Shown piece by piece: positions 1 to 64,000 of a stretch of 64,000 nt of DNA. Each line of letters begins with the position of its first letter. Position 1 is the first letter of the stretch. Made by a program: the position numbers and the translations under genes. The DNA is from Clostridium paraputrificum. GTDB taxonomy: Bacteria > Bacillota > Clostridia > Clostridiales > Clostridiaceae. The stretch spans positions 264,501 to 328,500 of the forward strand of contig NZ_UAWH01000014.1 in the NCBI RefSeq assembly GCF_900447045.1. Reading direction: 5' to 3'. The notes below the pieces were generated by a model. The model was not told the origin of the DNA. It saw only the letters and a program-made list of their open reading frames with translations, and did not search any database.

Positions 1-129
1 GATGTTCCAGAAGGAGCAACAGCAGTAGGAATTCCAGCAAAAAATATTATTAGAACTAGTGCTACTATTATTGAAATAAGTGACTTTAGGGGAGCAAAGA
101 AAAAAATATTTAATGATATGGTGATATAA
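1..129 (+). CDS. Serine O-acetyltransferase-like protein, C-terminal end (partial)
   Basis: The window opens inside a reading frame of 42 codons ending at TAA 127-129. The visible residues include VPEGATAVGIPAKNII, the loop and last turn typical of the left-handed beta-helix that ends serine acetyltransferases (CysE/EpsC) and other hexapeptide acyltransferases. A CysE would transfer acetyl from acetyl-CoA to serine for cysteine synthesis in the cytoplasm. Only the tail is visible, so other hexapeptide transferases such as maltose or sugar-nucleotide acetyltransferases remain possible. The queG start codon follows three bases after the stop, so the two are probably co-transcribed. Confidence 0.6.
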   Translation, partial: DVPEGATAVGIPAKNIIRTSATIIEISDFRGAKKKIFNDMVI

Positions 130-132
130 AAA

Positions 133-1122
133 ATGAGTTTAAAGGAAGAAGTTTTGTCATACTGCAACAGTTTAGGATTAACAAACATTGGTTTTGTAAA
201 GTGCAGAAAATTTAGTGAGCTTGAAGAGTTCTATGAAAATAGAAAAAAATTAAATATACAAAATGAGTTTGAAGAGGAAGATATTCAAAAAAGGATAAAT
301 CCAAATCATTATATGGAAGAGGGAAAGACTATAATTTCTATAGCTTTCCCTTATCTTCATGACCAGGAACATTTTGATAATGGATTTTCATTATATACTA
401 GAGGTAATGATTATCACATGGTACTAAAGGATTACCTAGATAAAATTTGTGAATTTATAAGAGTAAAGGGTGGAAAGGCTATATCCTTTGTAGATAGCAA
501 CACCTTACCTGAAAGGTATATAGCTTATTTAGCCGGTGTAGGTTTTATAGGAAAGAACAATATGTTAATTACTAAAGAATATGGTTCCTATGTATTTTTA
601 GGAGAAGTAATTACAGATTTAGAAATGTATGATGATGATAATGGTAACTTTGAAGAACTTATGAAACATAAAGAATGTGGAGAATGTTCTATTTGTTTTG
701 GAGAGTGTCCTACAAAGTCAATTAATCCTAATAGAAAAAATTCTAATATATGTTTATCATATATTACTCAAAAAAAGGATTTAGAAGAGTGGGAAATTAA
801 GGCATTGAAGGGAAGAACTTTTGGGTGTGATAGTTGTCAACTAAGATGTCCATATAATGAAGAAATAAAGTTTTCTCATATAGAAGGGTTTAAACCACTA
901 GAATTTATGGAGAAAGATTACAGCGATAATATAGTTAATATGGGGAATGGAGAATTTAAATCCACATTAAAGAATACATCTTGTGGGTGGAGAGGCAAGA
1001 ATGTACTAAAAAGAAATGTTCTAATTAGGATGAAAATGTATAATGGAAAAGATGTTAGTGCAATAAAAACAGATTCCCCATATATACAAGCGTATATTAA
1101 TAGAATAAGAGATATTAAATAA
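133..1122 (+). CDS. queG: Epoxyqueuosine reductase QueG
   Basis: Cytoplasmic iron-sulfur enzyme that reduces epoxyqueuosine to queuosine at the wobble base of tRNAs with GUN anticodons, the last step of queuosine synthesis. The 329-residue protein has the family layout: a corrinoid-binding N-terminal part with the DSNTLPER segment (121-128), then two 4Fe-4S ferredoxin-type clusters. Cys182, 185, 188 and 192 form the first CxxCxxCxxxCP motif. Cys232, 235 and 239, with an extra Cys207, form the second. Length fits the shorter Firmicute QueG proteins. The start is the ATG three bases after the preceding stop, with a weak GGTGAT upstream, suggesting translational coupling. A hairpin follows the gene. 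Confidence 0.93.
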   Translation: MSLKEEVLSYCNSLGLTNIGFVKCRKFSELEEFYENRKKLNIQNEFEEEDIQKRINPNHYMEEGKTIISIAFPYLHDQEHFDNGFSLYTRGNDYHMVLKDYLDKICEFIRVKGGKAISFVDSNTLPERYIAYLAGVGFIGKNNMLITKEYGSYVFLGEVITDLEMYDDDNGNFEELMKHKECGECSICFGECPTKSINPNRKNSNICLSYITQKKDLEEWEIKALKGRTFGCDSCQLRCPYNEEIKFSHIEGFKPLEFMEKDYSDNIVNMGNGEFKSTLKNTSCGWRGKNVLKRNVLIRMKMYNGKDVSAIKTDSPYIQAYINRIRDIK

Positions 1123-1134
1123 AGAGTATAATTT

Positions 1135-1183
1135 AAGTCTTAGTATTTGATGAATAAAAAATGCATCTATACTAAGGCTTTTT
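1135..1183 (+). terminator. Terminator-like hairpin after queG
   Basis: Arms at 1135-1146 (AAGTCTTAGTAT) and 1169-1180 (ATACTAAGGCTT) pair over 12 positions with one G-U pair. A short T run (1178-1183) follows. The loop is long (about 22 nt), so efficiency is uncertain. Confidence 0.6.
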
Positions 1184-1195
1184 ATAAATATTATT

Positions 1196-1513
1196 TCACA
1201 TACAAAGTTTTGAAACTTCCGAATTAATTTTATTCCAAGATATTCTAAAGTTTTCCATTTCTTCTACTCCTTCTGAGGTAAGAGAGTAGTATTTTCTACA
1301 TGGTCATAAAGGGGAGGGTCTCTTAGTGCCCTTAATTAACTTTTTCTTTTCTAGTCTTAATAATAGTTGATAAAATGAGCTTTCAGCAAGCTCTGTGAAA
1401 CCTAACTATTGTAATGTTTCGTATATTTCATATCCGTAGGTCGTTTTATTATTTATAATTTTAAGAATTACACCATCCATTAAATCCTTTAATAATTGGG
1501 AATTAATTCTACT
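1196..1513 (-). pseudogene. Decayed PadR-family transcriptional regulator
   Basis: Read on the minus strand, this stretch gives a PadR winged-helix protein of about 105 codons interrupted by two in-frame stops: TAG at 1406-1408 and TGA at 1304-1306. Recognisable blocks in order are INSQLLKDLMDGVILKII, TYGYEIYETLQ, ESSFYQLLLRLEKKKLI, KRPSP and RKYYSLTSEGVEEM. These match the PadR DNA-binding helices, the 'Y-LL-RLE--GL' segment and the 'RKYY-LT-EG' wing. No start codon is visible, and a further TAG lies just upstream in frame (1514-1516). The natural stop is TGA at 1196-1198. The stops replace a residue after the YE helix and the usual glycine of the wing, consistent with point mutations in a formerly intact repressor. 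The stretch 1514-1691 up to the next gene holds only that gene's leader and an open minus-strand frame without a start. Confidence 0.82.
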
Positions 1514-1691
1514 CTAGCAGATAAAGGGGTCAAAGAACAATTTGTTTTACTTTTAATAATCCCAAATCTAGTGTAATAATCTCCTTTTAATTTACTGATA
1601 TCTAATTGAATATCTAGAAGTTTTTCAAGAAATTCATATGTGATATAATATATTTCGGTGGATAAAAGTTACAGTTACTTAGGAGGATTTT

Positions 1692-2708
1692 ATGTTTAAT
1701 ATAGGTTATATAGGTAATGGAAAGAGTACTAATAGATATCATATTCCATTCGTATTAGAAAGAGATAATATAAAAATTAAAACTATATATAGGAGAAATC
1801 CAGAACATGATACTTGGAGCAAGATTCCAGGAGTTAAATACACATCAGATATATATGAATTATTAAATGATGATGAAATTAATTTAGTAGTAGTATGCAC
1901 CCATCAAGATAGTCATTATGAGTATGCAAAAATGGTTTTGGAAAGCAATAAACATTGCTTAGTTGAAAAACCATTTATGAAGACATCAGAGGAAGCAAAA
2001 GAAATATTTAAATTGGCAAAAGAAAAAGGACTTATAGTTCAAACTTATCAGAATAGACGTTTTGATAGTGATTTTTTAACAGTTCAAAAAGTAATAGGGG
2101 AAGGAAAACTTGGAGAATTATTTGAAATTGAAATGAATTTTGATTATTATCGCCAAGAGGTACCAGAACATAGTAAGTATGAGGGTGCTAATAACTCTTT
2201 TCTATATGGACATGGCTGTCATACTATAGATCAAGTAATTAGTTATTTTGGAAAGCCAGATAAGGTTAATTATGATGTGAGACAATTACTAGGGAAAGGA
2301 AAAATGAATGATTACTTCCAAGTGGATATGTTTTATGGTAATTTAAAGATATCTGTTAGATCAAGTTATTTTAGAATAAAGGAAAGACCTAGCTTTATAG
2401 TGTATGGAAAGAAAGGGTGCTTTATAAAGCAAACTAAAGACCGTCAAGAGGAACATTTAAAGTTATTCTATATGCCAAATAACAAAGACTTCGGAGTTGA
2501 TACATTAATGCATTATGGGGATATAACTTATATTGATAATAATGGTGAGATTCATGAGGAAAAGGTTAAATCTGTTCAAGGGGATTATGGTAGAGTATAT
2601 GATGATTTATATGAAGCTATAATAAATGGAACTCCTAAAAAGATTAAAGACGAAGAAACCTTATTGTTAATGGAAATATTAGAAGAAGGTATAAAGGATT
2701 TAAAGTAG
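1692..2708 (+). CDS. Gfo/Idh/MocA-family NAD(P)-dependent oxidoreductase
   Basis: Cytoplasmic dehydrogenase of the glucose-fructose oxidoreductase/inositol dehydrogenase family, 338 residues. The N-terminal Rossmann fold shows GYIGNGKSTNRYHIP (residues 5-19), a variant of the usual GxGxxG loop. Residues 91-95 (VEKPF) give the family EKP motif with the catalytic lysine. The segment YGHGCHTIDQVISYFGKP is the C-terminal domain helix containing the conserved H-x-x-D. This resembles the YdgJ/YhhX subgroup, whose substrates are mostly unknown, so none is assigned. A strong AGGAGG lies at 1681-1686. Only 25 bases separate it from plsC, so oxidoreductase, plsC and nth may be one operon. Confidence 0.85.
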   Translation: MFNIGYIGNGKSTNRYHIPFVLERDNIKIKTIYRRNPEHDTWSKIPGVKYTSDIYELLNDDEINLVVVCTHQDSHYEYAKMVLESNKHCLVEKPFMKTSEEAKEIFKLAKEKGLIVQTYQNRRFDSDFLTVQKVIGEGKLGELFEIEMNFDYYRQEVPEHSKYEGANNSFLYGHGCHTIDQVISYFGKPDKVNYDVRQLLGKGKMNDYFQVDMFYGNLKISVRSSYFRIKERPSFIVYGKKGCFIKQTKDRQEEHLKLFYMPNNKDFGVDTLMHYGDITYIDNNGEIHEEKVKSVQGDYGRVYDDLYEAIINGTPKKIKDEETLLLMEILEEGIKDLK

Positions 2709-2733
2709 TATAGAAGGTAGGTGTAAGTTAAGT

Positions 2734-3438
2734 ATGTTGTCACCATTTACAGTTAAAGTGTTGAAAATATTACCAGAAGGGGTATTAGTTGAAGTAGCAA
2801 AGAAAATAACTAATAATTATTTAAAAAAGTTTGCAAGGTTACATATAGAGGGATTTGAAAAACTAGAAAAATATGAGGGACCATTTATCTTTATCTGTAA
2901 TCACTTAAGTAATTCAGATGGTATTGTTTTAAATAAATTGTTAAAGGAAAAGTATGATCCATATTTTGTTGCAGGAGTTAAATTAACAAATGACCCTATT
3001 ACAAATGCAGGAACAAAAATGGTAAAAAATATATCTGTTAAACCTAATACTGCAGATAAAGAAGCAATAACAACAATGGTTAAGACAGTTAAGAATGGAG
3101 AAAATTTATTGATTTTTCCAGAAGGAACAAGAAGTAGAACAGGTGCAATGATTGAAGGAAAAAAGGGTATATTATTATTAGCAAGAATGACTAAAGCTAA
3201 GATTATACCTATCGGAATGAGTGGAACAGATAAGCTTCTTCCAATTGATGAAGGGGGGAATATGGGTAGCGAAACTTGGCATGAAGCAGATGTTACTGTT
3301 AAGTTTGGTAAGCCAGTAGAATTACCCAAGAGAATTAAGGAAGAAGATAAGCATGAATATGATAATAAGTGCATGTATATTCTCATGAGGTCAATAGCTG
3401 AATTATTACCTGAAGAGTATAGAGGAGTTTATAAATAG
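2734..3438 (+). CDS. plsC: 1-acyl-sn-glycerol-3-phosphate acyltransferase (PlsC type)
   Basis: Membrane-associated enzyme that acylates lysophosphatidic acid to phosphatidic acid in phospholipid synthesis. The 234-residue protein has the acyltransferase motif I H57-x4-D62 (NHLSNSD) and motif III FPEGTRSR at 128-135, which binds the glycerol phosphate. A hydrophobic stretch near residues 8-22 may contact the membrane. The ribosome-binding site is a modest GGTAGGTG. Its TAG stop is directly followed by the nth ATG, so expression is almost certainly coupled. Paralogues with other lysolipid acceptors share these motifs, so the exact acceptor is inferred. Confidence 0.88.
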   Translation: MLSPFTVKVLKILPEGVLVEVAKKITNNYLKKFARLHIEGFEKLEKYEGPFIFICNHLSNSDGIVLNKLLKEKYDPYFVAGVKLTNDPITNAGTKMVKNISVKPNTADKEAITTMVKTVKNGENLLIFPEGTRSRTGAMIEGKKGILLLARMTKAKIIPIGMSGTDKLLPIDEGGNMGSETWHEADVTVKFGKPVELPKRIKEEDKHEYDNKCMYILMRSIAELLPEEYRGVYK

Positions 3439-4098
3439 ATGAAGAAAAAAACGAAAGAAATTTTAGAAATTTTAAAAGAAACTTATCCAGATGCAAAATG
3501 TGAACTTAATCATGGGACTCCGTTTCAATTATTAGTAGCAACAATTTTATCTGCTCAAACTACAGATAAAAAAGTTAATGAAGTAACAGAAACATTATTT
3601 AGGGATTATCCTGATTTAGATGCTTTTTTGACACTTTCTAATGAAGAACTTGAAGAAAGAATAAAGCAAATAGGTCTTTATAGAAGTAAGGCTAAAAATT
3701 TAATAATGATGTGCCATCAGCTTAAAGAAAAATATAATGGAGAAGTACCTAATACTATGGAGGGAATAACTTCTCTTGCTGGAGCTGGAAGAAAAACTGC
3801 TAATGTAGTGTTATCAAATGCTTTTGGTGTACCTTCAATAGCTGTAGATACTCATGTTTTTAGAGTATCTAATCTTTTAGGCTTAGTTGATTCTGATAAT
3901 GTTCTAGAAGTTGAAAAACAATTACAAAAGGAATTACCAAAAAAAGAATGGTCATTAGCACATCACTTATTAATATTTCATGGTAGAAGGTGTTGTATAG
4001 CTAGAAGACCACAATGTGAAGTGTGTCCATTATCACATTTATGTAAATATAAGAAGCAGAAGGATAAAGAGGAAAAGAAGGTAAAAAGGAAAAAATAA
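3439..4098 (+). CDS. nth: Endonuclease III
   Basis: Base-excision repair DNA glycosylase/AP lyase that removes oxidised pyrimidines. At 219 residues it has the usual length. The helix-hairpin-helix is LAGAGRKTANVVL (113-125) with catalytic Lys119, followed by the catalytic Asp137 in VDTHVFRV. The C-terminal 4Fe-4S cluster is intact: Cys186-x6-Cys193-x2-Cys196-x5-Cys202. The extreme C terminus is a lysine-rich tail. The ATG starts in the base after the plsC stop, so it depends on coupled translation or the GAGGAG-like sequence inside plsC. A strong terminator follows. Confidence 0.96.
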   Translation: MKKKTKEILEILKETYPDAKCELNHGTPFQLLVATILSAQTTDKKVNEVTETLFRDYPDLDAFLTLSNEELEERIKQIGLYRSKAKNLIMMCHQLKEKYNGEVPNTMEGITSLAGAGRKTANVVLSNAFGVPSIAVDTHVFRVSNLLGLVDSDNVLEVEKQLQKELPKKEWSLAHHLLIFHGRRCCIARRPQCEVCPLSHLCKYKKQKDKEEKKVKRKK

Positions 4099-4125
4099 AG
4101 AAACTGTTTAGCAGTTTCTTTTTTT
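4098..4125 (+). terminator. Rho-independent terminator after nth
   Basis: AAGAAACTG (4098-4106) pairs with CAGTTTCTT (4112-4120) around a 5-nt loop and is followed by a run of Ts to 4125. Confidence 0.9.
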
Positions 4126-4156
4126 GTTTATAAAAGTTCTATGTAAGTAGCAGTGT

Positions 4157-4168
4157 GGAAAATTTTCC
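4157..4168. promoter_or_regulatory. Perfect 12-bp palindrome GGAAAATTTTCC upstream of the PTS operon
   Basis: GGAAAATTTTCC is a perfect inverted repeat about 85 bp before the EIIC start. It could be an operator for the RpiR regulator encoded in the same operon. No copy was recognised upstream of the second PTS locus. Confidence 0.4.
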
Positions 4169-4178
4169 GAAGTTAGGA

Positions 4179-4207
4179 ATGGATTTGTGTAAAAAAATCC
4201 ATATAAT
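4179..4207 (+). promoter_or_regulatory. Inverted repeat overlapping the -10 of the PTS operon promoter
   Basis: ATGGATTT (4179-4186) and AAATCCAT (4195-4202) are perfect 8-bp arms separated by 8 bp. The right arm runs into TATAAT (4202-4207), a consensus -10. A repressor bound here would block the promoter. No good -35 is visible at 17 bp, so the promoter may need an activator. Confidence 0.5.
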
Positions 4208-4212
4208 AAGTA

Positions 4213-4227
4213 TTGTAAACGTTATTA
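4213..4227 (+). promoter_or_regulatory. Candidate CcpA catabolite-responsive element (cre)
   Basis: TTGTAAACGTTATTA matches the cre consensus WTGNAANCGNWNNCW except for one base (T for C at position 14). It sits just downstream of the -10, a position where CcpA represses in the presence of preferred sugars. This fits the PTS gene that follows. Confidence 0.55.
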
Positions 4228-4250
4228 AAAATAGCAAGGAGGAATTTTAA

Positions 4251-5540
4251 ATGAATTTTATATCTAATTTTATTGAAGAAAAAATGGTTCCTGTTGTATC
4301 AAAATTTGCATCTCTTAGATATATGAGAGCATTAAAATCAGGTTTTATGGTTATAATGCCTCTTACAATAATAGCATCAGTATTTTTATTAATTACTGAT
4401 TTTCCTATTACTGGATATCCGGAGTTTATGGCAAAGATATTTGGGCCAGAGTGGGATAGTTTCCTTTCTCCAGCATATAGAGCAACTTTTGATATGATGG
4501 GTATATTATTAGCTGGTACAATAGCATACAAGCTAGCAGAAAGCGATGAAGTTGACCCATTACCTGTTATGATAATTTCAATAGTTGCATATGTAATTGT
4601 TACACCAAAATTCGTAACAGCTGAATCAGGTGAAGTCATAAATAAAGTTTTACCAATGGCATGGCTTGGAACAAAAGGTGTTATAACAGCGATAATAATG
4701 AGTATTACGTCCACAGAGATATATAGATTTATTGTTAAAAAGAATTTAGTAATAAAGTTACCAGAAAATGTACCTCCAATGGTATATAAGTCATTCTTTT
4801 CATTAGTTCCAGGTGTAATTGTAGTTGCATTTGCATTACTGGTTAATGGTATATTCCTTACAATGGGCAAATCAATGCATGAATTTATCTATGATATTTT
4901 ACAAGTACCATTACAAGGATTAACAGCATCTCCTATAGCAATAACAATAGTAGCAGGTTTAAATGGATTCTTATGGTGGTTTGGTATTCATCCAACAGTT
5001 GTTAACTCAATTGTAAATCCATTATTAAATGCAAACTCAGTAGAAAATCTTGAGTTATTTAAGCAAGGAGCTTTAACTTTAGAAAATGCTAATATAGGTA
5101 CAATTCAAATGATTGACCAATTTGCAACTATAGGTGGGGCAGGTATGACAATAGGTCTTGTGCTAGCAATGCTTGTAGTAGCTAAATCTCAAAGAATGAA
5201 GATGCTAAGCAAATTAAGCACAGTACCAGCAGTATTTAACATAAATGAACCAATAGTATTTGGATTACCAATAATTATGAATCCGTTAATGTTAATTCCA
5301 ATTACTTTAGCACCAATAGTGTCAGTACTTATAGCATATGGAGCAATAGTAATAGGATTTATGAATCCTTTCAATGGAGTAGTAGCACCATGGCCAACAC
5401 CGCCAATATTTAGTGGTTTCTTAGTAAGTGGATGGCAAGGAGCAGTTGTTCAAGTAGTTGCAATTATAGCAGCCTTTGCAATATATTATCCATTTGTGTT
5501 AGCCTTAGATAAGCAATATAGAGCAGAAGAAGTGGCATAA
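4251..5540 (+). CDS. PTS lactose/cellobiose-family EIIC permease
   Basis: Membrane permease subunit of a phosphotransferase system, 429 residues. It opens with the family signature of CelB-like EIIC: an N-terminal amphipathic start, then KSGFMVIMPLTIIASVFLL. It continues as a series of hydrophobic helices, with the conserved block WWFGIHPTVVNSI and later FNINEPIVFGLPIIMNP and APWPTPPI, which bind sugar in this family. The permease needs EIIA and EIIB for phosphate transfer, but neither is encoded nearby. AGGAGG precedes the ATG. The gene heads an operon with an RpiR regulator, a MalY-type lyase and RidA behind a cre-like site. The substrate cannot be read from sequence: cellobiose, chitobiose or other beta-linked sugars are possible. 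Confidence 0.88.
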   Translation: MNFISNFIEEKMVPVVSKFASLRYMRALKSGFMVIMPLTIIASVFLLITDFPITGYPEFMAKIFGPEWDSFLSPAYRATFDMMGILLAGTIAYKLAESDEVDPLPVMIISIVAYVIVTPKFVTAESGEVINKVLPMAWLGTKGVITAIIMSITSTEIYRFIVKKNLVIKLPENVPPMVYKSFFSLVPGVIVVAFALLVNGIFLTMGKSMHEFIYDILQVPLQGLTASPIAITIVAGLNGFLWWFGIHPTVVNSIVNPLLNANSVENLELFKQGALTLENANIGTIQMIDQFATIGGAGMTIGLVLAMLVVAKSQRMKMLSKLSTVPAVFNINEPIVFGLPIIMNPLMLIPITLAPIVSVLIAYGAIVIGFMNPFNGVVAPWPTPPIFSGFLVSGWQGAVVQVVAIIAAFAIYYPFVLALDKQYRAEEVA

Positions 5541-5570
5541 TAATATAAAAATGTTTTAGGAGGCGCACAC

Positions 5571-6329
5571 ATGAAACTACATAAAAGAATTTCAGTAAAT
5601 GCAAAATATTTAACAAAATTAGAGAAAGAGCTTTTGCAGTTATTATTAGAGAATAAGAGTAAATTTACTTATGATACTTTTACGATTATGAATATTTCAG
5701 AGGAATTTAATATAAGTAGTACAAGTGTGCACCGACTTTCTAAAAAGTTAGGTTATAAAAGTTTTATACAATTTAAAGATGAATATTTTGAAAAAGATAA
5801 ACAAGAAGATGAAAGCATATTTATGCCAGATGACAAAGAGTTTATAGAAAATATGCTTGATACCTATAAACTTGTAAAACAAGCTAATATAGGCGAGATT
5901 ATTGATAAAATGTTGAAATGTAAAAGAATAACTATATATGGAATGGGAATGAGTAATTACTTAGGGAAAATATTCCAAATTAAATTACAGCTTCTAGGCA
6001 TTCCAGCAGAACAACATGATGATTCAAGATTTATGAGGCTATCAAGTAAAATTCTAAAAAAGGATGAGGACTTAGTATTTGTTCTATCAAGGGGAGGGGA
6101 AACTCCAGAGTTGTTAGAAGTATTAGTAGAAACTAATATGAGAGGCATAGATGTTGTATTGATAACTGAATCTACAAATTCTACTAGTGAAAAGTTATCA
6201 AAGTATGTGGTTTATACTGCATATACACATGACTTTGACAATAATATTGATACTAGATTAAATTTTCATATAGCAATGGATTATATAATAAAGGAATTTA
6301 TTAAAAGGTATGAAGAAAAGAGGGAATGA
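5571..6329 (+). CDS. RpiR/MurR-family transcriptional regulator
   Basis: Cytoplasmic sugar-phosphate-responsive regulator of 252 residues. Residues 1-77 are the RpiR helix-turn-helix (FNISSTSVHRLSKKLGYKSF). Residues about 105-240 are a SIS sugar-isomerase-like sensor domain with GMGMSNYLGKIFQIK and SRGGETPELLEV, the phosphosugar-binding loops. A strong AGGAGG lies 8 nt before ATG. It lies between the EIIC gene and the lyase gene and overlaps the latter's start by four bases (ATGA), so it most likely regulates this operon in response to the imported phosphosugar. The palindromes upstream of the EIIC gene are candidate binding sites. Confidence 0.9.
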   Translation: MKLHKRISVNAKYLTKLEKELLQLLLENKSKFTYDTFTIMNISEEFNISSTSVHRLSKKLGYKSFIQFKDEYFEKDKQEDESIFMPDDKEFIENMLDTYKLVKQANIGEIIDKMLKCKRITIYGMGMSNYLGKIFQIKLQLLGIPAEQHDDSRFMRLSSKILKKDEDLVFVLSRGGETPELLEVLVETNMRGIDVVLITESTNSTSEKLSKYVVYTAYTHDFDNNIDTRLNFHIAMDYIIKEFIKRYEEKRE

Positions 6330-7501
6330 TGTACAGCTTTGAAGATATACTAGATAGAAAAGATAATGGTTCTAAGAAATGGAGTAAAGAGTACATTAAT
6401 AAAAGATTTAAAATAAGTGATGAAGAAAACTATCCCTTGTTTATTGCTGATATGGATTATAAATTACCAGATGAAATTATAAATCCTATAAATGAATTGA
6501 TTACAAAAGGTGATTTTGGTTATTTTGATGTAAGAGATTCATTTTATGATAGTGTAGTTCAATGGTATAAAAAGAATTATTCATGTAGTATAAAAAAGGA
6601 ATGGATAGTACCATCTATAGGAGCATTATCATCAATGCATCTTATTGTAGAAAAGGTATTTAATAAAAAAGATAACTTGTTAATCTTTACCCCAGTATAT
6701 GGACCTTTTAAAGACGTAGTAATAAATAATAATATGAATTTATATAAATATAAATTAAAAATTAATAAAGATAGATATTATATAGACTTTAAAGAGTTAA
6801 GTGAATTCGTTGAAAGAAATAATATAAAAGGTATTATTTTTTGCAATCCACATAATCCATCTGGAAGGTGTTGGAGTAAAGATGAATTAGATAAATTAGT
6901 AAGTTTATGTAAACAAAATAATATAAAAATTATAAGTGATGAAGTACATGGTGATTTAGTCTTAGGTGAAAATAAGTTTAATTCCCTTTCAGACTATTTA
7001 GAAGAAAATGATAATATAATTGTTATTTCATCACCTAATAAAACTTTTAATATAGCAGGTCTAAATATATCTACATTTTTATGCAGTAACTTAGAATTAA
7101 AGTTAGCTTTAGAAAATGAGTTTAACAATAGAAAACTTCATGTAAATAGATTTGGAGTAGAATTGTTAACTATATGTTATAATAATGGATTTCAGTGGGT
7201 TCAAGCATTAAGAAAAAACATAAAAGAGAATATGAATCTAGTAATTAATAAAATTAATATAGATGATATTAAGATAATGGAACCTGAATCAGGATATCTA
7301 TTATGGATTAAGCTAGAAAAGGTTAAAGATGTAGATAAGTTCATAATAGAATTGGCAGAAGAAAAGAAAGTTTTATTAGAGACAGGAAGTAGATTTATTA
7401 ATGATTATGAAGGCTTTGTAAGAATAAATGTTGCAACTAGCAAAAGAATTTTGGAAGAAGCTATTGATAGATTTGTAGATTTTTATAAAGAATATAAATA
7501 G
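6326..7501 (+). CDS. MalY/PatB-type PLP-dependent cystathionine beta-lyase / aminotransferase
   Basis: Cytoplasmic fold-type I PLP enzyme, 391 residues, of the MalY/PatB branch, which cleaves C-S bonds of cystathionine or cysteine conjugates to give pyruvate, ammonia and a thiol. The schiff-base lysine is Lys239 in SSPNKTFNIAGL. NPHNPSGR and ISDEVHGDLVL are the substrate- and PLP-ring-binding segments. The start overlaps the RpiR stop: ATG at 6326 or, one codon later, 6329. The order PTS permease - regulator - MalY recalls the E. coli malI-malXY arrangement, where a PTS EII is paired with MalY. RidA downstream would deal with the reactive enamine/imine that such a lyase releases. Confidence 0.87.
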   Translation: MMYSFEDILDRKDNGSKKWSKEYINKRFKISDEENYPLFIADMDYKLPDEIINPINELITKGDFGYFDVRDSFYDSVVQWYKKNYSCSIKKEWIVPSIGALSSMHLIVEKVFNKKDNLLIFTPVYGPFKDVVINNNMNLYKYKLKINKDRYYIDFKELSEFVERNNIKGIIFCNPHNPSGRCWSKDELDKLVSLCKQNNIKIISDEVHGDLVLGENKFNSLSDYLEENDNIIVISSPNKTFNIAGLNISTFLCSNLELKLALENEFNNRKLHVNRFGVELLTICYNNGFQWVQALRKNIKENMNLVINKINIDDIKIMEPESGYLLWIKLEKVKDVDKFIIELAEEKKVLLETGSRFINDYEGFVRINVATSKRILEEAIDRFVDFYKEYK

Positions 7502-7518
7502 AGTAGGAGAAGATGATA

Positions 7519-7896
7519 ATGAATAGAGAAATAATTAATACAATAAAAGCACCAGCAGCAATTGGACCATATTCTCATGGAAATAAAATAGGAGATTTAA
7601 TATTTACATCTGGACAACTTCCAATAAATCCAGAAACAAAAGAATTAATAACAGAAATAAAAGCTGCCACAAGACAAAGCTTAGAGAATGTTAAAGGAAT
7701 TTTAGAAGAAGTAGGATCATCTATGGATAAAGTTGTTAAGGCAACAGTATTTGTAAAAGACTTAGGACAATTTGGAGAAGTTAATGAAGTATATAGTGAA
7801 TATTTTGGGAAAAATTCACCTGCTAGAAGCTGTGTGCAGGTAGCAAAGCTTCCAATGGATGCTGTTATCGAGATTGAAGTTATAGCACATGTTTAA
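7519..7896 (+). CDS. ridA: RidA-family reactive enamine/imine deaminase
   Basis: Small cytoplasmic YjgF/YER057c/UK114 protein, 125 residues, that hydrolyses 2-aminoacrylate and related imines released by PLP lyases and dehydratases. Family landmarks are KAPAAIGPYSHG near the N terminus, FTSGQLP, and SPARSCVQVAKLPMDAVIEIE with the catalytic arginine and acidic residue. An upstream ATG at 7513 is in frame, but the TAGGAGA at 7504-7510 is only 2 nt from it and 8 nt from 7519, and the shorter N terminus matches the family. Placement directly after a C-S lyase fits its role in protecting against that enzyme's by-product. Confidence 0.93.
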   Translation: MNREIINTIKAPAAIGPYSHGNKIGDLIFTSGQLPINPETKELITEIKAATRQSLENVKGILEEVGSSMDKVVKATVFVKDLGQFGEVNEVYSEYFGKNSPARSCVQVAKLPMDAVIEIEVIAHV

Positions 7897-7921
7897 AAAA
7901 CTGCCTTAGGGCAGTTTTTTA
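7897..7921 (+). terminator. Rho-independent terminator after ridA
   Basis: AAAACTGCC and GGCAGTTTT pair around a 4-nt loop, ending in a T run. It closes the PTS-rpiR-malY-ridA operon. Confidence 0.92.
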
Positions 7922-8009
7922 TTTGAAATAAATAGATAATATACTGAACGAATATTTAATAAAAATATGCTTATTCCACATTAAACAGATTTTTCTATAT
8001 AAGTGGTAC

Positions 8010-8038
8010 TTAACTTGGCAAGCAGTATAGAATATAAT
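8010..8038 (+). promoter_or_regulatory. Sigma-A-type promoter for ddl
   Basis: TTAACT (8010-8015) and TATAAT (8033-8038) are separated by 17 bp. The predicted transcription start lies about 22 bases before the ddl ribosome-binding site. Confidence 0.65.
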
Positions 8039-8082
8039 ATTATAGAAAAGTAAAAGAACTTTTAATGGAGGATAGGATTGTA

Positions 8083-8988
8083 ATGAAGGTTGGAGTAATT
8101 ATGGGAGGAATCTCGTCAGAAAGAGAGATTTCTTTAAAAAGTGGTAATTCAGTAGTTGAAAATATAGATAAGAATAAGTATGAAGTGATTCCTATAGTTA
8201 TAGACAAGAAGGAAGACATAATAAATAAAGTAAAGGGAATTGATTTTGCGTTACTTGCTTTACATGGTCAATTTGGAGAAGATGGTACAGTTCAAGCAGT
8301 TCTACAAACACTTGGAATACCATATTCAGGATGTGGTCCATTAAGTAGTGCTGCATGTATGGATAAGGATATGACAAAGAGCCTACTTCAAGCAGAAGGA
8401 ATTAGAACAGCACCTTGGATCAATTTAAGATCTTGGGATGAAATTAACTATGAGGATATAAAAAAGTTAGGATACCCTGTTGTAGTAAAGCCTACTCATG
8501 GTGGGTCAAGTGTTGCTACTTTTATAATTAAAGAAGAAAAAGAGATTGAAAATGCTGTTAAAGAAGCTTTTAAGTGGGATAACGAAGTTATGATTGAAAA
8601 GTTTATAAAGGGAGATGAAATAACATGTCCTGTAATGGGAAGAGAAATGTTCCCTGTTGTAGCTATTAAGCCGCATGCAGAATTCTTTGATTATACTGCT
8701 AAGTATGCAGACGGTGGGTCAGATGAATTTGTAATTGAGCTTGAAAAATCTTTACACAAAGAAGTGGAAAAGATGGCATTAGACACATATAGAGCACTTA
8801 AGTGTTCAGTGTATGCAAGAATAGATATGATTATTACTGAAGGAGGTATTCCATATATTCTTGAGGTAAATACTCTACCAGGAATGACAAAGGCAAGTTT
8901 ATTTCCTAAGAGTGCAGCAGGAAGAGGAATAGACTTTAGTGGATTAATTGATTTAATAATTGAAAATTCTATAAAAGAAAAAAGATAA
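8083..8988 (+). CDS. ddl: D-alanine--D-alanine ligase
   Basis: Cytoplasmic ATP-grasp enzyme that joins two D-alanines for the peptidoglycan pentapeptide. From the chosen ATG it is 301 residues. Landmarks are GGISSEREISLKSG at the N-terminal substrate domain, ALHGQFGEDGTVQ, VKPTHGGSSVAT in the ATP-grasp fold, and ILEVNTLPGMT, the metal-binding end. An in-frame ATG at 8065 is part of the Shine-Dalgarno sequence itself (GGAGG at 8067-8071), so the ATG at 8083, which gives the family's MKVGVIMGG start, is preferred. It is a single-gene unit with its own promoter and terminator. The neighbouring VanS/VanR- and VanW-like genes do not make this a vancomycin resistance cluster. Confidence 0.95.
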   Translation: MKVGVIMGGISSEREISLKSGNSVVENIDKNKYEVIPIVIDKKEDIINKVKGIDFALLALHGQFGEDGTVQAVLQTLGIPYSGCGPLSSAACMDKDMTKSLLQAEGIRTAPWINLRSWDEINYEDIKKLGYPVVVKPTHGGSSVATFIIKEEKEIENAVKEAFKWDNEVMIEKFIKGDEITCPVMGREMFPVVAIKPHAEFFDYTAKYADGGSDEFVIELEKSLHKEVEKMALDTYRALKCSVYARIDMIITEGGIPYILEVNTLPGMTKASLFPKSAAGRGIDFSGLIDLIIENSIKEKR

Positions 8989-8992
8989 ATAG

Positions 8993-9033
8993 AAGTAGGA
9001 AAGTATTTTCTATAAGTGCTTTCCTACTTTTTT
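8993..9033. terminator. Terminator after ddl, shared with the convergent small gene
   Basis: AAGTAGGAAAG (8993-9003) pairs with CTTTCCTACTT (9019-9029), followed by Ts to 9033 on the plus strand. The right arm overlaps the stop of the convergent minus-strand gene. Confidence 0.88.
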
Positions 9034-9203
9034 ATTGTAGAGTAAATAAGTGATATTATAATCCCTAGCACTCCTCCTAGAGCAAAGAATAATTTGATAT
9101 ATCCAATTATTGCTCCTAGTATTGTTCCTATAGCTATCCCCAGAGCAATTCCTTTAGCTAAGTATTCACATTGTTTATCTGATAAATAAATTCTCTTAAA
9201 CAT
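9024..9203 (-). CDS. Small glycine-rich membrane protein, 59 residues
   Basis: Minus-strand frame starting MFKRIYLSDKQCEYLAKG and ending STIKK, with an AGAGGGGG ribosome-binding site 5-6 nt before the ATG. After a charged 17-residue head come two hydrophobic segments (about residues 18-38 and 39-54) joined by almost no loop. The first contains regularly spaced small residues (GIALGIAIGTILGAIIG), a glycine-zipper-like helix that could pack or oligomerise in the membrane. It is convergent with ddl and divergent from the NUDIX gene. I do not recognise a family and assign no function. The clean ribosome-binding site and hydrophobic pattern make it likely to be real. Confidence 0.7.
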   Translation of the reverse strand: MFKRIYLSDKQCEYLAKGIALGIAIGTILGAIIGYIKLFFALGGVLGIIISLIYSTIKK

Positions 9204-9328
9204 AAAAGCCCCCTCTTATATATTCTATTTATTAGAGTATTTAAACCTATTAAGTGTTTCAAAATATATAAAAAATTTAGATTATAATATAATAAATGTA
9301 CAATTGAATAATTTTAGGAGTGATAGTA

Positions 9329-9934
9329 ATGAAAATTAATGATATAAAAGAAAAGTTAAACTCTAAAGAAAGTTATATAAATGGATGGGAAAGGATGAAA
9401 AGGGCATCCATAATAATTCCTCTCATAGATATAAACGAAGAAGTACATATTTTATTTCAAGTGAGGGCAAAAAAATTAAAAAGTCAGCCAGGAGATGTTT
9501 GTTTTCCTGGAGGCAAAATAGATAAATTCGAAACTCCAAAGGAAGCTGCTTTAAGAGAAATAGATGAGGAACTTGGATTAAAAGATGTTGAAATAATAAA
9601 AGAAATGGATATTTTAATTAGACATGATGGTCTGATAATACATCCTTTTGTAGCGATGGTTAAAAATATAGATAAATTAGATATAAACGAGGATGAGGTT
9701 GAGGAAATATTTTATATCCCATTATCTTATCTTTTAGAGTATACCCCTATGGAAGTGAAAAATAAGCTGATAATTGAAAGAGGAGAGAACTTTCCTTATG
9801 ATTTAATTGAAGGTGGGAAAAACTATCAGTTTAAAACAGGTGAGTATATATCCACATTTTATCAATATAAAGATTACGTTATATGGGGGATAACAGCATC
9901 CATGTTAAAGGATTTTATAAATAATATAAAGTAG
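9329..9934 (+). CDS. NUDIX hydrolase, CoA pyrophosphatase type
   Basis: Cytoplasmic pyrophosphohydrolase of about 201 residues. The NUDIX box G-x5-E-x7-REUxEExGU is complete: GKIDKFE, then seven residues, then REIDEELGL. The preceding segment RAKKLKSQPGDVCFPGG is the extension typical of the NudL/YeaB coenzyme A pyrophosphatases, which cut CoA to phosphopantetheine and 3',5'-ADP. A GTG at 9320 is in frame but lies in the Shine-Dalgarno (AGGAG 9316-9320); the ATG at 9329 is 8 nt downstream and is chosen. CoA specificity is inferred from this extended motif. Confidence 0.85.
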   Translation: MKINDIKEKLNSKESYINGWERMKRASIIIPLIDINEEVHILFQVRAKKLKSQPGDVCFPGGKIDKFETPKEAALREIDEELGLKDVEIIKEMDILIRHDGLIIHPFVAMVKNIDKLDINEDEVEEIFYIPLSYLLEYTPMEVKNKLIIERGENFPYDLIEGGKNYQFKTGEYISTFYQYKDYVIWGITASMLKDFINNIK

Positions 9935-9942
9935 TTTCACCG

Positions 9943-9990
9943 TTAAGAAAATATTAAGAAGTTATCTACTTTTATATTAAGAAGTAAGAA
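9943..9990 (+). promoter_or_regulatory. Direct repeats TTAAGAA, probable response-regulator binding sites
   Basis: TTAAGAA occurs at 9943-9949, 9954-9960 and 9977-9983, with a partial copy ending at 9990. The first two are exactly 11 bp apart and the third is 23 bp further, the spacing used by OmpR/PhoB-type regulators that bind one face of DNA. They lie just upstream of a -10 (GATAAT 10013-10018) that lacks a good -35. This suggests the response regulator encoded next activates its own promoter. Confidence 0.5.
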
Positions 9991-10056
9991 GTAGAATAAA
10001 AGCATAAACTCTGATAATATCTATGGTGAAAAAGGAATTTAGAGGAGGAAATTAAA

Positions 10057-10764
10057 ATGGAAAAAATATTAATAGTTGATGATGAGAAAGAAATAAGAGA
10101 TTTAGTTGAAATATATTTAAAAGGTGAAGGCTATAAGACTGTAAAAGCAGGAGATGGAGAAGAAGCATTATATGCATTGAGAAATGATCCGGAGATAGAT
10201 TTAATAATTTTAGATGTAATGATGCCAAAGTTAAATGGTATAGAGGCATGTTTGAAGATAAGAGAAGAAAGAGAATTACCAATAATAATGCTTTCTGCTA
10301 AGTCAGAAGATATGGATAAAATATTAGGATTAAATATGGGAGCAGATGATTATTTAACAAAACCTTTTAATCCATTAGAGCTAGTAGCTAGAGTAAAATC
10401 ACAGTTAAGAAGATATTATAGACTTAATCCTAAAGTTAAGGCACAGGTAATTGAGGAAATAAGCAATATTGTAACAATAGAAGATCTAGAAGTTAATTTA
10501 GATACACATGAGATATTTATTGATGGTAAAGAAGTAAAGCTTACTCCAACAGAGTTTGATATATTAGTTTTGCTTGCAAAAAACAGGGGCAAGGTGTTCT
10601 CTATTTCTAATATTTATGAAAGTGTATGGAACCAAGAATTTATGGAGTCCGATAATACTGTTATGGTCCATATAAGAAAGATAAGAGAAAAAATAGAATC
10701 TGATCCAAGGAAGCCTAGATTTATAAAAACCGTATGGGGAGTTGGATATAAAATTGAAAAATAA
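10057..10764 (+). CDS. OmpR/VanR-family response regulator
   Basis: Cytoplasmic two-component transcription factor of 235 residues. The receiver domain (1-120) has the acidic pair Asp8/Asp9, the phosphoacceptor Asp53 in LIILDVMMP, and Lys in LTKPF. The C-terminal winged helix (about 135-233) carries LTPTEFDILVLLAKNRGKVFS and the recognition-helix region NTVMVHIRKIREKI. It resembles VanR-type regulators but no van resistance genes are nearby. GGAGG precedes the ATG. The histidine kinase gene begins inside its 3' end, so the two are translationally coupled. TTAAGAA repeats upstream are likely its own sites. Confidence 0.95.
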   Translation: MEKILIVDDEKEIRDLVEIYLKGEGYKTVKAGDGEEALYALRNDPEIDLIILDVMMPKLNGIEACLKIREERELPIIMLSAKSEDMDKILGLNMGADDYLTKPFNPLELVARVKSQLRRYYRLNPKVKAQVIEEISNIVTIEDLEVNLDTHEIFIDGKEVKLTPTEFDILVLLAKNRGKVFSISNIYESVWNQEFMESDNTVMVHIRKIREKIESDPRKPRFIKTVWGVGYKIEK

Positions 10765-12253
10765 TGATAATTTTATAAAAAGATTAGGAAAAAAGATATA
10801 TAAATTAAAAATATTTAATCCTTTAAGAAAGTATATAGATATACTTATGATTAAAATAGAAAAATCTATACGATTTGAATTAATGGTTGTTGTGGGGATA
10901 TGTTTTGCTGTTTCATTTATCTTTTACGGAATGGCCAATAATGTAATGAGAAAGGAACATACTAATTCAAACATAGCATATAACTATCAAGAAATAGAGT
11001 ATAGTGCTAGAAATTACGTTAACTCAATTAATGGTCAGGAAGGATTAAAATTAGACGATAACAATTACTTTATTAATTTATTTGCACATGAAAGTGGAAA
11101 AGCTTATATTACAGACTTAGATGGAAATGTACTTCAAAAGTCTTCTAATGTTGTTGAAGATAAGATTGATATATTCTCCGTACTTTCTAGTGCAAATAGT
11201 AGCGAGTATGATGGTTACAGACCAATGGAAAGAAAGGTGATATATCCTCTTAACATATCAGGGCAAAGATGTTATTTTATATATTCAAATACACCATCTG
11301 CACATATTGAAGAAGATACATATATTGTGAGCAATTCCTTTTTAGCCTTAATTCTTTCTTGTCTTGTTTTTATAGTTATATTTATTATAGTTACAAATAA
11401 GAAGATGAAATATCTAGATGAAATTGCTTCTGGATTAAAAATTATTGCAAATGGAGATTTAAGTCATCATATAGAAGAAAGAGGCAGTGATGAGATAAGA
11501 AATCTTGCATCTAATATAAATTATATGGCTGAAGAGGTTAATAGAAAGATTGAAGCAGAAAGAAAGGCGGAAAAGACAAAGGCTGACTTAATTACCAATG
11601 TGTCCCATGACTTGAGAACTCCTTTAACATCTATAATGGGGTATATAGGATTAATTAAAGAGGGAAGATATGAGAATGAAGAAACAATGAAAGAGTATCT
11701 TGGTATAGCCTTTAATAAAGCTGAAAAGCTTAAGGGGTTAATAGAGGATTTATTTGAGTATACAAAGCTTGATAATGGGGGAATAAAATTAAATAAGAGC
11801 AAGGTTAATTTAACAGAGTTTTTATTTCAATTAACAGAAGAATTAACACCATTATTTGAAGAAAGTGGATTAAGTATAATAAAGAGTGCAACAGAAGATA
11901 GAATAATGGTTGATTTAGATGCAGACAAAATGTTAAGAGTATTTGAAAATCTATTAACTAACTCAATAAAATATTCTTTTAAGCCTGGAAATATTGTGAT
12001 TGGAGTTTATGAAAGTAATGGATATGCAACTGTTGCAGTAAGAAATAAGGGTGAGACAATACCAAAAGAAAAACTAGAAAAGTTGTTTGAAAGATTTTAT
12101 AGAGTTGAGGAATCTAGAAATACTCAAACTGGTGGGACAGGATTAGGTCTTGCCATAGCTAAAAATATTGTAGATTTGCATGAAGGGCAAATTTGGGCCG
12201 AGTGTTATGGCGAAGATATTAGTTTCTATGTAAAATTAAAAATATCAGAATAA
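10754..12253 (+). CDS. Sensor histidine kinase (VanS-like)
   Basis: Inner-membrane sensor kinase, partner of the preceding regulator. A basic cytoplasmic head is followed by a membrane segment (LMVVVGICFAVSFIFYG), an extracytoplasmic domain of about 125 residues, and a second membrane segment (LALILSCLVFIVIFIIV). Then come HAMP (MKYLDEIASGL to NINYMAEEV), the dimerisation helix with His285 in NVSHDLRTPLTS, and the ATPase domain with N box LLTNSIKYS and G box GTGLGLAIAKNIV. There is no ATG near the front. TTG codons at 10742 and 10754 are candidates; the GGGGAG at 10736-10741 abuts the first and is 12 nt from the second, so 10754 is preferred with moderate certainty. The ligand is unknown. Confidence 0.92.
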   Translation: MKNNDNFIKRLGKKIYKLKIFNPLRKYIDILMIKIEKSIRFELMVVVGICFAVSFIFYGMANNVMRKEHTNSNIAYNYQEIEYSARNYVNSINGQEGLKLDDNNYFINLFAHESGKAYITDLDGNVLQKSSNVVEDKIDIFSVLSSANSSEYDGYRPMERKVIYPLNISGQRCYFIYSNTPSAHIEEDTYIVSNSFLALILSCLVFIVIFIIVTNKKMKYLDEIASGLKIIANGDLSHHIEERGSDEIRNLASNINYMAEEVNRKIEAERKAEKTKADLITNVSHDLRTPLTSIMGYIGLIKEGRYENEETMKEYLGIAFNKAEKLKGLIEDLFEYTKLDNGGIKLNKSKVNLTEFLFQLTEELTPLFEESGLSIIKSATEDRIMVDLDADKMLRVFENLLTNSIKYSFKPGNIVIGVYESNGYATVAVRNKGETIPKEKLEKLFERFYRVEESRNTQTGGTGLGLAIAKNIVDLHEGQIWAECYGEDISFYVKLKISE

Positions 12254-12258
12254 AAGTA

Positions 12259-12310
12259 ACTTTCTCTCTATATATGGAATAACATGTTAGAGAGAAAGTA
12301 TTTTTATTTT
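12259..12310 (+). terminator. Terminator between histidine kinase and lysozyme genes
   Basis: ACTTTCTCTCT (12259-12269) pairs perfectly with AGAGAGAAAGT (12289-12299), followed by TTTTTATTTT. An ATG at 12284 lies in its loop and is therefore not a plausible start for the next gene. Confidence 0.82.
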
Positions 12311-12319
12311 GGAGGAAAT

Positions 12320-13261
12320 ATGCAAAATAAAAGTCCAAATAGTAGATTTGGAATTGATATTAATGAGTATACTCAAGGCGTGAATTTTCAAGTATTAGCA
12401 ACAAAGATTGACTTTTTATACTTAAGAGCATCAGGGTCTGCTACAGGTAGGTTTAGGGTAGATAGAAAGTTTATAGGATTTGCAAGAGAGGCTAGAAATT
12501 ATGGTATTCCTGTAGGTGCATATCATTTTGGAGTACCATCATACGATCTGACTGATGCAGATAGACAGTGTGATGACTTTATAGATGTACTTCAACAGGG
12601 ATTTGGTGCAAAAGATTACGGTGATTTGTTTCCAGTATTGGATGTAGAAACTCCTGTTGAAAATAAACTTCCAACAGCAACTTTAATTGATTGGATAGAC
12701 AGATTTAGGAAGAGATTTGAAAAGAAAACTAGAAGAAGATTAATGTTATATACAGGTGCATTCTTTATTGATGAATACAATAACTTTTATGTTCCTGGTA
12801 GAGGATACCCACTTAAAAATATGTTATTATGGATTGCAATGTATACGAAGATACCTGGAAATCCTCCATATCCTAAGGATCAAGGTGGTTGGAGTAAATG
12901 GAGAATATGGCAATTTAGCGAAGATTTAGTTGTAGAAGGTGTAGGAAACCCAGTGGACGCTAATTGGGGACCTGATAATGTGGATCTATTAACTCAACCT
13001 AGTATAGTAACTGGATTAAAAGCTATAGAAAGCGGAGGACAAGTAATTGTTTCTTGGAGTAGAGTTCCCGATGTCGATTTATTAGGATATAATATTTTTG
13101 CCAATGGAAATTGGCTTGGAACTGTAGATGCAGAAGACACAGAATTTAGAATTGCAAGAAGTAAAATACCTGTTAAGACAGGAACAGCAGTAAAAATTGC
13201 AGTCGAAGCTTTTGACTATGATGGAGAAGTGTCAAAGAGAAGAGCCACAGTTACATTATAA
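12320..13261 (+). CDS. Glycoside hydrolase family 25 lysozyme with C-terminal beta-sandwich
   Basis: Predicted muramidase cutting peptidoglycan between MurNAc and GlcNAc, 313 residues. The catalytic barrel (about 8-225) starts GIDINEYTQGVNF and has the DxE catalytic pair in FPVLDVETP; ANWGPDNVD closes it. Residues about 228-313 look like a fibronectin type III-like sandwich (VSWSRVPDVDLLGYNIFANG). There is no signal peptide, so it is either released by lysis, exported by an unusual route, or a stranded phage endolysin; no holin or phage gene is adjacent. GGAGG at 12311-12315 supports this start. It is transcribed as a single gene between two terminators. Confidence 0.88.
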   Translation: MQNKSPNSRFGIDINEYTQGVNFQVLATKIDFLYLRASGSATGRFRVDRKFIGFAREARNYGIPVGAYHFGVPSYDLTDADRQCDDFIDVLQQGFGAKDYGDLFPVLDVETPVENKLPTATLIDWIDRFRKRFEKKTRRRLMLYTGAFFIDEYNNFYVPGRGYPLKNMLLWIAMYTKIPGNPPYPKDQGGWSKWRIWQFSEDLVVEGVGNPVDANWGPDNVDLLTQPSIVTGLKAIESGGQVIVSWSRVPDVDLLGYNIFANGNWLGTVDAEDTEFRIARSKIPVKTGTAVKIAVEAFDYDGEVSKRRATVTL

Positions 13262-13278
13262 TAAAAAGCTAAGAAAAG

Positions 13279-13319
13279 ATTATATCAAGAATAGTGATAT
13301 TCTTGATATAATTTTTTTA
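13279..13319 (+). terminator. Strong terminator after the GH25 gene
   Basis: ATTATATCAAGAAT (13279-13292) and ATTCTTGATATAAT (13299-13312) form a perfect 14-bp stem, followed by a run of seven Ts. Confidence 0.93.
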
Positions 13320-13450
13320 TTCTTTAGGGAGCCCATATTAATAAAAATTTAAGGTGAAATACTAGATTCTTCATCTTATATTTTTATTGCATTTATTATA
13401 TAATTAATGTGAAAAGTTTTTTATCACTTTATAGGAAAGGAGTTGACATA

Positions 13451-14890
13451 ATGAAGGATAAAAAAGATATTATTAAAGTTTTAAAGTCAAAATATTTTAT
13501 TATTTCGGGAATTATAGTTTTAATAATTGGTGCTTATTTAGCTTATACAGCATCGTTAAGTAAGCAGGTAAAGGCTTGGGATAACAAAACATATCCGGGA
13601 GTGACTGTTAAGGGAGTAGACCTTGGCGGAAAGACAAAAGAAGAGGTGGCACAAATTCTTAATGAAAAGTTTTCATCACAGTTAAGCGAAAAGGCAATTA
13701 ATATAACTGTTGAGAACAAGAAACTTTCATACAAGTATGGTGACTTAAATGCTAAGTATAATATAGATGAAGTGGCAGAAGAGGCAGTCTTATACGGTAA
13801 AGATACAAGTGCATATAATAAAAATAAACTAATAAAGAATAAAAGTAAAGAGACTCATGAAATACAAATGCGCTTAGTTTATGATGAAACACAAATAGCA
13901 AATATCGAGAAAGACATAAAGAAAGCTGTAGATATATCACCAGTTAATGCAACAATTTCTAAATCGGGAGATAGTTTTAATATTTCTAGTGATAAAGTTG
14001 GGTATACTCTTGATTCAACGGATTTAGATGCAAAGATGAAAGAAGCATTAAATGGAAATTTAGGTGAATCTACTGATTTAACATTTAACTTAAAAGAAGT
14101 ACAAGCTAAAGTTAAAAAATCAGATTTAGCTAAGATTAATGGGAAAATGTCAACATTTTCTACTCAATACAAGTCATCTACAGAAGATAGAAGCTATAAC
14201 ATAGAGTTTGTAACATCATTATTAAATGGTACTGTACTTATGCCAGGTGAAGAATTTAGTTATGGTGAACTATCACAAAGAGGTAAAGGTAAGTATAAAA
14301 TAGGTACTATGTATGTAAATAATAAGGTTGTTCCTGCAGAGGCTGGTGGAGTGTGTCAAGTATCAAGTACATTATATAATGCAGCTATGCAAGCTAATAT
14401 AAGATCTACTGAGAGAAGGAATCATTCATTACCAGTTGGATATGTAGCTCCAGGTTTAGATGCAACAATGGCTTGGGGAGGAGTAGACTATAAGTTTAAG
14501 AACCCATACGATTTCCCAATTTATATTGAAGGATATACACAAAATAAGGTTGTGACTATAAATATATATGGAAGGCCAAGTGCTCTTGATGGGAAAACTT
14601 ATAAACTAGTCAGCGAAGATTTAGGAACTATACCTCAAACAATTAAGTATAAGGATGATGCAAGTTTACCTAAGGGCACAGAAGTTGTAGAGGTAAAAGG
14701 TGCAGCAGGGCGTAAAGCAAGAGCTTATTTAGTTACTTATAAGGATGGAAAACAAATTAATAAGGAACTAATATCTACAGATACTTATGCACCACAACAA
14801 ACAGTTATTAGAAGGGGGACAGGCCCTGTAGCTGAACCAAATACACCTGAATCAACAGATAAAGAAGCTACAGGAACACCAACAGCATAA
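13451..14890 (+). CDS. VanW-family cell-wall protein with PG-binding and G5 domains
   Basis: Membrane-anchored extracytoplasmic protein of 479 residues. A single N-terminal membrane segment (YFIISGIIVLIIGAYLAY) is followed by a PG_binding_4-type region with PGVTVKGVDLGGKTKEE. The VanW domain contains LMPGEEFSYGE and AGGVCQVSSTLYNAAMQANI. A G5 domain follows (about 390-460), then a threonine/proline-rich tail. VanW is named from vancomycin clusters but is common in ordinary Clostridium genomes and its activity is not established; a cell-wall role is inferred from the domains. AAAGGAG at 13436-13442 selects this ATG over an in-frame one at 13409. The HAD gene follows by 19 bases. Confidence 0.9.
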   Translation: MKDKKDIIKVLKSKYFIISGIIVLIIGAYLAYTASLSKQVKAWDNKTYPGVTVKGVDLGGKTKEEVAQILNEKFSSQLSEKAINITVENKKLSYKYGDLNAKYNIDEVAEEAVLYGKDTSAYNKNKLIKNKSKETHEIQMRLVYDETQIANIEKDIKKAVDISPVNATISKSGDSFNISSDKVGYTLDSTDLDAKMKEALNGNLGESTDLTFNLKEVQAKVKKSDLAKINGKMSTFSTQYKSSTEDRSYNIEFVTSLLNGTVLMPGEEFSYGELSQRGKGKYKIGTMYVNNKVVPAEAGGVCQVSSTLYNAAMQANIRSTERRNHSLPVGYVAPGLDATMAWGGVDYKFKNPYDFPIYIEGYTQNKVVTINIYGRPSALDGKTYKLVSEDLGTIPQTIKYKDDASLPKGTEVVEVKGAAGRKARAYLVTYKDGKQINKELISTDTYAPQQTVIRRGTGPVAEPNTPESTDKEATGTPTA

Positions 14891-14909
14891 ATATTTTAGT
14901 GAGGATGTT

Positions 14910-15752
14910 ATGAGCTATAAAGTAATATGTATAGACGTAGATGGAACGTTGCTAGGTGAAAGTGGAATAATTCCAGAAGAGAATATTCTAGCAATAGAAC
15001 AAGCTTACAAAAAAGGTGTACAAGTAGTAATATCTACAGGAAGAATATATAGTAATGCTGTACAAATTGCTAAGAGAATACAGGTGAAGTCACCTGTTAT
15101 AGCTGCAAATGGTGCAGTAGTTAAGGATTGGTATAATGGTAAAACAATATTCCACGCATCATTTACAAGAGATGAGTATGAAAAGTTATTAGAGCTATTA
15201 TCAAAATATAAACTAGTAGCACATTTCTATACAATGGATAGGGTAATAGCTTATAGTGCTATTGGGAGTATTGCTGCTTTAGTATATAAGATGAAGAATT
15301 ATAGTAAAAGTAATAAGATATATGTTGATTCTTATCTTACATTAAAATCCTTAAGAAAAAAGCTTATAGATTTAGAAGGTCATATTGTTAAATGCGTACT
15401 ATATTCCATAGATAAAGAAAATTTACGTGGATTTAGAAAAGAAATAGAAGATAACTCAGACATGTCCGTATTTGGCGCTGGAAGCTACTCAATAGAGATT
15501 GGTCCAAAGGGAGTGTCTAAAGGTAATTCTGTTAAGATATTATCTAATTATTTAAGTATAAATATAGATGATGTTATATGTATTGGAGATAATGAAAATG
15601 ATATTGAAATGGTAAAGTATGCAGGCTTAGGAGTGGCTATGGGTAATGGAGTTGATAGCCTAAAAGAAGTGGCTGATTACGTTACTGATACCAATATAAA
15701 CAGTGGCGTTGCAAATGTCATAAATAAATTTATTTTAGCAAAAAATCCATGA
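14910..15752 (+). CDS. Cof-type HAD-superfamily phosphatase
   Basis: Cytoplasmic haloacid dehalogenase-like hydrolase, subfamily IIB, 280 residues. Motif I is DVDGTLL (residues 9-15) with the two catalytic aspartates. Motif II is the STGR segment, and motifs III/IV are KG then IGDNENDIEMV. The long cap domain between motifs II and III is typical of Cof/YwpJ/YidA phosphatases acting on sugar phosphates, FMN or similar small molecules. Substrate cannot be assigned. The ribosome-binding site is GTGAGGATG. Its stop codon lies in the left arm of the terminator. Confidence 0.9.
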   Translation: MSYKVICIDVDGTLLGESGIIPEENILAIEQAYKKGVQVVISTGRIYSNAVQIAKRIQVKSPVIAANGAVVKDWYNGKTIFHASFTRDEYEKLLELLSKYKLVAHFYTMDRVIAYSAIGSIAALVYKMKNYSKSNKIYVDSYLTLKSLRKKLIDLEGHIVKCVLYSIDKENLRGFRKEIEDNSDMSVFGAGSYSIEIGPKGVSKGNSVKILSNYLSINIDDVICIGDNENDIEMVKYAGLGVAMGNGVDSLKEVADYVTDTNINSGVANVINKFILAKNP

Positions 15753-15779
15753 TGAAATTCATGGATTTTTTTGTTTTAT
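15741..15779 (+). terminator. Rho-independent terminator overlapping the HAD gene stop
   Basis: AAAAATCCATGA (15741-15752) pairs with TCATGGATTTTT (15759-15770) and continues into a T-rich tail. Confidence 0.88.
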
Positions 15780-15813
15780 TAATACAATACTATTAATAAA
15801 AGAGGTGATAGTA

Positions 15814-16821
15814 TTGTTTATACCTAATAAAGCAGTAATAGAAGAAAAGGCATTAGAATATGAAAAGGGAAGAGAAATATTAGAAAAGTTTAAAAAGTTT
15901 AATATAAGTACTACCATAGTAAAAAGTAATAGGTATCCATCCACAAGAAACACAACACCGGCTGAAAAATTTATGGATAGTAAAAGAACTTTAATTGTTG
16001 GTGTAAGAAAAAAGATACCATTTCAAAGTTGTAAGCCATCAGCGCACTATCAGTTACCATTAATAAGTGGATGTAGTGGAATGTGTGAATATTGTTATTT
16101 AAATACACAACTTGGAAAAAGACCTTATACTAAAATAAATGTAAATATAGAGGAAATATTAAATCAAGCAATGGAGTATGTTGAAGAAAGAAAGCCTGAT
16201 ATAACAATTTTTGAAGGTGCAGCAACCTCAGATCCAATATCAGTTGAATATTATTCAGGAGCTTTAGCAAAAGCTATTGAAGTGTTTGGAGAAAACGAAC
16301 TTACTAGGTTTAGATTTGTAAGTAAGTTTTCCGATGTTGATTCTCTTCTAAAGCTTAAGCACAATGGACATACAACAATAAGATTTAGTATAAATACGCA
16401 AAAGATAATAAGGGAATTTGAGCATGGTACAGATAATATAGATAGAAGATTAGAAGCAGCAAAAAAAGTTAAAGAGGCAGGATATAATTTAGGATTTATT
16501 ATTGCTCCAGTGTTTATATATCCCAATTGGAAAGAGGAGTATTTGGATTTATTAGATAAAATAAAAAAGGATATAACTACAGATGATCTAATGTTTGAAG
16601 TAATATCTCATAGATTTACAGGGAGAGCAAAAGAGAGAATATTAGAAGTGTATCCAAATAGCAAATTACCTATGAATGAAGAGGAAAGGAAATACAAATA
16701 TGGACAATTTGGTTATGGAAAGTTTGTGTATCCTAAGGAAGAATTAAATGAAATGAAAGAGTTTTTTAAATCTAGCTTAGAAGAAAGATTTGGAGGTAGC
16801 AGTATAAATTATATAATATAG
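15814..16821 (+). CDS. splB: Spore photoproduct lyase
   Basis: Radical-SAM DNA repair enzyme that reverses the spore photoproduct (5-thyminyl-5,6-dihydrothymine) during germination. The radical-SAM cluster Cys87-x3-Cys91-x2-Cys94 is in SGCSGMCEYCYLNT. Other family blocks are FEGAATSDPISVEYYSG and FEVISHRFTGRAKERI. From the chosen TTG at 15814 it is 335 residues, the usual SplB length. The alternative GTG at 15805 forms part of the AGAGGTGAT ribosome-binding site, so TTG is preferred. Its presence implies a spore-forming organism. It has no obvious partner in an operon; no sporulation sigma promoter could be named with confidence. Confidence 0.94.
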   Translation: MFIPNKAVIEEKALEYEKGREILEKFKKFNISTTIVKSNRYPSTRNTTPAEKFMDSKRTLIVGVRKKIPFQSCKPSAHYQLPLISGCSGMCEYCYLNTQLGKRPYTKINVNIEEILNQAMEYVEERKPDITIFEGAATSDPISVEYYSGALAKAIEVFGENELTRFRFVSKFSDVDSLLKLKHNGHTTIRFSINTQKIIREFEHGTDNIDRRLEAAKKVKEAGYNLGFIIAPVFIYPNWKEEYLDLLDKIKKDITTDDLMFEVISHRFTGRAKERILEVYPNSKLPMNEEERKYKYGQFGYGKFVYPKEELNEMKEFFKSSLEERFGGSSINYII

Positions 16822-16857
16822 TTATATACTTATAATACCTTATATGGATAAAAAGTT

Positions 16858-16886
16858 TTGACTAAATGTATACCCTGTAGTATCAT
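16858..16886 (+). promoter_or_regulatory. Sigma-A-type promoter for trmL-degV
   Basis: TTGACT (16858-16863), 17-bp spacer, TATCAT (16881-16886). The start codon of trmL is 43 bases past the -10. Confidence 0.72.
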
Positions 16887-16928
16887 TTTTATGATAGCAT
16901 TAAAGTGCTTGAATTGGAGGTCAAAGCA

Positions 16929-17390
16929 GTGAATTTGAATATAGTTTTATATCAACCTGAGATACCACAAAATACAGGGAATATTGCAAGAACCTGCGTT
17001 TTAACAGATTCAAAGTTACATTTGATAAAACCACTTGGATTTGATTTGGATGAAAAACATCTAAGAAGAGCAGGTTTAGATTATTGGAAAGATTTGGATT
17101 TAGAGGTTCATGAAAGCTATGAAGCTTTTATTGAAAAGTATGGAGATAGAAAAATATTTTTAGCATCAACTCATGGTGGTGAACATTATGATGAGGTAAA
17201 ATTCCAAGAAGGCGATTTTATAATGTTTGGTAGAGAATCTTCTGGGGTTCCACAAGAGGTTCATGAAGCACATGAAAATATTAGAATTCCAATGATACAA
17301 AGTAGTACTAGAAGTTTAAATCTATCAAATACAGTTGCTATAATTGTATATGAAGCATTAAGGCAAATAGGATTTCCTAATATGAAATAG
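16929..17390 (+). CDS. trmL: tRNA (cytidine(34)-2'-O)-methyltransferase TrmL
   Basis: SPOUT-class methyltransferase that 2'-O-methylates the wobble nucleotide of certain leucine tRNAs using S-adenosylmethionine. The 153-residue protein carries YQPEIPQNTGNIARTC at the N terminus, FGRESSGVP in the trefoil knot and RSLNLSNTVAIIVYEALRQ at the C terminus, all SPOUT/TrmL signatures. The GTG at 16929 lies 8 nt after GGAGG (16916-16920) and is preferred to a TTG at 16905. The degV-like gene follows 20 bases later, likely in the same transcript. Confidence 0.94.
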   Translation: MNLNIVLYQPEIPQNTGNIARTCVLTDSKLHLIKPLGFDLDEKHLRRAGLDYWKDLDLEVHESYEAFIEKYGDRKIFLASTHGGEHYDEVKFQEGDFIMFGRESSGVPQEVHEAHENIRIPMIQSSTRSLNLSNTVAIIVYEALRQIGFPNMK

Positions 17391-17410
17391 AATAGAGGGG
17401 AATGAGGGAA

Positions 17411-18259
17411 ATGGATAAAATTAAAATAATAACAGATAGTTCAGCAGATTTACCAAAAGAGGTATTCCAAAAGCTTAATATTGATGTCTTACCTCTATTA
17501 ATTAACTTTGGTGAAGAGAGTCATCTAGATGGTGTAGATATAAATATTGAAGAGTTATTTGAAAAAATAGAAACAAGTGATGTTTTCCCTAACACAGCAC
17601 AAGTAACGCCACCAAGATTTGCAGAAGCATATGAAAAGTATTTAAAAGAAGGATATAAAATAATATCTATACATTTATCATCATGTATGAGTGGTACATA
17701 TCAGTCAGCATGTCTTGCAAATCAAATGTTAGAAAGTGATGATATTTATGTTGTTGATTCTCAAAATGTTACCTCTGGGTTAGGATTGTTAGCTTATAGA
17801 GCAGCAATACTTAGAGATAGAGGGTTAAGCGCTGAAGAAATAGTAGCGGATTTAGAAGAATCAAAAGAATTTATTAGTTCTTCTTTATGCTTTGAATCGT
17901 TAGATAACTTAGTTAGAGGAGGAAGAATTACTAAGACTGTAAGTGTTGTTACTGGAGTTTTAGGAATAAAGCTAATCCTTGAAGTTAAAGATGGTTTAAT
18001 GGCTGTTAAAGACAAGGTAAGAGGAAGTAAAAAAGCTGTAAAGAGAATTATAAAGGATATAGAACATTATGGCTTAAAAGAAGATATGCCTATAGTTTTA
18101 TTAAATGTAAATAATGAGGATGTTTATAAGCCTATAAAAGAATATTTGGATGAACATAATTTAAATTACATTGATGCAGTTGTTGGCTGTACTGTTGGTA
18201 TACATTCAGGCAATAACGCAACAGGCGTATTCTTTATGTCAAATAAAAAATCTAAATAG
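17411..18259 (+). CDS. DegV-family fatty-acid-binding protein
   Basis: Cytoplasmic DegV/FakB-type protein of 282 residues. These proteins bind a fatty acid between two domains and, in FakA/FakB systems, present it for phosphorylation. Landmarks are ITDSSADLP near the N terminus, TAQVTPPRF, ISIHLSSCMSGTYQSA, and the C-terminal GCTVGIHSGNNATGVFF with the conserved histidine-serine region. The second ATG (17411) is chosen because the GAGGGG ribosome-binding site abuts the first one. No FakA kinase gene is nearby, so its partner would be encoded elsewhere. Confidence 0.92.
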   Translation: MDKIKIITDSSADLPKEVFQKLNIDVLPLLINFGEESHLDGVDINIEELFEKIETSDVFPNTAQVTPPRFAEAYEKYLKEGYKIISIHLSSCMSGTYQSACLANQMLESDDIYVVDSQNVTSGLGLLAYRAAILRDRGLSAEEIVADLEESKEFISSSLCFESLDNLVRGGRITKTVSVVTGVLGIKLILEVKDGLMAVKDKVRGSKKAVKRIIKDIEHYGLKEDMPIVLLNVNNEDVYKPIKEYLDEHNLNYIDAVVGCTVGIHSGNNATGVFFMSNKKSK

Positions 18260-18267
18260 AAATAACT

Positions 18268-18294
18268 AGAGAGTATTTGTATACTCTCTTTTAT
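18268..18294 (+). terminator. Rho-independent terminator after degV-like gene
   Basis: AGAGAGTAT (18268-18276) pairs with ATACTCTCT (18281-18289) around TTGT, followed by Ts. Confidence 0.88.
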
Positions 18295-18397
18295 TTATAA
18301 ACTTTTTGAAAATGTATACATATACTGTTGATATTTTTAATATAACAATATAAACTAATATAAAAGATATGTACAAGCATATAAGTAGGTGATAAGG

Positions 18398-19780
18398 ATG
18401 AAAATGGATTATAGCTATAATCTTACCCAGGAACAAAAGTTAGTATTAACTCATGAAATGCAGTTATCTATTAAAGTGTTACAAATGTCTGCAAATGAGT
18501 TGAAAGAGTACATAAATGATGAATTTGCTGAAAATCCTATATTAGAGATACAAGAAAATATAAGTAATTCAGCTGATAGTAAAAATAAAGAATTAGATAA
18601 ATACGATTATAAAGAAATGATAAAATATCTTGAGTTTGACAATTATGGGGCTCAAAGTTATGGAAGTTATGATGAGGAGGAAATATCGCCTTTTAATTTT
18701 ATTTCAGAAAAAAAATCATTAAAAGAATACCTTTATGAGCAAATTAATGAGATTGAGGAAAACGATTTAATAATAAGTATAGCAGGTTATATTGTTGAAA
18801 GTTTAGACAATAGAGGATATCTTGAAATAAGCATAGAGGAAATAGCAAAGGAAATTAACATTGATAAGGCTTTAGTTGAAGAAGCTTTAGAGGTGGTTCA
18901 AGATTTAGAGCCTTACGGAATAGGAGCTAGAAATTTAAAAGAATGTTTAAAGATACAACTTATAAATTTGGGATTAATAGATGATATATTAGAGAAAATA
19001 GTAGATGATCATCTAGAAGACATAGCTAATAGTAAGTATGGAAACATAGCTAAGTCATTAAATATTTCTCCTAGAGAGGCTCAAAGATATGGTGATATTA
19101 TAAGGAAGCTTGAACCGAAACCTTCAAGAGGATTTTTTACAGGAGATGATGTGAAATTTATAATTCCTGATGCTGAAATAAGAAATATTCAAGGTGAGTT
19201 TTATATAATTATGAATGATGGAATTCTACCAAAACTATCAGTAAATAATGCTTATAAAGAGGTTTTAAATACTAATACAGATGATGGAACTACTGAATAT
19301 GTAAAAGAAAAGTTAAATAAAGCCATATCTATAGTAAAAAGTATAGAGCAGAGAAGATCAACTTTATATAAAGTACTTGAAAAGATAGTAGAAAAACAAA
19401 AAGATTTTCTATTAAAGGGAGTTAACTCTATAAAACCAATGACTTTAAAAGAGATTTCGGAAGATATAAAAATGCATGAATCAACAGTAAGCAGAGCTAT
19501 AAAAGATAAATATATATTAACTAGTTTTGGAACAATAAAAATTAAAGATTTATTTGTATCTAAGTTATCTGTTGGAAAAAATGATGAAGATGTTGCTGTT
19601 ACAATAATAAAGAAAAAAATAAAAAACATGATAGATAAAGAGAATAAAAAGAAACCACTATCAGATCAAGTTATTTGCGATAATTTAAATAGTGAAAAGA
19701 TAAATATATCTAGAAGGACAGTAGCTAAATATAGAGAGGAATTGGGAATACAATCCTCAAGTAAAAGAAAAAGAATTTAA
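18398..19780 (+). CDS. rpoN: RNA polymerase sigma-54 factor
   Basis: Alternative sigma factor that recognises -24/-12 promoters and depends on bacterial enhancer-binding proteins. The 460-residue protein shows region I (MQLSIKVLQMSANELKEYI), where activators act, an acidic region II, the core-binding region, a helix-turn-helix (MTLKEISEDIKMHESTVSRAIKDKY) and the RpoN box ISRRTVAKYREELGI near the C terminus. ATG 18398 follows AGGTGAT by 5 nt; a second in-frame ATG lies at 18404. No sigma-54 activator gene is in this window and no convincing -24/-12 promoter was seen, so its targets lie elsewhere. Confidence 0.96.
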   Translation: MKMDYSYNLTQEQKLVLTHEMQLSIKVLQMSANELKEYINDEFAENPILEIQENISNSADSKNKELDKYDYKEMIKYLEFDNYGAQSYGSYDEEEISPFNFISEKKSLKEYLYEQINEIEENDLIISIAGYIVESLDNRGYLEISIEEIAKEINIDKALVEEALEVVQDLEPYGIGARNLKECLKIQLINLGLIDDILEKIVDDHLEDIANSKYGNIAKSLNISPREAQRYGDIIRKLEPKPSRGFFTGDDVKFIIPDAEIRNIQGEFYIIMNDGILPKLSVNNAYKEVLNTNTDDGTTEYVKEKLNKAISIVKSIEQRRSTLYKVLEKIVEKQKDFLLKGVNSIKPMTLKEISEDIKMHESTVSRAIKDKYILTSFGTIKIKDLFVSKLSVGKNDEDVAVTIIKKKIKNMIDKENKKKPLSDQVICDNLNSEKINISRRTVAKYREELGIQSSSKRKRI

Positions 19781-19781
19781 A

Positions 19782-19817
19782 AAATAAAGCCTTGGATAAA
19801 CTAAGGCTTTATTTTTA
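19782..19817 (+). terminator. Rho-independent terminator after rpoN
   Basis: AAATAAAGCCTT and AAGGCTTTATTT pair with a short loop and a T-rich tail. The following 230 bp before the cggR operator hold no gene that I can see. Confidence 0.88.
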
Positions 19818-20039
19818 TTAAAAGGATAAAAAATATATAATAAGGTTGAATCTTTTACAAAATCCATATTATCCTTCTTATTTATTGTTATCTTAAAAAG
19901 TGATGTACTAAATTATAATTTTATAAGATTAACATATACTAAATACTGATTTATGAAAAATAGATTATACAAAATGGAAAGCTTTAATAAATTACAAAAA
20001 AACTTTCCAATACCTCTTTAAAAATTCCAATTAGTGATT

Positions 20040-20089
20040 TATAATAATACATGTGGGACGTAAAAATGGCGAGTGGGACATACTTCGCC
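20040..20089 (+). promoter_or_regulatory. Predicted CggR operator and cggR promoter
   Basis: TATAAT at 20040-20045 is a consensus -10. Just downstream, TGGGAC occurs at 20054-20059 and 20074-20079, exactly 20 bp apart. This matches the known Bacillus subtilis CggR operator, which has two CGGGAC half-sites 20 bp apart, each followed by a degenerate second half-site. The position downstream of the promoter fits a repressor that blocks transcription unless fructose-1,6-bisphosphate is present. The exact sites are inferred by analogy. Confidence 0.72.
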
Positions 20090-20105
20090 CAAAGGAGTGT
20101 TAAAG

Positions 20106-21143
20106 GTGCAGGAAATATTGCGATTACAGAAGAAAATAGTTCCTGAACTTGTAGAAGTACTCGAAAAAAGGTACAATGTACTAAGAACTATTTACTATAA
20201 TCAGCCAATTGGTAGAAGAATTTTAGCTAATCAGTTGAATTTAGGGGAAAGAATAGTTCGAACCGAGATAAACTTTCTTAAGTCACAGGGATTGATAGAA
20301 ATAAATACTCCTGGCATGACAGTAACAAGCAGTGGCGAAGAAATTGTTAATAACCTTAAAGATTTTATACATGAAATAAAAGGATTATCTGATATAGAAA
20401 ATCAGATAAAATCACTTTTACATCTTAGAAAGGTTATAATAGTTCCAGGAGATGTAGAGGAGAATCCTACAATCTTAAAAGACCTTGGTAAAGCATGTGC
20501 AGGATATGTAAAAGATATTATCAATGATAATTGCATAATTGCTTTAACCGGAGGAAGTACTATCAAAGAAGTTGTTGAAGCCTTTCCAAGGCAGAATACA
20601 GGTTTATCAAATGCATTAGTTGTTCCAGCTAGAGGTGGAATGGGAAGAAAAGTTGAAACCCAAGCCAATACATTAGCAGCATCATTAGCTCAAAAACTAA
20701 ATGGAACATATAAATTACTTCATATACCAGAAAATCTATCATCAGATATTCTTGATACTTTGTTAAAAGAAAAAGAAATTAAAGATGTTATAGATTCCAT
20801 ACATCAAGCAGACATATTAATGTACGGTGTAGGTAATGCTAAGGAAATGGCAGTGAAGAGAGGTGCATCTGAAGAAGAGATAGAAAGACTTGAAAGCTTA
20901 GAAGCAATTGGTGAAGCGTTTGGTTGTTATTTTAATAAAAATTCGGAAGTAGTGTCTCAAACAACTGCTATTGGAATTAATATTAAAGAATCCAGAAAAA
21001 TTAACACGCATATTGCTGTTGCAGGTGGAAAAAATAAGGTAGAGTCAATTATTTCTACTCAGCGTAATAATACAAATGGAATTTTAGTTACTGATGAAGC
21101 AGCTGGAAGAGAGATTCTTGAAAGGTTGAAGCACAGTAATTAG
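20106..21143 (+). CDS. cggR: Central glycolytic genes regulator CggR
   Basis: SorC-family repressor of 345 residues that controls lower-glycolysis genes and responds to fructose-1,6-bisphosphate. The N-terminal helix-turn-helix is YYNQPIGRRILANQLNLGERIVRTEINFLKS, quoted here in parts because it is long (residues about 27-60). The C-terminal sugar-phosphate-binding domain shows ALTGGSTIKEVVEAF, VVPARGGMG and VAGGKNKVESI. GTG 20106 is 8 nt after AAAGGAG (20091-20097); an upstream GTG at 20073 would lie inside the operator. It directly precedes gap, pgk and tpiA, the classical targets, so it probably represses its own operon. Confidence 0.94.
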   Translation: MQEILRLQKKIVPELVEVLEKRYNVLRTIYYNQPIGRRILANQLNLGERIVRTEINFLKSQGLIEINTPGMTVTSSGEEIVNNLKDFIHEIKGLSDIENQIKSLLHLRKVIIVPGDVEENPTILKDLGKACAGYVKDIINDNCIIALTGGSTIKEVVEAFPRQNTGLSNALVVPARGGMGRKVETQANTLAASLAQKLNGTYKLLHIPENLSSDILDTLLKEKEIKDVIDSIHQADILMYGVGNAKEMAVKRGASEEEIERLESLEAIGEAFGCYFNKNSEVVSQTTAIGINIKESRKINTHIAVAGGKNKVESIISTQRNNTNGILVTDEAAGREILERLKHSN

Positions 21144-21206
21144 AATATATAAAAAAGTTTATAAAAATTAATTTTTATAAAAACCAAATTTTAGGAGGTA
21201 ATTTTA

Positions 21207-22217
21207 ATGGCAAATGTTAAAGTAGCGATTAATGGTTTTGGACGTATTGGACGTCTTGCATTCAGACAAATGTTCGGAGCAGAAGGATATGAAGTTGTTG
21301 CAATCAACGACTTAACAGATCCTAAGATGTTAGCTCACTTATTAAAATATGACTCATCTCAAGGTAGATATAACGGAACTGTAGAAGTTAAAGAAGATTC
21401 TATCGTTGTTAACGGAAAAGAAATCAAAATTTATGCTGAAGCTGATGCTTCAAAACTTCCTTGGGGAGAAATCGGAGTAGACGTAGTTCTTGAATGTACT
21501 GGATTCTACGTATCAAAGGCTAAATCTCAAGCACACATCAATGCAGGTGCTAAGAAAGTTGTTATCTCAGCTCCAGCTGGAAATGACCTTCCAACAGTTG
21601 TATTCAACGTAAACCAAGATATCTTAACTGCTGAAGATAACATAATCTCAGCTGCATCTTGTACTACAAACTGCTTAGCTCCAATGGCTAATGCATTAAA
21701 CAACTTCGCACCAATTCAATCTGGTATAATGTCAACAATCCACGCTTACACTGGAGACCAAATGGTACTTGATGGACCACACAGAAAGGGTGACTTCAGA
21801 AGAGCTAGAGCTGCAGCTGTTAACATAGTTCCAAACTCAACAGGAGCTGCTAAGGCTATCGGATTAGTTATTCCAGAATTAAACGGAAAATTAATCGGTT
21901 CTGCACAAAGAGTTCCAGTTCCAACTGGATCAACTACTATCTTAACTGCAGTAGTTAAAGGAAAGGACGTTACTAAGGAAGCTATAAACGCTGCTATGAA
22001 GGCTGCTTCTAACGAATCTTTCGGATACACTGAAGAAGAATTAGTATCTTCAGATATAATCGGAATCACTTATGGTTCATTATTCGATGCAACTCAAACT
22101 ATGGTTGCTCCAATCGGAGAAGATTTATACCAAGTTCAAGTTGTTGCATGGTATGACAACGAAAACTCATACACTAGCCAAATGGTTAGAACAATCAAAT
22201 ACTTCGCTAGCCTATAA
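21207..22217 (+). CDS. gap: Glyceraldehyde-3-phosphate dehydrogenase
   Basis: Glycolytic enzyme converting glyceraldehyde-3-phosphate to 1,3-bisphosphoglycerate with NAD+. At 336 residues it is full length, with the NAD loop INGFGRIGR, catalytic Cys152 in [10 protein letters not shown], and the C-terminal [16 protein letters not shown] strong AGGAGGT precedes the ATG. Codon choice differs from neighbours such as rpoN: ATC, TTC and AAC are frequent, as expected for a very highly expressed gene. It lies after cggR and before pgk, separated from pgk by a hairpin. Confidence 0.98.
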
Positions 22218-22253
22218 GATTTAGAATTAGCATAAAGTATAAAAAGTAAAATA

Positions 22254-22290
22254 AGTCTGGTTTTGTAGTATAAGGCTATAAAGCCAGACT
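22254..22290 (+). other. Hairpin between gap and pgk
   Basis: AGTCTGGTTTTGTAG (22254-22268) pairs with CTATAAAGCCAGACT (22276-22290) over 15 positions including G-U pairs. The T tract that follows is weak (ATTTT), so this is more likely a partial terminator or an RNA-stabilising/processing hairpin that sets the gap:pgk ratio. Confidence 0.65.
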
Positions 22291-22326
22291 ATTTTAAAAT
22301 ATAGAATAAATTAAGAGGTGAAAAGA

Positions 22327-23505
22327 ATGAACTTTAACAAGAAGACTATTGAAGATATCGATGTTAAGGGTAAAAAGGTTTTAGTTAGATGTGACTTTAA
22401 CGTGCCTTTAAAAGATGGTGTAATAACTGATGAAAATAGATTAAATGGAGCACTTCCAACTATTAAGTACTTAATGGAAAATGGAGCTAAAGTAATCCTT
22501 TGCTCACACTTAGGAAAAGATGCTTCTAAATCATTAGCTCCAGTAGCTAAGAGATTAAGCGAAATGTTAGGAAAAGAAGTAGTATTCGCTAGAGATGAAG
22601 AAGTTGTAGGGGCAAATGCTAAAGCTGCAGTTGCTGCTATGAATGATGGAGATGTTGTATTATTAGAAAATACAAGATGCAGAAAAGAAGAAACTAAGAA
22701 CGTTGAAGAATTCTCTAAAGAATTAGCTTCTTTAGCTGATATATTCGTTAACGATGCATTTGGTACTGCTCACAGAGCTCACTGTTCAACAGTTGGTGTT
22801 ACTGAATTCTTAGATACAGCTGTATGTGGATACTTAATTCAAAAGGAATTAAAGTTCTTAGGAGAAGCTGTAAACGCACCAGTTAGACCATTTGTTGCTA
22901 TTTTAGGTGGATCAAAGGTTTCTGATAAGATTGCTGTTATCAACAACTTATTAGAAAAAGTTGATACAATCATTATTGGTGGAGGAATGGCTTACACATT
23001 CTTAAAGGCTCAAGGATATGAAATCGGAACTTCTTTATGTGAAGACGATAGAATGGACTACGCTAAAGAAATGATAGCTAAAGCTGAAGCTAATGGAGTT
23101 AAATTCTTATTACCAGTAGATCACAGAATTGCTGATGGATTTAAGGATGTTGAAGCTACAGTAACTGAAGATCAAAACATTCCAGCAGGATTCATGGGAT
23201 TAGATATTGGACCTAAGACAGAAGCTTTATATGCTGATGCTATTAAAGATGCTAAGACTGTTATCTGGAACGGACCAATGGGAGTATTCGAATTTGAAAA
23301 CTTCAACAAGGGTACAATTGCAGTAGCTAAGGCTATGGCTGATGCTGATGCAACAACAGTTATTGGTGGAGGAGATTCTGCTGCTGCTGTTAACATTTTA
23401 GGTTTTGGAGATAAGATGACTCACATCTCTACAGGTGGTGGAGCTTCATTAGAATTCTTAGAAGGAAAAGTTCTTCCAGGAATAGCTGCTCTAAACGATA
23501 AGTAA
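22327..23505 (+). CDS. pgk: Phosphoglycerate kinase
   Basis: Glycolytic kinase that transfers phosphate from 1,3-bisphosphoglycerate to ADP. The 392-residue protein carries the N-terminal signature [16 protein letters not shown], the substrate arginine/histidine loop CSHLGK, and the C-terminal nucleotide site NGPMGVFE and GGGDSAAAV. The GTG at 22318 is part of the AGAGGTG ribosome-binding site; ATG 22327 gives the family's usual length. The codon use is biased as in gap. Between it and tpiA lies a 230-bp gap with a repeat element. Confidence 0.98.
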
Positions 23506-23539
23506 TCATCTAAATCTTTGATTTAGATATGATTACTTA

Positions 23540-23716
23540 CACACAGTGAAAGTAATTAAAATAAAAAAGATAAAAGAGAAAATAAAGATAATAGAAATAA
23601 GAAAGATAATAAAGATAAGGATGGAGCTCCTTAAGGGAGCTTCTAAAGAGTACATCATTAGAAAATCCAAAGGATTTTCATTCTTATCCTAATTAACTAT
23701 ATTATCTTTATTATCC
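23540..23716 (+). repeat. Intergenic repeat element with GATAATAAAGATAA inverted arms
   Basis: Between pgk and tpiA a purine-rich stretch contains GATAATAAAGATAA (23605-23618). The exact reverse complement TTATCTTTATTATC is at 23702-23715, 83 bp later. Inside the arms are two further hairpins: AGCTCC/GGGAGCT and AAAATCC/GGATTTT. The same core recurs near 29.6, 37.0, 42-43.4 and 43.55 kb. It has no coding potential. Confidence 0.72.
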
Positions 23717-23738
23717 AAAATATGATGAGGTGATTTTA

Positions 23739-24485
23739 ATGAGAAAAGCTGTTATAGCTGGTAACTGGAAGATGCATTATACTCCAGATGAAGCAGTTAA
23801 AGTTATAGAAGAATTAAAGCCATTAGTAAAGGATGCAACATGTGAAGTTGTTATTTGTGCTCCATTTGTTGATCTTGATGCTGTTATAAAGGCTGCTAAG
23901 GGATCAAACATAAAGATAGGTGCTCAAAACATGCACTTTGAAGAAAAGGGTGCTTTCACAGGAGAAGTTGCTCCAGGAATGTTAGAAGCAATGGGAGTTG
24001 ACTATGTTGTTTTAGGACATAGTGAAAGAAGAGAATACTTCAACGAAACTGATGAAGCTTTAAACAAGAAGGTTAAGGTTGCTTTCGCTCACAACTTAAT
24101 TCCAATTCTTTGCTGCGGTGAAACACTAGAACAAAGAGAAGGTGGAGTTACTAATGAAGTAGTTGGAGCTCAAATTAAAGCTGATTTAGCTGGATTAGAT
24201 AAAGAATTAGCAGAAAAAGTTATCATAGCTTATGAACCAATCTGGGCTATTGGAACTGGTAAAACTGCTACTAACGAACAAGCTAACGAAACAATAGCTG
24301 CAATCAGAGGAATCGTTGCAGAAATGTTTGGTCAAGAAGTTGCTGACAAGGTAAGAATCCAATACGGTGGATCAGTTAAGCCTAACACAATAAAAGACCA
24401 AATGGCTATGTCTGACATAGATGGTGCTTTAGTTGGTGGAGCTAGCTTAGTTGCTACTGATTTTGCTCAAATCGTAAATTACTAA
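23739..24485 (+). CDS. tpiA: Triose-phosphate isomerase
   Basis: Glycolytic enzyme interconverting dihydroxyacetone phosphate and glyceraldehyde-3-phosphate. The 248-residue protein has the N-terminal AGNWKMH with the catalytic lysine, GHSERRE with the catalytic histidine, and [14 protein letters not shown] with the catalytic glutamate and flexible loop 6. The chosen ATG is 5 nt after GAGGTGAT; GTG 23730 lies inside that site. It is the last gene before a strong terminator and shows the same codon bias as gap and pgk. Confidence 0.98.
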
Positions 24486-24489
24486 TATC

Positions 24490-24523
24490 AAAAGCTGTTG
24501 TACATTGTACAACAGCTTTTTAA
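24490..24523 (+). terminator. Strong terminator after tpiA
   Basis: AAAAGCTGTTGTACA and TGTACAACAGCTTTT are perfect complements separated by a single T and followed by Ts. The stem can close to about 13 bp. It ends the cggR-gap-pgk-tpiA unit. Confidence 0.94.
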
Positions 24524-24696
24524 ATTGAGTGAAGAAATAATTAACTTAATTTATCAGATAAAACAGAAATTTTAAAAATATAAAGGTTTACATAGTTAGG
24601 AGTTTTAAATCTTTTGTAGTATAATAATATTGATTAAAAGAAAAATAATACTAATGAAGTATTACGAATAAATTAAATGTAAACTTGGAGGGAATT

Positions 24697-26232
24697 ATGG
24701 CAAAGAAACCTGTAATGTTAATGATACTTGACGGATTTGGAATTGCTCCAAAGTCTGAAGGAAATGCTGTAGCATTAGCTAATAAACCAAATTATGATAA
24801 GTTAGTAAGTGAATATCCAACTACAGAATTACAAGCAAGTGGAATGGCTGTTGGTCTTCCAGAAGGTCAAATGGGAAATTCAGAAGTTGGTCACTTAAAT
24901 ATTGGTGCTGGTAGAATAGTATACCAAGAGTTAACTAGAATAACTAAGGCTATCCAAGATGGTGATTTCTTTGAAAATGAAGCATTATTAAAGGCTATGA
25001 AGAATGCTAAAGAAAATAATGCTGCATTACACTTAATGGGATTATTATCAGACGGTGGAGTTCACTCTCACATAGAACACTTAAGAGGTCTTTTAGAGTT
25101 TGCTAAGAAAGAAGGACTTCAAAAAGTTTATGTTCATGCATTTATGGACGGAAGAGACGTACCACCATCATCAGGTAAAGATTTTATAATTAAAACAGAA
25201 GAAATGATGAAAGAAGTTGGTGTAGGTCAAATTGCTACAGTAAGTGGTAGATATTATGCAATGGATAGAGATAACAGATGGGAAAGAGTTGAACTTGCTT
25301 ATAATGCTTTAGTATTAGGTAAGGGTGAAACTGCAACTTCTGCTGTTGAAGCTATAGAAAAATCATACCATGACAATAAGACAGATGAGTTCGTATTACC
25401 ATGTGTAGTTTTAGAAGATGGACATCCAACTGCTACAATTAAGAATGGTGATTCAGTTGTATTCTTCAACTTTAGACCAGATAGAGCTAGAGAAATAACA
25501 AGAGCAATTAACGATAAAGTATTTGATGGATTTAAGAGAGAAACATTAAACTTAACTTTCGTTACTATGACTCAATACGATAAAACTTTAGAAGGCGTTG
25601 AAATAGCATTTAAGCCTCAAACATTAGTTAACACATTAGGAGAATATGTTTCAGGTAAGGGATTACAACAATTAAGAATTGCTGAAACTGAAAAATATGC
25701 TCACGTAACATTCTTCTTCAATGGTGGAGTTGAAAAGGAAAATCCAGGAGAAGAAAGAAAGGTTATACCTTCTCCAAAGGTTGCTACTTACGACTTAAAA
25801 CCAGAAATGTCTGCTTTTGAAGTAACAGATGAATTAATAGCTAGATTAGATGAAGATAAGTACGATATGATCATACTTAACTATGCTAACCCAGATATGG
25901 TTGGTCATACTGGAGTTGTTGATGCTGCTATTAAGGCTGTAGAAACTGTAGATACTTGTCTTGGAAAAGTTGCTGAAAAGGTACTTGAAAAAGATGGTAC
26001 ATTATTCATAACTGCTGACCACGGAAATGCAGAAACTGAAATAGACTTCTCAACAGGAAATCCATTTACAGCACATACTACAAACCCAGTTCCATTTGTA
26101 TGGGTATCAAACCATGTTGATGGAAGAAAGCTTAAAGAAGGAAAGCTTGCTGATATAGCTCCTACTATGTTAGGTGTTATGGGAGTTGAAGTACCAGCTG
26201 AAATGACTGGAGAAAATTTAATAGTTGAATAA
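24697..26232 (+). CDS. gpmI: 2,3-bisphosphoglycerate-independent phosphoglycerate mutase
   Basis: Manganese-dependent glycolytic enzyme converting 3- to 2-phosphoglycerate, 511 residues. It belongs to the alkaline phosphatase superfamily. LMILDGFG carries the first metal-binding aspartate and MGNSEVGHLNIGAG the catalytic serine. HAFMDGRDVPPSS and SGRYYAMDRDNRW bind substrate, and FITADHGNAE has the second metal site. ATG 24697 follows GGAGGG; TTG 24685 overlaps that site. Unlike gap-pgk-tpiA it has its own terminator-bounded unit. In many Clostridium genomes eno lies close by; here an accessory block separates them. Confidence 0.97.
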   Translation: MAKKPVMLMILDGFGIAPKSEGNAVALANKPNYDKLVSEYPTTELQASGMAVGLPEGQMGNSEVGHLNIGAGRIVYQELTRITKAIQDGDFFENEALLKAMKNAKENNAALHLMGLLSDGGVHSHIEHLRGLLEFAKKEGLQKVYVHAFMDGRDVPPSSGKDFIIKTEEMMKEVGVGQIATVSGRYYAMDRDNRWERVELAYNALVLGKGETATSAVEAIEKSYHDNKTDEFVLPCVVLEDGHPTATIKNGDSVVFFNFRPDRAREITRAINDKVFDGFKRETLNLTFVTMTQYDKTLEGVEIAFKPQTLVNTLGEYVSGKGLQQLRIAETEKYAHVTFFFNGGVEKENPGEERKVIPSPKVATYDLKPEMSAFEVTDELIARLDEDKYDMIILNYANPDMVGHTGVVDAAIKAVETVDTCLGKVAEKVLEKDGTLFITADHGNAETEIDFSTGNPFTAHTTNPVPFVWVSNHVDGRKLKEGKLADIAPTMLGVMGVEVPAEMTGENLIVE

Positions 26233-26251
26233 TTTTATTAATAATTATGAT

Positions 26252-26280
26252 AGAGACTCGCTTAGGTGAGTCTCTTTTTT
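26252..26280 (+). terminator. Rho-independent terminator after gpmI
   Basis: AGAGACTCGC (26252-26261) pairs with GTGAGTCTCT (26266-26275), with one G-U pair, and runs into six Ts. Confidence 0.92.
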
Positions 26281-26283
26281 GCT

Positions 26284-26305
26284 AAAATTACAAAACTGTA
26301 ATTTT
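26284..26305. promoter_or_regulatory. Inverted repeat AAAATTACA-N4-TGTAATTTT upstream of the ABC operon
   Basis: Perfect 9-bp arms at 26284-26292 and 26297-26305 lie about 80 bp before the ATP-binding gene. The core ATTAC-N6-GTAAT occurs again at 32238-32253, upstream of the kinase-like gene at the other end of the same accessory block. It is a candidate operator for the block's response regulator. Confidence 0.45.
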
Positions 26306-26381
26306 TCATTTAATATTATAGTAATATTTAGATTTTATTATATAGGTATAGAATGAAAAGAGAGAAAGTGAGGAAATAAAA

Positions 26382-27047
26382 ATGGTAGTTATTAAAACAG
26401 ATAGTTTAAGTAAGGTTTATGGAAAAGACGGAAATAAGGTTATTGCATTAGATAATGTGAATATAGAAATTGAAAAAGGTGAATTTGTTGCAATTGTTGG
26501 AGCAAGCGGTTCTGGTAAGAGTACATTACTTCATCAAGTTGGTGGTGTAGATAGACCAACAAGTGGAAAAGTAATTATTGATAATGAAGATATATATAAA
26601 CTTAAAGAAGAAAAGCTAGCTATATTTAGAAGAAGGAAAATAGGATTTGTATTTCAATCATTTAATTTAATACCAGTTTTATCTGTAGAAGAAAATATAA
26701 AAATGCCTGCTCTACTTGATCATCAAAAAGTAGATAAAGAATACTTTAAAGATTTGGTTAAGACTTTAGGAATAAGTGATAGATTAAATCATCTTCCATC
26801 TGAGCTTTCAGGTGGCCAACAACAAAGAGTTGCTATAGCAAGAGCTTTAATAAATAAGCCAGCTATTATACTAGCTGATGAACCAACAGGAAATCTTGAT
26901 AGTGAAACATCAAAAGAAATAATGGAAATGTTAAAGCTATCTGTAAGAAAGTATAATCAAACAGCTATCGTAATCACTCATGATTTAAGCATTGCAGAAA
27001 ATGCTGATAGAGTAATAAAGATTAAAGATGGAAAAGTAATCGAATAG
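26382..27047 (+). CDS. ABC transporter ATP-binding protein (MacB/LolD type)
   Basis: Cytoplasmic ATPase subunit of 221 residues powering the permease that follows. Walker A is GASGSGKST (about 41-49), the Q loop is VFQSFNLIP, the signature is LSGGQQQR, and Walker B is [13 protein letters not shown]; the H loop is VITHDL. This is the subgroup that pairs with FtsX-fold permeases in peptide export or antimicrobial-peptide resistance. Only 11 bases separate it from the permease. The two-component genes 3 kb downstream suggest a regulated envelope-stress or peptide-sensing module. Confidence 0.95.
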
Positions 27048-27058
27048 GGGGGTAAGAA

Positions 27059-29587
27059 GTGAAAAATTATAGTGAAATATCTAATAGATATATGAAGCAA
27101 AATAAAAAGCGTACTTCCCTAACAATACTTGGAATAACATTAGCTACAATATTAATATTTGCAGTTGGTACTTTTCTTTTAAGCTTTAGAGATTCTATGT
27201 TAGTAGAGCAAAGAAGAACTGGTGGGGATTATGAGTTTATATTGAGAAATATAACAAGTGAGCAAGTAGATAAAATTAAAAATAATGCAGAAGTAAAAGA
27301 TACATCTTTATTACTATCAAGTGATGATGAATATACAATGGAAGGAAAAGATGAAATATTAACTTTTGATTATGGTAATAAAGATTATTATGAAAAGATG
27401 CAGACATCACCAATTAAAGAAGGTAGAGTACCTACTAAGGAGAACGAAATTCTAATTAATCAATCTGTAAAGTCCTTATTAAAAGTTAATGTTGGAGATA
27501 AGATTGACTTAAAAGATGCAAATGGAAATGAAAAAGTGGTTGAAGTCGTTGGAATAGAGGAAGGGACACTTTATTCAGGTAATAATGTATTTTATGTAAA
27601 AGACTATTTAAATGATAAAAACTTAGATCAAAATGCTGAGTATAATTTATATTTAAATCTAAAGTCAGGTAAAAATAAACAAGAGATTATTGCAAAGATA
27701 ACAGAGCAAAACAATATAAATAAGGAATCTATAAACAATAATTCTAATGTACTATATTTAACAGGTAATGGTGGAAATGAATATGTATCAGGAGCTTTAA
27801 GAAATATGGCTATATTTGTAATAGCTACAATAATAGTTTGTACCATAGTTGTTATTTATAATTCCTTTAATATTTCAGTAATAGAGAGAATAAGGTATTT
27901 TGGAATATTAAAAGCTATAGGGGCAACCCCTAAACAAATAAAAAGAATCATATACAAAGAGGGCTTTTTAATGGGGCTTATAGCTTTACCATTAGGCTGT
28001 ATAGTAGGATTCTTGGCATTAAAGTATGGTATTAAAATATTTATTGGAGATACCTTAATGTTTATTGAGAGCTTTAAAGTTGGATTTTATCCTGTAATCA
28101 TTTTAGTTACAGCCATATTGGTTGCTATTACTATATTTTTATCAATTCTAATGCCAGCTAGGAAGGCAAATAAGATATCGGCAGTTGATGCAATAAGGAA
28201 TAAAAATGAAATAAAGTTAGGGAAGCTTAAGAGAAGAAAAGGAAGAATAGTTGGAAAAATATTTGGTGTTGAAGGTAGTATTGCTTATAAGAATATAAGG
28301 AGAACACCATTTAGATTCATTATTACTTGTTTAGCATTAACAGTATCAATTATTATGTTTAATGTATTCTATGGATTTGTTGATTTTGCTAAACAATCTG
28401 TAATGCAACAATTTATGTATTCACCTTTTGATGCTCAGCTTTCTAATGAAGTTACAGATAGTGGATTAAAAAGTGAAGATATTAAAGAAATAGAAGGTAA
28501 AGACTTTATAAGAAAAGAATATAAATTTTATATTGATTATGCTAATTTAGCTATACCAAAAGATAGTGTGAACCCAGATTATGCTAACAAAGTAGGAAGA
28601 AATCCATTTTACGATAATTTCCCTTCGTCAGATATGATAGATGCTAGTGGAACACAAATATATGTTGGGGGAAATGATGAATTAAATATTATAGACAGAT
28701 ATATAGTTGATGGAAAAGTAGATTTAGATAAGCTTAAGAAAAATGGAGTAATTCTTTTAGATGGCTACCAAATACGTAATGAAGATGGAGATATAGAATC
28801 AGTACAGGCTACTAAATATAAGGTTGGAGACAAGATCAGAATACCTAAATTAGATAATTATAGTAGAAATGTAGAAAATGCTAGTAGAAATATAGAAGAA
28901 GCAATAAAGAATAAGGATTACTATGAATTGGAGGTTGTTGCTATAGCTAATAGAGAACCATTAATGGGAAATACACTTTATAGTGCACCACAATTAATGT
29001 TCCATGAAGATTTGTTTAAGACTATGGTTAAGGATTTTAATTATAATGGTCTGTTCTTTGACTTTGAGGGAGACGAGGAAGCAAGAGAAAAAGCACTTGA
29101 GTATTTTAATAATGTAGCAGATGAAAAGGAACTTGTTTATCAAGATTTAGGAGATTTACTAAAAGAAGTAGACAGCATATATGGACAAATTGAATTCTTT
29201 GTTTATTGCTTTATAGCAATTGTTACAATAATTTCAGTAGTTAATATTTTTAATACAATATCAACCAATTTATTGTTAAGAAGAAAAGAGTTTTCTACCT
29301 TAAAAGCTATAGGTATGACCGAAAAGCAACTTAAGAAGAGCGTATTGCTTGAAGGTACCCTTTATGGAATCTTATCAGCTATAATTGGTGGAGGAGTATC
29401 AGCAGTGCTTCTAGGATTATTAGTTAAACTTGGAGCAGGTTTTGCAGAAGTTCAATATAACTTTGACTTTATTGCATTCGCTATTTCAATAATATGCGCA
29501 ATAGGAGTAACTTATATTGCAACTGTTATTCCAATGAATAAACTTAAGAAGCTTACTATAGTTGAGGGAATAAGTGAAGAAGAGTAG
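27059..29587 (+). CDS. ABC transporter permease with two FtsX domains
   Basis: Membrane permease of 842 residues. A first membrane segment (LTILGITLATILIFAVGTFLL) is followed by an extracytoplasmic MacB-like domain (about 45-245) and an FtsX core with three helices ending about 370. A second set begins NIRRTPFRFIITCLALTVSII, with another outer domain of about 240 residues and a final FtsX core (VNIFNTISTNLLLRRKEFSTLKAIG). This duplicated layout of about eight helices is that of SalY/YvrN-like antimicrobial-peptide transporters. It is not the ten-helix BceB type. Start is GTG 27059 after a GGGGGT ribosome-binding site. The cargo is unknown. Confidence 0.9.
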   Translation: MKNYSEISNRYMKQNKKRTSLTILGITLATILIFAVGTFLLSFRDSMLVEQRRTGGDYEFILRNITSEQVDKIKNNAEVKDTSLLLSSDDEYTMEGKDEILTFDYGNKDYYEKMQTSPIKEGRVPTKENEILINQSVKSLLKVNVGDKIDLKDANGNEKVVEVVGIEEGTLYSGNNVFYVKDYLNDKNLDQNAEYNLYLNLKSGKNKQEIIAKITEQNNINKESINNNSNVLYLTGNGGNEYVSGALRNMAIFVIATIIVCTIVVIYNSFNISVIERIRYFGILKAIGATPKQIKRIIYKEGFLMGLIALPLGCIVGFLALKYGIKIFIGDTLMFIESFKVGFYPVIILVTAILVAITIFLSILMPARKANKISAVDAIRNKNEIKLGKLKRRKGRIVGKIFGVEGSIAYKNIRRTPFRFIITCLALTVSIIMFNVFYGFVDFAKQSVMQQFMYSPFDAQLSNEVTDSGLKSEDIKEIEGKDFIRKEYKFYIDYANLAIPKDSVNPDYANKVGRNPFYDNFPSSDMIDASGTQIYVGGNDELNIIDRYIVDGKVDLDKLKKNGVILLDGYQIRNEDGDIESVQATKYKVGDKIRIPKLDNYSRNVENASRNIEEAIKNKDYYELEVVAIANREPLMGNTLYSAPQLMFHEDLFKTMVKDFNYNGLFFDFEGDEEAREKALEYFNNVADEKELVYQDLGDLLKEVDSIYGQIEFFVYCFIAIVTIISVVNIFNTISTNLLLRRKEFSTLKAIGMTEKQLKKSVLLEGTLYGILSAIIGGGVSAVLLGLLVKLGAGFAEVQYNFDFIAFAISIICAIGVTYIATVIPMNKLKKLTIVEGISEEE

Positions 29588-29600
29588 GCAGGTAAGAAGG

Positions 29601-29740
29601 TAAGAGATAATAGAGATAAAAAGATTAAAAAGGATAATAGGGATTAGGAGGAGAAATTGCCCTTGGCAATTTCTCTCCTTAAATAAAAAAACTTTGCAGG
29701 TGCAAAGTTTTTTTATTATCTTTATTATCTCATTTATCTC
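29601..29740 (+). repeat. Intergenic repeat element with nested terminators after the ABC permease
   Basis: GAGATAATAGAGATAA (29604-29619) on the left and TTATTATCTTTATTATCTC (29712-29730) on the right are imperfect inverted arms of the GATAATAAAGATAA family. Between them sit a hairpin GAGAAATTGCC/GGCAATTTCTC (about 29651-29675) and a clear terminator AACTTTGC/GCAAAGTT at 29685-29714. The remaining stretch to 30010 holds no convincing gene. Confidence 0.7.
29685..29714 (+). terminator. Rho-independent terminator after the ABC permease
   Basis: A stem AAAAAACTTTGCA/TGCAAAGTTTTTT with a tiny loop and a T run (29708-29714). It is nested inside the repeat element and is A-rich at the other end, so it could work in both directions. 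Confidence 0.88.
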
Positions 29741-30025
29741 AGGCATCTTTCTTATCTTATAAAGGTTTTTTATTTGGAATATCAGAACTATTCCTACAAT
29801 TCACCACGAATAAATTATGAATTTATATATATCACTATGACTGTCTGGAAATTCATAATCATAAAATTATAATAAGTATCAACCTGGTTTTAGTTTTCAT
29901 GATAGGCCTCCTGAAGTAATCATAGGCACTCTCTACCACAAAATGTAAAATAAGAGAAGGGGTTTTTGTAATTTCCGGGGAAATATATTAGAATAAAATG
30001 GAATAATAATTTTAAGGAGAGGTAA

Positions 30026-30712
30026 ATGAATATTTTATTAGTTGAAGATGATATTACTTTAGCAATGGGAATCGAATATTCTCTAAAAAATGAAGGATTT
30101 AATGTCCATACAGTAGGAAAAATAAAAGATGCAAAAGAAAAGATAAGTAATTCACATATAGATATTATTTTATTAGACGTAAATTTACCAGATGGAAATG
30201 GATATGAGTTATGTAAAGAGGTTAGGGTAGATAGTGAGGTTCCAATAATTTTTCTAACTGCCTGTGACGAAGAGGTTAACATAGTTATGGGATTAGATTT
30301 AGGTGCTGATGATTATATAACTAAACCAGTTAGAGTTAGAGAATTAGTAGCTAGGATAAATGCAGTTGCTAGAAGAAAAGGTGTAGTATCTAAAGATAAA
30401 GAAGATAATAAAATTATTGTTAGAGATATTAAAGTGTTGCCTTTAAAATATGAAGTTTATAAGGGAGAAGAAAAACTTCAATTAACTTCAGTAGAATATA
30501 AATTACTTTTACTTTTAATAGAGAATTCTGGAAATGTATTAACTAGAAAGACATTGTTAGAAAAGCTTTGGGATATAGAAGGAGATTTTATTGAAGAGAG
30601 CACATTAACAGTATATATAAAAAGATTAAGAGAAAAACTTAAAGAGGATAAGGAAAATCCTTATATTGAAACTGTTAGAGGAATAGGTTATAAGTGGATA
30701 GGTGAAAAATAA
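30026..30712 (+). CDS. OmpR-family response regulator
   Basis: Two-component transcription factor, 228 residues. The receiver has Glu7/Asp8/Asp9, phosphoacceptor Asp51 in IILLDVNLP, and Lys in ITKPV. The winged helix (about 128-226) includes LTSVEYKLLLLLIENSGNVLT and ESTLTVYIKRLREKL. AAGGAGAGG precedes the ATG. The kinase ATG overlaps its TAA by one base (TAATG). Between an ABC transporter and the cognate kinase, it most likely controls the transporter. The ATTAC-N6-GTAAT repeats at 26.3 and 32.2 kb are candidate targets. Confidence 0.94.
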   Translation: MNILLVEDDITLAMGIEYSLKNEGFNVHTVGKIKDAKEKISNSHIDIILLDVNLPDGNGYELCKEVRVDSEVPIIFLTACDEEVNIVMGLDLGADDYITKPVRVRELVARINAVARRKGVVSKDKEDNKIIVRDIKVLPLKYEVYKGEEKLQLTSVEYKLLLLLIENSGNVLTRKTLLEKLWDIEGDFIEESTLTVYIKRLREKLKEDKENPYIETVRGIGYKWIGEK

Positions 30713-31959
30713 TGAATTTAAAAAGGTTATATAATAATCCAGAAGCTAAGAAAATAACATCAAAATTTCTTATTATTTTTTTAGTTGGAGTTATATCAAT
30801 ATTTGGAGCAACTTACTATGTTGTTGAGAATATAAACAAAACTTTACTTGATCAAAATATTTCTGTTATTAGTAGTGTTATAGAAAATAAGGAAATATCA
30901 GAAGTTATTAAAGGATTTTATGAGATAAAGGATGGAAATGAGTTAGTAGAAGCTAAGGAGATACTTGAAAGTTATGGATATGATGATGACTTATCTATAA
31001 TGGTTAATGAGGTTACAAATAAATTTTATACAGAGATACTAGTTATATTCATACCAATAATTATTCTATTTACTATAATGCTTTACTTAATATTTATTAA
31101 AGAATTGAAGGATATATATGTCCAAGTTGATAATATAGTAAAAAATATTTCAGACACTTCAAATGGTAAATTTAAGAAGATTGAACCTAAGTATAAAGAG
31201 GGAGATGTAGCTATACTTACAACTTCTCTTAATTATATGGGAGAAAGAGTTAATAATTCTATTCAAAAATTAAATGAAGATAAAGATAATTTAAAAGATT
31301 TCTTATCGGATATTTCTCATCAATTAAAGACTCCATTAGCATCTTTGGTTATGTTTACAGATTTAATGAAGGAAAATGAGGATATGCCTAAGGAGGATAG
31401 GGCAAAGTTTTTAGATAAGTGTGATGAGCAAGAAGTAAGAATGGAATGGCTTATAATGAATCTTTTAAAAGTTGGAAGGTTAGAGGCAGGAGCAGTAAAC
31501 TTTAAAAGAGAAAGACAACCTTTAAGGGAAACTATAGAGCTAGCAGTTTCTTCTTTAATTGGAGAAGCTGAAAGAAAAAATCAAAAGCTTATAGTAACTG
31601 GAGATTTAGACTGTGAGGTTGTGCATGATAGAGAGTGGTTAGGTGAAGCCATATCTAATATTACCAAGAATGCTATAGAACATACTCAGGATAGCGGAGA
31701 AATAGAAATTCGAGTTTCTGAGGGGAAAATTATAAAGAATATTTATATTAAAGATAATGGACCTGGAATACCTAAGGATATTAGAAAAAAGGTATTTAAG
31801 AGATTTTATAAGGGTGAAAGTAGTACAGATCCAAAGAGTATAGGGATTGGTTTATCCTTATCTAAAAGTATAGTTGAAGAATTAGGTGGAGAAATAAGGC
31901 TTATTAGTGAAGAGGGAGAAGGAACTACATTTATTATTAGTTTTATAGAAATGGATTAA
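30712..31959 (+). CDS. Sensor histidine kinase
   Basis: Membrane sensor kinase of 415 residues. Two membrane segments (about 18-37 and 108-129) flank a sensor domain of about 70 residues. A HAMP-like linker leads to the dimerisation helix with His203 in DISHQLKTPLASL, then the ATPase domain with the N box ISNITKNAIEHT, DNGPGIP and SIGIGLSLSKSIV. The ~70-residue sensor is larger than that of intramembrane-sensing BceS kinases, so the module is only loosely like BceRS-BceAB. Translation is coupled to the response regulator by a one-base overlap. Its 3' end overlaps a convergent small gene by 17 bp. Confidence 0.94.
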   Translation: MNLKRLYNNPEAKKITSKFLIIFLVGVISIFGATYYVVENINKTLLDQNISVISSVIENKEISEVIKGFYEIKDGNELVEAKEILESYGYDDDLSIMVNEVTNKFYTEILVIFIPIIILFTIMLYLIFIKELKDIYVQVDNIVKNISDTSNGKFKKIEPKYKEGDVAILTTSLNYMGERVNNSIQKLNEDKDNLKDFLSDISHQLKTPLASLVMFTDLMKENEDMPKEDRAKFLDKCDEQEVRMEWLIMNLLKVGRLEAGAVNFKRERQPLRETIELAVSSLIGEAERKNQKLIVTGDLDCEVVHDREWLGEAISNITKNAIEHTQDSGEIEIRVSEGKIIKNIYIKDNGPGIPKDIRKKVFKRFYKGESSTDPKSIGIGLSLSKSIVEELGGEIRLISEEGEGTTFIISFIEMD

Positions 31960-32161
31960 AATCAAACTTTTTTAATATAATCATAACTATGGTAAACGGA
32001 ATAATTGCTGATAAAGCTGAGATTAATCCTATCATAATACTTTCCATTGAAAAGTTTCCTCTTAAATATGCAAGTGTATTACCTACACCAGTCATAATAC
32101 CAAAAGCCATGCTTCCTAATAAAATAGTTTTAATATCATCTTTATTTAGTAAATTTTTCAT
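31943..32161 (-). CDS. Small membrane protein, 72 residues
   Basis: Minus-strand frame starting MKNLLNKDDIKTILLGS. An AGGTGG ribosome-binding site lies 8-9 nt before the ATG; an upstream in-frame GTG at 32173 overlaps that site and is not used. Two hydrophobic segments (about 14-33 and 41-63) are joined by a short polar loop (YLRGNFSMES), and the protein ends in a charged tail (KKFDFNPF). It is convergent with the histidine kinase gene, overlapping its end by 17 bp, and divergent from the kinase-like gene. I do not recognise the family. A frame of 65 codons on the opposite strand across the same region lacks a ribosome-binding site and is judged a shadow. Confidence 0.66.
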   Translation of the reverse strand: MKNLLNKDDIKTILLGSMAFGIMTGVGNTLAYLRGNFSMESIMIGLISALSAIIPFTIVMIILKKFDFNPFL

Positions 32162-32237
32162 TTTTATTACCACCTTTTTTATTTGATTCTATGTTTTAAT
32201 AATAAGCGATCAATATTACTAGGAGATTAATACAAGA

Positions 32238-32253
32238 ATTACAAATTAGTAAT
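32238..32253. promoter_or_regulatory. Inverted repeat ATTAC-N6-GTAAT between divergent genes
   Basis: ATTACAAATTAGTAAT lies between the minus-strand small membrane gene and the plus-strand kinase-like gene, matching the core of the inverted repeat at 26287-26302. It could serve both divergent promoters. Confidence 0.4.
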
Positions 32254-32337
32254 AATTAAGTTAATGGTATTTTGTTTTTTCATATTATGTGATTATTAAA
32301 CATATAAATATATCAAAATAATATAAAGGTAGATTCT

Positions 32338-32964
32338 ATGAAAAAATATCATTGTTATTCAGCAAGCTTTGATGATAAAACAGAAGAGTTATTTAGAGAA
32401 GCTATATTCTTAGGACAAGGAAATAATGGGGTTGTGTATAAGTTGCCTGAGAATAAGGTAATAAAAATTTTTGTTGAAGAAAAGGTCTGTAGTGACGAAT
32501 CATATACTCTTTCAAGGACTAACGGGTCTAAATACTTTCCTAGAATATATAAGATAGGCAAATTATATATTGTAAGAGAAATGGTAGAGGGGATTCAGCT
32601 TGATAAATACATAAAGAAAAACGGGCTAAACTTAGAACTAACAAGAAATATCTATAAGCTAATAAAAGAATTTAAAAGGTTAGACTTCTCTAAAATAGAC
32701 ACAAGATGCAAAGATGTATATGTAAAAGATGATTGTACAATAATGCTTATTGACCCTAAAAAGTGTTATAAAAGAAAAGTGAATTTTCCAAGACATTTAA
32801 TGAAAGGTTTTTTAAAGCTTGAAGTTTTAGATGATTTCATAAAGTATATGGAAAAGATTGATAAGAAGAAAGCTAAGGAATGGAAGAATAAGTTTGATAA
32901 GTATTGGCAAAAAGAAAGTCAAAAAGAGAAATACCAAAGAGATGATGAAGATTTATACTTATAG
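32338..32964 (+). CDS. Protein-kinase-like protein with an unusual catalytic loop
   Basis: A 208-residue protein with a compact kinase fold signature. The glycine loop is GQGNNG (26-31), the ATP-anchoring lysine Lys43 lies in VIKIF, and Glu-rich helix and hinge follow (VREMVEG). The catalytic-loop equivalent is D121-x4-D126, where kinases usually have D-x4-N. The metal-binding DFG is replaced by Asp139-Pro-Lys. This resembles RIO- or lipopolysaccharide-kinase-like proteins; substrate and even activity are uncertain. The C terminus is highly charged (about 170-208). Only a weak ribosome-binding site (AAAGGTAG) precedes the ATG. It is the last gene of the block between gpmI and eno. A loose hairpin (AAGAGGG/CCCTCTT, 32972-33014) follows. 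Confidence 0.72.
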   Translation: MKKYHCYSASFDDKTEELFREAIFLGQGNNGVVYKLPENKVIKIFVEEKVCSDESYTLSRTNGSKYFPRIYKIGKLYIVREMVEGIQLDKYIKKNGLNLELTRNIYKLIKEFKRLDFSKIDTRCKDVYVKDDCTIMLIDPKKCYKRKVNFPRHLMKGFLKLEVLDDFIKYMEKIDKKKAKEWKNKFDKYWQKESQKEKYQRDDEDLYL

Positions 32965-33103
32965 TTTTTACAAGAGGGAGTCAAAGTAAAAGTGAGTTAT
33001 TTTGAGGCCCTCTTAATTAATTTTATGAATATAAGAATAATATTTAGTAAATACTATTCTTGTTACTTGAACTAACAAATATTAGAAATATATAAGTTTT
33101 TAA

Positions 33104-34408
<1,305 letters not shown>

Positions 34409-34426
34409 TTTAAAAAGATTAAAATC

Positions 34427-34467
34427 AGTAATAGAAGTGGTTAATTATTACTTCTATTACTTTTTTT
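34427..34467 (+). terminator. Strong terminator after eno
   Basis: AGTAATAGAAGT (34427-34438) and ACTTCTATTACT (34450-34461) are perfect arms followed by seven Ts. Confidence 0.93.
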
Positions 34468-34501
34468 ATGCTATTATTTAAGAAAACTTCTTTAAAAATA
34501 T

Positions 34502-34530
34502 TTGTAAAAAAATGCATAGTGTGATATGAT
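34502..34530 (+). promoter_or_regulatory. Sigma-A-type promoter for secG
   Basis: TTGTAA (34502-34507), 17-bp spacer, TATGAT (34525-34530), about 52 bp before the start codon. Confidence 0.55.
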
Positions 34531-34581
34531 AATTTTATTGTAATATGTATTTATTAGGCTTACTAAGCAGGAGGTGTTCCT

Positions 34582-34812
34582 ATGAAAACTGCATTATTAG
34601 TTGTAGAAGTTATATTAGGATTAATAGTTATTGTATCTATATTAATGCAACCAAGTAAATCAGATGCTTTAAGTGGATTAGTACAAGGAAGCAAAAATGA
34701 AACTTTCTATGCTAAAAATAAAGTAAGAACAAAGGAAGTAATGTTAGAAAGATTAACAGTTATTTCAATGGTTCTTTTTGCAGCTACTACTTTAGTATTA
34801 AACATAATATAA
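34582..34812 (+). CDS. secG: Preprotein translocase subunit SecG
   Basis: Small membrane subunit of the SecYEG protein-export channel, 76 residues. Two membrane helices (ALLVVEVILGLIVIVSILMQ and VISMVLFAATTLVLNII) flank a cytoplasmic loop with the family motif QPSKSDALSGLVQGSKNETFY, given here in outline (residues about 23-42). AGGAGGTG precedes the ATG. It has its own promoter and terminator but keeps the common Clostridium neighbourhood eno-secG-rnr-smpB-ssrA. Confidence 0.94.
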   Translation: MKTALLVVEVILGLIVIVSILMQPSKSDALSGLVQGSKNETFYAKNKVRTKEVMLERLTVISMVLFAATTLVLNII

Positions 34813-34824
34813 ATAAGATAAATT

Positions 34825-34855
34825 AACAGCTATTTATGTAGCTGTTTATTTTTTT
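34825..34855 (+). terminator. Rho-independent terminator after secG
   Basis: AACAGCTA (34825-34832) pairs with TAGCTGTT (34839-34846), followed by TATTTTTTT. Confidence 0.9.
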
Positions 34856-34963
34856 GCTTTAAAATAAAATTTCCTAATCTTCTTGTGACTCTTTTATGGA
34901 GAAGATGAATAGCATATAGTGAGATAATAATGGACTGCTAATTTTTATTAAGGAGATGATAAA

Positions 34964-36988
34964 GTGAACTTATTAATAATATCTGCACTTTGTGGTATAG
35001 CAGCTCTACTAGGAAATATTTTCATTATAAAAGGAATTGTTAAAAAGGATCCAGGGGACAATGAAATGCAGGAAATAGCTGGACATATTGAAGAGGGAGC
35101 TATGGCTTTTTTAAAGAAAGAGTATAGATATTTAGCTGTTTTCATAGTAGTGGTTGGCCTTACTATAGCAATATTCCTTAAAGTGCAAACTGCAGTGGCG
35201 TTTTTAATAGGAGCAGTATTCTCTATTTTAGCAGGTTATGTTGGAATGAGAGTTGCAGTAAAAGCTAATGTTAGAACAGCACAAGCAGCAAAAACAGGAA
35301 TTAAAGATGCTTTGTCTGTAGCTTTTTCAGGTGGAACAGTTATGGGCTTATCTGTTGTTGGACTAGGACTTTTTGGATTAGGATTACTTACAATTATTTT
35401 TGATTTAAATACAGAATATATAACGGGTTTTGGACTTGGAGCATCCTCAATAGCTTTATTTGCAAGAGTAGGGGGAGGCATTTATACTAAGGCTGCTGAT
35501 GTTGGAGCTGACTTAGTGGGAAAAGTTGAAGCTGGTATACCGGAAGATGACCCAAGAAATCCTGCTGTTATAGCCGATAATGTAGGAGATAATGTAGGGG
35601 ATGTTGCTGGTATGGGAGCAGATCTTTTTGAATCATATGTAGGTTCTATAATATCTGCAATTACCTTAGGGTCATTATTAACCAATGTATCAGGAAGAGA
35701 TGGAGCAATATATCCTATGATATTATCAGGGCTTGGAATTATAGCTTCTATTATAGGAATATTATTTGTTAAAAATATAAAGGGTAATAACCCTCAGAAA
35801 ATATTAAATACAGGTAGTACAATATCAGGAATACTAGTGGTTATATTTGGAGCAATAGCTTGTTATTCTATGTTTAACTCACTAAAACTATTTATTCCGG
35901 TAATAGCTGGACTGGCTGTTGGAATGATAATAGGTAAGATAACTGAAGTTTATACATCCTCAGATTATAAGTCAGTAAAACTTATTGCTGATGAATCAGA
36001 AACAGGAGCAGCAACTAACATTATTTCAGGATTATCAGTAGGAATGAAATCAACAGTTATTCCAATAATATTAATTGCAATTGGAATCCTAGTAGCTTAC
36101 TTTGGTGTAGGAGGAGCGTCAGATGCTAAAGTAGGCCTTTATGGTATTGCCCTTTCAGCAGTAGGTATGCTATCAACAACAGCTATTACAGTAGCAGTTG
36201 ATGCATATGGACCAATTTCTGATAACGCTGGAGGAATTGCTGAAATGGCAAATCTAGATCCAGAGGTAAGAGAGATTACTGATAAATTGGACTCTGTAGG
36301 AAATACAACAGCAGCAATTGGCAAGGGGTTTGCTATTGGTTCAGCAGCACTTACAGCCCTAGCTCTATTTGCATCATATGCTCAAGCTGTTAACTTAGAA
36401 AAAATTAATCTTTTAGAACCAACAACATTAGTAGGAGTATTTATTGGTGGAATGCTACCTTTCTTATTTGGGGCATTAACAATGTCTTCTGTAGGAAAAG
36501 CAGCAACTCAAATGGTTGAAGAGGTAAGAAGACAGTTTAAGGAAAAGAGAGGCATATTAGAAGGAACAGAAAAGCCAGATTATTCAAGATGTGTTGAGAT
36601 ATCAACTCAAGCTGCATTAAGGGAAATGGTTTTACCTGGAATATTAGCAATAGTAATTCCAATAGGTGTTGGTCTTCTTCTTGGAGCAGAAGCATTAGCT
36701 GGGCTTATTGCTGGGGGAGTAGTTACAGGTGTTCTAATGGCTATTATGATGTCAAATGCAGGTGGAGCTTGGGATAATGCAAAGAAATATATAGAGGGTG
36801 GAGCTCATGGAGGTAAGGGAAGTGAAGCTCATAAAGCAGGTGTAGTAGGAGATACGGTTGGAGACCCATTTAAGGATACATCAGGTCCATCCATGAATAT
36901 ATTAATTAAGCTTATGACAATAGTTTCATTAGTATTTGCACCACTTATCATTAAGTATGGAGGAATACTTCTTAATCTAATTAAATAA
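34964..36988 (+). CDS. hppA: Membrane-bound pyrophosphatase, K+-dependent type
   Basis: Ion-pumping pyrophosphatase of 674 residues that couples PPi hydrolysis to H+ or Na+ export across the cell membrane. The hydrolytic centre [19 protein letters not shown] (about residue 190 on) and [11 protein letters not shown] are intact, as is the C-terminal [18 protein letters not shown]. The motif [10 protein letters not shown] (from Gly446) has alanine where K+-independent enzymes have lysine, so it should need potassium. Whether it pumps Na+ or H+ cannot be settled by reading. The start is GTG 34964 after AGGAGATGAT. About 15-16 hydrophobic helices are expected. Confidence 0.94.
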
Positions 36989-37010
36989 TTATATTGGTTA
37001 AAAAATAGAA

Positions 37011-37056
37011 AAAGATAATAAGGATTTAGTAATTAAACTACATCCTTATTATCTTT
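37011..37056. terminator. Bidirectional terminator built from the GATAAT repeat family
   Basis: AAAGATAATAAGGAT (37011-37025) and ATCCTTATTATCTTT (37042-37056) are perfect 15-bp arms between convergent hppA and the surface-protein gene. Ts follow on the plus side (37064-37072) and an A-rich stretch lies on the other, so it can act for both genes. The arms share the GATAATAA core of the intergenic repeats. Confidence 0.85.
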
Positions 37057-37085
37057 ATTATTTAAATTTTTTTTCTTATTTTAAA

Positions 37086-38909
37086 CTAATGTTTTGGTCT
37101 ATATTTCTTTCTTAATGCTACTACGCCACCTAATGAAGTCATAGATGCTATTAAAAGCCCTGCAATGTTTGAAGGGTCTCCAGTTTTAACTGGTTCAGAT
37201 GGTTTAACTTCAGGTGTAACAGGAGTTTCTGGAACTTCTGGTGTTGGTAGAGGAGTTAATCCTTTAATAGTTAATGTTTGAGTTAATACTATTGGAGCTT
37301 CATCACCATAAGTAACCTTAACATTATAGGTTATAACTCTATCTTCATAGCTAGGTTTTATAGCTAAGTTCCATCCATCTCCAGCACCATAACCTGGAGC
37401 TACTGGAATAAAGTGATTTAATGAGTCTTCTTCACTTTCACCTTCTTCACCCATAACTGGAAGTGGTAATAAAGTTAAGTCATCCTTAAATTCTTCTGGG
37501 ATTTCTAAGTCAACATGAACGTTTGGTTCATTATTAAAATCAGGATCTTCTTCAGCATTATTATTTATTGTTACATCAACTTTATATGGGTTATATTCAT
37601 TATCTTCATTTGGATTAATAGATACATTTTCTCCGCCAGCTAAAGAAGCTGAAATACTACGTTCAGCATTAGCCTTTATAGTAAGGTTTTGTTTTACAAT
37701 CTTAGTTTCTGTAGAATCAGATTTAACAATTACATTAAAATAAGCATTTATATCATCATAATAGTTGCCTTCAGCGACTTTTAATTGGATATCTGAATTA
37801 GCACTTTGCTCAGGTGCTAAAGTTCCTATATTATGTGTAGCATCTCCTACAATAGATAATAAATCTCTATATTCTTCTGGAATTTCAACGGTTGAAACAA
37901 CATTATTTAATGGAATATCACCACTATTTTTTACAGTTGCAGTTGTTTCGTAAGTTGGATAAGTTCCATCTTCATTTGCTTCTATAGTATTATTATTTAA
38001 AACAGATACAGATATATCACTATTAACTTGAGAATTTAAAGAAGATGCTCCATAGTTACTTGTAATAGTTTTAGTTTCGCCAGGTTGAATAGTTATATCT
38101 TCCCAATACATAACTACACAACTATCCCCATTGTGGTAATCTTCGTTTATTTCATTATTCCATATATTGCTTGCATCATCAGCTAACCAATTAGTAAATT
38201 GAACTTTAGTTGGTTTTGAATCTCTTGAAAAAGTATATTTAGCTACAGCTGAAGGATTTTCTAAATTATCATAAGCAAACCAATAATTTGGAACTTGAGT
38301 ACCAGTAAGTTCTTTTCCTGTATCAAAGCTTCCTACACCAGGAACATTAAAAGGTGCACGATCATTTGTACCAACATAAGTATCAAGCATTGTTTTAAAT
38401 GAGAAAGTTTTAGCTTCATTACTAGTATTAGTGAAAGTATAAGTCATAGCAGTAGAGTCTTCATAAGAAGATCCTGGACTCTTAGCTAAGCCTAAATTAC
38501 GATCTACTTTAATGCCTTTATCAGATTGATATGAAGATTTTATAGAATTTCCGCTTTTTGAAGTATTTTGCCAGCTTCCAGTATATTCACCTAAGTCACC
38601 TGTGGTTAATACCTCTAAATCATCACCTACTTTTAGAACTTCAGCATTTGTATATCCAAACAATAATCTGACGTCATTATCATTATCATTTGTTGGGTCT
38701 CCTCCAGTGGTCATAATAGTAAATTGACCACCACGAATTGCATTAACTAATAAAGAATCATTAGAAATTTTGTAATCTTCAGTATCGCTGTATAAAGTCA
38801 AAATTGAATTGGATTTTTCTTCAGCAGCACTTGTAGAAACAACAGGCATTATTACTAATGAGGTTGTAAGAGCTGCTGCAAGAATTAATGATAAAAATTT
38901 TCTTTTCAT
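37086..38909 (-). CDS. Secreted surface protein with beta-sandwich repeats and C-terminal membrane anchor
   Basis: Exported protein of 607 residues. The first 30 residues are a typical signal peptide (KRKFLSLILAAALTTSL then VVSTSAA before the likely cut). An N-terminal domain of about 260 residues follows, rich in aromatic beta-strands (TAMTYTFTNTSNEAKTFSF). After it come two sandwich-like repeats with 'NNT-EA...ATVKNSGDIPLNNV' and 'EIPEEFKDDLTL' blocks (about 320-420 and 430-560), resembling DUF11/CARDB folds. The tail has a proline spacer (TPEVPETPVTPEVKPSEP), then KTGD, a hydrophobic helix and RKKYRPKH. This is a sortase-like sorting signal without canonical LPxTG. GGGAGGT precedes the ATG. 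Function unknown; adhesion or wall structure is a guess. Confidence 0.8.
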   Translation of the reverse strand: MKRKFLSLILAAALTTSLVIMPVVSTSAAEEKSNSILTLYSDTEDYKISNDSLLVNAIRGGQFTIMTTGGDPTNDNDNDVRLLFGYTNAEVLKVGDDLEVLTTGDLGEYTGSWQNTSKSGNSIKSSYQSDKGIKVDRNLGLAKSPGSSYEDSTAMTYTFTNTSNEAKTFSFKTMLDTYVGTNDRAPFNVPGVGSFDTGKELTGTQVPNYWFAYDNLENPSAVAKYTFSRDSKPTKVQFTNWLADDASNIWNNEINEDYHNGDSCVVMYWEDITIQPGETKTITSNYGASSLNSQVNSDISVSVLNNNTIEANEDGTYPTYETTATVKNSGDIPLNNVVSTVEIPEEYRDLLSIVGDATHNIGTLAPEQSANSDIQLKVAEGNYYDDINAYFNVIVKSDSTETKIVKQNLTIKANAERSISASLAGGENVSINPNEDNEYNPYKVDVTINNNAEEDPDFNNEPNVHVDLEIPEEFKDDLTLLPLPVMGEEGESEEDSLNHFIPVAPGYGAGDGWNLAIKPSYEDRVITYNVKVTYGDEAPIVLTQTLTIKGLTPLPTPEVPETPVTPEVKPSEPVKTGDPSNIAGLLIASMTSLGGVVALRKKYRPKH

Positions 38910-39207
38910 AAATTTACCTCCCACAAAATGTAAATACAAATACAATTATATCCATTTAATGGGAATGCTATCAATAAGAAAAGTTACAAATCGTTCACAA
39001 AAAGTTGACAAAAACTTTTAAAATATGATTGTAAAATATTACTCATGAATAATATTTAGAAAGCAAATGTCACAAAATAAAGAATGTAGTAGAATATATG
39101 AAAGTATCCTAAAGTAGTGCAATATGGTAATATAATAAATAGATTAGTTATTTTTAGAATGGGAAATATAATTAATGAAATATTATTCAAATATATAGGA
39201 GGTAATA

Positions 39208-41436
39208 ATGGGAATAAAAGATACATTATTAGAATTCATGCGTGAAGAAGCATATAGACCGATGGATATTCAAGAACTAGTTTCAGTTTTTGACATTAAT
39301 CCTGATGAATATAGAGCATTTAAAAAGACATTAAAAACAATGGAGAAGGAAGGGCTTATTTTTAGAACTAAAAAAGATAAGTTTGCGCTTCCAGAAAGAT
39401 TAGGACTTATTACAGGTAAACTACAAGCTCATGCTAAAGGATTTGGTTTCTTAATTCCAGAAGTAGAGGGAGAAAAGGATGTTTTTATTCCAAGTTCTTT
39501 TATAAATGGAGCTATGAATGGAGATAGAATACTTGTACAAATTACTAGGGAAGATAAGAACGGAAAGAAGAGAGAAGGAGAAGTAATTCAAATTCTAGAA
39601 AGAGGTAATACAAAGATTATTGGTGTATATGAAGACAGCAAAAACTTTGGATTTGTAATTGCAGAAGATACAAGGATTAGCCAAGATATATTTATATCTA
39701 AAAAGGACAGAAATGGTGCTAAAGACGGAGATGTTGTAGTTGTAGAAATTACTAAGTGGCCAGAGAAGAGAAGAAGTCCTGAAGGTGTAGTTAAAGAAGT
39801 GCTTGGACAAAAGGGTGATAAGGGGTTAGATATTCTAACTATAATTAAAAAGTATGGTCTTCCAGAAGAGTTCCCACCTAAGGTTCAAGCTTTTACAGCA
39901 GGTATTGACGAGGAAATACCTTTAAAAGAATATAAGAGAAGAAAAGATCTTAGAGATGTTAGAATGGTAACTATTGATGGAGAAGATGCTAAGGATTTAG
40001 ACGATGCAGTTTCTATAGAAAGACTTGATAATGGAAGATACAGATTAGGGGTTCATATAGCAGACGTATCTCATTATGTTAGAGAAAAGAATCCTTTAGA
40101 TAAGGAAGCTTTAAAGAGAGGTACATCAGTATACTTAATAGATAGAGTTATACCTATGCTTCCTAAGAAGTTATCTAATGGTATTTGTTCATTAAATCCT
40201 AAGGTAGATAGATTAACACTTTCTTGTATCATGGTCATAGATGGTAGTGGTAAGGTTTTAGACCATGAAATTGTTGAATCTGTAATAAGAACAAATGAAA
40301 GAATGACTTATACAGATGTAACTAAGATACTTAAGGATAATGATCCAGAGCTAAGTAAGAGATATGACTATCTTTTAGATGATTTTAAAGCAATGGAAGA
40401 ACTTTGTAATATTTTATATAAGAAGAGAACAAAAAGAGGGGCTATAGATTTTGAGTTTGAGGAATCTAAAATTATATTAAATGAATTTGGTAAGCCTATT
40501 GATATTAAGCCTTATGAAAGAGAAATAGCAAATAGAATAATAGAAGAATTTATGCTTGTGTGTAATGAAACAGTGGCTGAGCATATGTTCTGGAGTCACT
40601 TACCATTTGTTTATAGAATTCATGAAGATCCAGATGAAGAAAAGCTTGAAAAGTTTAGAGAATTTATATATAACCTAGGCTATATTGTTAAATGGAATGG
40701 AGAGGTTAAACCTAGAAATCTTCAAGAAATTTTAGAAAAGGTAAGGGGTAAGAAAGAAGAAACAGTTGTAAGTACTTTACTTTTAAGAAGCATGATGAGA
40801 GCAAAATATTCTCCTGAATGTGTAGGGCACTTTGGTCTTGCAGCTAAGTATTATTGCCACTTTACTTCGCCAATTAGAAGATATCCAGATTTACAAATTC
40901 ATAGAATAATTAAGGAATTTATAAATGGTAAGATAGATGATGATAGAAGTAAGAAGTTAACAGCTCTTGTTGATTATGCAGCAAGACAATCTAGTGAAAC
41001 AGAAAATATTGCAACAGAGGCAGAAAGAGAAGTTGACGACCTTAAGAAGGCTGAATATATGTTAGATAGAATTGGAGAAGAGTTTGAAGGTATTGTATCT
41101 TCAGTTACTTCTTTTGGTATGTTTGTAGAATTACCTAACACAATTGAAGGACTAATTCATATAACAGCTTTAGATGATGATTACTATATTTATGATGAAA
41201 ATCATTTATGCTTAATGGGTGAAAGAACTAAGAAGATTTATAGATTAGGTGATTTTGTTAAGGTTAGATGTAGCAAGGTAGATATTCCAAACCGTGAAAT
41301 ATATTTTGATATGGTAGAAGATGAATATATTAGGGAAGAAATTAAGGCTAGCAAAGAATTAGCTGAAAAAATATCTGAAGTTAAGCAAGAACTTAAAGAG
41401 GAAGACGTTGAAGAAACAGATGATAATATATTATAA
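39208..41436 (+). CDS. rnr: Ribonuclease R
   Basis: Processive 3'-5' exoribonuclease of 742 residues that degrades structured RNA and, with SmpB-tmRNA, non-stop mRNA. Domains in order: an N-terminal winged helix (1-65), cold-shock domains (about 70-220), the RNB catalytic domain (about 250-580) with TIDGEDAKDLDDAVSIE carrying the acidic cluster, and a C-terminal S1 domain (about 630-710, FEGIVSSVTSFGMFVELPN). AGGAGGT precedes the ATG. smpB begins 36 bases downstream, a conserved functional pairing. The 298-bp gap upstream to the divergent surface protein carries only promoter sequence that I can see. Confidence 0.97.
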   Translation: MGIKDTLLEFMREEAYRPMDIQELVSVFDINPDEYRAFKKTLKTMEKEGLIFRTKKDKFALPERLGLITGKLQAHAKGFGFLIPEVEGEKDVFIPSSFINGAMNGDRILVQITREDKNGKKREGEVIQILERGNTKIIGVYEDSKNFGFVIAEDTRISQDIFISKKDRNGAKDGDVVVVEITKWPEKRRSPEGVVKEVLGQKGDKGLDILTIIKKYGLPEEFPPKVQAFTAGIDEEIPLKEYKRRKDLRDVRMVTIDGEDAKDLDDAVSIERLDNGRYRLGVHIADVSHYVREKNPLDKEALKRGTSVYLIDRVIPMLPKKLSNGICSLNPKVDRLTLSCIMVIDGSGKVLDHEIVESVIRTNERMTYTDVTKILKDNDPELSKRYDYLLDDFKAMEELCNILYKKRTKRGAIDFEFEESKIILNEFGKPIDIKPYEREIANRIIEEFMLVCNETVAEHMFWSHLPFVYRIHEDPDEEKLEKFREFIYNLGYIVKWNGEVKPRNLQEILEKVRGKKEETVVSTLLLRSMMRAKYSPECVGHFGLAAKYYCHFTSPIRRYPDLQIHRIIKEFINGKIDDDRSKKLTALVDYAARQSSETENIATEAEREVDDLKKAEYMLDRIGEEFEGIVSSVTSFGMFVELPNTIEGLIHITALDDDYYIYDENHLCLMGERTKKIYRLGDFVKVRCSKVDIPNREIYFDMVEDEYIREEIKASKELAEKISEVKQELKEEDVEETDDNIL

Positions 41437-41472
41437 TTTATAAAAAAAATAAAAGCTAAGTAGGTGAGAAAT

Positions 41473-41943
41473 TTGGTAAGAAAAAAGAATAGTAATTCCT
41501 TAGCTGAAAATAGAAAAGCACGTCATGACTACTTTATTGAAGAAACTATGGAGGCAGGATTAGCTCTAGTTGGTACAGAAGTTAAATCAATTAGAGGAGG
41601 TAAGTGTAATTTAAAGGATAGCTATGCAGATATAGAGAATGGTGAAATTCTTATAAAGCAAATGCATGTAAGCCCATATGAACAAGGAAACATTTTTAAT
41701 GTTGATCCTATGAGAAATAGAAAGTTATTACTTCATAAGGAAGAAATTTTTAGACTTCAAGGATTAGTTCAAAGGGATGGATATACTTTAATTCCATTAT
41801 CACTTTATCTAAAGAATGGTAGAGTTAAGGTTGCTCTTGGGGTTTGTAAAGGTAAGAAGAATTATGATAAGAGAGATTCTATGCTAGAAAAAGCTGCTAA
41901 GAGAGATATGGATAGAGCTATTAAAAATAGTGGCAGATATTAG
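41473..41943 (+). CDS. smpB: SsrA-binding protein SmpB
   Basis: RNA-binding protein that delivers tmRNA to stalled ribosomes in trans-translation; 156 residues. Family blocks are [46 protein letters not shown] and KGKKNYDKR near the disordered C terminus. TTG 41473 gives [15 protein letters not shown], the usual N terminus, and lies 4 nt after AGGTGAG. The GTG at 41464 is inside that site. The partner RNA gene ssrA is 2.3 kb downstream on the same strand, beyond a repeat array and a small minus-strand gene. Confidence 0.96.
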
Positions 41944-42030
41944 TTAGGATAAAAGAAGAGAATAAAGATGCCTGAATATCTAAATCTATGATTTAGTAAT
42001 ATGAGGGTACTCTGTGAGTAAGAGAGATAA

Positions 42031-42068
42031 GGTGGAGAAATTGCTTGGTAATTTCTCTGCCTTTTTTT
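42031..42068 (+). terminator. Rho-independent terminator after smpB
   Basis: GGTGGAGAAATT (42031-42042) pairs with AATTTCTCTGCC (42050-42061), allowing two G-U pairs, and runs into seven Ts. Its loop and stem resemble the hairpin after the ABC permease (GAGAAATTGCC...GGCAATTTCTC), another sign of a shared intergenic element. Confidence 0.85.
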
Positions 42069-42097
42069 GTAGTAAAGTAAGGAGGTAAAAAGGTAAA

Positions 42098-43437
42098 AAG
42101 GATAATCAGGATAAAAGAGATAATAAAGTTGAAGAGGAAACTCTGCTATCGCTAGAGTTTCTGGAATATATAGATCGGCAGTGGTAATTATGAAAGTTTT
42201 ATTTGTGGGAATAGGATTTTGATTTTAAGTTGAGTTTGTGAGAGCTAAGGTACGAGGTAAGATAAAAAAGATAGCCAGGATAAAAGAGATAATAAAGTTG
42301 AAGAGGAAACTCTGCTGTCGTTAGAGTTTTTGAAATATATAGATCGGCAGTGGTAATTATGAAAGTTTTATTTGTGGGAATAGGATTTTGATTTTAAGTT
42401 GAGTTTGTGAGAGCGAAGGTACGAGGTAAGATAAAAAAGATAATCGGGATAAAAGAGATAATAAAGTTGAAGAGGAAACTCTGCTGTCGCTAGAGTTTCT
42501 GGAATATATAGATTGGAAGTGGTAATATGAAAGTTTTATTTGTGGAAATAGGGTTTTGATTTTAAGTTGAGTTTGTGAGAGCGAAGGTACGAGGTAAGAT
42601 AAAAAAGATAATCAGGATAAAAGAGATAATAAAGTTGAAGAGGAAACTCTGCTATCGCTAGAGTTTCTGGAATATATAGATCGGAAGTGGTAATTATGAA
42701 AGTTTTATTTGTGGGAATAGGATTTTGATTTTAAGTTGAGTTTGTGAGAGCTAAGGTACGAGGTAAGATAAAAAAGATAGCCAGGATAAAAGAGATAATA
42801 AAGTTGAAGAGGAAACTCTGCTGTCGTTAGAGTTTTTGAAATATATAGATCGGCAGTGGTAATTATGAAAGTTTTATTTGTGGGAATAGGATTTTGATTT
42901 TAAGTTGAGTTTGTGAGAGCGAAGGTACGAGGTAAGATAAAAAAGATAATCGGGATAAAAGAGATAATAAAGTTGAAGAGGAAACTCTGCTGTCGCTAGA
43001 GTTTCTGGAATATATAGATTGGAAGTGGTAATATGAAAGTTTTATTTGTGGAAATAGGGTTTTGATTTTAAGTTGAGTTTGTGAGAGCGAAGGTACGAGG
43101 TAAGATAAAAAAGATAATCAGGATAAAAGAGATAATAAAGTTGAAGAGGAAACTCTGCTATCGCTAGAGTTTCTGGAATATATAGATCGGAAGTGGTAAT
43201 TATGAAAGTTTTATTTGTGGGAATAGGATTTTGATTTTAAGTTGAGTTTGTGAGAGCTAAGGTACGAGGTAAGATAAAAAAGATAGCCAGGATAAAAGAG
43301 ATAATAAAGTTGAAGAGGAAACTCTGCTGTCGTTAGAGTTTTTGAAATATATAGATCGGCAGTGGTAATATGAAAGTTTTATTTGTAAGAGAGAAGTTTT
43401 GATTTTAACTTAAGTTTATGAGAGAAGAGTGAGAGTG
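42098..43437 (+). repeat. Tandem array of eight 168-169-bp units with 506-bp higher-order structure
   Basis: The 18-base anchor ATAAAAGAGATAATAAAG recurs at 42111, 42280, 42449, 42617, 42786, 42955, 43123 and 43292, i.e. every 169, 169, 168, 169, 169, 168 and 169 bp. Unit types repeat in the order A-B-C-A-B-C-A-B. Type A has GCTATCGCT and GAGCTAAGG. Type B has GCTGTCGTT. Type C has GATTGGAAG and lacks two bases. Same-type units are 506 bp apart and appear identical or nearly so (the first A differs by CGGCAG for CGGAAG). Every unit holds a potential hairpin GAAACTCT/AGAGTTTC without a T tract and a 10-codon frame starting ATGAAAGTTTTATTTGTG. The last unit diverges after about 43385. No protein-coding gene spans the array. 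Confidence 0.93.
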
Positions 43438-43544
43438 ATTAATTTAAAATTTTTATTTGGATTTTATTTACTGTTATGATATAAGAGCAGAAAGTTAAGA
43501 AGTTAAAAAGATAAGAAGTTAAAAAGTTATAGGAAAAATGCGGG

Positions 43545-43619
43545 GTTAGGAAGATAATAAGGATGAAAATGATAATAAAGATGAGGATGAAACTTTGCTT
43601 CGTTAGCGTTTCTTTTTTT
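43545..43619 (+). repeat. Diverged repeat-family copy ending in a terminator
   Basis: GATAATAAGGATGAAAATG and GATAATAAAGATGAGG lead into GAAAC (43589-43593), GCT/AGC and GTTTC (43608-43612), then seven Ts. It looks like the ancestral form of the array unit's hairpin, with the T tract that the array units lack. Just upstream, the motif AAGAAGTTAAAAAG is repeated in tandem (about 43498-43527). Confidence 0.6.
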
Positions 43620-43793
43620 AGTTAAATTAAAAATAAAAATAATATTATTAATATAAATAATAAATCTTAGAAAAATTCTTTTATAATAAAAATTCTAATA
43701 AATATAACAATATATAAATATAACAATATATAAATACATAGCAAAAATGCAGATTGAGGGAGGAGTTGGTGGAGCTATGAATTATTTTATAAA

Positions 43794-43829
43794 ATAAAAA
43801 AATAGCTTCAAAAAAATTTTGGAAGCTAT
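43794..43829 (-). terminator. Terminator for the minus-strand small membrane gene
   Basis: On the minus strand ATAGCTTCC and GAAGCTAT pair around an A/T loop and are followed by a T run (plus-strand As at 43794-43801). The AT-rich interval 43620-43793 contains a 16-bp direct repeat (TATAACAATATATAAA at 43703 and 43719) and no gene. Confidence 0.8.
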
Positions 43830-43852
43830 AGAGAGAGTTTTTAAATAAATTT

Positions 43853-44032
43853 TTATATATTTTCTATAGTGAAGTTATAAAATGGTTGGTATTCTACTGA
43901 AGTTGATTCTCCTGTGATTAAAAATAAAGCAGATGCTAAGATGTACATGAGAATTAAAACTAGAAGAACAGTTCGTAAGGTTAATCTTTTTTCTTTTATT
44001 ACCGATAACACATCGCTGATCCAAATCTCCAT
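43853..44032 (-). CDS. Small single-pass membrane protein, 59 residues
   Basis: Minus-strand frame starting MEIWISDVLSVIKEKRLTLR, with AAAGGAG 8 nt before the ATG and its own downstream terminator. A charged amphipathic head of 20 residues is followed by one hydrophobic segment (TVLLVLILMYILASALFLI, 21-39) and a short polar tail ending NFTIENI. The orientation is probably N-in with the tail outside. It sits alone between the tandem array and ssrA, transcribed away from ssrA. I do not recognise a family; function unknown. Confidence 0.72.
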   Translation of the reverse strand: MEIWISDVLSVIKEKRLTLRTVLLVLILMYILASALFLITGESTSVEYQPFYNFTIENI

Positions 44033-44237
44033 AAATTTTTCTCCTTTGTTTAATAAGTTCAGTAGTAGTATTCTCTTTTATTTATAGAATTATTTTCAAA
44101 AAATCATATTTATACGTGGCAATTATTTCAGAGGGCCGTCACATTGACAGTGAATTTTTTATATTATATAATGAATTCACTGAAGAAATTAAAAACTAAA
44201 TATTGCAATTTGTTTTGAAAGTTCTTCTTATCAACAT

Positions 44238-44590
44238 GGGGGCGTTTTGGCTTCGACGGGGGTAAGATGGGTTTGATAAGCGAGCCGAGGTAAGCATGTT
44301 CCCTCGTTAATCAAGTATGCATTAAAGATAAACGCAGAAGATAATTTTGCATTAGCAGCTTAATATAGCCGCTCATCAGTCCAGGATGCCTACGTCTTGG
44401 GTAGCTGGTGTCATAAAGTAGGAAACGAAGTCTAGCAAAGCTTTGAGCTAGAGGGGTATTTATGAAGCTAGGGAGTGAGGAGTTTGTTTGTGAGCTAACT
44501 CATGACCGAAATTTTAATCACAAACTACGCTCGTAGAAAGTCAGGCTGGTCTGCTTTCGGACACGGGTTCGACACCCGTCGCCTCCACCA
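44238..44590 (+). ncRNA. ssrA: Transfer-messenger RNA (tmRNA)
   Basis: About 353-nt RNA that rescues stalled ribosomes by acting as both tRNA and mRNA. The 5' GGGGGCG pairs with CGCCTCC before the encoded 3' CCA (44588-44590). The T arm GGGTTCGACACCC is intact. The internal reading frame at 44334-44363 encodes the tag AEDNFALAA followed by TAA, with GCA as resume codon. Pseudoknot-forming segments lie downstream of the tag. The partner smpB gene is 2.3 kb upstream. Confidence 0.97.
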
Positions 44591-44594
44591 TAGA

Positions 44595-44628
44595 AAAAAA
44601 CTGTACTTTTAGTAGTACAGTTTTTTAT
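44595..44628 (+). terminator. Rho-independent terminator after ssrA
   Basis: AAAAAACTGTACT pairs with AGTACAGTTTTTT around a 6-nt loop, with a T tail. A near-identical stem follows the gene at 56724. Confidence 0.94.
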
Positions 44629-44677
44629 TTTCACAAATTTAATTTTCCTTTTTATTAGAACTCCTTAAGTATTTAAA

Positions 44678-45478
44678 TTAAGTATCTTCTACCATTATTT
44701 CTATCTTAACACAGTATTGATTTTCATCTTTTGTTGAAAGTTCATTTAGGGGATATTCCTCATAGGCATCACTACATATGCGTAAATTATTTTCTTTTAT
44801 AAACTCATATAATTTTTCATAAAGATCATCAGATTCTCCATAAGCACATCTTCCATAGAAAACTGCATACTTACCTTCAGGCTTATATGAATTTTGTTCA
44901 TTTATAGCTTTAAAGTAATATTGAGTTACATATAAAGGAGTTCCTGCTTCAATGTCTTCCTTACTAATAATAGCACCAAGGGGATAACCTATATCAATTC
45001 CATTTTCATAAGCGAAATTATAAAATGAAATAGCAGACCCATTAGAGGAGTCTTTAGAAGCTATAGGGCCTAAGAAAATAGGTTCTTTCTTTTTGTATTC
45101 AATATTTATACTATTTTCTTTATATTTAATAGCTTCCTCTGCCATATCAACATAAAGTTGCATAACTTCTAATATACGCTTAAGCTTTTTTATTTCAGTT
45201 AATATATGTTTTTTCTGTGAGCTAAATAAGGAGAACATTTCTTCAGGAGTACGTATATCAATATATCTTCTTATTTCTTCAATTCCGATTCCAATTTCCC
45301 TAAGAGAGGTAATTAAATATGCTGTGGTTAATTGATTTCTAGTATAATAGCGGTAGCCATTTTTACCACGGAATTCTGGTGACAACAGTCCAATTTGATC
45401 ATAATATCTTAAATTTTCACGTTTAATACCTGTAAGAGCAGAGAACTCCTTAATTTGCATATTAGACCCATCTTTCAT
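44678..45478 (-). CDS. MerR-family regulator with GyrI-like effector domain
   Basis: Cytoplasmic multidrug-sensing-type regulator of 266 residues, similar in layout to BmrR. The N-terminal MerR helix-turn-helix (about 7-75) reads MQIKEFSALTGIKRENLRYY, then GLLSP and GYRYYT. A coiled-coil linker follows (about 80-118), then a GyrI-like ligand-binding domain (about 128-266). GGAGGT precedes the ATG; an in-frame TTG 12 bases upstream is part of that site. It is divergent from two ABC exporter genes whose promoter has the 19-bp spacer that MerR proteins remodel. It is therefore very likely the activator of that exporter in response to a drug-like ligand. Confidence 0.92.
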   Translation of the reverse strand: MKDGSNMQIKEFSALTGIKRENLRYYDQIGLLSPEFRGKNGYRYYTRNQLTTAYLITSLREIGIGIEEIRRYIDIRTPEEMFSLFSSQKKHILTEIKKLKRILEVMQLYVDMAEEAIKYKENSINIEYKKKEPIFLGPIASKDSSNGSAISFYNFAYENGIDIGYPLGAIISKEDIEAGTPLYVTQYYFKAINEQNSYKPEGKYAVFYGRCAYGESDDLYEKLYEFIKENNLRICSDAYEEYPLNELSTKDENQYCVKIEIMVEDT

Positions 45479-45504
45479 AATAACCTCCAAATTTTAAATT
45501 ACTA

Positions 45505-45535
45505 TTGACATTAAAGTTACTTTAAGCTTTATAAT
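45505..45535 (+). promoter_or_regulatory. MerR-type promoter with 19-bp spacer and palindromic operator
   Basis: TTGACA (45505-45510) and TATAAT (45530-45535) are consensus elements but 19 bp apart instead of 17. The spacer contains a perfect 15-bp palindrome, TTAAAGTTACTTTAA (45511-45525). This is the diagnostic architecture of promoters activated by MerR-family proteins through DNA untwisting. It drives the ABC exporter genes and faces the regulator gene. Confidence 0.9.
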
Positions 45536-45585
45536 ACCACTGAAAATAAATTTTATCAAAATTACTTACATAATGGAGGTAAACT

Positions 45586-47313
45586 ATGAAGTATTTAAAA
45601 CTATTCCTAAAAGAAAGAAAAGGCAAAGTAGGAATAACATTAATCATGCTTTTAGGACAAGCAGTAGGGACATTATTAATTCCATTTCTAATAGCAGGGA
45701 TTGTAGATAATGGAATTTTAAAAGGTGATATGAATGAGATTCTTAATATAGGTGGCCAAATGCTATTAGTTCTTTTAATAACAACAGTGGCAGCTGTACT
45801 AGGAAGTTATTATTCTGCTGACCTTGCTGCAGTGTTTGGATATTACATGAGAGATAAGATTTTCCGTAAGAGTCAGGAGTTATCTATTCATGACTTTGAC
45901 ACTATTGGAGTTTCTTCTATGATTACACGTACAACTTCAGATATTTCTAATCTGCAACAGACTTTTGGGTTGGTCTTACAGCTTATAGTTCCAGCCCCAC
46001 TTATTATTGTTGCATCTATAGCTATGACAACATATACTAGTTTAACTTTAGCATTGGTACTTATTTTATCTGTAGTAATATTTATAGTTTTTGCTAGGTT
46101 AGTACTTAAGAAATCAATATTTATTTCTAAAAGGGTTCAGGATAAATTGGATTATATTAATCAAGTAATAAGAGAATCTATTACTGGAATCCGTGTTATT
46201 CGTGCTTTTGGAAATGAAGAATACGAGGAAGATAGAGCAGGTAAAGCCTTTAAGAATTATGCTACAGATATGATAAAGCTAAATAAGATATTTGCTGTAT
46301 TAAATCCTACAATATGGCTTATGATTGGCGTGTCCGTAGCTATTATAGTTTGGGTAGGTGGAGTATTTTCTATGAAGGGGTCAATGGAAATTGGCCAGAT
46401 AACTGCTGTAACTGAATATTCTATTATTACATTAAGCTATTTAATATTGGCTACAACAACAAGTGTTACTCTTCCTAAAATGAAATCATGCCTTGATCGT
46501 ATAGAGGAAGTTTTGGAAATCAATCCAGAGATTCAGGATTTTAATATAGAAAAGAAATGTGCAAAGGACGATTGTGCAGTGGTTGAATTTGAAAATGTGT
46601 CTTTCTTTTATAAGGGGGCAGAGGAACCTGTTATAAGAGATATATCATTTTCATGTAATAAAGGTGAGACAACAGCTATTATTGGAAGTACAGGCTCTGG
46701 TAAGAGTACTATTGCTAACCTTATTTTAAGGTTACATGACATAGATCAAGGAGAAATTCGAATAAATGGTGTGGATATAAGATGTCTTTCTCAAAAGGAA
46801 TTAAGAGATACAATTGGTTACGTTCCTCAAAAAGCCTTTTTATTTAGTGGGACAATTGAGGATAATTTAAGGATGGGATATAAAGAGGCAACTAAAGAAG
46901 ATATGGAGAGAGCATTAAGTATTTCTCAATCAAAATCTTTTGTAGATAAATTACCTATTGGGCTAAAGTCTGAGGTCTCCCAAGGTGGATCAAATTTCTC
47001 AGGTGGGCAGAAGCAACGTTTGTCTATTGCAAGAGCTCTAATTAGGAAGGTCCCAATTTATATTTTTGATGATAGTTTTTCTGCTTTGGATTTAAAGACA
47101 GATTCAGCACTTCGTAAATCACTTAAAGAAAATATGAGAGATGCAGCTAAGATAATAATTGCACAGAGAGTAAGTACAATTATGGATGCAGATCAAATCC
47201 TTGTGTTAGATGAAGGAAAATTAGTTGGCATTGGAAAACATATTGACTTAATGAAAAACTGCTCTGTATATCAAGCAATTGCTAAAAGTCAGATGAGTAT
47301 AGAGGAGGTTTGA
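45586..47313 (+). CDS. ABC exporter half-transporter, degenerate-site subunit
   Basis: Membrane exporter subunit of 575 residues with a six-helix membrane domain (1-310) fused to an ATPase domain. Walker A is GSTGSGKST, the signature FSGGQKQRLSIARAL is canonical, but Walker B ends IFDDSFSALD with aspartate in place of the catalytic glutamate. This is the pattern of the degenerate partner in heterodimeric exporters such as BmrC or TM287. The partner gene follows 4 bases later and has the complementary defects. Transcribed from the MerR-type promoter; a multidrug or peptide substrate is likely but not shown. Confidence 0.93.
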   Translation: MKYLKLFLKERKGKVGITLIMLLGQAVGTLLIPFLIAGIVDNGILKGDMNEILNIGGQMLLVLLITTVAAVLGSYYSADLAAVFGYYMRDKIFRKSQELSIHDFDTIGVSSMITRTTSDISNLQQTFGLVLQLIVPAPLIIVASIAMTTYTSLTLALVLILSVVIFIVFARLVLKKSIFISKRVQDKLDYINQVIRESITGIRVIRAFGNEEYEEDRAGKAFKNYATDMIKLNKIFAVLNPTIWLMIGVSVAIIVWVGGVFSMKGSMEIGQITAVTEYSIITLSYLILATTTSVTLPKMKSCLDRIEEVLEINPEIQDFNIEKKCAKDDCAVVEFENVSFFYKGAEEPVIRDISFSCNKGETTAIIGSTGSGKSTIANLILRLHDIDQGEIRINGVDIRCLSQKELRDTIGYVPQKAFLFSGTIEDNLRMGYKEATKEDMERALSISQSKSFVDKLPIGLKSEVSQGGSNFSGGQKQRLSIARALIRKVPIYIFDDSFSALDLKTDSALRKSLKENMRDAAKIIIAQRVSTIMDADQILVLDEGKLVGIGKHIDLMKNCSVYQAIAKSQMSIEEV

Positions 47314-47317
47314 TTTT

Positions 47318-49153
47318 ATGAAGAAGGATAAAAAGAAAGAAACAGTAGTTTTTAGTGAGGATATTCCTAAAAATACAAAGAAAACTATTAGAAGATTAAT
47401 GGAAACATTAAAAACTCAAAATAAGAAGTTAATAATTGTAGGTGTATTAGCACTACTTAGCAGTATATTTTATGCAGTTATTCCACTTATGGTTGGGGTA
47501 GCTATAAATAATCTAGTAAATGCAATTAATAGCTTTGATAAATCTGTAAGTGTTTTATCAATGGTGGCGCAGGCACTAGCTATGCCAGTTTTAATGCTGG
47601 TACTAATATCTATTGTTAATAGTTTTCTTACTTATATCCAGCAATATATAATATCTAGTGTTGGAGAGAATTTAACTTTATCATTACGTAAAGATATTAG
47701 TAAGAAAATAAATAAGCTTCCATTGAAATATTTTGACTCACATAAAAAAGGGGATGTTATGAGTAGAGTAACAACTGACCTTGAAAAAGTATCCCTAGTA
47801 ATGCAGGTCGGTTTTATGCAGTTTATATCTTCTTGTTTTACAATTATCTTTACAATTATCTCAATGCTTATATTAAATTTAAAGTTATCCTTATTAATTT
47901 TTATATTCATTGGAATTAGTGCTATTGCAACAAATTATGTATCAAGTTTAAGTCAACGTTATTATGCATATAATTTTGATGCTATGGGTGAATTAAGTGG
48001 AAAAATTGAAGAAGTGTACTCTGGAAATCCTATTGTAAAAATATTTAATCAACAAGAGAATGTAATTCAAGAAGTGACTGAGCTTAATAAAAAGCAGTTT
48101 GAAGCTAATAGAAAGGCTCAGTTTATAGATTTTGCTATATATCCAACTATTCGTCTTTTAAATCAATTAGGATTTATAGCAACAGCTATTGTAGGCGGAA
48201 TAATGACACTTAATGGACAGATTTCATTAGGTGGAATTCAAGCGTTTTTACAATACGTAAATCAAGTATCTGAGCCTGTAACTCAAGCTTCTTATGTTAT
48301 TATGTCTCTACAATCTGCTATTGCTGGGGCTGAGAGAGTTTTTGAGTTATTAGATGAAGAAGAAGAGGTTGCAGATAATAAGTTAAATGAATTCTCATTT
48401 GATAAGAATCTTATATCTAAGGGAAAGGTAGATTTCAAAAATGTAAAGTTTGGATATACAGATGAGAAAACTTTAATTAAGAATTTAAATCTTGAAGTAA
48501 AACCAAATGAAATGGTAGCTATTGTTGGGCCAACAGGTGGAGGAAAAACTACATTAATTAACTTGATAATGCGTTTTTATGAATTAAATGGAGGAGCTAT
48601 ATCAATTGATGGAGTTAATATTAATGAGATTCCTAGAAATATATTGCGTAGACAAATTGGGATGGTTCTTCAAGATACATGGCTATTTGAAGGGACAATA
48701 GCTGAAAATATTGCTTATGGTAAGATGGATGCTACTCGTGAAGAAATAATAGCTGCTGCAAAAGCTGCTTGCTGTGACCATTTTATTCGTACACTAGAGC
48801 ATGGATATGATACAGTAATATCTAGTGAAACATCTAATGTTTCTCAAGGACAAATGCAGCTCTTAACTATTGCTCGTGCTATGTTAACAAATCCTACAGT
48901 TATGATATTAGATGAAGCTACATCAAGTGTAGATACAAGGACAGAAGTAGAAATTCAAAAGGCTTTATCAAGACTTATGAAGGATAAAACGAGTTTTGTC
49001 ATAGCACATAGATTGTCAACTATTCAAAATGCAGATATGATTTTGGTTGTTAAAGATGGAGATATTATAGAAAGAGGAACTCATCAAAGTCTTCTAGAAC
49101 AAAATGGTTTCTATGCATCTCTTTATTACAGTCAATTTGAAGTGGCAAATTAG
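47318..49153 (+). CDS. ABC exporter half-transporter, catalytic-site subunit
   Basis: Second half of the heterodimeric exporter, 611 residues: an N-terminal cytoplasmic extension of about 35 residues, six membrane helices, and the ATPase domain. Walker A is GPTGGGKTT and Walker B VMILDEATSSVD has the catalytic glutamate. The signature is VSQGQMQ where SGGQ is usual. Together with the aspartate in the partner's Walker B, this leaves one competent and one degenerate ATP site, as in BmrCD. GAGGAGG precedes the ATG. The arrangement with a MerR-family activator suggests drug-inducible efflux. Confidence 0.94.
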   Translation: MKKDKKKETVVFSEDIPKNTKKTIRRLMETLKTQNKKLIIVGVLALLSSIFYAVIPLMVGVAINNLVNAINSFDKSVSVLSMVAQALAMPVLMLVLISIVNSFLTYIQQYIISSVGENLTLSLRKDISKKINKLPLKYFDSHKKGDVMSRVTTDLEKVSLVMQVGFMQFISSCFTIIFTIISMLILNLKLSLLIFIFIGISAIATNYVSSLSQRYYAYNFDAMGELSGKIEEVYSGNPIVKIFNQQENVIQEVTELNKKQFEANRKAQFIDFAIYPTIRLLNQLGFIATAIVGGIMTLNGQISLGGIQAFLQYVNQVSEPVTQASYVIMSLQSAIAGAERVFELLDEEEEVADNKLNEFSFDKNLISKGKVDFKNVKFGYTDEKTLIKNLNLEVKPNEMVAIVGPTGGGKTTLINLIMRFYELNGGAISIDGVNINEIPRNILRRQIGMVLQDTWLFEGTIAENIAYGKMDATREEIIAAAKAACCDHFIRTLEHGYDTVISSETSNVSQGQMQLLTIARAMLTNPTVMILDEATSSVDTRTEVEIQKALSRLMKDKTSFVIAHRLSTIQNADMILVVKDGDIIERGTHQSLLEQNGFYASLYYSQFEVAN

Positions 49154-49190
49154 ATGATTTAATAAAATTTATAGGTAGAAATGTATGAAA

Positions 49191-49224
49191 AAGAACTAGA
49201 TTACAAATATATAATCTAGTTCTT
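49191..49224 (+). terminator. Terminator-like hairpin after the ABC exporter operon
   Basis: AAGAACTAGATTA (49191-49203) and TAATCTAGTTCTT (49212-49224) are perfect 13-bp arms. The T tract after it is interrupted (CTAAGTTTTAATTT). Confidence 0.75.
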
Positions 49225-49379
49225 CTAAGTTTTAATTTAGTATTCTTTTAATTATGTTATTCAGCTATTTGAGGAACAAAAAAATAATCCTATAAGCTAG
49301 TAATTATGTGGATTAGTATAATATTATCTAAATTAGGTTAATGTAATTTTAATAAAAGCTTTATTAGGAGGCATTAAAA

Positions 49380-50366
49380 ATGTGTACAGCATTAACTTTA
49401 AAAACAAAAGATGGATATAGTTTATTTGGAAGAAATATGGATTTATCATACTCTTTTAATCAAGCAGTTACATTAGTACCTAGAAATTATGAATATAGAG
49501 ATAGAGTTACTGGAAATATGAAAAAAACTAAATATGCAATATTAGGTATGGCAAGTGTTATAGGAGATTATCCAGCATTTGCAGATGCATTTAATGAGAA
49601 AGGGCTAGGATGTGCAGGCCTTAATTTTCCTGGATATTCTTACATAGAAGAAAAGACAGTTCCAGGAAAAAATAATTTAGCTCCATACGATTTGATTATA
49701 TGGATACTATCAAATTTTGAAACTGTAGATGAGGTTTTTAGAGAATTGAGAAATGTAGAATTAGTTGCAGTTCCAATTGATGAAAAAACGCCACTTCCAA
49801 CTCTTCATTGGATTGTTGCAGATAAAAGTGGAAAATCTATAGTTATAGAAAAGACAAAAGAAGGTTTAAAAGCTTATGAAAATCCAATTGGAGTTATGAC
49901 TAATTCCCCAACATTTGATTGGCATTTGACTAATTTGAATGAGTATATGAAAACTACTCCAATTCAACCAGAACCTATAAAGTGGGGAGATAAAGAATTA
50001 AAACCATTAGGAGTAGGTCTTGGAAGCAATGGATTACCAGGAGGCTTTTCAGGAGTAGATAGATTTGTAAGAATAGCATATTTAAAATCAACTTTTTCAG
50101 AAGCAGAAGATTTAATGACTGGGATAAGTCAATTTTTTCATATGTTAAATAATGTAGCAATGCCAAAGGGTGCTGTTATAAGTGATAATTTAGATGATAT
50201 AACCTTATATACTTCATGTATGTGCCAACAAAAAGGTATATATTATTATACAACATATAACAATAATGGAATAAGTGCTATAGATATGAATAAAGAAGAT
50301 TTAGATGCTGGGGAAATTAAGAGATTTGAGTATTTAGATAAATTACATATTACGTATCAAAATTAA
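49380..50366 (+). CDS. cbh: Bile salt hydrolase (choloylglycine hydrolase)
   Basis: Cytoplasmic N-terminal-nucleophile amidase of 328 residues that deconjugates glycine- and taurine-linked bile acids. All catalytic positions known for the Clostridium perfringens enzyme are at the same numbers: Cys2 (nucleophile after Met removal), Arg18, Asp21, Asn82, Asn175 and Arg228. Met20 of the substrate pocket is also present. Blocks such as GCAGLNFP, TNSPTFDWH and YTSCMCQQKGIYYY closely follow that enzyme. No signal peptide is present, as in the family. Penicillin V acylases share the fold, but the asparagine at 82 favours bile salts. AGGAGG precedes the ATG. It is a single-gene unit between the exporter and a sugar operon. 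Confidence 0.92.
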   Translation: MCTALTLKTKDGYSLFGRNMDLSYSFNQAVTLVPRNYEYRDRVTGNMKKTKYAILGMASVIGDYPAFADAFNEKGLGCAGLNFPGYSYIEEKTVPGKNNLAPYDLIIWILSNFETVDEVFRELRNVELVAVPIDEKTPLPTLHWIVADKSGKSIVIEKTKEGLKAYENPIGVMTNSPTFDWHLTNLNEYMKTTPIQPEPIKWGDKELKPLGVGLGSNGLPGGFSGVDRFVRIAYLKSTFSEAEDLMTGISQFFHMLNNVAMPKGAVISDNLDDITLYTSCMCQQKGIYYYTTYNNNGISAIDMNKEDLDAGEIKRFEYLDKLHITYQN

Positions 50367-50485
50367 AGTTCATTTATTTTATTGTTCTAAATAATTGATA
50401 TAAGAAATAACTAGCCTTTTATATTACCATAACTCTTTTAATTTAAAATATTTTATATTATCATAAATATTAAGGAGATGGTTGT

Positions 50486-51214
50486 ATGTTTAGTTATGAA
50501 GTAATTCAAAGCTTAAATGACCTAGAGCTTTCTGTATATAACTATATAGTAGAAAATTCACATAAAATAATAAAGATGAAAATAAAAGATGTTGCTAATG
50601 AGGCCCATGTATCAACTACAACTATTTTGAGGTTTTGTAAAAAACTTGGATGTGATGGTTATTCAGAATTTAAGGTTAAGTTTAAGCTATATTTAGATAA
50701 GAAGGTTGAAAATGGTCAAAAAGATGATTTGGATGAAATCGTAGACAGCCTGAAAAAATACAAAAATAAGGAGTTTCAGGATAAGTTACATAATATAGTA
50801 GATGTTATAAGAGAGTCTAAAGGGATAATTTGGATTGGATTGGGCAATTCGGGGGCTTTGGGAAAGTATGGAGCTAGGTACTTTTCAGGAGCAGGAAAAT
50901 TTAGTTTAGCAATTGATGATCCATATTTTCAAATAGAAGGAAATGTATTTGAGGGATGTTCTGTTATTGTTTTATCTGTGTCAGGCGAAATAGATCAAAC
51001 TATTAGATTAGTCAATACTTTAAAATCTTTAAATTGTAATATAATTAGTATCACAAATAGAGAAAATTGTACTTTAGCTAAAATATCAAACCATAATATT
51101 TCATATTATGTACCGTATACTAAACATAATATGAATGATATGACAACTCAAATTCCTGTTATGTATATAATAGAAACATTAGCAAGAAGACTATTTAGTG
51201 AAAAATTAAGTTAA
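50486..51214 (+). CDS. RpiR/MurR-family transcriptional regulator
   Basis: Sugar-phosphate-responsive regulator of 242 residues. The RpiR helix-turn-helix is at about 1-75 (DVANEAHVSTTTILRFCKKLG) and the SIS domain at about 100-235, with WIGLGNSGALGKYGARYF and VLSVSGEIDQTIRLV. AGGAGATGG precedes the ATG. A strong terminator follows, so it is transcribed separately from the sugar-metabolism genes downstream. Position makes it the likely regulator of that operon. It shares the fold but little sequence with the RpiR protein at 5.6 kb. Confidence 0.9.
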   Translation: MFSYEVIQSLNDLELSVYNYIVENSHKIIKMKIKDVANEAHVSTTTILRFCKKLGCDGYSEFKVKFKLYLDKKVENGQKDDLDEIVDSLKKYKNKEFQDKLHNIVDVIRESKGIIWIGLGNSGALGKYGARYFSGAGKFSLAIDDPYFQIEGNVFEGCSVIVLSVSGEIDQTIRLVNTLKSLNCNIISITNRENCTLAKISNHNISYYVPYTKHNMNDMTTQIPVMYIIETLARRLFSEKLS

Positions 51215-51218
51215 TATA

Positions 51219-51262
51219 AAAGACCTACAAGAAAAATGTCAAGTGTTTGTAGGTCTTTTTTT
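51219..51262 (+). terminator. Rho-independent terminator after the second rpiR gene
   Basis: AAAGACCTACAA (51219-51230) pairs with TTGTAGGTCTTT (51247-51258) and is followed by a T run. Confidence 0.92.
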
Positions 51263-51337
51263 GTGTAAAAAAATATATTTTTTACTTTGTAATAAAATTC
51301 TTTGAAACCAATTACATTTTTTATGGTCCTAATCTTA

Positions 51338-51367
51338 CTGACAAATTAAGTTTTACCATTATATAAT
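51338..51367 (+). promoter_or_regulatory. Promoter of the sucrose phosphorylase operon
   Basis: CTGACA (51338-51343), 18-bp spacer, TATAAT (51362-51367). The start codon is 35 bases beyond the -10. No cre-like site was seen here, unlike the other PTS operon. Confidence 0.6.
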
Positions 51368-51401
51368 GACATTGTGAAATTTATACAGGAGAGGAGAAGC
51401 T

Positions 51402-52823
51402 ATGAAAAAGGTAGAGAATAAAATAATGCTAATTACATATTCTGATTCTCTAGGAAAGAATCTTTCAGAATTAAAAGAGATTTTAGATAAGCATATTAAA
51501 GATGCTATCGGCGGAATTCATATACTACCTTTCTTTCCTTCATCAGGGGATAGAGGATTTGCTCCAATGACTTATAAAAAAGTAGATCCAGCCTTTGGAA
51601 CATGGAAAGATATAGAGGAGTTAAGCAAAAAATATTTTCTAATGTATGACTATATGATTAATCATATTTCAGCGCAAAGTGAATATTATCAAGATTTTCT
51701 AGGCAAAAAAGATGAATCAGAATATAAGGACTTATTTATAAGATATAAGAATTTTTTTGAGAATGGTGGTCCTTCTGAAGAACAAGTAGATATGATTTAT
51801 AAAAGAAAGCCAAGAGCACCATATGTAATGGCAAATTTCAAAGATGGTACAGAAGAAAAAGTATGGTGTACCTTTGATGAAGAACAAATTGATATCCATT
51901 GTGATTCGCAAAAAGGAAAAGAATTTGCTAAAGAAAACCTTGAGTTTTTAGCGAAGAATGGAGCTGCAATGATAAGGTTAGATGCCTTTGCATATGCGAC
52001 TAAAAAAATAGATACAAACTGTTTCTTTGTCGAACCGGAGGTATGGAACTTACTAAAGGAGTGCGATGAAATATTAAAGCAATATGATGTAAAGCTTTTA
52101 CCAGAAATTCATGAACATTACTCAATGCAATTAAAGATTGCAGAAAAAGGATATTATGTTTATGATTTTGCCCTACCAATGCTTTTATTAAATGCATTAT
52201 ATTATGGAAATGGTACTTATTTAAAGAACTGGCTTGATATATGTCCTAAAAATCAATTTACAACATTAGATACTCATGATGGTATAGGAGTAGTTGATGT
52301 AAAGGACTTAATGCCAGATGAAGAGATAATGAGAACTAAGGAGGATGTATTTAAGTTTGGAGCAAATGTAAAGAAGATATATAATACTTCTGCTTATAAT
52401 AATTTAGATATATACCAGCTTAATTGCACATATTATTCGGCATTAGGTGATAATGATAAGGCTTATCTTTTAGCAAGAGCAATTCAATTTTTTGCACCGG
52501 GGATACCTCAAGTTTATTATGTTGGTATGCTTGCAGGTAAAAATGATCTAGAGCTTTTAGAAGAAACAAAAGTAGGTAGAAATATTAATCGTCACTACTA
52601 TACTAAGGAAGAAGTAGCTGAAGAAGTTAATAGAAATGTAGTTGGCGATTTGTTAGAGCTTATGAGATTTAGAAACACTCATAAAGCGTTTAATTTAGAT
52701 GGTGATATAAACGTAGATTTAGATGGAGAAAGTATCATTACAATAACAAGAAAATATGAAGAAAATTATGCTACATTAAAAGCTAATTTAAAAACATATG
52801 ATTTTAAAATTATACATTCATGA
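51402..52823 (+). CDS. gtfA: Sucrose phosphorylase (GH13 subfamily 18)
   Basis: Cytoplasmic enzyme of 473 residues that phosphorolyses sucrose to alpha-glucose-1-phosphate and fructose. It follows Streptococcus mutans GtfA closely: ITYSDSLGKNL, HILPFFPSSGDRGFAP, INHISAQS, FFVEPEVW, LPEIHEHY, TLDTHDGIGVVDVKD, and FFAPGIPQVYYVGMLAGKND. Catalytic residues are Asp194 (nucleophile, in IRLDAF), Glu235 (acid/base, in PEIHEH) and Asp293 after His292. Close relatives act on sucrose-6'-phosphate, glucosylglycerol or glucosylglycerate, so specificity needs assay. GGAGAGGAG precedes the ATG. A PTS permease, a GH1 phosphoglycosidase and a fructokinase follow; fructokinase fits the released fructose. Confidence 0.88.
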   Translation: MKKVENKIMLITYSDSLGKNLSELKEILDKHIKDAIGGIHILPFFPSSGDRGFAPMTYKKVDPAFGTWKDIEELSKKYFLMYDYMINHISAQSEYYQDFLGKKDESEYKDLFIRYKNFFENGGPSEEQVDMIYKRKPRAPYVMANFKDGTEEKVWCTFDEEQIDIHCDSQKGKEFAKENLEFLAKNGAAMIRLDAFAYATKKIDTNCFFVEPEVWNLLKECDEILKQYDVKLLPEIHEHYSMQLKIAEKGYYVYDFALPMLLLNALYYGNGTYLKNWLDICPKNQFTTLDTHDGIGVVDVKDLMPDEEIMRTKEDVFKFGANVKKIYNTSAYNNLDIYQLNCTYYSALGDNDKAYLLARAIQFFAPGIPQVYYVGMLAGKNDLELLEETKVGRNINRHYYTKEEVAEEVNRNVVGDLLELMRFRNTHKAFNLDGDINVDLDGESIITITRKYEENYATLKANLKTYDFKIIHS

Positions 52824-52840
52824 TAAAAGGAGAGAATAAC

Positions 52841-55569
<2,729 letters not shown>

Positions 55570-55590
55570 AATTATAAGAGTGTAGAGAGT

Positions 55591-55629
55591 AGCTTACATT
55601 AGTAGATTAATAATCTGCTGATGTAAGCT
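55591..55629 (+). terminator. Long hairpin between GH1 and fructokinase genes
   Basis: AGCTTACATTAGTAGATT and AATCTGCTGATGTAAGCT pair over about 18 positions with G-U pairs, followed by TATTTT. It may terminate part of the transcripts, so that fructokinase is made from read-through or its own promoter. Confidence 0.72.
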
Positions 55630-55684
55630 TATTTTAGAGCTTAATAAAATTAATTGCAAATTTAGAAACTAAGGAGAATTAGTT

Positions 55685-56641
55685 ATGGGAAATAGAGTTT
55701 TTTGCATAGGTGAATTATTAATAGATATGATTTGTGTTGATAACAAAGGACTAAAGGATGGAGAAAAGTTTGAAAAAAAAGCTGGCGGGGCACCTGCTAA
55801 TGTTGCTGCAAGTATTAGCAAATTAGGTGGAAAGTCATATTTTTTAGGTCAAGTAGGTAATGATTTCTTTGGAACATACTTAGTTGAAATGTTAAAAAGT
55901 TTAAATATAAACACAGATATGACAGTGAAAGATGGAAATACTACTTTAGCTTTAGTTGGAATTGATGTTAGTGGAGAACGTAATTTTGATTTTATTAGAG
56001 GAAGTGATGGAGATTATTCGTTTGATAAAATTGATACATCTAAAATAACATCTTCAGATATAATTCATTTTGGATCAGCGACAGGTTTTTTAGATGGAGA
56101 ATTAAAGAAAACATATTTCAGTTTATTAAAATATGCTAAAGAGAACGGTATATATATATCATTTGATCCTAACTATAGAGATACATTAATAAAAGATTAT
56201 ATGTTAGACCAATTTGTAAGTGAGTGTATTGAGTTTTTGAAGGTATGCAATTTTGCGAAGTTAAGTGATGAAGAATTAACATTAATAACTAAAGAAAAAG
56301 ATTTAGATATTGGAGTTAAGAAGTTGCATGAATTAGGAGTTAAGGTTGTTACTATAACAATAGGTTCTAAGGGAACATATTTAAGTGTTCAAGGAGAAAA
56401 TAGTATAATTCCATCAATAAATATCAAACAAGTAGATTCAACAGGTGCTGGAGATGCGTTCGTTGGAGCTGTATTAAAGAAAGTGGCTGAAATAAAAGAT
56501 AAAAAGAGTATTACAGTTGAAGAATGGAAGAATATAATTAGTTTTGCTAATAAAGTTGGAGCAATAACTTGTACTAATTATGGTGCGATACCGTCAATTC
56601 CAACATTAGATGAAATAGAAGTATATTTTGATGGAGTTTAA
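55685..56641 (+). CDS. scrK: PfkB-family carbohydrate kinase, probable fructokinase
   Basis: Cytoplasmic ribokinase-type sugar kinase of 318 residues. FCIGELLIDMI opens the fold, KKAGGAPANVAASISKLGG is the sugar-binding PfkB signature 1, FDPNYRDTL lies mid-domain and DSTGAGDAFVGAVL holds the anion hole and catalytic aspartate. In a locus with a sucrose phosphorylase it most likely phosphorylates fructose to fructose-6-phosphate. The N-terminal motif is also found in 2-keto-3-deoxygluconate kinases, so specificity is inferred from context. AAGGAG precedes the ATG. Confidence 0.85.
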   Translation: MGNRVFCIGELLIDMICVDNKGLKDGEKFEKKAGGAPANVAASISKLGGKSYFLGQVGNDFFGTYLVEMLKSLNINTDMTVKDGNTTLALVGIDVSGERNFDFIRGSDGDYSFDKIDTSKITSSDIIHFGSATGFLDGELKKTYFSLLKYAKENGIYISFDPNYRDTLIKDYMLDQFVSECIEFLKVCNFAKLSDEELTLITKEKDLDIGVKKLHELGVKVVTITIGSKGTYLSVQGENSIIPSINIKQVDSTGAGDAFVGAVLKKVAEIKDKKSITVEEWKNIISFANKVGAITCTNYGAIPSIPTLDEIEVYFDGV

Positions 56642-56723
56642 AGTTTATTATTAGATTTTTGTTAATCTATTTTATATAATCATCTTAGAGTTATTTATAA
56701 ATATAAATTTAGTGGAGGAAAAT

Positions 56724-57254
56724 ATGTATTTAGTATCTTTATATTTTGATGATAAAGCAGCAGTAAGAATAGAAAGCTTTATAAATAAAGTATCAGAGAA
56801 AAGTGGCAATACTTTTATGACTGATAATAATGTTCCACCACATATAACTATTGCATCATTCCAAACTAATGAGGAAGAAAAAGTTATAAAAATATTAGAT
56901 GAAAGAATTAGAGAGATTAACAGAGGAATAATAACTTGGGCATCAATAGGAATATTTAAATCATCTGTTATATTTTTGGCACCAATTTTAAATGAATATT
57001 TGCATAATCTATCAGTTAATATATATGAAGGTATATCTCTTATAGAAAATATATCTATTAGTAAATATTATCTGCCATTTCAGTGGATGCCACATACAAC
57101 TATTGCAAAAAAGTTAGCTAAGGAAGAGTTGATCTTAGCATTTGAAGAGTTAGAAAAGAATTTTAATATTTTTAGTGGAGAAATAACTAAAATCGCATTA
57201 TCTAAGACAAATCCTTATGAAGACATTATTGTATGGAATTTAGATAATAAGTAA
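56724..57254 (+). CDS. 2H phosphoesterase / 2'-5' RNA ligase-family protein
   Basis: Cytoplasmic protein of 176 residues with the two H-x-T motifs of the 2H superfamily: HIT in VPPHITIASF and HTT in WMPHTTIAKKL, which form the two-histidine active site. Members act on 2',3'-cyclic phosphates, 2'-5' bonds or related RNA ends; the substrate here cannot be named. GGAGG lies 4-8 nt before the ATG, and the in-frame GTG at 56712 overlaps it. The gene stands alone between the sugar operon and a bidirectional terminator. Confidence 0.85.
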   Translation: MYLVSLYFDDKAAVRIESFINKVSEKSGNTFMTDNNVPPHITIASFQTNEEEKVIKILDERIREINRGIITWASIGIFKSSVIFLAPILNEYLHNLSVNIYEGISLIENISISKYYLPFQWMPHTTIAKKLAKEELILAFEELEKNFNIFSGEITKIALSKTNPYEDIIVWNLDNK

Positions 57255-57262
57255 TACGTATA

Positions 57263-57294
57263 AAAAAACTGTACTTGTTTTAGTACAGTTTTTT
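57263..57294. terminator. Bidirectional terminator between convergent genes
   Basis: AAAAAACTGTACT and AGTACAGTTTTTT pair around TGTTTT. Runs of A on the left and T on the right let it serve both the 2H gene and the minus-strand Crp/Fnr gene, whose stop is 2 bases away. Confidence 0.92.
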
Positions 57295-57295
57295 G

Positions 57296-57973
57296 TTATG
57301 AAAAAGCAAATAATCTAAGTTTCTTTTCGTTTATCACTTCTACCTTTTTATATCCAAGGGATACTAGTCCTTCTTTTTCAAACTTATTTAAAAACTTAGT
57401 TACAGTTACTCTACAGCTACCAATAAGTTGAGCAATTTCCTCATGGGAATAATCAATAATATATGTAGAGTCATTTTGATTTTTCTTAAAATATACCCCA
57501 AGGCGTAATAGTAGTTGAGCAAGCTTTTTATCAGAACTTAAAAATGCCATACTATTAACCTGAATGGATAAATTTTGTATGGATAGGGACATAAGATGGA
57601 ACATTTGAATCATTAATTCAGGATATTTAGTAAGATAGGGATACAGCTCATTTAAATTTATTGAAATTAATTCAACATCTGTAGCAGCACTAACAGAGGT
57701 TAATCTAGAGCCATAACAAAAATATGAAGACTCACCTAACAGCTTTCCCTGTCTTAATATTTCAATTGTAAGTTCAGTTCCTTGATCTGATATTAAAAAT
57801 ATTCTAACGCGACCAGATTTTATTAAGTAAAAATTATCAGCTCTATCGTCTTGAAAATATATAATCTCATCTTTTTTGTATCTTTGTATTGTACCTGCGC
57901 TTTCAAAGACTTCATAAAATTCAGGTGTAATATCTATTGAAGAGCCAGGAAGAAATTTATAGCTTGTACCCAT
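57296..57973 (-). CDS. Crp/Fnr-family transcriptional regulator
   Basis: Cytoplasmic regulator of 225 residues. A cyclic-nucleotide-binding-like beta-roll (about 25-125: YFQDDRADNFYLIKSGRVRIF, with GESSYF) is followed by a long dimerisation helix and a Crp-type helix-turn-helix (about 160-215: SHEEIAQLIGSCRVTVTKFLNKFEKEGL). No N-terminal cysteine cluster is present, so it is not an oxygen-sensing FNR. The cNMP pocket lacks an obvious phosphate-binding arginine-serine pair, so the ligand is unknown. The ATG at 57973 follows GGTGAT and gives a normal family length. A perfect palindrome at 58010-58029 is its likely operator. Confidence 0.9.
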   Translation of the reverse strand: MGTSYKFLPGSSIDITPEFYEVFESAGTIQRYKKDEIIYFQDDRADNFYLIKSGRVRIFLISDQGTELTIEILRQGKLLGESSYFCYGSRLTSVSAATDVELISINLNELYPYLTKYPELMIQMFHLMSLSIQNLSIQVNSMAFLSSDKKLAQLLLRLGVYFKKNQNDSTYIIDYSHEEIAQLIGSCRVTVTKFLNKFEKEGLVSLGYKKVEVINEKKLRLFAFS

Positions 57974-58009
57974 TGTAATCACCATTAATATAAAAAATTT
58001 ATTTATTAA

Positions 58010-58029
58010 ATTGTAGTATAGACTACAAT
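58010..58029. promoter_or_regulatory. Palindromic operator between Crp/Fnr regulator and MFS gene
   Basis: ATTGTAGT (58010-58017) and ACTACAAT (58022-58029) are perfect arms around ATAG. The size and TTGTA/TACAA ends suit a Crp/Fnr dimer. It lies between two divergent genes and could control both. Confidence 0.68.
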
Positions 58030-58089
58030 CTATTTTCAAGTATGTTATTAAAATAAATAATGTTAAAAATAAAGAATGGAGATATAGCG

Positions 58090-59274
58090 GTGGAAATGAA
58101 GGAAAGATTATGGACAAGAAATTTTATTTTAGCTTTAGTTATTACAATAGGAGTGAATCTTGCATGTAACTTGTTATTATCTACAATCTCAATTTATGCA
58201 AAGCAAATTACTAGTACTGATGCATATGCAGGTGTTATGACTGGGGCATTTACTTTAGCGGCATTATTTATAAGAATAGTAGCGGGAAAAATGTTAGATA
58301 AGATTGGTAGAAGAAAAGTATTGATGTTTGGTGTTGGAATTACAGTATTATCAACTGTTGCATATTTACTTACAAATAATATTTATATAATTATTTTTTT
58401 AAGAGTGATGCAAGGAGTTGGTTTTGGTATATCGTCAACAGCAATTGCTACAATTGTAACAGATGTTACTCCAGAGTCTAGAATGCTTGAAGGTATTGGT
58501 TATTCAGGAGTAGGAATAACTATTACAACAGCAATTGGACCATCTATCGCCTTAGCCTTAGTTGGGGAGAATTATGATAAATTTAATGTATTATTTATAG
58601 TAACAGCAGCTGTAGCTTTATTTACTATTTTACTTTCGTTTAAATTATCTTATAAAGAAGTTGTTTCTAAGAAAGAAGAAGGAACTTGTGATGGTGAAGG
58701 AATTTCTATTAGTAAAATAATTATTCCATCAATAGTATTATTTATAGCAGCAGTTGCAGAAAGTACAATTTTAGCCTTTGCTGCATTATATGGAATTGAG
58801 CTTGGCTTTAGCAATATTGGATTATTTTTCACTATTAATGCTATGGGGATACTTGCATCAAGATTATTTATAAATCAAATAGTTAATAAACTAGGAACTA
58901 ATGTTGTAGTATCTAGTGGGGTACTTATATTTGCAGCTTCTATATTTGGAATTGCTGTAACTAAAACTTATATAATGTTAATAATCATGGGATTTTTATG
59001 TGGTGTTATGGTTGGTTCATTGTTACCTATAGTTAACCTTTTAATTTTAGACTCTGCAAGTAAAAGTAGTAGAGGTATGGCAAATGCTATATATTATGCA
59101 TTAATAGATGGGGGATACGGTATAGGTTCTATAATGTGGGGGCAAGTTGTTGTAGCTTGTGGATATAGATGGATTTATGCATATTCATCCATTTCTCTAG
59201 TTGTGGCATTTTTAATATTTGTAACAAGTATAGTTAAGAGTAAAAGAAAAAGTAGCGAAGCTTTAGGGTGTTGA
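58090..59274 (+). CDS. Major facilitator superfamily transporter
   Basis: Twelve-helix membrane transporter of 394 residues. The loop after helix 2 has the MFS motif A form GKMLDKIGRRKVLMFG. Helix 4 contains the RVMQGVGFGISSTAIAT pattern of drug:H+ antiporter-like members, and a central cytoplasmic loop (KEVVSKKEEGTCDGEG) separates the halves. GTG 58090 follows TGGAGAT by 6 nt; ATG 58060 is in frame but lacks a ribosome-binding site. It is divergent from the Crp/Fnr gene. The substrate is unknown, with efflux the likeliest role. Confidence 0.9.
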   Translation: MEMKERLWTRNFILALVITIGVNLACNLLLSTISIYAKQITSTDAYAGVMTGAFTLAALFIRIVAGKMLDKIGRRKVLMFGVGITVLSTVAYLLTNNIYIIIFLRVMQGVGFGISSTAIATIVTDVTPESRMLEGIGYSGVGITITTAIGPSIALALVGENYDKFNVLFIVTAAVALFTILLSFKLSYKEVVSKKEEGTCDGEGISISKIIIPSIVLFIAAVAESTILAFAALYGIELGFSNIGLFFTINAMGILASRLFINQIVNKLGTNVVVSSGVLIFAASIFGIAVTKTYIMLIIMGFLCGVMVGSLLPIVNLLILDSASKSSRGMANAIYYALIDGGYGIGSIMWGQVVVACGYRWIYAYSSISLVVAFLIFVTSIVKSKRKSSEALGC

Positions 59275-59403
59275 TAAAATTTTGACAAAGTTGCAAGCTT
59301 AATATAGAATATTTGATAGAATTTAAAATATTACAAAAAAGATATTAAAATGGGAAAGTTGTAGCACGAAATTCAGCAAAAAATAAAGCAAAGGGTGAAA
59401 AAA

Positions 59404-60120
59404 TTGAATAAAGCAATTAATTTAACCAAAAGACTAATATTATTTTTTATAGGAATGAGCATTATACAGTTAGGAGTAGCATTATTTCTTAAAACAAATA
59501 TTGGTTCAGACCCATTTACAGTTTTTACTCAAGGCTTAGCAACTATTTTAAATAGGACAAGCTTAAAGGAACTTTCAATAGTACAGTTAATAGCTGGAAA
59601 GACTGAGGTGACTCCAGGAGTTGCTAATATGATAATATTAATAGTTTTATTTACTATTATAATTTTAGTAGATAGAAAGAAAATAAAAATAGGTACTTTA
59701 ATATGTGTTGTTGGAGTTGGTCCTATAATAGATTTTGGGGTAAGGATAGTTTCTTACTTTCCAGTAGAATCCTATAATTACTTAATAAGGGCTCTATTAG
59801 TATTGTTAGGATGTCTTATTATTGCAGTAGGATTTTCAATAATGTCTGAAAGCGATCTAGGAGTAGCACCAAATGATATTGTTCCCTTTATTATTCAAGA
59901 TAAAACTAAAATAGAATATAGGTGGATAAGAATTATTTTTGATGGAGTATTCCTTTTATTGGGGTTTGTTTTAGGTGGAAAAGTAGGAATAGGGACTATA
60001 ATTTCAATGTTAAGTACAGGACCTTTTATACAATTCTGTTTACCTTATGGAAGTAAGTTAGTTAAATTCATATTAAATACAAAGAATCATTTAGATAATG
60101 AAACAGTTATTGCTGATTAA
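59404..60120 (+). CDS. YczE/YitT-like integral membrane protein
   Basis: Membrane protein of 238 residues with about five or six hydrophobic segments. The pattern GMSIIQLGVALFLKTNIGSDPFTVFTQGL near the start (residues about 17-45) and SESDLGVAPNDIVPFII later are repeated 'G-D-P/APND' loops typical of the YczE/YyaS/YitT group, whose function is not established. The TTG at 59404 lies 5-6 nt after AAAGGGTGA; GTG 59395 is inside that sequence. No clear operon partner. Confidence 0.78.
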   Translation: MNKAINLTKRLILFFIGMSIIQLGVALFLKTNIGSDPFTVFTQGLATILNRTSLKELSIVQLIAGKTEVTPGVANMIILIVLFTIIILVDRKKIKIGTLICVVGVGPIIDFGVRIVSYFPVESYNYLIRALLVLLGCLIIAVGFSIMSESDLGVAPNDIVPFIIQDKTKIEYRWIRIIFDGVFLLLGFVLGGKVGIGTIISMLSTGPFIQFCLPYGSKLVKFILNTKNHLDNETVIAD

Positions 60121-60201
60121 AAGAAAATAGAATATTTATATGTATTTTTATAGTATTTAGCCTAATAATATTAATAAATAAAATATTTAAGGAAATTTAT
60201 T

Positions 60202-60915
60202 ATGAGTAAAATAACAAGACGAGGCTATGTACCTACAGATGAGAAAGAATTTAAAAATCAAAACTTATATAAGTTATATAAAGCATCAGATGATTTATTG
60301 TATTTATTAAATAGAGGATACAAGATTAAGGGAGCTTCAACTTTCGTAGGCAATCATTATCTTTTATCTGAAAGACAAAGGCTTGCATTAGTAAGAGGAA
60401 TATCTAAATATGATGATGTTATAAAAAGAAAAGCTAAGGAAATTACTAACCTTTCAAATATAGAAGTGGTACATATAGATGGATTTAATACAATAATAAC
60501 ATTAGAAGTTGCTTTATCTAATTCTTTAATTATTAAGTCTATGGATGAATCTATAAGGGATTTAGCAGGACTTAGAGGGACTTATTCAGTTATAGATAAA
60601 ACTGAGGTTGCAATTAAGTTAATAGGTGAATTTTTATTAGAACATAAAATTAAAAAAGCTATATTTTATTTAGATAGGCCAGTTTCCAATTCTGGTAGGT
60701 TAAAAATGAAGATTCTAGAGATGTTTGAAGGTTTAGAACTTCAAATAGAAGTAGAGAATATTGATAATGTAGATAGTGTTTTGAAATCAAAGGAAAATGT
60801 AGTATCTAGTGATGCAATAATTCTTGATAATTGCATTAGTTGGGTTAATTTAAATAGAAATATTATAGAAGAAAAGCTATCAAATGAAAATTGTATAGAC
60901 TTTAGTAAAAAATAG
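60202..60915 (+). CDS. DUF434/DUF5616-type protein
   Basis: Cytoplasmic protein of 237 residues. The N-terminal half matches the DUF434 pattern: RRGYVPTDEKEF, YLLNRGYKIKGASTFVGNHY, then LSERQRLALVRG. The C-terminal half is an alpha/beta region with acidic residues (VVHIDGFNTIITLE, FYLDRPVSNSGRLK) resembling a nucleotidyl- or nuclease-like fold, but no role is established for the family. AAGGAAATT is a weak ribosome-binding site. Its stop is in the left arm of the terminator it shares with the convergent exonuclease gene. Confidence 0.75.
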   Translation: MSKITRRGYVPTDEKEFKNQNLYKLYKASDDLLYLLNRGYKIKGASTFVGNHYLLSERQRLALVRGISKYDDVIKRKAKEITNLSNIEVVHIDGFNTIITLEVALSNSLIIKSMDESIRDLAGLRGTYSVIDKTEVAIKLIGEFLLEHKIKKAIFYLDRPVSNSGRLKMKILEMFEGLELQIEVENIDNVDSVLKSKENVVSSDAIILDNCISWVNLNRNIIEEKLSNENCIDFSKK

Positions 60916-60951
60916 TAGCTTTCACATAATAGGTGAGGCTACTATCTTTTT
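60913..60951. terminator. Terminator between DUF434 gene and exonuclease gene
   Basis: TAGTAGC (60913-60919) pairs with GCTACTA (60938-60944), with an inner TCAC/GTGA pairing. TCTTTTTATT follows on the plus strand and an A-rich stretch lies before it. Confidence 0.82.
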
Positions 60952-61690
60952 ATTCATTTAAAGGTTTAAGAAATTGATTAGTTTTACCCATATTGTAAGC
61001 TAATTTTATCATGCTTATTTCTTCAGAAGTTAGTTTTCTATTATACATTTTTTCAATTTGTATAATTAGACCATCATAATCAATTATTTTTTTAGGCTCC
61101 GATTTTATTCTAATAGTGTTATGAGAATAAGTTTTTGCTTCTATTGAATCATTATATAATTTTTTGAAAATCTCAGTTGTATAATAGGCATCATTAAAAG
61201 CATCATGAAGTTCATCACTTATAGAGATGTTTAAAAAATCCAGAGCATTTTTTAGTCCAATCCTTTTTCCACTTGGAAGTTTAAAATATTTACTTGCATA
61301 GTCTTGAATATCTATATAAAGTTTAGGAAGATTTTCAATTGGAAGCTCAAAGTAAAGAATGTTTTTATACAATTCCTTTAGGTCTACAGTTCCCCAAATA
61401 ATAAATGTAATATCTTCTTTTCCTATAAAATTCATAAAGTCATAATAAACCTCTATAAAGTTCTGAGAAGTAGAAACCATTTTATCAGTAATCTTTGTTA
61501 ATTCTTGAATGTAAGGAAGAATATATTTATAAACAGTAGGTTTAATTAATTTATTAAATGTTGAAATAGTTTTAAAGTTTTCATCAAGTTTTAAAGCTCC
61601 AATTTGTATTATTTCAAAGGGTAATTGAAGAACTTTATCTTCTTTATTACAACTTTGATTAAACTCCAAATCAAATATAATATATTTCAA
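60950..61690 (-). CDS. DEDDh-type 3'-5' exonuclease
   Basis: Cytoplasmic exonuclease-fold protein of 246 residues. The three Exo motifs are IIFDLEF (D-x-E, Exo I), a central region with the Exo II aspartate (WGTVDLKEL), and HDAFNDAYYTTEIF (H-x4-D, Exo III), with the metal ligands present. This resembles the KapD/sporulation-inhibitor and oligoribonuclease-like group; DNA or RNA substrate is uncertain. The C-terminal 50 residues are an added region (LTSEEISMIKLAYNMG). The TTG start at 61690 follows GAGGTGG and begins MKYIIFDLEF; an ATG 33 bases upstream lacks a ribosome-binding site. Confidence 0.85.
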   Translation of the reverse strand: MKYIIFDLEFNQSCNKEDKVLQLPFEIIQIGALKLDENFKTISTFNKLIKPTVYKYILPYIQELTKITDKMVSTSQNFIEVYYDFMNFIGKEDITFIIWGTVDLKELYKNILYFELPIENLPKLYIDIQDYASKYFKLPSGKRIGLKNALDFLNISISDELHDAFNDAYYTTEIFKKLYNDSIEAKTYSHNTIRIKSEPKKIIDYDGLIIQIEKMYNRKLTSEEISMIKLAYNMGKTNQFLKPLNE

Positions 61691-61818
61691 ATCTACCACC
61701 TCGCTTAAGAATAGTATACACAAATTTAAAGGGATAAGTAATTTTTAAGTATTTTATAAAGCTATAGGTATTATAATTATAGGTAGGTATATGCATTAAG
61801 TAAAGGAGTAATGTCATT

Positions 61819-62499
61819 ATGAAAAGGAAAGTTAATAATAAGGAAGAAAGAAAGCAAGAACTTCAAAAACTAAATGAACCACCAGTTTTGACTATTCTAG
61901 AGGAAGTAGGAAATGCTATAACACATGGTGTTGGAGCAGTATTAGCATTAGTTGGTTTCATATTGCTATTACTAAAATCAGATACTGGGATGAAGGTAAT
62001 GGCATCTTGTTTTTATGGAATTAGTTTATTTATTTTAATGTTGATGAGTTGTTTATATCATTCATTTAAAAGTGGCTCTAAGGTAAAACGAATATGGAGA
62101 AGGTTTGATTATGCATCTATTTATCTTCTTATTGGTGGTACTTTTGCTCCACTATATCTAGTTTATTGGGGGAATACCTTAGGAATTGTACTTTTCTGTA
62201 TACAATGGTCATTAATTGTTTTTGGAATTATAATGCTTGCTATCTTTGGTCCAGGAAAGTGGAAATGGATACATTTTACTTTATACTTCACTATAGGATG
62301 GAGTGGTCTTATAATGTTACCTGACTTCTTCCATAATAATATACCATTATTATTTATGATTTTAATTGGTGGAATTGTTTATACAGTTGGAATGGTTCCA
62401 TTTGCAAGAGATAAAAAGTATGATCATTTTATTTGGCACTTTTTTGTGTTAATAGGGGCACTATTGCATTGGTTTGGAATTTATTTATTTGTATATTAA
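61819..62499 (+). CDS. trhA: Hemolysin III family (PAQR) membrane protein
   Basis: Seven-helix membrane protein of 226 residues. The PAQR hallmarks are a first block EVGNAITHGVGAVLALVG, SCLYHSF after helix 2-3, RRFDYASIYLLIGGTFAPL and the C-terminal HFIWHFFVLIGALLHW, whose histidines with the earlier His and Asp bind zinc. Family members include Bacillus hemolysin III and E. coli TrhA, the latter linked to membrane energetics. Its true role in Clostridium is unknown. AAGGAG precedes the ATG and a terminator follows. Confidence 0.93.
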   Translation: MKRKVNNKEERKQELQKLNEPPVLTILEEVGNAITHGVGAVLALVGFILLLLKSDTGMKVMASCFYGISLFILMLMSCLYHSFKSGSKVKRIWRRFDYASIYLLIGGTFAPLYLVYWGNTLGIVLFCIQWSLIVFGIIMLAIFGPGKWKWIHFTLYFTIGWSGLIMLPDFFHNNIPLLFMILIGGIVYTVGMVPFARDKKYDHFIWHFFVLIGALLHWFGIYLFVY

Positions 62500-62508
62500 T
62501 ATAAAATG

Positions 62509-62544
62509 GCATATCTATCTAATTATGATAGTATGCTTTTTTTT
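62509..62544 (+). terminator. Rho-independent terminator after the hemolysin III gene
   Basis: GCATATCTATC (62509-62519) pairs with GATAGTATGC (62527-62536) with one bulge, followed by eight Ts. Confidence 0.85.
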
Positions 62545-62602
62545 AATATATTTTGATGATATAATATTATGCGCTAATAGTTAGATTATAGGAGGTGAAT
62601 AT

Positions 62603-64000
62603 ATGGAAGAATTACTAAAAAAACAAAATGAAATAATAAAAGGTATAGAGTCTAGATATGCAGAAGAAAATTATACAGAATCTAATCCACTTATAGTATT
62701 GAATCCATTTGACACTTGTCCATTATCAGCTTTAATGAAATTTCAAACTGAAGAAGAATGCTCAGTAACTATATTTATTGAAGAAGATATTGAGAAAGAG
62801 TTTAAAGAATTGAAAAAGGATCATGAAATACCTATATTAGGTTTAATTGAGGATAAGGATAATTGTATAAGATTTATATGTAATTATGAGGGGAATAGAA
62901 AAGAAGAGTTTGTGTATTACATAAAAACTTCAAAGTTACCTGAAGGATATCCTAATATAGAGTTAATTACATGTGATGAAAGTAATATGTATGATGGTAT
63001 GATGGCTATGTCTTTAGGAAGAGCAGAAGGTGTAAGAACTGTAGAGCATTTATATTCTATCATAGATAATAAAGCACAAGTGAGATGGCTTTATACTGGA
63101 GTATCTTGTCACGTGTTTATGAAGCTAAAGAATGGGAATTTAATAGTAGATGCGCCAATATCAAGTGGTATTTGTGGAGCCTATACTGCAGCTGGTTTTA
63201 TAGAGATTGATATGCTTGGAAGAATTATAAATTTCTTTCCTATAAAATATGGATTACATCATGATGTAATTGAATTACCAAATGGAAACTTCTTAGCTAT
63301 TACTCAAAGAGAAAATACTAAACAAGATTTATTGGTAGAGATAGATAGAAATACTAAAGAAGTAATAAATGAATGGGATTTTAGAAAGATATTAGATTTT
63401 AATAGAGAAACTGTTATTGATAAAATATCTGTAAATCATCTATTGGATTGGTTACATCTAAATTCATTAGTATATGATGAAGAAAGTAATTCTATAATTG
63501 CGTCATCAAGAAATCAAAGTACTGTAGTTAAATTTGATAAAGATACATCTGAAATAAAGTGGATATTAGCTCCTCATTATGGATGGAATGATGAACTTAA
63601 AAAATATTTACTTAAACCAATAGGGAATGATTTTGAGTGGAGCTATGCTCAACATACACCTTCATTAACTAAAGATGGGAATCTTGTTATATTTGATAAC
63701 GGAAATTTTAGGAGTTATGAATTAGAAAAGGCAGTTTTAGCACATAATAACTATAGTCGTGCAGTTGAATATGAAATTGATGAAGAGAATATGACTGTTA
63801 ATCAAGTGTGGCAATATGGTAAGGAAAGAGGAAATGAGCTATATTGTGCATATTTAGGAGCTGTAAGAATTCTTGAAAATAATAATAGATTAATATGCTT
63901 TGGGGGGATAACTAAGGATATATTCGGTAACCCAATAGATGATATGAAAAGTAATAGAATGAAAAATCAAATTACTATAGTAGAAATATCAAAGGGCAAA
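62603..64000 (+). CDS. Arylsulfate sulfotransferase family protein (truncated by window end)
   Basis: An open frame of 466 codons runs off the window without a stop. It matches ASST-type arylsulfotransferases, which move sulfate from one phenolic ester to another without PAPS. Landmarks are GLHHDVIELPNGNFL, DWLHLNSLVYDEESNSIIASS, RNQSTVVKFD and QHTPSLTKDGNLVIFDNG, with the active-site histidines in HHD, WLH and QHTP. The six-bladed propeller repeats (NG-L, DG-L loops) are evident. There is no signal peptide and no disulfide-forming N-terminal domain of the periplasmic enzymes, so it should be cytoplasmic as in gut Eubacterium enzymes. AGGAGGTGA precedes the ATG. Confidence 0.88.
   Translation, partial: MEELLKKQNEIIKGIESRYAEENYTESNPLIVLNPFDTCPLSALMKFQTEEECSVTIFIEEDIEKEFKELKKDHEIPILGLIEDKDNCIRFICNYEGNRKEEFVYYIKTSKLPEGYPNIELITCDESNMYDGMMAMSLGRAEGVRTVEHLYSIIDNKAQVRWLYTGVSCHVFMKLKNGNLIVDAPISSGICGAYTAAGFIEIDMLGRIINFFPIKYGLHHDVIELPNGNFLAITQRENTKQDLLVEIDRNTKEVINEWDFRKILDFNRETVIDKISVNHLLDWLHLNSLVYDEESNSIIASSRNQSTVVKFDKDTSEIKWILAPHYGWNDELKKYLLKPIGNDFEWSYAQHTPSLTKDGNLVIFDNGNFRSYELEKAVLAHNNYSRAVEYEIDEENMTVNQVWQYGKERGNELYCAYLGAVRILENNNRLICFGGITKDIFGNPIDDMKSNRMKNQITIVEISKGK

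Follow-up and report, generated by a model that had tools for sequence, protein, structure and literature searches.

The interval between smpB and ssrA in Clostridium paraputrificum holds a tandem array of eight head-to-tail units of 168 or 169 bp, arranged in the order A′-B-C-A-B-C-A-B′, in which a three-unit block of 506 bp forms a second level of repetition. The reading that we favor, with a probability of roughly 0.7, is that this array is a noncoding intergenic minisatellite, derived from a dispersed module by two rounds of ordinary amplification and tolerated at this site without a sequence-specific function. Coordinates refer to the window, i.e., the whole 64,000-nucleotide stretch that was analyzed (assembly GCF_900447045.1, contig NZ_UAWH01000014.1, positions 264,501 to 328,500), unless another contig or locus is named, and the features of the region are collected in Table 1.

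Table 1. Genes, repeat units, and flanking elements of the smpB-ssrA region (window coordinates)
Feature	Position	Strand	Basis
rnr (RNase R), upstream gene	39208..41436	+	Pfam RNB E 4.9e-118, cold-shock and S1 domains
smpB	41464..41943	+	Pfam SmpB E 6.1e-62
Probable intrinsic terminator after smpB, ahead of the array	42029..42070	+	16-pair stem then T run, -19.4 kcal/mol
Whole array, eight units, 2.6 copies of the 506-bp trimer	42090..43424	+	TRF and offset comparison
U1, type A′ (edge unit that differs from A at 3 positions)	42090..42258	+	unit comparison
U2, type B, identical to U5	42259..42427	+	unit comparison
U3, type C, 168 bp, identical to U6	42428..42595	+	unit comparison
U4, type A, identical to U7	42596..42764	+	unit comparison
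U5, type B	42765..42933	+	unit comparison
U6, type C	42934..43101	+	unit comparison
U7, type A	43102..43270	+	unit comparison
U8, type B′, degenerate from 43370 on	43271..43424	+	unit comparison
Unit 5′ half (U4 as example): hairpin GAAACTCT-loop-AGAGTTTC after a GATAAT-rich purine tract, no T run	42596..42680	+	folding
Second dispersed intergenic repeat, copy (..AAGAAGTTATAG.AAAAATGCGG..)	43495..43547	+	nhmmer E 5.3e-9 (profile built from 8 further copies)
Diverged solo copy of the unit 5′ part	43544..43617	+	79% over 56 nt; T run after a weaker hairpin (-5.1 kcal/mol)
Third dispersed motif, ATAACAATATATAAATATA, two copies	43698..43740	+	genome pattern search
59-codon ORF convergent with smpB, possibly a small membrane protein	43853..44032	-	ORF; no Pfam match
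ssrA (tmRNA), tag AEDNFALAA	44238..44590	+	tmRNA search

Organization of the Array

When the window was scanned with Tandem Repeats Finder (TRF), the array was recovered with a period of 169 bp (7.9 copies) and of 337 bp (4.0 copies) and, once the period limit was raised, of 506 bp (2.6 copies, 98% matches). Identity of the array with itself is 73% at an offset of 169, 76% at 337, and 95.5% (792 of 829 positions) at 506, i.e., the block period is more homogeneous than the monomer period and the organization is of higher order. The A-B-C unit order and the true period of a 506-bp trimer, both proposed in a preliminary description of this DNA, are borne out by these measurements; so is the array itself, which had been placed at 42098–43437, with the correction that it starts 8 bp and ends 13 bp earlier.

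The match at an offset of +506 is exact over 684 bp (positions 42180–42863), giving a tract of exact 506-bp period that extends over 1,190 bp (42180–43369); the units are not all equally diverged. The 37 mismatches at this offset comprise three at the left edge (42093, 42100, and 42179) and 34 from 42864 on, the latter corresponding to the last 55 bp of U8; one extra mismatch in the unit comparison has 43425 as its partner, which is already outside the array.

Regarding the units themselves, U2 and U5, U3 and U6, and U4 and U7 are letter-identical pairs, so that the expectation of identical or nearly identical units within a type holds for these pairs, and both edge units are variants: two of the three differences between U1 and type A fall in its first 11 bp, and U8 follows type B up to 43369 and then continues as a loosely similar tail. 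Types A and B differ at 8, A and C at 7, and B and C at 11 of 169 columns (93–96% identical), a real difference for which the “many sites” of the preliminary description was a generous term. Of the 13 variable columns, 10 are transitions and 2 are transversions, and the remaining one is a single-base deletion.

If the 684 bp had diverged as much as the types have, about 28–45 differences would be expected in them, and none is observed. For this reason, and assuming the same rate throughout, the last block copying would be some ten-fold or more younger than the divergence of the monomers. An amplification at two levels, with the monomers duplicated first and the trimer much more recently, is thus well supported by comparison of the units, in agreement with the earlier suggestion that the monomers had diverged before the trimer was amplified.

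The Interval between smpB and ssrA

The local order is rnr, smpB, the array, the 59-codon ORF on the opposite strand, and ssrA; apart from an overlapping pair of 57 and 59 codons, no ORF of at least 50 codons lies between smpB and ssrA. Among named relatives of smpB, those with the highest scores mostly belong to Clostridium. A terminator scan of 41400–44700 reported as its sole site the one downstream of smpB, whose weight rests on the 16-pair stem because shuffled sequences give 0.8 ± 1.0 sites. A 12-of-12 sigma-70 promoter match for ssrA, TTGACA-17-TATAAT, lies at 44144–44172. With the probable smpB terminator in front of it and a separate promoter match for ssrA behind it, the array would lie outside both expected transcripts. 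The promoter match overlaps a 17-bp inverted repeat, CAGTGAATTTTTTATAT/ATATAATGAATTCACTG (88% complementary, 44144–44182), which is absent from L018, the one relative inspected by eye.

Other repeated sequences lie between the array and ssrA. The solo copy of the unit 5′ part has a T run, unlike the array units, and is not reported by the terminator scan. A second dispersed family, AGTAAAAATGCGG, is represented by degenerate copies at 43495–43547 (E 5e-9) and 43712–43785 (E 8e-4), and has eight pattern matches in the own genome at up to two mismatches (reversed control, 0); it has no Rfam match and is possibly a small mobile or RNA element. Its members often show AAGTTCTTAAG-type arms followed by TTATAGTAAAAATGCGG.., several of them with a tail near GATTTTTGTGAGATAAATTCTAA (e.g., L215–L222). 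An origin of the monomer from this family was considered and rejected, as the family profile matches no array unit; as a control of the profile, 50 plain letter shuffles gave one match, at E 6.7. The third motif, ATAACAATATATAAATATA, has 23 genome matches at no more than one mismatch, two in the window and 21 elsewhere (reversed control, 0), and in L128 it comes immediately after GAAGTTATAGGAAAAAT, a sequence similar to the beginning of the AGTAAAAATGCGG element.

Anatomy of the Unit and Its Dispersed Relatives

The arms of the unit hairpin are kept in every unit, with a folding energy of -12.6 kcal/mol in types A and C and -7.9 kcal/mol in type B. What follows the hairpin is TGGAATAT or TGAAATAT and not the T run of an intrinsic terminator, and because of this absence the copies in the array are probably not working terminators.

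The motif at the junctions between units, GGTACGAGGTAAGA, is found outside the array at three exact sites and one site with one mismatch (reversed control, 0). Of the exact sites, one lies directly before a hairpin/terminator and two before a GATAA tract; the sequence around the one-mismatch copy, on contig C2, has neither tract nor hairpin. When the whole intergenic region was compared by BLAST with about 0.47 Mb of own-genome stretches and with the window, relatives of the unit 5′ part with both tract and hairpin were recovered in L114 (about 13946–14026; 79% over 68 nt), at window positions 29702–29759, at C14:135624, and in L116 (about 8747–8860). The second half of the unit has no significant relative.

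GATAAT-rich purine tracts running into terminator-like hairpins were also noted in the window at 29590–29770 and 23540–23660, in L114 at 13940–14060, and, in reverse orientation, in L011 at about 1000–1090; in places such tracts flank a hairpin pair in both directions, and in L011 they apparently start at a stop codon. The pattern AGATAATAAAGATAA, at one mismatch, has 58 matches in the own genome versus 27 for the reversed control, a raw count that is the highest of 67 genomes (own included) and that, per Mb, is about level with G074 (43 in about 2.7 Mb). At least two GATAA motifs stand upstream of 5 of 152 terminators, versus 0.7% of random places, which is a weak enrichment, and the enrichment of GATAAT tracts in this genome is modest.

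Distribution in the Genus

No full-length unit occurs outside the array among the scored candidates in the own genome, where the next-best matches are of 58 and 49 bp at 80–81% and the other 39 reported are weaker, and none occurs in 67 other genomes of the genus. Nine of these 67 do match the unit at E ≤ 1e-3, each over only 28–55 bp at 79–93% identity; eight of the nine matches fall in the purine tract, and none is counted as a copy.

Both smpB and ssrA were found in 61 genomes (own included), 46 of which have them on a single contig and 15 on separate contigs; tmRNA positions in the relatives were taken from an Rfam search, and ARAGORN, run on 34 relatives, missed genes that blastn found. 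In 44 of the 45 same-contig relatives smpB is followed by ssrA on the same strand, the exception being G052, in which they are megabases apart. The spacing among the 44 goes from 543 bp (G061) to 54,030 bp (G047); it is 2,297 bp here, smaller in seven relatives, and over 10 kb in 25. The two genes keep their order but not their distance, i.e., a variable interval separates two fixed genes, so that the location of the array beside a universally conserved gene pair stands as far as gene order is concerned but not as a fixed neighborhood. As a side observation, a relative of smpB at G079:C39:19395–19742 (minus strand) has an in-frame TAG and matches residues 1–117 only.

The intervals of 20 of the 44 linked relatives, all below 11 kb and one of them (L155) stopping at a contig end, were compared with the present one. 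None contains the unit (E 1e-3) or a homologue of the array region, and consequently the ancestral state of the interval is not visible in them. The wider intergenic region matches these intervals at the 5′ side of ssrA or in the 3′ part of the region, outside the array, and their sole TRF array with a period of at least 100 is a 231–255-bp repeat inside an open frame (L163). A conserved smpB-ssrA element was rejected, given that the 20 fetched intervals lack the unit and that a separate search matched 0 of 39 relatives.

Frequency of Comparable Arrays

Over the 464 kb of the own genome that were scanned, 2,500 N positions included, no other array has a period of at least 50. Ten genomes of the genus with one or two contigs each, sampled over 800 kb in total, gave three arrays: 78 bp × 2.0 in frame, 116 bp × 2.3 noncoding, and 1,423 bp × 2.9, the last (L182, 14166–18317, from G010) with copies 95% alike and mostly outside long open frames. 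These 800 kb contain no noncoding array with a unit of 50–1000 bp and at least three copies. A survey of 80 smpB loci (784 kb, period of at least 60) gave five array loci, of which two are wholly in frames, L076 (97 bp × 3.0, 66% matches) is partly in frame, and two are noncoding with 2.0–2.4 copies. Noncoding arrays of about two copies do occur, and one of eight copies was seen once in a small sample; the earlier statement that such an array is rare in a compact bacterial chromosome is upheld on samples of this small size only. Given how seldom long noncoding arrays turned up in the sequence sampled, something may favor this one.

In a toy neutral model with arbitrary parameters, in which random block duplication or deletion was combined with mutation, arrays were kept at exactly eight units, and the six inner units were judged, a period-3 pattern arose in 0, 0, 0.16, 0.68, 1.7, and 2.9% of cases at 0.1, 0.3, 0.5, 1, 2, and 4 mutations per unit per event, and a period-2 pattern in 0–2.6% of the eight-unit arrays. 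Under this model, the period-3 pattern would not be the default outcome, yet it would need no special mechanism: it is possible, not likely.

Class of the Array

With direct head-to-tail copies of a unit longer than 10 bp and without spacers, the array is a minisatellite. It overlaps no stop-free stretch of more than 100 codons, the longest being 94 codons, on which ground a protein-coding repeat was rejected, and neither 169 nor 506 is a multiple of 3. The units abut without unique spacers, so a CRISPR array was rejected as well; on both points the preliminary description was right. A structured RNA was rejected because a single unit is no more stable when folded than its shuffled versions (z 0.17) and the array has no Rfam match: a search of 40000–46000 at E ≤ 1 returned the tmRNA, which alone is above the gathering score, and a sub-threshold snoRNA match at 40371–40426, both outside the array. 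A phage or plasmid origin was likewise rejected, as the unit has no match to phages and plasmids at E 1e-5 and the exact 26-letter hairpin pattern has 0 matches in IMG/VR. Altogether, nothing supports a function for the array, and its transcription is possible.

Origin of the Array and Alternative Explanations

The proposed history would begin with a 169-bp segment starting with a terminator-type module (GGTACGAGGTAAGA, GATAAT-rich purine tract, and hairpin), which would have been tandemly duplicated, probably by replication slippage or by short-homology recombination between purine tracts. The copies then drifted apart by 4–7%, mostly through transitions, as the present types show. The last step, about two rounds of copying of a three-unit block, can be read in the array from its exact 506-bp copies and the older variant units left at both edges; it would have proceeded by unequal recombination in a register shifted by three units. 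Variant edge units are what unequal exchange leaves behind, and their presence at both edges fits such exchange. The array has the probable smpB terminator on one side and a small convergent ORF on the other, and the interval that contains it differs greatly in length across the genus. The array would most likely be tolerated at this site, and its trimer number may change between strains.

It is unlikely, on balance, that the array is real but owes its unit number or trimer order to the assembly. Identical 506-bp copies are uncountable by short reads, the tract of exact period is longer than such reads, and the assembly, in 20 contigs, has 16S fragments at the starts of C14 and C18 and two of its four full-length 16S genes (among eight 16S matches) within about 3 kb of contig ends, at the ends of C1. 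However, the two other full-length genes are well inside contigs (C14:931338 and C1:15762), meaning that some long repeats were crossed, the variant units anchor the array at both edges, and an assembler that collapses repeats would be more apt to drop copies than to create extra ones. The exact unit number is provisional. We consider improbable a regulatory or RNA role, in which hairpin units transcribed by read-through from smpB or from minus-strand promoters would act as a multi-hairpin buffer or as a repeated source of small RNA. The conserved hairpin arms would suit it, as would a minus-strand promoter-like match in every unit (TTCATA-17/18-TATATT, 9 of 12), which contributes to 20 sites in 41400–44700 versus 13.0 ± 3.4 in shuffles, and a putative 10-codon ATG frame kept in all eight units (MKVLFVGIGF in five, MKVLFVEIGF in two, and MKVLFVREKF in one). 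Yet 8 of the 20 sites are one weak site copied eight times, the unit is no more structured than its shuffles, the type B hairpins are weaker, the probable terminator and the separate ssrA promoter match leave the array aside, and the absence of the unit from all 67 other genomes gives no sign of a conserved role. Still harder to credit is a bolder version, in which a terminator-associated module would seed a self-expanding bacterial satellite and the repeat-loaded interval would be a live locus whose copy number shifts by 506 bp at a time and which adjusts read-through between the two genes of trans-translation.

A remnant of a mobile or viral element carrying tandem repeats is very improbable: ssrA is a known integration site of islands, and the variable spacing from smpB would suit such insertions, but the phage, plasmid, and IMG/VR searches were negative and the interval has only the two overlapping small ORFs. 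Finally, head-to-tail units at constant spacing could recall an array to which proteins bind, comparable to plasmid iterons or to a site of segregation or replication initiation, with repetition serving cooperative binding; typical iterons, though, are far shorter than 169 bp, the unit is known from one genome only, and no plasmid matches it, so that we give this proposal hardly any credence. The array is best filed as a noncoding minisatellite, with a function that is putative at most.

Relation to Known Repeat Systems

The array shares with the higher-order repeats of alpha satellites a history of diverged monomers followed by block copying, near-identical block copies, and variant edge units. 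It differs from them in extent and context, as alpha satellites have hundreds or more block copies and a centromere role, and the array, in a bacterial chromosome and outside any centromere or heterochromatin, has 2.6 copies and no such role. Moreover, alpha-satellite monomers within a block are more diverged than the types of the array. The comparison with alpha satellites made in the preliminary description is hence apt for the two-level amplification and overstated as a general frame, since about two trimer duplications and types that are 93–96% identical are involved. The similarity of the 169-bp unit to the alpha-satellite monomer, given as 171 bp (PMC4585704), is taken as coincidence.

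Closer parallels are the intergenic minisatellites or VNTR loci used, e.g., for MLVA typing, which likewise consist of head-to-tail noncoding units between genes. A Streptococcus pneumoniae typing set contains intergenic loci with 12–51-bp units and strain-variable copy number (PMC1315331), and slippage and recombination figure as the two models of tandem-repeat expansion (PMC3899988). In contrast with VNTR loci, the present array has a longer unit and a second-level period, and is known from one genome. In S. pneumoniae, BOX elements, boxA-(boxB)n-boxC, are dispersed intergenic hairpin elements in which boxB expands in tandem, and SPRITE repeats are terminator-like and enriched near gene 3′ ends (PMC3049150). 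The likeness to our array, i.e., dispersed intergenic hairpin modules of which one expands in tandem, is an analogy only and implies no sequence relation; unlike BOX, the array is at one locus, has a unit of 169 rather than 45 bp, and shows no boxA- or boxC-like end modules. Among the matches listed, the titles and abstracts, subscription literature being outside their scope, contain no report of a bacterial intergenic higher-order tandem array.

Significance

The array offers a clean and small bacterial case of two-level tandem amplification, the process that is held to build the higher-order repeats of satellites, and in a haploid genome this process could be followed experimentally. If the array proves not to be variable, it is a curiosity; if it is true that strains differ by steps of 506 bp, it would be usable as a typing marker and as a model for the register of recombination.
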